A stretch of DNA of 24,681 nt from IMG/VR virus record IMGVR_UViG_3300013006_000125, positions 1 to 24,681 of that record, one strand, 5' to 3'. The translations under genes and the position numbers were made by a program. How positions within the stretch are numbered: position 1 is the first letter of the stretch; the number at the start of each line of letters is the position of its first letter. Of the stretch, positions 1 to 24,681 are shown one piece after another. The stretch is from a virus. Under the pieces are notes generated by a model that made no database searches, was not told the origin of the DNA, and saw only the letters and a program-made list of their open reading frames with translations.

Positions 1-1
1 A

Positions 2-139
2 ACCTTGGTTTCAGCTTTAAGCGATGTAGTGCCATTGGGCGGCGGCGCGGCTGGTACGGCAATCTTACCGGCCACTGTCGGCAAGTGGGCAACATTGGTG
101 TCAGATGGCACCAATTGGATTATCATGCAGGCGGGATAA
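2..139 (+). CDS. C-terminal end of a phage tail/structural protein (partial)
   Basis: Open frame running in from the left edge and ending in TAA at 137-139, about 45 codons. The translated end reads ...VGKWATLVSDGTNWIIMQAG. A closing segment of the type 'W-x-TLVSDGTNW-IM' is common at the C-terminus of phage tail fibre, tail needle or other virion surface proteins; this is recalled from the family, not proven here. The cupin gene begins 3 nt after the stop on the same strand, so it is probably co-transcribed. The 5' part lies outside the window, so the specific structural role is open. Confidence 0.6.
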   Translation, partial: TLVSALSDVVPLGGGAAGTAILPATVGKWATLVSDGTNWIIMQAG

Positions 140-142
140 CAA

Positions 143-481
143 ATGATTAGTCATCACTTTGGCGCTGGTGTCTATGCGAAAGAGGCGCATATCCCAGCAG
201 GAAATATTCTTGTGCAGCACAAGCACAAGCATGATCATCTGTCAGTGTTGGCAAGTGGATCAGTTGAGTTGATCGTTGATGATGTCAAATCCATTGTTCA
301 TGCACCAGCGTGTTTGACAATTCAAGCAAACAAACATCACGGCGTAAAATCGTTAACAGAAGTAGTGTGGTATTGCATTCACGCAACCGAATGCACCGAC
401 ACAGATGAAATAGACGACGTGTTAATCGTTGCTGGTGATGACGCTGAAATGCACACACTTGCTCAAAATTTAAAGGAGTAG
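143..481 (+). CDS. small single-domain cupin protein
   Basis: A 112-residue protein with a cupin-like pattern: a His-rich first motif (HKHKHDHLSVLASG, about residues 26-39) followed by beta-strand-like sequence (VELIVDD), then a second motif with ANKHHGV near residue 63 and a strand ending in VVWYCIH. The histidines would form the metal site of the double-stranded beta-helix. Such small cupins are found among tail and virion genes of many phages, but their substrate is unknown. The ATG follows the preceding stop by 3 nt with only a weak GCGGGA Shine-Dalgarno, so coupling is likely. A role in modifying or decorating the tail is only a guess. Confidence 0.75.
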   Translation: MISHHFGAGVYAKEAHIPAGNILVQHKHKHDHLSVLASGSVELIVDDVKSIVHAPACLTIQANKHHGVKSLTEVVWYCIHATECTDTDEIDDVLIVAGDDAEMHTLAQNLKE

Positions 482-484
482 ATT

Positions 485-1201
485 ATGCCTTGGGGATTTA
501 TCATACCTGCTGCGGTATCGCTGTTTACTGGTTCTCAAAATCGTGAAGCCGCATCACGTGCTAGTGACACTGCAACGCGGGCATCTCAAAGCGCTGAAGC
601 ACTTCAGAAAGAAATGTTTGACAAGCAGCTTGAGTTGAACGCGCCATACCGTGAGGCTGGCGTACTTGGTCAAAACCGTCTGATGGAATTGCTTGGCCTT
701 GGCGCAAACAAAGGCGCTGCCGACTACGGCAAATACAGCAGGGATTTCAGTATGGCCGATTACCAAGCAGACCCTGGCTACGCTTTTCGATTGGGTGAAG
801 GCATGAAGCAACTAGGCCGCACTGCTGCTGGCCGTGGTGGTTTGATCTCTGGCGGCACCATGAAGGCATTGCAAGACTACGCTCAAAACTCTGCCTCGCA
901 AGAGTACGGCAACGCATTCAATCGCTACCAAACCAATCGAGCTAATCAACTTCAACCTTTGGGAAATTTGATGACATCTGGGCAAAATGCAGCGGCTGGT
1001 GCTGGTGCCCAAGCTGGAGCATATGGTTCTAATGTTGGCGACTTAATGGTGAACAGAGGCGAAAATCAAGCTAATGCTTTGTTGGCCGCGCAAAGATCAA
1101 ATGCGTCAAGTTATGGTGATATTGCCAAACTGTATGGTCAGACAAACCCTAATTTTGGAAGTTTGTTTGGCGGTGGTGGCAACGGCTACTACTCAACTTA
1201 A
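485..1201 (+). CDS. phage DNA ejection / internal virion protein (P22 gp7-like group)
   Basis: A 238-residue protein with a good start: AAGGAG six nt before ATG. The N-terminus (PWGFIIPAAVSLFTG) is a short hydrophobic stretch. An alanine- and glutamine-rich helical region follows, then the family signature in the middle: DPGYAFRLGEG ... GRGGLISGGTMKAL ... QEYGNAFNRYQ, with Gly/Ala-rich repeats and a Gly-rich tail. This arrangement is typical of proteins annotated as phage DNA transfer or ejection proteins in P22-like podoviruses, which leave the capsid with the DNA and help it cross the envelope. It is the first of three consecutive probable ejection genes, matching the P22 habit of three E-proteins. 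Confidence 0.7.
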   Translation: MPWGFIIPAAVSLFTGSQNREAASRASDTATRASQSAEALQKEMFDKQLELNAPYREAGVLGQNRLMELLGLGANKGAADYGKYSRDFSMADYQADPGYAFRLGEGMKQLGRTAAGRGGLISGGTMKALQDYAQNSASQEYGNAFNRYQTNRANQLQPLGNLMTSGQNAAAGAGAQAGAYGSNVGDLMVNRGENQANALLAAQRSNASSYGDIAKLYGQTNPNFGSLFGGGGNGYYST

Positions 1202-1219
1202 ATACGCGAGGTTCTAATC

Positions 1220-2686
1220 ATGGCAGTAAATTACGGACTTTTGGAACCTGTGAACATTGCAGGTCAGTTTATGGCTGGGCGTCAACAGGCCCAACAGAAC
1301 CAACTTGCACAACAGCAAGCCGAAATGCGCCAGCAAGAATTTGGAATGCGTAAGCAAGAATTTGATGCGCAGGCTGAAGAGCGTCGACTTAAACTTGCGG
1401 ATTACAAAACCAAACAAGCAGGGTTGGATAAATTTCTTGAGTTGAGTGTGGCGAACGGGAAAACTGGTTCGCCAAAAGAAATGGCGAGTAGTTTTTATGA
1501 ATATGCAATAACGCAAAGAGATCCTCAATTGATTATGTCTGCTCAAACAATGATGCAGGCGGCTGATGACCGAGAAAAGTACGATGCTATCCTGAAACGC
1601 CAACAGACTATCTCTGCACAGCAAGCACCCGCACCAATGGCCGGTGACTTGGGTACGGGCACTTTCGGCATAGATAATATACCTGGTATGCCTAACGCCC
1701 TTGCGTCACGGGCAGCGCCTATGGTATCTACCAATGCCCTTGCGCCTACACCAGCAGCGCCTATGGCAGCAGACCCAGTAGCAGCCATTGATTCTGAAAT
1801 TGCACTGTACGAAAATCTTAGAGACCCTCGCGCAAAAGATAAAATAACAAGGTTGCAAAAGCAACGTGATGAGTTGACAAAACGATACACGGTTGGCAAC
1901 ACGCTAATGAATCAAATGGGCGATGTGGTTGGGACTGCGCCTGCGGCAGCAAAAACCATTGGAACTGTCAATCCAAGTGACTTTACGTCAGCTTCCGTAG
2001 CAAATTTTAATCGATCTGGCAATTATGGTGATTTGGTTCTTAAACCAGTAGATCGTGCACCCCGCCCTGAGGCAGCGCCACGGACACAACAAATATCACT
2101 TGATGATGGTAGCCTCGGTATCGTAAACATGGATACCGGCGTGATCACACGCTCTACGATAGATGGCGCTCCTGCTTCTAAGAACACATTGAAGCCATTA
2201 CCTGTGCACGCCCAAAAATCGATCACAGGAGGAGCAGCTGCTTTAAGTAAATTAGACGAAACAATCAAGTCCGTTGAAGCAGCAGACGCTACTGGATTTA
2301 AAGGCTTCTTACCCGATGTACTGCTAAATCGGGCGGACCCAAAAGGAACCATAGCCCGTGCTAACATTACTGACATTGGGTCATTGGTGCTACATGACCG
2401 AAGTGGCGCTACGATCACCGCGTCAGAAACGCCCCGATTACTACCCTTTATTCCTTCGATCAAAGACGATAAACCGACGACATTAAAAAAATTGAAGCGG
2501 ATGCGGGACATCCAAGCGGAAGAATTAGAGGCATTACAAGGCACTTATACTCGCGACCAAGGTTACCGGGAGTTCAAAGTTCCAGAAAAAGCAGTGCCTG
2601 GGGTAGATGGGGCACCTCCTGCTGGTGTTGACGCAGCGCTTTGGAATGTGATGACACCAGAGGAGCGGAAATTATGGAAGAAATGA
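1220..2686 (+). CDS. internal virion / ejection protein, coiled-coil N-terminus
   Basis: A 488-residue protein starting at an ATG with GAGGT seven nt upstream. Residues about 20-75 are very rich in Gln, Glu, Lys and Arg with repeating QQ and QEF units and should form a long coiled coil. An Ala/Pro-rich linker follows, then a second charged helical stretch near residues 195-220 and a C-terminal globular part ending in VMTPEERKLWKK. No enzyme motif was seen. Position between two other ejection-type genes and the coiled-coil, Ala-rich make-up suggest a virion protein ejected with DNA. Its last 13 nt overlap the next gene, whose Shine-Dalgarno is inside this coding sequence. Confidence 0.6.
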   Translation: MAVNYGLLEPVNIAGQFMAGRQQAQQNQLAQQQAEMRQQEFGMRKQEFDAQAEERRLKLADYKTKQAGLDKFLELSVANGKTGSPKEMASSFYEYAITQRDPQLIMSAQTMMQAADDREKYDAILKRQQTISAQQAPAPMAGDLGTGTFGIDNIPGMPNALASRAAPMVSTNALAPTPAAPMAADPVAAIDSEIALYENLRDPRAKDKITRLQKQRDELTKRYTVGNTLMNQMGDVVGTAPAAAKTIGTVNPSDFTSASVANFNRSGNYGDLVLKPVDRAPRPEAAPRTQQISLDDGSLGIVNMDTGVITRSTIDGAPASKNTLKPLPVHAQKSITGGAAALSKLDETIKSVEAADATGFKGFLPDVLLNRADPKGTIARANITDIGSLVLHDRSGATITASETPRLLPFIPSIKDDKPTTLKKLKRMRDIQAEELEALQGTYTRDQGYREFKVPEKAVPGVDGAPPAGVDAALWNVMTPEERKLWKK

Positions 2687-4530
2687 CCATTGATCAGCGG
2701 CAAGCATTGGCGCTTGCCAGTGCCCGCTTACGCTTACAACAACAAGCGCCTACTTCTGCTCCTGTTGAGGACACCCGGACCCCTGCTGGCCGGGCGTCGG
2801 TAGGCGACATCGTAGCCGGACTGCCCGCGACGCGTATAATAGCGGGGCTTGCGTCTCCATTCGTTGGTGCCCTCCAAATCGGAGCTAATATTGGGGATTA
2901 TATTAATGAGCAAATGGGTAAAGACCCAATGCTCAGCAAATATCTAGCCGAGAAAATCGGTGAATATGAAAGTTCTAAAAAACGCGGGATGGCTGCTCTC
3001 GGGGATACTGTCGGGACTGATATAGCTGGGACTGTAGGAGCGGGGGTCTCCGGGGGTCTCCTCATGCGCGGGATGGTACCTGCCACTGGCTACGCTGGTA
3101 GGGTAGCCCAGGGTATCGGCGTGGGCGCGGGAGCGGGTGCGACGACACCCTCTTCGACGCCGGGAATCGAGCAGTCGATGATTCAGGCGGGCACAGGAGC
3201 AGTGATAGGCGGAGCAATTCCAGCTGCAGCCCCGGTAGTAAGTACGGCTGCAAGGGGAGCTTATCGTACATTCGTAGAACCATTGACAAATCCAGCTGCG
3301 ATCAAGGGACGAGCGTACATGGAAGCCGCTGGCGACAAAGCCCCTCAGATTATCAACGCTCTTCGGGCCAGTCAGCCCGTCGTACCGGGCAGTTTTCCAA
3401 CGGCAGGGGAGGCTGCCGCAAGCGCAGGTCGTGCCGAATTTAGCGCACTGCAAAGAAGTGCCGAAAATGTGTTACCTTCTAACTACCTCGCTAGGACGGA
3501 TGCACGAAATGCGGCACGAGCGAATCAGTTAGGTCAGGTAGCGGGGACGGAAGCAGAAATGGTAGCCGCACAGAGACTCCGCGAAACGACGGCTAAGCAA
3601 AATTATGGGCTGGCAAAGATTGAAGGCATCGATCAAGATATGGCGGCGGCAATGCAGCCGCAAATTGACAGTTTGATGGGTCGGCCTTCGATGATAGAAG
3701 CTAAGGCATTGGCAGTTAAATTAGCGCGGGAAAAAGACATTGCACTCACCGATTTCGGGTCGATTGAAGGACTAGATTGGGTCAAAAAAGGACTAGATGA
3801 ACAAATATCTGCTGCTGCCAAAGTCGGGTCCGCTGCCGGGAAAGAAAAATTAGGCGCGTTGATGCAGACTAAAGCGGATTTGTTAGCAACGATCAAGGAA
3901 ATCGCACCCGCTTACGACGTCGCTCGCGCAACATTCGCGACACAGAGCAAGCCCATCAACCAGATGGAAGTCGGACAATATCTAAAAGGTAAATTGACTT
4001 CCGCTGTTGATGAAACGGCGGGACAGAGAGCAGCATCCTTCGCGGGTGCCGTGCGAGACGCGCCTGGAACATTAAAACGTTCACTTACCGGCGCTCCTAG
4101 GTACGAAAAATTGTCAGATGTTCTTACACCTGACCAAATAGCGAAGGTCGAATCGGTTCGTCAAGATTTCGCAAATATAGCACGGCAAGAATTAATGGCC
4201 CAGAAAGGTGCTCAAGTCGGACCTAATGCTATGGAAATAGCGACTCGTTCAATATCCAGCGCTACGGGAGGGAATAAAATTCCAAATCCCCTCAGTAGAG
4301 TAGTTACCATGGCGAACGCTGTTATCGGGCGACTTGAAGGCAAGATCGACCGAAAACTTGCTATCGAGATCGCTGCTGAAATGCTAGACCCTAAAGTAGT
4401 CGCTGCTGCCCTAGAAAGAGAAACTGCGAAAGTCGCACGGAAAGCAGCGACTGCGGCTACAACCAATAAACTTCGTTTGCCCGGCATGGCTACCGGGGTT
4501 AATGCCCTAACAGATGTGACGTTTGAATAA
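2674..4530 (+). CDS. large alanine-rich ejection / internal virion protein
   Basis: A 618-residue protein. The start MEEMTIDQRQ is chosen because AGGAG lies 8 nt before it; a longer frame from 2641 has no such site. Residues about 110-190 are Gly/Ala-rich and hydrophobic (segments such as GTVGAGVSGGLLMRG and GIGVGAGAGATTP), able to insert into or line a membrane channel. The rest is long alpha-helical, Ala/Lys/Glu-rich sequence. This matches the third ejection protein of P22-like phages or the internal core proteins of other podoviruses in size and composition, but no sequence motif proves it. The TAA stop shares its last A with the ATG of the next gene. Codon choice looks more like the replication module than its neighbours (visual impression). 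Confidence 0.55.
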   Translation: MEEMTIDQRQALALASARLRLQQQAPTSAPVEDTRTPAGRASVGDIVAGLPATRIIAGLASPFVGALQIGANIGDYINEQMGKDPMLSKYLAEKIGEYESSKKRGMAALGDTVGTDIAGTVGAGVSGGLLMRGMVPATGYAGRVAQGIGVGAGAGATTPSSTPGIEQSMIQAGTGAVIGGAIPAAAPVVSTAARGAYRTFVEPLTNPAAIKGRAYMEAAGDKAPQIINALRASQPVVPGSFPTAGEAAASAGRAEFSALQRSAENVLPSNYLARTDARNAARANQLGQVAGTEAEMVAAQRLRETTAKQNYGLAKIEGIDQDMAAAMQPQIDSLMGRPSMIEAKALAVKLAREKDIALTDFGSIEGLDWVKKGLDEQISAAAKVGSAAGKEKLGALMQTKADLLATIKEIAPAYDVARATFATQSKPINQMEVGQYLKGKLTSAVDETAGQRAASFAGAVRDAPGTLKRSLTGAPRYEKLSDVLTPDQIAKVESVRQDFANIARQELMAQKGAQVGPNAMEIATRSISSATGGNKIPNPLSRVVTMANAVIGRLEGKIDRKLAIEIAAEMLDPKVVAAALERETAKVARKAATAATTNKLRLPGMATGVNALTDVTFE

Positions 4531-4766
4531 TGGAAACTCAACAATTACTAAATATCGGACTCAGCACCGTCATGGTCGTCATTGGCTGGTTTGCCCGTGA
4601 GCTTTGGGCAGCGGTCAAAGAATTGAAAACAGACCTGTCTAGAATGCGCGAGGACTTGCCCAAGGTCTATCTTGCCAAAGATGACTACAGGTCTGACTTG
4701 AAAGACATACGGGATATGCTGAATAAGATTTTTGATAAACTAGACAACAAACAGGATAAACAATGA
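4530..4766 (+). CDS. small membrane-anchored coiled-coil protein of the lysis region
   Basis: A 78-residue protein with one N-terminal membrane segment (about residues 8-28, IGLSTVMVVIGWFARELW) followed by a charged heptad-like helix to the end (KELKTDLSRMREDLPKVY ... DIRDMLNKIFDKLDNKQ). N-in topology with a long periplasmic or cytoplasmic coiled coil would fit an inner-membrane spanin-like protein or a holin regulator. It directly precedes the holin. It starts on the TAATG junction with the upstream gene and has no obvious Shine-Dalgarno, so translation is probably by re-initiation. The function is not established. Confidence 0.6.
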   Translation: METQQLLNIGLSTVMVVIGWFARELWAAVKELKTDLSRMREDLPKVYLAKDDYRSDLKDIRDMLNKIFDKLDNKQDKQ

Positions 4767-5170
4767 TACTCGACTCAATTCTCGGGATTGGCAACAAGCT
4801 GATCGACAAGTTAATCCCTGACCCAGAAGCCAAGACCAAAGCGCAACTTGAACTGGCTACGCTTGCACAAAACGGCGAACTTGCCAAGATGGCAAACGAC
4901 ACCAAGATGTTTGAGGTGGAGCAACAAAACACCACTGACCGCTGGACAGCAGACATGGGGTCAGACTCTTGGCTATCCAAAAACATTCGCCCAATGGCCC
5001 TCATAGCCATCTTCGTGGGGTTCTTTACGTTCACCATGATGTCGGCCTTTGGCTACAACGCCCAAGAAACCTACGTCCAGCTTCTCGGCCAGTGGGGCCA
5101 GATCATTTTTCTGGCGTATTTTGGTGGCCGCACTGTTGAGAAACTGGCCGATATGCGCAGTAGAAAATGA
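4763..5170 (+). CDS. putative holin of the GTA 3-TM type
   Basis: A 135-residue protein. It has an amphipathic N-terminus (ILDSILGIGNKLIDKLIPDPEAK), a charged middle, and then the motif SDSWLSKNIRPMALIA at about residues 70-85, which leads into two hydrophobic helices (IAIFVGFFTFTMMSAFGY and LLGQWGQIIFLAYFGGRTVE). The W-LSKNIRP-segment plus this pattern matches the holin family first named from gene transfer agents (holin of 3 TMs). Such proteins open the inner membrane to release endolysin. The start overlaps the previous stop by 4 nt (ATGA) and AGGA lies 6 nt upstream. The stop also overlaps the next ATG by 4 nt, so the cassette is tightly coupled. Confidence 0.75.
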   Translation: MILDSILGIGNKLIDKLIPDPEAKTKAQLELATLAQNGELAKMANDTKMFEVEQQNTTDRWTADMGSDSWLSKNIRPMALIAIFVGFFTFTMMSAFGYNAQETYVQLLGQWGQIIFLAYFGGRTVEKLADMRSRK

Positions 5171-5395
5171 GCAAAGAGCAGTTGTCAAGCTGGGTGACCC
5201 TTATTGCATCGGTCACTTTAGCGGCTACGGTCATGGCAATGGTGTCGGTTTTTGTTCTTGGTTTTTTTTGACGAGAAGGTTGACAACAACAAGCTGTTTG
5301 AGATTGTAGGCCCAGCCTTTCAGACAATCATCGGTGGTTTTATCGGACTAATTACAGGCATCAAGATTGGAAGCAACAGTGACACAACTAAGTAA
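5167..5395 (+). CDS. small two-TM membrane protein, apparent +1 frameshift at a T8 run
   Basis: Read in frame from ATG 5167 this gives a 34-residue hydrophobic peptide (MSKEQLSSWVTLIASVTLAA then TVMAMVSVFVLGFF) and stops at TGA right after a run of eight T. In the +1 frame the sequence continues directly as DEKVDNNKLFEIVG, a second hydrophobic helix (FQTIIGGFIGLITGIKIG) and TAA at 5393-5395. Joined, the product is about 75 residues with two membrane segments and a charged loop, which looks like one natural protein. The site UUU UGA C resembles the prfB +1 shift site. A homopolymer sequencing error is the main alternative. It overlaps the holin by 4 nt and the endolysin start. A lysis accessory role (antiholin or spanin-like) is inferred only from position. 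Confidence 0.6.
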
Positions 5396-5840
5396 ACACT
5401 TCACGCTTGAAGAACTGACTCACACCGACCACCGGACGCTGGACAACTCACCCAAGCAAGAAGAGATTAACAACCTACAGCGACTGGCGCAATTTCTTGA
5501 ACAGGTCAAGACTGCTCTGGGAGGCAAGCCTGTGATGATTAATTCTGCCTTCCGGTCTAAAGCGGTCAATGACGCAGTGGGCAGTTCTGACCGGTCACAA
5601 CACCGGCTGGGCTGCGCTGCCGACATTCGTGTTCCCGGAATGACCCCCGATCAGGTGGTGCGGGCCGTTATCGCTGCAAGTTTGCCCTATGACCAGATCA
5701 TCAGGGAATTCGATGCCTGGACGCATATAAGCATCCCCAACGTAGATGGCTCACCTCCGCGTCGACAGGCTCTTATCATTGACAAGACCGGCACTCGCGT
5801 ATTCATTCCTGTTCCTCCACGATCGGCTTCGGAAACTTAG
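5379..5840 (+). CDS. endolysin, peptidase M15A (D-Ala-D-Ala carboxypeptidase-like)
   Basis: A 153-residue zinc peptidase. The GTG at 5379 is preferred because GGAAG lies 5 nt before it and the product then begins (M)TQLSKHFTLEEL, the usual M15 opening; a TTG at 5367 gives four extra residues without a Shine-Dalgarno. Motifs: SAFRSKAVNDAVG, then SQHRLGCAADIRVPG with the zinc ligands His and Asp, and WTHISIP with the third ligand. The enzyme would cut peptide cross-links of peptidoglycan after the holin opens the membrane. No signal peptide was seen. The gene starts inside the preceding frameshifted gene and its last 38 nt overlap the 3' end of the convergent primase-helicase gene. Confidence 0.88.
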   Translation: MTQLSKHFTLEELTHTDHRTLDNSPKQEEINNLQRLAQFLEQVKTALGGKPVMINSAFRSKAVNDAVGSSDRSQHRLGCAADIRVPGMTPDQVVRAVIAASLPYDQIIREFDAWTHISIPNVDGSPPRRQALIIDKTGTRVFIPVPPRSASET

Positions 5841-8370
5841 ACGCGTTACGGGCGGCACTGATTGATGACCATAGGTGTGGCACTGTCTCCTGTGTCAGAT
5901 CGTACGCATAAGTAGAACCATGCCATTTACCTGACGGACGGGTCTTTTTGAACCCAAGTCCTCGAAGCACCTTCTGAACTCGCAACACATCATTCTGGCT
6001 TTGCCTCGCAGTATCGATCTGCAGCACGATCCCAAGTATCAAATGAAGTGGGCCTGAGCGAACGTTAAATCCAGATGCAGGTTGGCCGAGTTCGTAGCGG
6101 GGGACGACATAGAATATTTCGTTAGCGTAGCTGTCCGGGTCGGTAAGAGCATCCCGAATTCTCTGGAACCATGGCTCCACATTTTCAATGCTGATCTGCC
6201 GATCCCCTTGCTCTTCAGTTACTAACTCTTGCGGAACTTTATACCAATCTTCGCCAGATTCGTAAGCGTGGACCGCTTCTGCCCACATCTGTTCCCGTAC
6301 TTCTTTCAGATTCTGTGTCCGGACTGGCCCACACTCACCCACGTGGGTCGGCCAGAAGCGACGGGCGCCCGTCAAATCGGAGATATACGCTTGTCCCACC
6401 TCATTCGTAGTACCAGCAAAAACACAAGTGCGGGGGTAAGCCTTCGGATCGCGTTCATAAGAGAGGCGGACGTCATCGACGGTGGTGGTCAAAATAGCCT
6501 TGAGCGCTTCCATGTCAGCGCGACGGACGGTTGCAAGTTCCGACATTTCCACGATCATCTTACCTGCGATCACCGCGACCATATCTTTATGAGACGTTCC
6601 CCCACCGGTCATACCGCCCGAATACTCGGTGTAGAATTGTCCACCGAGTATTCGAAGTGCTTGTGATTTCCCAATGCCTTGAGTGCCTTCAAAAATCAGC
6701 ATGTGGTCGGCTTGGCATCCCGGTTCCATTGCGCGGGCCACGGCGCTAATTAACCATTTACGCCCAATTGCCCTCGTGTATTCAGTGTTTTTAGTGCCCA
6801 TATAATCTGGAAGCCATGTATCAATGCGGGTAGTACCGTCCCAGACTAATTGTTTCAGACTGATACGCAGAGGGTTGACTCGGTATTCACTAGCCAGATA
6901 CTTGATCACTTGACTGGTGTGCATTTGTTTAACCCATGACTCCCCAGCAGAATGGAACCGGACCATCATGTTGATTTCTTCTTCTTCACTACACTTCGGG
7001 CAATCAATGTCCCCGATTTTACCGACGCGAATCCGGTGATCATAATCCGCGACCCAGAACATAGGCACAATACCTTCATCCTGCATTAAACGAGCGCGGT
7101 TGATAACGCCCACGATGTTTCCTCTCTCGTTATTATCCCCGATTGTCTCCCGCTGAAACCGCTTACGCTCTGATTTAATCAGGTCTTCCAACAGCAGTAT
7201 TCGGGGACGGGCGCATTCTTTACGAAGCTTCTTCATGATCTGAACTAGCTGCTTCCCGGTAGCGCAAGCCGACTGAACTAATTCATTATCCATCTCGACA
7301 GACGAACCATCGCACCAGTCCCTCAGCCGATCATAAATCGTTTCGGGACTTTTATACGTCGGGTCGATTTTTTCGCGAAATTCCTTCCATCGGAATGCGG
7401 AGCAAGAGTCGTGAAGACACCGATACACTGGCCGGTTGCTGACCAACCCGACCATTGGGTCGGAGTGGGTCTCATTAAATGGACATTTCGATATAATCCA
7501 CTTCTGGCCCTCATTACCAAACATAGGGCGTGGGCCACTCATGATCGTCTGCCCCCGGTCAGTCAGCCATTTCACCATGTCGGAAATATACTCACCGGTC
7601 ATGTCCCGGAACTCATCCGATTTCGCATCTCTTAATGGCCGGGCCACGTTTTCGATTTGGTCACGGGTCAGCAGTTCTAACTTTTTAGGTACCTGAGTCA
7701 ACATGGCGACCCGGTGCGGGCGGTCAACTGTATGGGACCCTTTAGCGCTTACCGTACCATAGACCTTCCAGACTCGACTTGAGTTAAAGACGGTGACGTC
7801 TACTTTAACCGCATCATCTGAAAAAATAGAGGACAACATTTTGAGGGCGTATTCAAAATCTATCCGGGTCGGGTCGTCATTCGGCTCGTCAACCCGGTAC
7901 ATTACATGACACCCATTACCACTATCAGCGCGTATTGGTTCCGGCCACCCGATTGAGGTCAACCATTCAACCACATCATCCGCCTTGCGAAAGGCAGTTT
8001 CATATTCTGACTTAGAAGACGAGATCCCAGCGGGTCGAACTGCATCGAAATCAAGTAGGAACCAGCGGCGGCGCAAAATGTCAACGTCCGATGACGTCAT
8101 GAACGAGCCATAAGTTAGCGCATTCTCGCTACGAGCCATCAACGCCGGTTGAATCGGATTCACGGTCATGTAAATCGACTGGTGTTTCCCATTCTCTTTG
8201 GCAATCATGGCAGCAGCGACGCCGGTATCATTAAAATATCCGCTGATTGTGCCCGCTTTTGTTTTAGGGATTCTAACCTCGAAAACGTCTCCCGGAGCAT
8301 GCAGTAGATCGAGCGTTGCCTTAATGATAATAGCTGGCTTCGTCTCTGCGTATTCTTTAAATTGTGTCAC
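5803..8370 (-). CDS. PrimPol (AEP primase) - zinc motif - VirE/D5-like helicase fusion
   Basis: An 855-residue replication protein starting at GTG with AAGGA six nt upstream, 1 nt after the nuclease gene stop. N-terminal archaeo-eukaryotic primase motifs: LLDFD (Asp107 and Asp109), SGNGCH (His155) and VKVDVT (Asp191). A zinc-ribbon-like cluster follows (CPFNETH at 296-302, CLHDSC at 318-323). The C-terminal half is a VirE-type SF3/AAA helicase: Walker A GTQGIGKS at 562-569, Walker B IVEMSEL near 606-612, sensor-like FAGTTNE near 651-657, and an arginine-finger region TGARRFWP. It would prime and unwind the phage replication fork. A second cysteine pair (CPKC near 457-460) is unusual. In the Z context it must prime on 2-aminoadenine DNA. 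Its 3' end overlaps the convergent endolysin gene. Confidence 0.88.
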   Translation of the reverse strand: MTQFKEYAETKPAIIIKATLDLLHAPGDVFEVRIPKTKAGTISGYFNDTGVAAAMIAKENGKHQSIYMTVNPIQPALMARSENALTYGSFMTSSDVDILRRRWFLLDFDAVRPAGISSSKSEYETAFRKADDVVEWLTSIGWPEPIRADSGNGCHVMYRVDEPNDDPTRIDFEYALKMLSSIFSDDAVKVDVTVFNSSRVWKVYGTVSAKGSHTVDRPHRVAMLTQVPKKLELLTRDQIENVARPLRDAKSDEFRDMTGEYISDMVKWLTDRGQTIMSGPRPMFGNEGQKWIISKCPFNETHSDPMVGLVSNRPVYRCLHDSCSAFRWKEFREKIDPTYKSPETIYDRLRDWCDGSSVEMDNELVQSACATGKQLVQIMKKLRKECARPRILLLEDLIKSERKRFQRETIGDNNERGNIVGVINRARLMQDEGIVPMFWVADYDHRIRVGKIGDIDCPKCSEEEEINMMVRFHSAGESWVKQMHTSQVIKYLASEYRVNPLRISLKQLVWDGTTRIDTWLPDYMGTKNTEYTRAIGRKWLISAVARAMEPGCQADHMLIFEGTQGIGKSQALRILGGQFYTEYSGGMTGGGTSHKDMVAVIAGKMIVEMSELATVRRADMEALKAILTTTVDDVRLSYERDPKAYPRTCVFAGTTNEVGQAYISDLTGARRFWPTHVGECGPVRTQNLKEVREQMWAEAVHAYESGEDWYKVPQELVTEEQGDRQISIENVEPWFQRIRDALTDPDSYANEIFYVVPRYELGQPASGFNVRSGPLHLILGIVLQIDTARQSQNDVLRVQKVLRGLGFKKTRPSGKWHGSTYAYDLTQETVPHLWSSISAARNASKFPKPIVEEQE

Positions 8371-8371
8371 G

Positions 8372-8809
8372 TTAAATCCTTGTCAATGTTTTGAGCGCAG
8401 GGGTTAACACTTTTGCGATGTCTGCTTGATCGCATGTGGCCGTACATATTAGACGCATGTCGTGAGCGTTGTGGATCTCGGTTAGTGCACTGTGGTGTTT
8501 ACCATCCACCAGATATATCGCACGTTTTATTCGAATTAAAAAATGAATCGGCATTCTAGGAAGCCAACGCCGCATGTATTGGTGTTGAGAAGCCTCAACT
8601 CTGACCCGACATATCTCGGATAATTCAACATCCATCGCTTTCAATTCTAGCCACCCGACTCGGTGTGCGGCTTCGTCAATCATAACGTAATGTAGATCGG
8701 GAACACCGGGACTGATGTGCCTATCTTCATGCCAAGTGATCTCCCATTCGCCGGTCATTGCCGATTTCAAGAAGTGACGGAATTTGAGTTCAGCTGCGCT
8801 CATACGCAT
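8372..8809 (-). CDS. VRR-NUC / PD-(D/E)XK nuclease
   Basis: A 145-residue protein with the nuclease core PGVPDLHYVM (Asp of the PD motif, about residue 37) and GWLELKA (ExK, about residues 52-58), followed by VEASQHQYMRR, in which the Gln-x-x-x-x-R element is typical of VRR-NUC enzymes. The family acts as structure-specific nucleases, often replacing a Holliday-junction resolvase in phages. It would resolve branched replication products. Two starts are possible, ATG 8809 and ATG 8803, both inside the end of datZ with no clear Shine-Dalgarno, so translation is probably coupled. It lies between the Z-nucleotide genes and the primase-helicase. Confidence 0.82.
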   Translation of the reverse strand: MRMSAAELKFRHFLKSAMTGEWEITWHEDRHISPGVPDLHYVMIDEAAHRVGWLELKAMDVELSEICRVRVEASQHQYMRRWLPRMPIHFLIRIKRAIYLVDGKHHSALTEIHNAHDMRLICTATCDQADIAKVLTPALKTLTRI

Positions 8810-9344
8810 AAAACATGATATAGTCTTTCACGTGTGTGATCACATGCTCCGGCCAATGGTGCTCAGCTACTGCGCGGTCAAATATTTTAAGTATCTGGTC
8901 TTCCAGCCCCTCTTGGGCGTGAGCCGCAGTCATATCAATGCCGTGTAACCGAATAAACCGGATTCCGTCTGCGATATCGCACATCTTGACTAATATCTTA
9001 GTGCTTGGTCGGCATTCAAAAATAAAATTCTTTGGGGTAACTAGCTTTTCCAGGTCATCAACCCCGTCGATCATTTTCTTCGTATGGGACGGAATGTCGC
9101 CAGTGAACGCTTCCGGGAGGTCGTGTACCAGAGCCACAGCGCCGACATCCGTGTAAATATCAAAAATTCCAGCGGGGGCGGTGTGTGCGATAAGCATAGC
9201 CAACATCGCCACATTCGCAGAATGTTCGGCCAAATTCTGGGTCCGGGTTGTGTCGATCATATGCCAACGTTTCACCGCCTGAATCCGCATCACTGATTCC
9301 AGCGAGTGCCGCTCTGGACCATACGCCAAGAATTTATGCAACAT
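8790..9344 (-). CDS. datZ: DatZ-like HD-domain dATP triphosphohydrolase
   Basis: A 184-residue HD phosphohydrolase of the YfbR type. Visible motifs: RWHMIDTTRTQNLAEHS (Trp27, metal His41), LVHDLPEAFTGDIP (His74-Asp75, Glu78, Asp83) and MCDIADG (Asp123), which supply the H...HD...D metal set. The YfbR family cleaves deoxynucleotides. The phage branch DatZ converts dATP to deoxyadenosine plus triphosphate and so removes adenine from the pool. The assignment to DatZ rather than a general 5'-deoxynucleotidase rests on its place directly after purZ and mazZ. The start overlaps the end of mazZ by 11 nt and the end overlaps the nuclease start by 20 nt. An internal start at Met19 is possible. Confidence 0.88.
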   Translation of the reverse strand: MLHKFLAYGPERHSLESVMRIQAVKRWHMIDTTRTQNLAEHSANVAMLAMLIAHTAPAGIFDIYTDVGAVALVHDLPEAFTGDIPSHTKKMIDGVDDLEKLVTPKNFIFECRPSTKILVKMCDIADGIRFIRLHGIDMTAAHAQEGLEDQILKIFDRAVAEHHWPEHVITHVKDYIMFYAYERS

Positions 9345-9684
9345 GACTATTCACCCCATTTTTATCAGTTGCCCATGTCCTTTTCCGATTGATATCGAGC
9401 TTTCGAAGAACTGCTGTGGTGACGTCCACTTTTTTGCGCTTCGAGTAGTCCAGTAGCAGAATAAACATATCCGCAATTTCGTTGGCGTCCCCATCCGACT
9501 CAATCATTTCAGCGATCTCGCCGTACATTTTAAGATACATACTGGCGTCATTTCGGTTGGGAAAAGTATCTTCTGCCCAGTTAAAGACTCCCTCGGTCAG
9601 ATACCCTATGGGGGTGTTATGGTCATTAGCCCAATCAGGTGGGGATTCGTCAGTGATCATGAATTTAAACTCCAGCTGCTTCAT
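9334..9684 (-). CDS. mazZ: MazZ-like MazG-family (d)GTP pyrophosphohydrolase
   Basis: The start is set at ATG 9684 because GGGAG lies 7 nt upstream; this gives 116 residues. A longer open frame to 9759 only repeats the purZ 3' end out of frame. The all-alpha MazG core is clear: YGEIAEMIE (Glu56, Glu59, Glu62) and ANEIADMFILLLD (Glu69, Asp72), the ExxE...ExxD magnesium motif, then a basic C-terminal LRKLDINRKRTW typical of MazG. In Z phages MazZ turns dGTP/GTP into the monophosphate and gives PurZ its dGMP. It overlaps purZ by 20 nt and datZ by 11 nt. Substrate choice is inferred from context. Confidence 0.85.
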   Translation of the reverse strand: MKQLEFKFMITDESPPDWANDHNTPIGYLTEGVFNWAEDTFPNRNDASMYLKMYGEIAEMIESDGDANEIADMFILLLDYSKRKKVDVTTAVLRKLDINRKRTWATDKNGVNSHVA

Positions 9685-10741
9685 TATATTCTCCCATAGT
9701 CGCGACATCTTCATCGTCCGGACCAAATCCAAGCCATGCGACATCGGGCGGATTTCCATTAAGTTCAGAGTGGGCTTCTATCTTTTCGATAATGTCATGT
9801 AATTGATCGGTCCCATCAGTGTAATTGGCGAAATTCAGGAAAACTCGGGTGTCCCAATATCCACCACAATGAAAAGCTGCCTCCTCCGCCTGTTTTTGAC
9901 TGAAAGTAAAGATGCGACGCTTAAGCTTAGTAACTGTTGTAAACTCTGGTTCGACCTCAAGTTGTTCGAAGCTGGTTTCTTCTTGGTCCGGGTAACAAGG
10001 CCCACTACTCCCGGTCCGATTATTGACCCGGATAGGAAAGCAACGCATAGATCCAATAACCTTCACATAGCTAGCCCATCGATAGGGTAGTGCGCAATCG
10101 GCGCTGATCTGCCAAGGTGTTACATCACGGGAGGTAGTGTACGGATATTGACCATGATACATCGAAAGGCTAAACCCCTGCGCTCCCTCGACTAAGACGC
10201 TTTCAGCCCGATTCAAAGTTCGACGGTATTGCTCAGCGGTAGCCACATACTGCCCTAACTCAGTGCCTGCCCAACGGGTTCCGGCGACGTTTGGATTGTC
10301 TGGATTACGTTTAATACGTTCAATAGCTGCAGCACCGACACCATGTACGGTAGACCCGATCTTGGCCATGCCCCATTCAACTTCCTGTTCCGTGTGGTAT
10401 TCTTCAATCACGGCGGCGTGAGGATGAATAAGAATCTGCTTGTCCTTGAGCAGGTGGCTGTATTTCTTGATTTCCCCTAGTAATGTGGGGCCGTGAATCA
10501 AAGAGCCGGGGCCAATTAGCACCTGTTTTACTGTCGAAGAAGATAGAGCGCCAGTAGGAATCTGTTGCGTCATCAAATGCATTCCACGTGATTTATCGAT
10601 GTAAGTATGCCCGGCATTAACTGCAAAGGAGCAGATCGCCGTGTCATAATCGCCACGTTTAGCCAGATATCCCGCGATCAAGCCCTTACCGGTAGACCCA
10701 TATTGGAAGTCCATGACCATATCAATTTTATGTGCCATCAT
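9665..10741 (-). CDS. purZ: PurZ, dGMP:aspartate ligase (succino-2-amino-dAMP synthetase)
   Basis: A 358-residue relative of adenylosuccinate synthetase (bacterial PurA is about 430). The P-loop reads QYGSTGKG where PurA has WGDEGKGK: the catalytic Asp is Ser16, the mark of PurZ. Other family blocks are present: AVNAGHTY (catalytic-type His45), QQIPTGAL, VLIGPGSLIHGP, STVHGVGAA, VEGAQGFSLSMYHGQYPYTT, and the C-terminal TKLKRRIFTFS where the aspartate loop would be. PurZ joins aspartate to dGMP; host PurB then releases fumarate to give dZMP. The start codon overlaps the polymerase stop (ATGA); Met2 is an alternative start. The gene is tightly coupled to polymerase upstream and mazZ downstream. 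Confidence 0.93.
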   Translation of the reverse strand: MMAHKIDMVMDFQYGSTGKGLIAGYLAKRGDYDTAICSFAVNAGHTYIDKSRGMHLMTQQIPTGALSSSTVKQVLIGPGSLIHGPTLLGEIKKYSHLLKDKQILIHPHAAVIEEYHTEQEVEWGMAKIGSTVHGVGAAAIERIKRNPDNPNVAGTRWAGTELGQYVATAEQYRRTLNRAESVLVEGAQGFSLSMYHGQYPYTTSRDVTPWQISADCALPYRWASYVKVIGSMRCFPIRVNNRTGSSGPCYPDQEETSFEQLEVEPEFTTVTKLKRRIFTFSQKQAEEAAFHCGGYWDTRVFLNFANYTDGTDQLHDIIEKIEAHSELNGNPPDVAWLGFGPDDEDVATMGEYNEAAGV

Positions 10742-12558
10742 TTACTCGCTTCATACCAATTGTGACCAAAATTTCCAGAAGCGGTAATTGGTACCCGCAT
10801 CTGGACCACGGAACCCTCGGAATTGAAGTTCGTGTAGCGTTTGACAATCAGATCTTTCATCTCATCGTCTTGTTTCATGCTGACCCCGATCTCGTCGTGA
10901 CATGACATCAGGAGTCGCGCCGGGAGTCGCTGGGAGCGTATCAAAGTGTCGACCTCCACCAGACCGATTTTATGCAAATCGGCGGCGTAAGCTTGATAAA
11001 GTAGTCCCGCTGCCTTGTGTGCGCCTGTAGGGAATCTCAAGCGGCGACCAATGGCGGTCCGAACATGTCCGGTTTCTTTAGCCACAGCTTCTGCCCTTTT
11101 CATAAACTCTTTCACGCCGGGGAGCTTTTTGTGATACAGATTAAACACGTCGGTGGCTGACTGTCCAGGTACGTATTGCATCTTGCCACGACTCTCTTTG
11201 ATGTCATAAGGCATCCCCATCATGAATGCAAGCTTCCCAGCCCCCGCACCAAATGCAAGTCCTAGGTTGATCTGCTTCGTGTTCGGAGCGCCCGCATAAG
11301 TCGCATTTCGTGGGATCCCCGTCATGTCGCTCACAATCTGGTGATAATCCAAAGACGGGTCCAGCGCATAAGCATCTATAACCGACTGGTCGTTGATCAG
11401 GTGGGCTGCGCATCGAAAGTCAACCTGCGAGTAATCAGCACAAAGCCATTCGTCCCCGGCGTCTGGGAGAAACATGGCTCGGAGGATAGCGGCATTAACC
11501 TTGTCGCGTTTTGTGATCTGTTGTAGCGCTGGGTCTGTAGATGATAGGCGCCCGGTAACAGTCCCCGCATCTGCGTCGTTACGTGTTTGATTGAACTGGG
11601 TATGTACGTACCCATCCCCATCAGCACTTCCGATAACGTGGCCACGGATGAAGGTGTCCCGGAGCTTGATCGTTTTACGAAGAGCCAGTATTTTCTCAGC
11701 CAAAGGGTGTTTGATCGTCCGCATGACATTCTGGTCAAGGCTCGGCCCTTTACCGCCTTTCGTCGGTCCAACGAGCGTGCCATCGAGGAGACGCCATTGG
11801 AATTTGCTGATCGGTTCCGGTTTAAAGAATTCGCGGACCTGAGGGGACGAGTTAACATTGAATTTACCTCCTGCGATTTCGTTAATTTCAGCTTGAAGAA
11901 TCTCTTCTTGGTCGTCCAATCGAGGAATAGCAGCATAGGCTGCCTCGAGGTTTACCCGAACACCAGTCCAAGACATATCAGCTAGTACGGGCATGACTTG
12001 CTGCTCAAGATGAAGCACCCGATGTAGATCCTGCTTGGCTACTTCAGACTGCTGGGCACGGTAGATTTGGAGGGCGTCGGAGGCGTCAGAGGCTCCGTAC
12101 CGGGCTACCATAGCGGCAGGGACCTCGGAGAGGCGAGAGAGTACCTCCCGACTATCTCGCCATCCCATCGCGGCGCGTATCTCCTCTAGTATCTGGGTCT
12201 TCTGGCTATCGACATTACGGTACCTGGCAATGCTAGCTAGATCGTAGGTCAGGTGGTGTTCGTCGATAAGACACTCGGCTACCATCGTACAATACCAATC
12301 GGTCAACCGGGGGTCAGCTCCAAGTACACGAGAACACTGATATTCATACTGAGCATTTTGCGCGACTACTGTCCGGCCTTGAATAGTCTCGCGTAGCCAT
12401 TCCACAACACTAGGATTATCCCGGATATCCCAATACCAAGAAGTGTCGTCAACAGCCACAGCGATGCCAAAAACCCGAAAATCGGGATCCCAATACCTAA
12501 GACCAGTGGTTTCATAGTCAAGTCCAATAATTTCATTTTTAGGTATCTCGGGGAACAT
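10738..12558 (-). CDS. dpoZ: family A DNA polymerase, DpoZ type, with 3'-5' exonuclease
   Basis: A 606-residue polymerase. Exonuclease domain: ExoI LDYETTG (Asp14, Glu16), ExoII QNAQYEYQ (Glu72 where Asp is usual), ExoIII YGASD (Tyr154, Asp158). Polymerase domain: TGRLSSTDPALQQI near 335-347, motif A ADYSQVDFR (Asp375), motif B NTKQINLGLAFG (Lys428), motif C SCHDEIG (His554, Asp555, Glu556). It lacks a 5'-3' exonuclease domain, as replicative phage polymerases do. Because it directly precedes purZ it is assigned to the DpoZ group, which prefers dZTP opposite T. The usual O-helix Arg and Phe seem to be Ala424 and Leu432. No Shine-Dalgarno precedes the ATG, and a strong terminator ends 12 nt upstream. 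Confidence 0.88.
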   Translation of the reverse strand: MFPEIPKNEIIGLDYETTGLRYWDPDFRVFGIAVAVDDTSWYWDIRDNPSVVEWLRETIQGRTVVAQNAQYEYQCSRVLGADPRLTDWYCTMVAECLIDEHHLTYDLASIARYRNVDSQKTQILEEIRAAMGWRDSREVLSRLSEVPAAMVARYGASDASDALQIYRAQQSEVAKQDLHRVLHLEQQVMPVLADMSWTGVRVNLEAAYAAIPRLDDQEEILQAEINEIAGGKFNVNSSPQVREFFKPEPISKFQWRLLDGTLVGPTKGGKGPSLDQNVMRTIKHPLAEKILALRKTIKLRDTFIRGHVIGSADGDGYVHTQFNQTRNDADAGTVTGRLSSTDPALQQITKRDKVNAAILRAMFLPDAGDEWLCADYSQVDFRCAAHLINDQSVIDAYALDPSLDYHQIVSDMTGIPRNATYAGAPNTKQINLGLAFGAGAGKLAFMMGMPYDIKESRGKMQYVPGQSATDVFNLYHKKLPGVKEFMKRAEAVAKETGHVRTAIGRRLRFPTGAHKAAGLLYQAYAADLHKIGLVEVDTLIRSQRLPARLLMSCHDEIGVSMKQDDEMKDLIVKRYTNFNSEGSVVQMRVPITASGNFGHNWYEASK

Positions 12559-12570
12559 ATTATATTCTAT

Positions 12571-12600
12571 AAAAAACCCCCCTACCCGAAGGTAGGGGGC
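12571..12600 (-). terminator. Rho-independent terminator with UUCG tetraloop
   Basis: On the minus strand a nine-pair GC-rich stem (CCCCCTACC / GGTAGGGGG) closes a TTCG loop and is followed by six T. It sits after the putative ssDNA-binding protein gene and 12 nt before the polymerase start. It should end most transcripts of the upstream three-gene unit. Read-through, or a start just behind it, must feed the polymerase and Z genes. Confidence 0.92.
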
Positions 12601-12604
12601 AAAA

Positions 12605-12636
12605 CCCCATGTGGCAACTGCAATGGAGCCATGGGG
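12605..12636 (-). other. second hairpin upstream of the terminator
   Basis: An imperfect inverted repeat: CCCCA and TGGC on the left pair with GCCA and TGGGG on the right, with a 2-nt bulge and a 12-nt loop. It lies between the stop of the ssDNA-binding protein gene and the main terminator. There is no T tract of its own; it may protect the mRNA 3' end. Confidence 0.5.
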
Positions 12637-12648
12637 AGGGAGACTCAG

Positions 12649-13407
12649 TTAAATATCGCCACGATCGGCAGGCGCAGCGTCTTTTTCGGGAGCGGCACTC
12701 GCGTGATCGGCGACGACTTCACCAGATCGGAAAGCAGCGTAGACGCGCTCCGCCTCTTCATAGATCGCCTTAGGCGGAAAACCGGCGGGTTGCACGACGA
12801 AGTTCTTAAACTTCTGGCCTTTCTTGTTCTCGTCGGTAAAAGACGAAAGCTTGTAGACACGACCAAAGCGATCACCACCAGCGATCTGAATCATCGCGTT
12901 CCATTTACGGGAGACTTTGGACTTGGTTTTGGCCATGGAGATGACGATCTGCTCTTTATCGCCTTCGGGCGTAATGCGTAGACCATAATGCACCGGAGTG
13001 TCCACGATCTCCAAATACTCGGGGTTCTCACCATTCTTCACCTCCGTACTCTTACGTTCCTCTGCTTGTTCCAAAGTAGGGAATGACCCGAAAAACCCGC
13101 CACCTTGATCTTGATCTTTCCAGATAAGATACTCTAACCGGAAATAAACCGGGACGAAATAAGCGTGATCACCGATAATCTCCTGCGTCACCGAATTGAA
13201 CAGCATTCCCTCGCGGGCATCCGGGTCCAATTCTTTGATCGGCGAGAGAGCTTGGACGATTTCGAGACGCGGGAGCACCATGTCCGAGGATTTAACCTCT
13301 TCCGATCCACGTCCAGCACCTTGCTTGATATAGTCAGGGGTGGCGCTCACTGCAAACGGATCTGCTGCGATTGTCGCGACTTCTGCGGTCTTCTTACTAG
13401 TAGCCAT
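12649..13407 (-). CDS. putative phage ssDNA-binding protein
   Basis: A 252-residue protein with GGAGA about 8 nt before the ATG. It has a Lys/Ala N-terminal tail, then an SSB-like phage core with segments VLPRLEIVQALSPIKELDP, EGMLFNSVTQEII, FVPVYFRLEYLIWKD and KSKVSRKWNAMIQ. The end is Ala/Glu/Asp-rich (AAPEKDAAPADRGDI), a mildly acidic tail such as SSBs use to contact partners. Proteins of this look are often annotated as hypothetical or ssDNA-binding in phages. Position in the replication module, beside a helicase and before the polymerase, supports the role, but no diagnostic motif exists. It is the last gene before the UUCG terminator. Confidence 0.5.
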   Translation of the reverse strand: MATSKKTAEVATIAADPFAVSATPDYIKQGAGRGSEEVKSSDMVLPRLEIVQALSPIKELDPDAREGMLFNSVTQEIIGDHAYFVPVYFRLEYLIWKDQDQGGGFFGSFPTLEQAEERKSTEVKNGENPEYLEIVDTPVHYGLRITPEGDKEQIVISMAKTKSKVSRKWNAMIQIAGGDRFGRVYKLSSFTDENKKGQKFKNFVVQPAGFPPKAIYEEAERVYAAFRSGEVVADHASAAPEKDAAPADRGDI

Positions 13408-13480
13408 TTTTCATTTCTCCAGACGCTGCTTACAAAAACCAGTCCGCTCGGCGTCATCGAGGTAGGACCAGAGGGGGAAA

Positions 13481-13885
13481 CTAAGCTTTAACGATGGAAG
13501 CCCGGATGAACGGGGTCACATTAAGGCATTCAGGGATCTCGGCACCTTGCTCGATTAAGCGGCGAACCAGTGCTTTCATGCTGCTGGCGTTATAAGTCTC
13601 GCTGATCATTCCGTCCATTTCCATGTCGCGAAGCCATTGCATTGCTGCATCTTTTTTACCGGCTTTCGTCGAGCAATAAAGATCACCAGCCAGTTGTACG
13701 CGTCCGATCCCCGGAAACGTGGCATTCTTGACCTCGATCTGGTCCATCAACTCGGGAATCTGCTTCAAACGCAAGTCGTCGATCGCGGCATTCGTGGTCG
13801 TGAGCGATTCTTCAAGCGTGCTTTTCTCAGTCTGCAGCTGCTGCATTCTAGCGCACAAGTCGCGTAGGGTATTCAAGTCGGCCAT
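13481..13885 (-). CDS. conserved phage protein with coiled-coil N-terminus, unknown function
   Basis: A 134-residue protein. Residues 1-50 form a probable coiled coil (LRDLCARMQQLQTEKSTLEE and onwards). A compact C-terminal domain follows with IGRVQLAGDLYCSTKAGKK, AMQWLRDMEMDGMI, a basic helix MKALVRRLIEQGAEIPE and a strand-like end VTPFIRASIV. This C-terminal pattern (helix, 'Glu-x-Gly-x-x-Pro', then a basic strand) recurs in phage proteins beside recombination or SSB genes, but I know no assigned activity. AGGAAAA precedes the ATG, and the upstream gene stops 1 nt before it. It shares a transcript with the SSB-like gene. Confidence 0.6.
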   Translation of the reverse strand: MADLNTLRDLCARMQQLQTEKSTLEESLTTTNAAIDDLRLKQIPELMDQIEVKNATFPGIGRVQLAGDLYCSTKAGKKDAAMQWLRDMEMDGMISETYNASSMKALVRRLIEQGAEIPECLNVTPFIRASIVKA

Positions 13886-13886
13886 A

Positions 13887-14270
13887 CTATTTTCCTATTA
13901 ATTCAAGGGTTACTAAAGACGCCTCAGGGAGGCTGTTATCCAAGACGCGATATCGGTTTTCCTCGCGCCTCCAGACGAGGTAACGGGGGGTCTTTCCAGA
14001 CAACCCAAGCTGATGGCCCACTGCAAAGATCGCCGTGGGCTGTCCCGTGGTGATAATAAAATCTGTCGACGGGTCGTACTCCCGGACAAATGCTGCGACA
14101 TCCAAGTCCCAGTTCATCTGAACGGACGAACGAGGGTATAGTGGCATATCGTTGTGAGTGATAAACTGAATCTCCCCGTAGGCCATTGCTGGGCTGTAAT
14201 CCATCGCTTCGCTACCGGTACTACTACGCACCGACTGCTCTTTCACTATCCAAACTACTGGTCTTTTCAT
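13887..14270 (-). CDS. hypothetical phage protein, first gene of the SSB transcription unit
   Basis: A 127-residue protein that I do not recognise. It has an alternating alpha/beta look: a strand near the start (RPVVWIVKEQ), a Ser-rich segment with SSTGSEAMDYSPAMAYGE, a strand IQFITHN, DLDVAAFVREYDPSTDFIITTGQP, and a hydrophobic helix IFAVGHQLG followed by YLVWRREENRYRVLDN. 'DFIITTGQPTAIFAVG' resembles a nucleotide- or substrate-binding loop but no family can be named. It is the first gene after the promoter at 14317-14346 and is followed after 1 nt by the coiled-coil gene. Confidence 0.55.
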   Translation of the reverse strand: MKRPVVWIVKEQSVRSSTGSEAMDYSPAMAYGEIQFITHNDMPLYPRSSVQMNWDLDVAAFVREYDPSTDFIITTGQPTAIFAVGHQLGLSGKTPRYLVWRREENRYRVLDNSLPEASLVTLELIGK

Positions 14271-14316
14271 ATTGATTCCTATTTAACTATCTGGGCCTCT
14301 CTCGACCCGGTATCCG

Positions 14317-14346
14317 AGTATACCACGACCAGGACCGGCCCGTCTA
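14317..14346 (-). promoter_or_regulatory. sigma-70-like promoter for the SSB unit
   Basis: On the minus strand TAGACG (-35) is followed after 18 nt by an extended -10, TGG TATACT. It lies just after the SNF2 helicase stop and before the 127-residue gene. Inverted repeats surround it: ACCGGC/GCCGGT around the -35 and GGTAT/ATACC around the -10, both operator-like. The box TAGACGGGCC and its spacing are shared with the promoter at 19353-19382. Confidence 0.65.
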
Positions 14347-14350
14347 TCCC

Positions 14351-16096
14351 CTAGCCGGTGAGTTCCATACTTTCGAGCGGTGCGCCGTTTTTAAGGCGGT
14401 GCATGATATACTCTTCTACATTCATTTTTTCGGCGTTGGCCGCTATGATTTGCTCGTCGATCGTTTTTTCCATCACCAAGTCTAGAACCACCACGGAATT
14501 CTTCTGCCCGATTCGGTGCGCTCGATCTTCCGACTGCGCTCGATCGATATAAGCATTCGTGCCAGAATAATAGACCAATATATCATTAAAAGTGCTAACC
14601 AGGGTAAGTCCCAGTCCCGCTGTGGCTGGATTACCGATAAAGAAGCGAAGAACAGGGTCGTTACAATAGCGGTCTTCGATAGCCGATCTGGCTTCCTTCT
14701 CAGTAGCGCCATAATATTTCTCCACAGCCTGCTTTCCGTACTTCTCTTCCAGTCGATTCGCGATATATTCGATTTCATGAATAAATGTACTCCATATGAT
14801 GAATTTCGACCCAGCTAGATTATCTTCAATTGCTTCGAATAGTAAATCCATCTTCGGATTATCTGCAAGTGGTTCTAGCGTCACCTTTTTAGTTAGCGGG
14901 TCTTGTCTGGGTAACCATCCTCCTACCACCTGTCTCCAGCGAAGTACTCGTTCCAACACGTTATCCACCTTGATTAGCGGAGCGTTCGGATCGCCGGTAC
15001 TGCCTGTTTTAATAAGGCGTAACAGCGTTTTTTGCTCTGGGGTCGCCGCGCAATACCGGGTTTTCGGCATCTTGGGCGGTAGATCTAACACGTCTTTCCC
15101 GACCTCGACGGTATACGGCTCTATCAGCTTCATCAATTCTTCGATATTTTGTACCCCCACTATCTGCTTACCCTCGTATCCGCCCATCGTAAGATACCGA
15201 GTCTTGAAGCTCCAATAATCCCCACTGCCTATGATATTAGGGTCGAGAAATTCGTACTGGCTCCAAAGATCTTGAATACCCAGCGCGATAGGTGTCCCAT
15301 TAAGTATGAGCCGATATTTAGCGGCGTCGCGGAATTCGATAGTTCGCTCTGTTCGCTTAGCTGCCGGGTTCTTTATTCGACTACTCTCGTCTATGATGAC
15401 CATGACGTTACGACGGGGGAAGAAGCCACAAACGCTATCGTAAAGCGCCGAGGAGACGCCAAGCCCTTCTACCGATACTGCGAGTATTTGCAGTATATTT
15501 TTAGGATGCTCACTGTAGAATTCTTGTAAGGACTTCGATTTTGTCTCGTGAACCCGAAAATCATACTCTACCGTCGCGTATTTCACTAGTTCTTTACGCC
15601 ATGTCGCTCGAAGTGTTGAAGGACAGACGATTACTACTGAATCGATCAACCCGGCTTTGAACCGAGCACACGCCAGATGAATTGCGGCAAACGTCTTTCC
15701 AGTGCCCATTTTGGCGAACCAAGCAATCGCCGGGAGATTCCACGCTTTATCCAGCATCTTACATTGATGGTCCATTGGAGTATAAGCAGTTTTAGATTTA
15801 GTGAAGTCATACAGGTGGTAGGGAAATGGTTGGTACTTTGGTCCGGACATCAAGCTCTCGTAGTCACGAATCGCGACGACCGATTCCTCCGTGAATTCGT
15901 ATAAGAACAGATGCTTAGTCTCATGTAAGTGGTAAATATTCGCACGGACCAATGGCATCCGCCATGTCTTGCTTTTTGGGTCGAATCTGCGACTCGGAAA
16001 ATTCCGGGCTGCGTCCGCGAGGAAAAACGGGTACGCCATTTTCAATCGGCGGCTTTTCGCATCATAATCTACTTTAACGACATTAGAGAGGCCCAT
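14351..16096 (-). CDS. SNF2-family DEAD/DEAH helicase with HARP-like N-terminus
   Basis: A 581-residue ATPase with GGAGG six nt before the ATG. The N-terminal 60 residues end in RRFDPKSKTWRMPLV, like the small HARP domain of SMARCAL1-type annealing helicases. Then come the Q-like MDHQ (about 108-111), Walker A MGTGKT (130-135), motif Ia CPSTLRATW, motif II DESSRIKN (236-243), motif III LNGTPI, and in the second RecA domain IIWSTF and motif VI QSEDRAHRIGQ near residue 530. All SNF2 blocks are present, so it should be active. Likely roles are fork regression, annealing or recombination, the job of UvsW-like enzymes in phages. Its start overlaps the zinc-finger gene by 14 nt. Confidence 0.88.
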   Translation of the reverse strand: MGLSNVVKVDYDAKSRRLKMAYPFFLADAARNFPSRRFDPKSKTWRMPLVRANIYHLHETKHLFLYEFTEESVVAIRDYESLMSGPKYQPFPYHLYDFTKSKTAYTPMDHQCKMLDKAWNLPAIAWFAKMGTGKTFAAIHLACARFKAGLIDSVVIVCPSTLRATWRKELVKYATVEYDFRVHETKSKSLQEFYSEHPKNILQILAVSVEGLGVSSALYDSVCGFFPRRNVMVIIDESSRIKNPAAKRTERTIEFRDAAKYRLILNGTPIALGIQDLWSQYEFLDPNIIGSGDYWSFKTRYLTMGGYEGKQIVGVQNIEELMKLIEPYTVEVGKDVLDLPPKMPKTRYCAATPEQKTLLRLIKTGSTGDPNAPLIKVDNVLERVLRWRQVVGGWLPRQDPLTKKVTLEPLADNPKMDLLFEAIEDNLAGSKFIIWSTFIHEIEYIANRLEEKYGKQAVEKYYGATEKEARSAIEDRYCNDPVLRFFIGNPATAGLGLTLVSTFNDILVYYSGTNAYIDRAQSEDRAHRIGQKNSVVVLDLVMEKTIDEQIIAANAEKMNVEEYIMHRLKNGAPLESMELTG

Positions 16097-16265
16097 CGTC
16101 TACCTCCAATTCGTCAGGTATATTGAAATCTTCAGGGTCATACTCTTTATGATCTTCGCCCGTCCCCCCACATGCCAGACACCTAGAGCCGTCATACTGG
16201 CCCTCACCAGTTCCAGAGCAACTCATGCAATAATATGCCTCTTCAAGTTCGCTGGGCGTCATCAT
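16083..16265 (-). CDS. small zinc-finger protein (DnaJ-like CxxC repeats)
   Basis: A 60-residue acidic protein with two CxxCxGxG units, CMSCSGTGEG and CLACGGTGED, as in the DnaJ cysteine-rich domain; the four cysteines would bind one zinc. A short acidic tail (DPEDFNIPDELEVDDG) follows. Two neighbouring ATGs exist (16265 and 16262); the second is better spaced from AGGGGG. It overlaps the upstream gene at ATGA and the helicase by 14 nt. Such proteins are common in phage early operons, with unknown targets. Confidence 0.65.
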   Translation of the reverse strand: MMTPSELEEAYYCMSCSGTGEGQYDGSRCLACGGTGEDHKEYDPEDFNIPDELEVDDGPL

Positions 16266-16507
16266 GGCCCCCTACTCTTATATCGTTGATGATCATTAGC
16301 CCCTGATCGTATGATATCATGTTTTTCTGGAACGTACATTTCTCCGTCGATAATATGATTGAACGTACGCGGCTTGGCCACCGGGTCCATGCGGACGTAA
16401 GACTCCTCCCTGAGTATTTTTGAACGTCTTACAGGGTCCAATGAGTCAAGTAATTCTCGTAATTCTTTGTCCTGCGCCATCTGGCGCTTGCTGTTAAAGC
16501 CGGTCAT
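16262..16507 (-). CDS. hypothetical small phage protein
   Basis: An 81-residue charged protein without recognised domain: MTGFNSKRQMAQDKELRELL, then LDPVRRSKILREESYVRMDP and a tail NDHQRYKSRGP. It is rich in Arg, Lys and Asp and largely helical. AGAGAGAA before the ATG may act as a weak Shine-Dalgarno, and the start overlaps the previous stop (ATGA), as does its own stop with the zinc-finger gene. Assigned as real because of coupling on both sides, not by homology. Confidence 0.5.
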   Translation of the reverse strand: MTGFNSKRQMAQDKELRELLDSLDPVRRSKILREESYVRMDPVAKPRTFNHIIDGEMYVPEKHDIIRSGANDHQRYKSRGP

Positions 16508-16686
16508 AGTTCTCTCTCTTTCAGCATGGCATCTGCAATGCTGTATGCAATCTCAGCAATATGGCTATTGGAATATCCTCCAACAGTTTCAATAGTTAAC
16601 AGGCCCTGCATAGCCAACCCTGCAAAGTAGTCACGCAAGGTCATGCCCGTTTCGTCAGTGCGGTGGGGGTTAGGGAATGCTTTCAT
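16504..16686 (-). CDS. small phage protein of the 'MTLRDYFA' type
   Basis: A 60-residue protein, MKAFPNPHRTDETGMTLRDY... ending in IADAMLKEREL. The block GMTLRDYFAGLAMQGLL plus a C-terminal 'AY-IADAML-ER' helix is a recurrent small phage and prophage family of unknown function. The start is placed at ATG 16686, not at 16782: the extra 32 residues would be out of frame with a membrane-protein gene (16683-16802) whose TGA overlaps this ATG. A weak GGTGGG lies upstream. Confidence 0.6.
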   Translation of the reverse strand: MKAFPNPHRTDETGMTLRDYFAGLAMQGLLTIETVGGYSNSHIAEIAYSIADAMLKEREL

Positions 16687-16802
16687 GATTTTGCCCACCA
16701 GTAGCCTATGCACATCATACCGAAGCTGAATACTCCTAATAGAGCCAGCATCGTCCACACGCCAGCCGCGAATGCGACCCATAGTGATTTATCATCGTCC
16801 AA
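16683..16802 (-). CDS. tiny membrane protein with TTG start
   Basis: A 39-residue protein, MDDDKSLWVAFAAGVWTMLA then LLGVFSFGMMCIGYWWAKS, a single long hydrophobic helix with three acidic residues at the start and Lys near the end. The TTG start has a perfect GAGGAG six nt upstream, located inside the preceding gene's coding end. Its TGA overlaps the ATG of the MTLRDYFA gene. The Shine-Dalgarno, coupling and clean membrane profile make it credible. Function is unknown. Confidence 0.55.
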   Translation of the reverse strand: MDDDKSLWVAFAAGVWTMLALLGVFSFGMMCIGYWWAKS

Positions 16803-16983
16803 AATATTTCTCCTCAAGCACGGTTAATCCCTGTATTTCTTTTGTCTTTACATCCACGGGCGTAGCAAACACCTTGTCTTTGTAGCGCCACCAGCGTTCT
16901 GTGCGGGAGACGTTGTAGACGGGGATTGCATATCCCGCGTCGTATATTTCTTGCAGTGTTGCTTTTTGTTCTGATTTACCCAT
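16792..16983 (-). CDS. hypothetical small basic phage protein
   Basis: A 63-residue protein beginning MGKSEQKATLQEIYDAGYA with strong Shine-Dalgarno AAGGAGG six nt before the ATG. The middle, VYNVSRTERWWRYKDKVF, is aromatic and basic; the end is TVLEEKYFGR. It may be a small beta-rich fold, but I do not recognise it. The stop overlaps the start of the TTG membrane gene by 11 nt, and the upstream gene stops 11 nt before its ATG. Confidence 0.6.
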   Translation of the reverse strand: MGKSEQKATLQEIYDAGYAIPVYNVSRTERWWRYKDKVFATPVDVKTKEIQGLTVLEEKYFGR

Positions 16984-16994
16984 ACTGCACCTCC

Positions 16995-17414
16995 TTAATG
17001 CACGATCACAGCGTCGGTGAATTTCACGATATTGACGAATCCGGCGTCTTCGCGACTCTTAAACCCCTCAGGCCAATGCCCAATGTAGGGCACTGTCTGA
17101 CCGATTTTACCAGCATACCACATGAGGGGGTCACTGCATTGGGTGATCAAGAGCTTGCGCTTGGACGTGTCTGGGAGCCTCTCGACGGGTGTCGGGCTAT
17201 GTCGGGTCGGGTCGGGGGTCCAGAGGGTCTGGACGATACTGGGAGAGTAGGCGTGCGGGGTATCGGGACGGGTCAGAGGAGCGGCAAGAAGCCACCGATC
17301 CCCGAGTAGCCGAATCGAACGAATCCAAGCCCGTTGATTGTGGCGATTCTGGGTGCGAGAGACGAGATCGTTGTTGTAATAATGCCTTGCGCGGGTAAGC
17401 ATATTGGTCTTCAT
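16995..17414 (-). CDS. two-part phage protein, 'RSIRLLGDRWLLA' domain plus 'SREDAGFVNIV' domain
   Basis: A 139-residue protein; the start MKTNMLTRARHYYNNDL is chosen because AGGAG lies 5 nt before it. Residues about 1-48 match a tiny phage family (basic, NQRAWIRSIRLLGDRWLLA). Residues about 95-139 (MWYAGKIGQTVPYIGHW ... SREDAGFVNIVKFTDAVIV) match another small phage domain usually found alone. They are joined by a Pro/Thr/Arg-rich low-complexity linker whose DNA is G-rich and shares the 15-mer GGGGTCCAGAGGGTC with the non-coding region at 21183. It may be a fusion of two accessory proteins. Functions are unknown. Confidence 0.55.
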   Translation of the reverse strand: MKTNMLTRARHYYNNDLVSRTQNRHNQRAWIRSIRLLGDRWLLAAPLTRPDTPHAYSPSIVQTLWTPDPTRHSPTPVERLPDTSKRKLLITQCSDPLMWYAGKIGQTVPYIGHWPEGFKSREDAGFVNIVKFTDAVIVH

Positions 17415-17440
17415 GATAACTCCTATTGAAACTATGGGGC

Positions 17441-17457
17441 GGCACCTTACGGGTGCC
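17441..17457 (-). other. intercistronic hairpin
   Basis: Perfect 6-bp stem GGCACC/GGTGCC around a 5-nt loop, in the 58-nt gap between two accessory genes. There is no T tract, so it is an RNA-processing or stability hairpin rather than a classic terminator. Confidence 0.5.
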
Positions 17458-17472
17458 AATCGTTACCGAATA

Positions 17473-18372
17473 TTACGCTTCGGCTGTCGCTGGGGCGGCT
17501 GCAGCTTTCAGCACTGCTTTCGCTTCACGGGCTGCTTTCGCTAGAGCGACGCGTTCAGCTTTCGCGGCTGCTTTTTCCACGATCGAGACGCTGGAATCTA
17601 GGTCGTTCACCTCGACGTACTCACGGATCGTCTCAATGGTGAGATGACCTTTGCGCAGTGCTCCACGCATCTTGTTACGCAGGTTCATCGACTGCTGTCC
17701 GACGTTGAGGTGAGTGTACGGGTTCACCTCTAGCTCTAGCACGGCTTTCGCAGTCTGAATGACGCCATTCGGGGTCACGCCGTCGAGCACCTGAGCGAGT
17801 TCATCGTTCGAGCGAAGCTGACCGGTGACGCCTTTCACGTAGACTCCCTGCTTCACGCGATCAGCCAGAGCCAGCATGGACCCGACGTATTTACGAGTGC
17901 CGTCCGGGTTCAGCGCTTCCAGACGGGCTGCGCGTTCAGCCTTGGCTGCTTCCCGTTCTTCCTTCGTGGCAGTCACCTTGGCCAGCTTCGCGGCTTCTTT
18001 TTCGGCCTTCAATGCGGCTGCGGCTTCCAGCTTCGCGGCTTTCGCTGCGATCTTCGCTGCGGCTTTTTCAGCCGCTATTTCTTGTCGGGTCGGTTCCTGC
18101 ACGGGTGAGGGATTCAGGGTTTCAGTGTAGCCCTCTTCGTTCGTGAACGATTCAGCTGCGGGCTTGGATTTGCGGGTCATAGTGACTTCCTTAGGAATAG
18201 CTCCATATGGAGCGGGGTTGAAAACGGAGAATCCCGAGTGTATACCAGCTGGGGGGCTATTGTCAAGATCGTCGGACACAATGTTCACGGTGCCTTCAAT
18301 GGTGTCTGGGTCCGGTATCGGTCGCCCAGTCCTGCTGTTGATCATCCGGACGCGTTTACGTTCATTAGCCAT
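17473..18372 (-). CDS. Ala/Lys-rich early protein with 'HLNVGQQSMNLRNK' domain; two in-frame starts
   Basis: The frame gives 299 residues from ATG 18372 (AAGGAGG five nt upstream) or 235 residues from ATG 18180 (AAGGAAG five nt upstream, with its own promoter at 18239-18266). The short form begins MTRKSKPAAE. The middle (about 70-150 in the long form's numbering plus 50) is an Ala/Lys/Glu coiled coil with repeats like EAAKAERAARLEALN. A globular domain near the end has YVGSMLALADRVKQGVYV and NPYTHLNVGQQSMNLRNKMR, shared with the 190-residue gene at 19993-20565. A basic Ala/Lys tail closes it. The basic, nucleoid-protein-like composition suggests DNA binding (inference). The 64 extra residues of the long form are unlike the rest. 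Confidence 0.65.
   Translation of the reverse strand: MANERKRVRMINSRTGRPIPDPDTIEGTVNIVSDDLDNSPPAGIHSGFSVFNPAPYGAIPKEVTMTRKSKPAAESFTNEEGYTETLNPSPVQEPTRQEIAAEKAAAKIAAKAAKLEAAAALKAEKEAAKLAKVTATKEEREAAKAERAARLEALNPDGTRKYVGSMLALADRVKQGVYVKGVTGQLRSNDELAQVLDGVTPNGVIQTAKAVLELEVNPYTHLNVGQQSMNLRNKMRGALRKGHLTIETIREYVEVNDLDSSVSIVEKAAAKAERVALAKAAREAKAVLKAAAAPATAEA
18200..18213 (-). repeat. 14-bp perfect palindrome in the leader of the Ala/Lys-rich gene
   Basis: GCTCCATATGGAGC lies about 20-33 nt after the predicted start of transcription from the 18239-18266 promoter and just before the AAGGAAG ribosome site. It could be an operator or an RNA hairpin next to the ribosome site. Confidence 0.55.
18239..18266 (-). 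promoter_or_regulatory. sigma-70 promoter inside the long reading frame
   Basis: On the minus strand a perfect TTGACA is followed after 16 nt by TGG TATACA, an extended -10. Transcripts would begin near 18232 and carry only the MTRKSKP start, giving the short protein. Confidence 0.7.
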
Positions 18373-18416
18373 GGGATCCTCCTTAAGTATGGCGATTGCA
18401 GATTGGAGTAGGAGAT

Positions 18417-18432
18417 CCTCCCGTGTGGGAGG
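18417..18432 (-). other. intercistronic hairpin
   Basis: Perfect CCTCCC/GGGAGG stem with a 4-nt loop, directly after the 81-residue gene stop. No T tract follows. Similar hairpins stand at 17441 and 19953 in the same operon. Confidence 0.45.
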
Positions 18433-18442
18433 GTCGTTCAGT

Positions 18443-18688
18443 TTAAGCCGTCGCACGGAGCACATGGTCTTTAAGGGTCACGCCTCCTGCTTTGATCATT
18501 ACACCGATCATAGTCTGGTAGGTGTCCAAGTCCATATGGCCCATGAGCATCGCGTAGAGGTGGCCAGAGGGGATGCCTTGGGGTCCGGACGACGCGATGA
18601 CTTCTTGGATGGCGTCGAGTACGGGCTTTACTCGCTCGAATCTCTCAGATTCTAGTAGTGCGCGGGTCTGGGGGATTGAATGGGTCAT
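18443..18688 (-). CDS. small helical phage protein, winged-helix-like
   Basis: An 81-residue protein beginning MTHSIPQTRALLESERF. The core RVKPVLDAIQEVIASSG, GIPSGHLYAMLMGHMDLDTYQTM... and KAGGVTLKDHVLRA has the spacing of a helix-turn-helix or winged helix: a helix, 'GIPSGHLYAMLM' turn, a helix, then a short strand 'VTLKDHVLRA'. Related phage proteins of unknown role are common. The start has AAGGAG five nt upstream, and its ATG overlaps the previous gene's stop. DNA binding is an inference. Confidence 0.55.
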   Translation of the reverse strand: MTHSIPQTRALLESERFERVKPVLDAIQEVIASSGPQGIPSGHLYAMLMGHMDLDTYQTMIGVMIKAGGVTLKDHVLRATA

Positions 18689-18891
18689 GTCAACTCCTTG
18701 GTTACTACTCGGGTGGCTATTTGGCTGCTTCCGTCCATCATCATTGCAGCGGTATGTGCAGCTTCCATCGCATCCTCTAGTGCCAACGGGTCTTCGCTAT
18801 GCACGATGCAGGAATAAATGCCGCCGTGATTAGCGGCGTGTTCCCATGATGTGTACTGATCTAGGTTGTACATCTGAATAAAAGTGTTCAT
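18685..18891 (-). CDS. hypothetical small phage protein
   Basis: A 68-residue protein, MNTFIQMYNLDQYTSWEHAA..., with a His/Met-rich helical middle (EDAMEAAHTAAMMMDG) and the end VVTKELT. No family recognised. AAAGGAAC precedes the ATG, and both ends overlap neighbours by ATGA. The last codons KELT are formed by the next gene's Shine-Dalgarno, the same solution used one gene upstream. Confidence 0.5.
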   Translation of the reverse strand: MNTFIQMYNLDQYTSWEHAANHGGIYSCIVHSEDPLALEDAMEAAHTAAMMMDGSSQIATRVVTKELT

Positions 18892-19202
18892 GTCAGTTCC
18901 TTTGGTATTTCAATTTCGTCGCCCAGCTTGGAAGCTACGTAGCAGCGCATTGCTGCAATCAGCGGTGTGTCGGCTTTTTGGGTGTACTCAGGTAAATTCA
19001 TCGCTCTGATGCGGTATCTACCGTGGTGTGCGACCCACCCATAAAATGTCACACTCAGATCAATCTTTTCCCGCTCAATAATCGGCCCACCTTGTGCCCA
19101 GTCGGTTGAGTATTCGTATGGGGAATAGCCCTCGCATTCGCCGTGTATCGCGTAATGCACCGCCCAGTTAAGGGCGGCGCCGGTCAGTTCATTTGTTTTC
19201 AT
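18888..19202 (-). CDS. NinX-like protein (DUF2591 type)
   Basis: A 104-residue protein; the start is set at MKTNELTGAALNWAVHYA, the well-known opening of the phage NinX / DUF2591 family, rather than 26 codons further upstream. A conserved-looking middle has EYSTDWAQGGPIIERE and the C-terminus DTPLIAAMRCYVASKLGDE, again as in the family. Homologues sit in the nin region of lambdoid phages such as P22; the function is unknown. GGAG stands 9 nt upstream, at the end of a tiny membrane-protein gene whose TGA is 2 nt before the ATG. Its stop overlaps the next ATG. Confidence 0.78.
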   Translation of the reverse strand: MKTNELTGAALNWAVHYAIHGECEGYSPYEYSTDWAQGGPIIEREKIDLSVTFYGWVAHHGRYRIRAMNLPEYTQKADTPLIAAMRCYVASKLGDEIEIPKELT

Positions 19203-19204
19203 GT

Positions 19205-19318
19205 TCAAGTGCTCCACCAGATTACGAGAGCGAGTGCCAAGACTGCGCCGATCAGGGATGCCAGTAATGCGTCGAGCCATGCGCGACGTTCGTGGGATTG
19301 CTTGTAGTGGGATCTCAT
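19205..19318 (-). CDS. tiny membrane protein
   Basis: A 37-residue protein, MRSHYKQSHERRAWLDAL then LASLIGAVLALALVIWWST, with a basic N-terminus and one hydrophobic helix, so N-in topology is expected. AGGAG stands 8 nt before the ATG. It is the first gene after the promoter at 19353-19382, so it heads the accessory operon. Function is unknown; such peptides occur in early operons of many phages. Confidence 0.6.
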   Translation of the reverse strand: MRSHYKQSHERRAWLDALLASLIGAVLALALVIWWST

Positions 19319-19352
19319 TTGGGGAACTCCTATGGTCTATTGATGGGACTCG

Positions 19353-19382
19353 ATTCTATCACGTCCACGGCAGGCCCGTCTA
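19353..19382 (-). promoter_or_regulatory. sigma-70-like promoter of the accessory operon
   Basis: TAGACG (-35), 18 nt, then extended -10 TGA TAGAAT on the minus strand. The TAGACGGGCC block and 18-nt spacer match the promoter at 14317-14346. A transcript would start near 19346 and pass through the small membrane gene and NinX. Confidence 0.6.
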
Positions 19383-19395
19383 GGTACTGCCGTGG
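19365..19395. repeat. 9-bp perfect inverted repeat around the -35 box
   Basis: CCACGGCAG and CTGCCGTGG face each other across 13 nt that contain the -35 element of the promoter. This is a good candidate operator; it could also form a hairpin at the end of the upstream gene's transcript, though no T tract follows. Confidence 0.6.
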
Positions 19396-19404
19396 GGTCT
19401 TCCG

Positions 19405-19905
19405 TCACTCTTCGCAGACTAGCTGGTATGTGGGTACCTCCCGAATTTCTGTGCCCGTCTGGACCTTTCGGCAGGTCGCGTTTGGCGCGTCAATAAGCTT
19501 GGCCGTGAAGGTGATATTGACTTGGACGGTCCCAGTGACGATATTCGCCGGACGTTTGAACTCGAATACTCGGTCTGCCGACAATTCAGTCGCCCGATCG
19601 GTGGATTTCTCGACGTCAAACCCAGCTTCCAGCAGCGATCGCATCAACGCGGGGGCAATACCCTCTTTCATGCTGGTCACGTCGTGGACGATCGAGATTT
19701 GGAGAATGACCGACTGAGACCAGAGGCAGACATTGGTCCATGCATACGGGCTGACGTCGGGATAGCGAGCTAAAACGGCATTCAAGAATTTCGTCGTCTT
19801 CGTCAACGATTTCTGGCTTTTCCGTACGATCGCTAGTTCGCGCTTGTAGTATTCGATGGACTGGACTCTGGTGTTGATCAGGTCGGCAGTGTTCAAGGTG
19901 GTCAT
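19405..19905 (-). CDS. hypothetical phage protein
   Basis: A 166-residue protein with no recognised family. The N-terminal half is helical (IEYYKRELAIVRKSQKSLTK) with a basic stretch; the middle has RYPDVSPYAWTNVCLWSQSV; the C-terminal half looks beta-rich (VFEFKRPANIVTGTVQVNIT) and ends in TYQLVCEE. The 5' leader CATAGCACATAGAA just before the ATG is shared with the neighbouring 190-residue gene, so the two genes may share translational control. It has no obvious promoter of its own. Confidence 0.55.
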   Translation of the reverse strand: MTTLNTADLINTRVQSIEYYKRELAIVRKSQKSLTKTTKFLNAVLARYPDVSPYAWTNVCLWSQSVILQISIVHDVTSMKEGIAPALMRSLLEAGFDVEKSTDRATELSADRVFEFKRPANIVTGTVQVNITFTAKLIDAPNATCRKVQTGTEIREVPTYQLVCEE

Positions 19906-19952
19906 GGTGTGGTCTTTCTATGTGCTATGTCGGGTTTGCGGAATGCTCCCGT

Positions 19953-19983
19953 CTCTGACCCCCCTTTTGCGGGAGGGGCAGAG
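19953..19983 (-). other. GC-rich intercistronic hairpin
   Basis: CTCTG/CAGAG and CCCC/GGGG pair with a one-base bulge around an A/T-containing loop. It lies between the 190- and 166-residue genes. No T tract follows, so termination is uncertain; it may instead tune expression of the second gene. Confidence 0.5.
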
Positions 19984-19992
19984 GCTGGGTCA

Positions 19993-20565
19993 TTAGGCTG
20001 TCGTCTCTTCGTCTTGGACCTGCTCGACTGCTTCGATCAGGACGCCGACGCCGAATTCCTCGCGCTTGAAGCAGCCGCGCAGCTTATTGCGCAGATTCAT
20101 CGACTGCTGACCGACGTTCAAGTGGGCGTAGGGGTTCGCGGGGAGTGCCATCGCGATGATGCAAGCTCGGATGACCTGAGCGGGAGCGAGGGAGCCGAGG
20201 ATCGTCGCGACTTGATCGCCACAGCATGGCTGTCCGTTCGCTGCCTTCTGATACGCGCCCTGCGCCAGACGTTCACGCAGGCGGAGCATGGGACCCTGAT
20301 ATCCGGTGGCTTCTTCGTCTTCGCCGTCTTCGCCGTCTTCGTCATCATCTTGTCCGTCTTCGTCATCTTGTCCGTCAAGCTCTTCGCCCAACGTCTCGGC
20401 GTCATCGATATAGTCTTGGCGTCCTTGGGTGGCGTCGGCACGGCTGATGCTTTCGCCATTGCTGAGCTTGACCCAGCGCCCCTTGATGGACTCGATCGTG
20501 ACGATTTCGCCGTCGATGACGAGCATCTGGCCAGCTTGGATGGTGGTGGTGTTCTGTGCGTTCAT
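19993..20565 (-). CDS. early protein with acidic run and 'HLNVGQQSMNLRNK' domain
   Basis: A 190-residue protein, first gene of the minus-strand block. Residues 1-45 look like a small beta-barrel (GQMLVIDGEIVTIESIKGRW). Residues about 52-85 are a very acidic Asp/Glu/Gly run (LDGQDDEDGQDDDEDG and onwards) encoded by imperfect 9-12 nt repeats. The C-terminal domain (GPMLRLRERLAQGAY ... NPYAHLNVGQQSMNLRNKLR) is paralogous to that of the 17473-18372 gene. An acidic stretch could imitate DNA or bind basic proteins (inference). A strong promoter lies about 60 nt upstream, and AAGGAT precedes the ATG. Confidence 0.65.
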   Translation of the reverse strand: MNAQNTTTIQAGQMLVIDGEIVTIESIKGRWVKLSNGESISRADATQGRQDYIDDAETLGEELDGQDDEDGQDDDEDGEDGEDEEATGYQGPMLRLRERLAQGAYQKAANGQPCCGDQVATILGSLAPAQVIRACIIAMALPANPYAHLNVGQQSMNLRNKLRGCFKREEFGVGVLIEAVEQVQDEETTA

Positions 20566-20631
20566 GGTGGTATCCTTCTATGTGCTATGGGTGGCGGTAT
20601 TGCCGGTGAGCCTCTTGCATCTCTGGGTTCT

Positions 20632-20660
20632 ATTTTATCGCGGTGTCAACCCCCTGTCAA
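20632..20660 (-). promoter_or_regulatory. strong sigma-70 promoter at the head of the minus-strand block
   Basis: TTGACA, 17 nt, TAAAAT on the minus strand: a near-consensus promoter. A second TTGACA lies inside the spacer. It opens the leftward early transcription unit beginning with the 190-residue gene. Confidence 0.8.
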
Positions 20661-20787
20661 GCATAAGCGTTTTTATAGCGAGAGAAAAGTCGATAGTCGG
20701 GGACTATGACCCAATGATGAAGGGGTCTACTGAAAAAATGCGCGACATGGGCGTGCACGCGTAGCAAGACTCGTGCCAGCTTTCAAG

Positions 20788-20803
20788 TGTTTCACGTGGA
20801 ACA
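20788..20803. other. parS site 1 (ParB/Spo0J target)
   Basis: TGTTTCACGTGGAACA, a 16-mer equal to the reverse complement of the Bacillus subtilis parS sequence and within the bacterial parS consensus. Site 2 at 20930 is its exact reverse complement, but flanks differ, which suggests selection on the core. No parB gene was seen in the window. Confidence 0.85.
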
Positions 20804-20876
20804 GACCCTCAGGAAGGTATCTCCGTGGTATCTCCCTTGCATCGTCTTGGACTGGGCTATGTCGATACCGACTCGA

Positions 20877-20911
20877 ACGATAGGTCTTGGACGATAGGTC
20901 TTGGACGATAG
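20877..20911. repeat. 14-bp tandem repeat, 2.5 copies
   Basis: The unit ACGATAGGTCTTGG occurs at 20877-20890 and 20891-20904, followed by a partial copy. It lies between the two parS sites. The word GTCTTGGAC also occurs at 20845. Confidence 0.8.
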
Positions 20912-20929
20912 AAGGTGAACGGGCGACGA

Positions 20930-20945
20930 TGTTCCACGTGAAACA
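20930..20945. other. parS site 2 (ParB/Spo0J target)
   Basis: TGTTCCACGTGAAACA, identical to the canonical Bacillus subtilis parS and found near the origin of most bacterial chromosomes. It is inverted relative to site 1 with 126 bp between them. Confidence 0.85.
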
Positions 20946-21196
20946 GCCGTGACCCCCTCCTACTGCAGGGACGAAGAATGAAGGGTCCCCGATATGCCGC
21001 AGAACTGGCACGCTTCTTGCCAGATATTCCCCCTCCAGACCCCTCCTGCTGTCGGGGGTTCCCCCTCCTAGGCCAAGGGTCATGGCCCCTATTCGACCCT
21101 CCTATCCCCTCTGACCCACTCCTATATCGAAGATAGTGTGGAGGGGGGAGGAGGTTCTGGACGCAGAGAGACGTGTCTCGTCGGGGTCCAGAGGGT

Positions 21197-21563
21197 CGAT
21201 AGGAGCGGGTGGAGTGGGGTAGGAGGGTAGGAGGGGGGGATCCCCTAGTCTGGAACGTGGAACACGCAGTCCTTGGCCCATGGAACACGTTGCGTGAAAC
21301 CAACATGGTGTTGCGTGAAACCAACATATATATAGGGAGGTGGGGGTGCAAGGTCCTTCTCGACAGCGATGCCGTATATTCGCAGATTCCTTTCTACACT
21401 ACAAAAATTCAAGGTCCATGAAACACAGTACATACCCTCCGGTATATTTTCCGCGATATAATACCCTCTTCGCGCTATTTACATATTTTCCGGAAAAACA
21501 AATATTCTAAAATTCATGAAACACGAGATACCCCCTCTCATACCACTCTACCCGCTCCTATCG
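21197..21563. repeat. 21-bp inverted repeat pair (one mismatch)
   Basis: 21197-21217 and 21543-21563 are inverted copies with one mismatch; core CGATAGGAGCGGGT. A third, shorter copy related to the first lies at 21648-21663 and could pair with the second. Confidence 0.7.
21256..21525 (+). repeat. six direct CRTGRAAC motifs (parS half-site-like)
   Basis: CRTGRAAC begins at 21256, 21279, 21293, 21314, 21417 and 21515, all in the same orientation, most followed by AC or C. The same 8-mer is half of each parS site. Two copies lie in an 18-bp direct repeat, GTTGCGTGAAACCAACAT, at 21289-21306 and 21310-21327 (21-bp period). Confidence 0.65.
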
Positions 21564-21745
21564 TCTCCCCGGACCTCCGTGGCTCCTCGTGCGCTCTCCC
21601 CGGATTGTTGTCCCCGTCATCTACATTCTGGAAAAGATGAGAGTGGGTAGGAGTGGTAGAGTGTCCCCCGGAGCATGTTCATGACATGTCAAGAGTAGGT
21701 AGGAGGCGGTAGGAGCATAATCGATGAAGGGTGGTTCTAGGGGGG

Positions 21746-21775
21746 TTGACAGCTGGGATCGGCGTATGGTACACT
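21746..21775 (+). promoter_or_regulatory. sigma-70 promoter of the packaging genes, probably leaderless
   Basis: TTGACA, 18 nt, TACACT. Transcription should start near 21782, which is the A of the terS ATG, so the mRNA would have no leader. This agrees with the lack of any Shine-Dalgarno before terS. Confidence 0.7.
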
Positions 21776-21781
21776 CTGCAT

Positions 21782-22252
21782 ATGAGTGATGTTACAGACA
21801 TTGAACCCCTGCATTCCGTTGATATGACGGAGGACGGTCAATTCGAGTATCCAATACTTACTCAAGCAGAGGACACATTCGCTCTTGCAGTCATCGAATG
21901 CGGTGGGAATGTAGCGTCAGCGTACAAAATGACGTTCGGTGCCGATTCTCCGTTCCCGGTAGCTCGGGGCAAGGAATTGCTAAGTAAGCCTCAAATCGCT
22001 TTAAGAATCAAGGAAATCACGGATAAAATCCAAGACGCGTCCCTAATATCAATGGGCGCTCATCTATATGAATTAGCGGACATCCGGGACCTTGCGAAGG
22101 TATCAGGACAGTTAAAAGTCGCGTTGAACGCAGAACGAGCGCGAGGTGAAGTAGTCGGGTTGTACGACAATTTCGCAAGCGGCGGAAAGAATAACGCAGG
22201 ACCCGCGAATATCCAGATCAATATGGTTAGCAAGTTCGACGTAAATATATAA
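21782..22252 (+). CDS. terminase small subunit
   Basis: A 156-residue protein from MSDVTDIEPLHSV. A longer frame from a GTG at 21731 overlaps the promoter and is rejected. The core LTQAEDTFALAVIECGGNVASAYKMTFG followed by PVARGKELLSKPQIALRIKE is the typical helix-turn-helix of small terminases ('GN-S-AY---F----A---G--LL--P---RI'). A helix with EL-DIRDLAK and a glycine/asparagine-rich tail follow. It would recognise the packaging site and load the large subunit. It is coupled to terL by TAATG, and the leaderless start is unusual. The pac site may be in this gene or in the repeat region upstream. Confidence 0.85.
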   Translation: MSDVTDIEPLHSVDMTEDGQFEYPILTQAEDTFALAVIECGGNVASAYKMTFGADSPFPVARGKELLSKPQIALRIKEITDKIQDASLISMGAHLYELADIRDLAKVSGQLKVALNAERARGEVVGLYDNFASGGKNNAGPANIQINMVSKFDVNI

Positions 22253-23607
22253 TGCACGAATTTAAACTTACCGCTAAGCAAGAAGAAGCCCAAGAAGTGC
22301 TGGCAGGAAGTGCTACGCACGGTATGTTATTCGGCGGGTCGCGGTCTGGTAAGACGTTTTTGCTGGTTCGAAATGTCGTGCTACGCGCAATGAAGGCTCC
22401 ACGGTCGCGTCACTGCATTTTGCGGTTTCGTTTTAACCACATAAAAGCGTCAATTATTCTAGACACGTTTCCGAAAGTCATGGAAGTATGCTTTCCAGGG
22501 GTTACGTATAATCTCTCGAAAACTGACTGGTTCGCAGCGTTACCGAATGGCAGTGAAGTGTGGTTCGGCGGACTAGATGATAAAGAAAGAACAGAAAAAA
22601 TCCTGGGTCAAGAATATTCAACGATATATTTCAATGAGTGTTCACAAATCCCGCAAGGTTCTCATGACATAGCGATGACCCGGTTGGCGCAACTTGCAGA
22701 AACTACGTCGGGCCATTTCTTGACTCCACGGGCGTTCTACGACATGAACCCCACGAACAAGATGCACTGGGCATACAAGATATTTATTCAGAAGATCGAA
22801 CCTGAGACGAAAAAGCCTCTAAGTCACCCAGAGAATTTTGTGAACTGCAAAATGAACCCGGAAGACAATGCGCAGAATTTATCTTCAACGTATCTAGAAA
22901 CCTTAAAAGCGCTCAGTCCGCGTCTCCGAAAGCGGTTTTTGCTCGGTGAATTTGCCGATGTCACAAATAATGCGCTCTTTAATGACGAGAATTTCGAACT
23001 CTGGCGAGTCGTTGACGGTGTGGTTCCCGACATGGTTCGAATCGTTATTTCTGTCGACCCGTCAGGAGCTGGAGATACTAACAATGCAGATAATGACGCT
23101 ATCGGTATCATCGTAGCTGGCATTGGAACCGATGGCAATTGTTATATCATGGAAGACATCACCGTAAAAGCAGGCCCGGCAACATGGGGTAAAGTAGCGA
23201 CGGATGCTTATGACCGTCATGAAGCTGACGCAGTGGTTGGTGAAGTGAATTACGGTGGCGCGATGGTGAAACATGTGATTCAAACAGCTCGTCCACGGAC
23301 CAATTTCCGAAAAGTCACAGCCACTCGCGGTAAAGTAGTAAGAGCTGAACCTATTTCGGCACTTTACGAACAGGGTAAAGTGCGTCATGTCGGGTATATG
23401 CGAGATTTGGAAGATGAACTTTCAGCGTTTACCACGAACGGATATATAGGCGAAAATAGTCCGAATCGCGCTGATGCACTCATTTGGGCCGTTTCTGAGC
23501 TTTTCCCTGGTATTATTAAACCCCGCAAAGAAAAGCAAATCGCCGAAGAAGTGCGTCCACGTATGTATTCTGGTCGGGGACTTACATCTTCATGGTTAGG
23601 AGCATAG
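22252..23607 (+). CDS. terminase large subunit
   Basis: A 451-residue packaging motor and nuclease. ATPase: Walker A GGSRSGKT (28-35), Walker B with catalytic Glu, TIYFNE (Glu129), and coupling-like FYDMNPTNKMHW. Nuclease (RNase H fold): ISVDPSG (Asp268), NDAIG (Asp281), EVNYGG, and C-terminal NRADALIW (Asp408). The length is usual for the phage terminase family of podo- and siphoviruses. It cuts and pumps DNA into the prohead through the portal. The start overlaps the terS stop by one base without a Shine-Dalgarno, so translation depends on terS. Confidence 0.95.
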   Translation: MHEFKLTAKQEEAQEVLAGSATHGMLFGGSRSGKTFLLVRNVVLRAMKAPRSRHCILRFRFNHIKASIILDTFPKVMEVCFPGVTYNLSKTDWFAALPNGSEVWFGGLDDKERTEKILGQEYSTIYFNECSQIPQGSHDIAMTRLAQLAETTSGHFLTPRAFYDMNPTNKMHWAYKIFIQKIEPETKKPLSHPENFVNCKMNPEDNAQNLSSTYLETLKALSPRLRKRFLLGEFADVTNNALFNDENFELWRVVDGVVPDMVRIVISVDPSGAGDTNNADNDAIGIIVAGIGTDGNCYIMEDITVKAGPATWGKVATDAYDRHEADAVVGEVNYGGAMVKHVIQTARPRTNFRKVTATRGKVVRAEPISALYEQGKVRHVGYMRDLEDELSAFTTNGYIGENSPNRADALIWAVSELFPGIIKPRKEKQIAEEVRPRMYSGRGLTSSWLGA

Positions 23608-23608
23608 A

Positions 23609-23863
23609 ATGGCGACGAAAAAAGTATCCTTATCAGTCGGGCGCGGTGAGAAGCTGCCTACCTCCCAAGGCGCTGGACTGACTGCCAAGGGCAGGGAAAA
23701 GTACAACGCTGCAACTGGTTCTAATTTGAAAGCGCCGCAGCCCCAAGGCGGCGCACGCAAGGACTCGTTCTGTGCCCGTATGTCTGGCGTGCCTGGGCCA
23801 ATGAAAGATGAAAAGGGTAATCCCACCCGCAAAGCTGCTGCTTTAGCAAGATGGAAGTGTTAA
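23609..23863 (+). CDS. small basic protein conserved beside phage terminase genes
   Basis: An 84-residue Lys/Gly/Ala-rich protein. The segment KLPTSQGAGLTAKGREKYNA, then SNLKAPQPQGGARKDSFCAR and a last part NPTRKAAALARWKC, is a well conserved pattern in many environmental and cyanophage-like genomes, where it stays hypothetical; my recollection is of it near terminase or portal genes. AGGAG stands 9 nt before the ATG. It could be a virion or nucleic-acid-binding protein because of its charge (inference). Confidence 0.65.
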   Translation: MATKKVSLSVGRGEKLPTSQGAGLTAKGREKYNAATGSNLKAPQPQGGARKDSFCARMSGVPGPMKDEKGNPTRKAAALARWKC

Positions 23864-23865
23864 TC

Positions 23866-24018
23866 ATGCCATTAGTCAAATCAAAAACACCCGAAGCGTT
23901 TCGCAAAAATGTGAAGGCTGAAGTAGCCAGCGGCAAGCCGGTGAAGCAGGCCGTAGCGATCGCCTACTCTGTCAAGCGCGAAGCCGCAAAGCCCACCCCG
24001 AAAGGTAAAAATGGCTGA
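23866..24018 (+). CDS. very small basic phage protein
   Basis: A 50-residue protein, MPLVKSKTPEAFRKNVKAEV then ASGKPVKQAVAIAYSVKREA and a Lys-rich end. The pattern 'S-KPVKQAVAIAY' followed by a basic tail is a known small family found in phages and plasmids, function unknown. The start is 2 nt after the previous stop and GGAAG lies upstream. It ends inside the portal gene start (8-nt overlap). The composition is highly basic, like its upstream neighbour. Confidence 0.65.
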   Translation: MPLVKSKTPEAFRKNVKAEVASGKPVKQAVAIAYSVKREAAKPTPKGKNG

Positions 24019-24681
24019 TCAAACGGGCATGGTCGCTGCAGCTAATGTCGCCAATGGCGGCGGGACAAAAGACAGCGACTCTGAAATCCTTGCCACGGCC
24101 CGTTCACGGCTTGATTTGGCGGTATCGGCCACGTCCGAGTCGCGTGAGGATGAAAATGACGACTTGAAGTTCTACGCTGGCTCACCGGACAACTGCTGGC
24201 AATGGCCTGCCGACGTGCTGGCTACCCGTGGCGCGGTGCAGGGACAGACCATCAACGCACGGCCCACGCTGACGATCAACAAGCTGCCGCAGCACGTTCG
24301 CCAAGTTACCAACGACCAGCGGCAGAACCGCCCTGGTGCCAAGGTCATCCCCGTGGACAGCGACGCCGACGTGGAGATTGCCGAGATTTTCAACGGCATG
24401 ATTCGGCACATTGAGTACATGAGCGATGCTGACGTAGCCTACGACACCGCCTGCGAGAACCAGGTAGCCTACGGCGAGGGCTACATCCGGCTGCTAACTG
24501 AGTATTGCGACGACAACACGTTTGATCAGGACATCAAGATTGGCCGGATTCGCAATTCGTTCTCGGTCTACATGGACCCGACCATGCAAGACCCTACTGG
24601 CGCTGATGCCAAGTACTGTTTTGTCACGGAAGACCTGACGCGAGACGAATACACCCGCCTGTACCCTGATGCAGCGCCTAT
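24011..24681 (+). CDS. P22-type portal protein, N-terminal part
   Basis: The frame from ATG 24011 stays open to the window end (223 codons). After an Ala/Gly N-terminus there is SEILATARSRLDLAVSATSE, DDLKFYAGSPDNCW, RPTLTINKLPQHVRQVTNDQ, RQNRPGAKVIPVD, and CENQVAYGEGYIRLLTEY, SFSVYMDP. These follow the P22-like portal order (W-, RP-LT-N-L---V-QV-NDQR-NRP) closely. The portal is the DNA entry ring at one vertex and binds TerL. AAAGGT stands before the ATG. The 3' part is missing from the window. Confidence 0.88.
   Translation, partial: MADQTGMVAAANVANGGGTKDSDSEILATARSRLDLAVSATSESREDENDDLKFYAGSPDNCWQWPADVLATRGAVQGQTINARPTLTINKLPQHVRQVTNDQRQNRPGAKVIPVDSDADVEIAEIFNGMIRHIEYMSDADVAYDTACENQVAYGEGYIRLLTEYCDDNTFDQDIKIGRIRNSFSVYMDPTMQDPTGADAKYCFVTEDLTRDEYTRLYPDAAP

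Follow-up and report, generated by a model that had tools for sequence, protein, structure and literature searches.

Genes for probable 2-aminoadenine DNA in an uncultured phage and a frequent Glu at the Exo II site of its DpoZ branch

We propose that an operon in a linear IMG/VR virus record of 24,681 bases (the window) very probably makes the phage genome ZTGC-DNA, in which 2-aminoadenine (Z) takes the place of adenine. The record belongs to an uncultured phage and is probably a fragment of a genome. The operon itself is mostly ordinary, since an identical gene set and order are usual for this phage lineage. The presence of Glu at the Exo II site in an uncultured branch of the polymerase DpoZ is mildly new, and the remainder confirms published biology. 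With the window, the Z-genome phages gain an uncultured clade.

The operon is encoded on the minus strand and is formed by DpoZ, a family A DNA polymerase with a 3'-5' exonuclease domain (10738..12558, 606 aa), PurZ, a PurA-like 2-amino-deoxyadenylosuccinate synthetase (9665..10741, 358 aa), MazZ-1, a MazG-fold (d)GTP pyrophosphohydrolase (9334..9684, 116 aa) and DatZ, an HD-domain dATP triphosphohydrolase (8790..9344, 184 aa). The ORF coordinates give overlaps of 4 nt (DpoZ/PurZ), 20 nt (PurZ/MazZ) and 11 nt (MazZ/DatZ), as an earlier note on this DNA had listed them. The identities proposed there for the four proteins are supported by structure matches, by residues and, for PurZ and DpoZ, by trees. 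In the search against characterised proteins that the note had suggested, the top solved structures are Z-phage enzymes for all four proteins, namely DpoZ of phiVC8 (7pbk, E 1.7e-102), PurZ of phiVC8 (6fko, E 1e-74), MazZ of S-2L (7ody, E 9.4e-12) and DatZ of S-2L (6zpa, E 8.6e-12), values which exclude chance matches. Pfam and PHROG agree with these structure-based calls (phrog_1211 at 1.4e-71 for PurZ; PF04447 at 2.9e-6 for MazZ, scored on a longer ORF; phrog_7076, dATP triphosphohydrolase, at 4.3e-23 for DatZ). Depending on the gene, the proteins share only about 23-47% identity with their homologues in isolates, and when the entire window was compared with phage records by megablast, there was no match.

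Nearly all of the published catalytic and specificity residues that we tested, taken from PMC8342488, PMC8065100 and PMC8599892, are kept, and the four genes look functional. The P-loop of PurZ, GSTGKG, carries Ser16 where cellular PurA has an Asp, as had been noticed before, and this Ser is invariant among the aligned PurZ sequences. The specificity residues, including Ser16 and Val239, are kept, and 28 of 30 tested residues of the dGMP pocket and ATP site are identical to those of S-2L, with the remaining exchanges (C204 to T and Q308 to N) being common to other PurZ. In MazZ, E56, E59, D72 and I75 match S-2L E35, E38, D53 and I56, and D79, K95, N99 and W104 match D60, K76, N80 and W85; the metal ligands and the guanine readers (S-2L I56 and D60) are therefore kept in a gene located between purZ and datZ. 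The position of S-2L MazZ E50 is also a Glu in the window, as read by eye from the alignment. The start at 9684 was preferred for MazZ because a GGGAG lies just upstream as a Shine-Dalgarno sequence and because it is conserved in close relatives; the 141-aa ORF from the mechanical start at 9759 was rejected. DatZ keeps the metal ligands H41, H74, D75 and D123 (S-2L H34, H66, D67 and D119), the phosphate contacts R26, K89 and K120 (R19, K81 and K116) and W27 (W20). Two positions differ from S-2L: I22 is conservatively replaced by M29, a Met being also present in Bm1, and the base-contacting P79 is replaced non-conservatively by H87, an exchange shared with Bm1 and most of the clade.

By analogy with characterised homologues (PMC8342488, PMC8065100, PMC8599892 and PMC12884076), MazZ would convert dGTP to dGMP, which PurZ would condense with aspartate, using ATP or dATP, to N6-succino-2-amino-dAMP. 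The host PurB, guanylate kinase and NDP kinase would complete the synthesis of dZTP. DatZ would remove dATP, DpoZ would prefer dZTP to dATP opposite T, and a downstream primase-helicase would prime and unwind. Z in place of A, already proposed in the earlier note, is thus the most likely outcome given genes, residues and clades, although it is not readable from the sequence.

The polymerase of the window shows the signature of the phiVC8-like DpoZ-2, which is defined by L455, F459 (the Tyr gate changed to Phe), G548 and insertion 2 (PMC8599892). The three residues correspond to L432, F436 and G518, and the insertion, of seven residues, is found on helix O. Placement was analysed with quick trees, supported by SH-aLRT only. 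In the DpoZ tree, computed without phiJL001, a published non-Z relative of DpoZ, the window falls within a clade of 42 sequences including 8 isolates (SH-aLRT 99), and the non-Z PolA and DpoZ-1 sequences fall outside it, as does the polymerase of OspP_OH. In the PurZ tree the clade of the window also holds S-2L and SH-Ab 15497 (SH-aLRT 99), with PurZ0 (support 96) and PurA apart. A position of PurZ and polymerase outside the Z-phage clades had been named in advance as evidence against a Z genome; both are located inside the clades of phiVC8 and SH-Ab 15497.

Within DpoZ, the window and 21 further IMG/VR loci form an uncultured branch in which the catalytic Exo II Asp (phiVC8 D85) is a Glu in 17 of 22 members, including E72 of the window, and an Asp in the other five, whereas all 64 other DpoZ sequences covered carry the Asp. 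A second, DpoZ-seeded scan gave the same pattern. On a careful tree the site changed five times, always between Asp and Glu, the only residues seen, which suggests that the carboxylate is kept and that the site is not dead. Exo I (D14 and E16, phiVC8 D26 and E28) and Exo III (Y154 and D158) are kept in the window. On helix E2, the position of phiVC8 R/K161 is not conserved across the clade; in the window itself it is ambiguous, being Arg in one alignment and Ser in another, and a loss of R161 there was considered and dropped on account of this disagreement. In the literature searched we found no paper on a D424E exchange in Klenow. Tentatively, the uncultured branch, which the tree places as the sister group of the remaining DpoZ-2, could have an altered proofreading site at Exo II and helix E2, with the dZTP preference persisting alongside a changed exonuclease activity. 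If true, nature would have provided in this branch a means to ask whether proofreading is needed for Z selection. The Exo II residue also allows natural enzymes to be used for testing the model in which Z is selected by backtracking into the exonuclease site.

The same residue might be read as a sign of partial replacement of A, in which a DpoZ with weakened proofreading tolerates dATP, the genome is a mixture of A and Z, and DatZ acts as the main excluder, as proposed for S-2L. We consider this improbable. It would accommodate the Glu in 17 of the 22 clade members against the Asp in the other 64, and also the variability at the position of R161, a residue implicated in exonuclease activity. 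However, the Asp/Glu restriction over the five changes maintains the carboxylate, Exo I, Exo III and the metal ligands of DatZ are all intact, and the exonuclease-dead mutant of phiVC8 keeps its Z preference (PMC8599892), so the Glu at Exo II need not affect Z selection.

Support for a ZTGC genome was also obtained from the polymerase side, by two scans seeded with DpoZ alignments and independent of PurZ. PurZ is present in 61 of the 65 loci with the full signature (L455, F459, G548 and insertion 2, phiVC8 numbering), the remaining four ending at a contig edge downstream; where the signature is incomplete or absent, PurZ occurs in 12 loci and is missing from 62. A search that does not begin with PurZ thus also finds the complete set of signature residues associated with the dZTP genes. 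This association, the conserved specificity residues of PurZ (Ser16, Val239 and others) and the Z content of characterised phages with the four-gene set (PMC12884076) make it very unlikely that the genes only adjust nucleotide pools, by dATP depletion or purine salvage, while the DNA stays canonical, even though the S-2L PurZ is capable of dATPase activity (PMC8342488) and the Z content of this phage is inferred from its genes. That ordinary cellular-type PurA, PolA, MazG and YfbR genes came to be adjacent by chance, each of the four belonging to a superfamily with ordinary members, has a negligible probability, since each of the four has a Z version as its best match and their order is conserved, and the trees, with PurZ and DpoZ in Z clades, and the synteny refute it.

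The survey also uncovered exceptions. A DpoZ-like polymerase at L171:3431-5287 keeps L455, F459 and insertion 2, with Ser in place of G548. There is no PurZ in the 5.9 kb downstream, MazZ and DatZ were not found nearby either, and a P-loop protein lies between the polymerase and the nuclease, at the expected place of the Z-cluster. At this locus the Z pathway may have been lost secondarily, and a polymerase resembling DpoZ is by itself no proof of a Z genome. At L195:5956-9855 a Z-cluster lies beside a family A polymerase with an ordinary Tyr gate, and nine loci (L205, L207, L211, L258, L259, L263, L268, L269 and L276) have PurZ and a polymerase lacking the DpoZ signature, with other forms of motif B, as in OspP_OH. 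Judged by these motifs, L195 and the nine loci hold further polymerase types in Z phages.

The earlier note regarded the compact full set as noteworthy and stated that many Z phages lack one of the four genes. Our counts do not support this for the PurZ lineage. The polymerase, PurZ, a MazZ-type protein and DatZ occur in the order of the window in all nine PurZ isolates fetched besides S-2L (phiVC8, SH-Ab 15497, ZP6, OspP_OH, BUCT555, PSA28, Bm1, Kokobel2 and PMBT28), and all four genes, in the same order, are found in 66 of the 76 IMG/VR loci with enough flank, a sample that excludes the actinophage PurZ0 branch because loci were picked by PurZ similarity. Rarity of the compact set in this lineage is thus rejected. 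The ten other loci comprise six without DpoZ (S-2L-like ones and L044), two without a recognisable MazZ and two without a detected DatZ. The published work agrees: datZ-mazZ-purZ had been defined as a conserved Z-cluster (PMC8342488), phages with a phiVC8-like DpoZ all have it (PMC8599892), and the PurZ lineage, as distinct from PurZ0, normally has all four genes in this order (PMC8342488, PMC8599892 and PMC12884076). The statement on missing genes applies only to S-2L-like phages, which have no DpoZ, and to actinophages with PurZ0, in which DutZ and DmtZ take the place of DatZ and MazZ (PMC12884076). An S-2L-like group of IMG/VR loci (L031-L039 and L041-L043) has PurZ and, as far as the sequence covers them, MazZ and DatZ. 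DpoZ was not detected in this group; several members carry an S-2L-like helicase on the opposite strand, and S-2L is thus not a lone case. A PurZ-like gene with 31% identity also occurs at L114:7941-9008, on a contig of 994 kb from a bacterial MAG; up to 8 kb away from it, neither DpoZ nor DatZ nor MazZ was detected.

In some relatives a small helical protein of phrog_2831, of unknown function, replaces MazZ-1 or MazZ-2 between PurZ and DatZ (L026:3378-3710, L074:9032-9361, L106:8995-9480, L100:8990-9835, L130:3896-4264 and L134:1498-2214). It carries the motif ERxFQDxKWG...EAELxEAK...RNSxRxE, its predicted fold gives weak MazG-like matches (iMazG and AF_0060, no E below 0.5), and profile comparison with MazZ gave no sequence link. 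From the predicted fold it is a candidate for a third MazZ type.

Among known systems, the Acinetobacter phage SH-Ab 15497 and the Vibrio phage phiVC8 share with the window the four functions in identical order and an upstream SNF2-type helicase and gp34-like protein, with identities of 45-47% for PurZ and 37% for DpoZ. In phiVC8, DpoZ and PurZ are separated by a MazZ-2 and a primase, and in SH-Ab 15497 MazZ is fused to other domains, whereas the window has a stand-alone MazZ-1, a downstream primase-helicase and the Exo II Glu. The cyanophage S-2L also has a stand-alone MazZ-1 between PurZ and DatZ and a PrimPol-helicase with a related helicase part; unlike the window it lacks DpoZ, and its DNA is replicated by a PrimPol that is not selective (PMC8065100). 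In the Burkholderia phage Bm1 (L009) the four genes directly adjoin, as in the window, and DatZ has the same His at P79 and Met at I22, but its DpoZ and PurZ, at 37-39% identity, are only distantly related to those of the window and belong to other clades. The Arthrobacter phage Wayne likewise makes dZTP via a PurZ-type enzyme, but has PurZ0, DpoZ-1 and DutZ/DmtZ replacing DatZ and MazZ (PMC12884076).

The overlapping run of genes extends beyond 8790-12558. A VRR-NUC-like nuclease of 145 aa (8372..8809, minus strand; phrog_2165, 6.9e-13), with the motif GVPDL...GWLELK read by eye, overlaps DatZ by 20 nt. Its PHROG label is DNA helicase, the annotation given to the small ORF that comes next in the run of Bm1. 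It is followed by an 855-aa primase with AEP-type motifs (LLDFD and GNGCH, read by eye) fused to a VapE-type helicase (5803..8370, minus strand; PF05272, 3e-68). The helicase part aligns with the S-2L PrimPol-helicase (82.7 bits), and a search for homology between the primase part and the S-2L PrimPol gave an alignment in the helicase part only. Upstream of the operon, on the same strand, lie a Pam3 gp34-like protein (12649..13407; PF23977, 2.4e-61) and an SNF2-type helicase (14351..16096; PF00176, 4.9e-22), both of which are conserved on this side of DpoZ in most Z loci whose flank is long enough; in all, the SNF2 helicase is accompanied there by three proteins with Pam3-phage Pfam names. Three large ORFs (1220-2686, 2641-4530 and 17473-18465), beside the tail and ejection genes and in the early region, have no or weak family matches. 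Tail fibre, ejection, holin and endolysin genes are found at one end of the window and a terminase pair, on the plus strand, at the other. The terminase large subunit (22252-23607) is closest to those of the Synechococcus phages Ssp-JY42 and Yong-M4-211, at 50% identity, the next being at about 30%, which hints at a cyanobacterial host.
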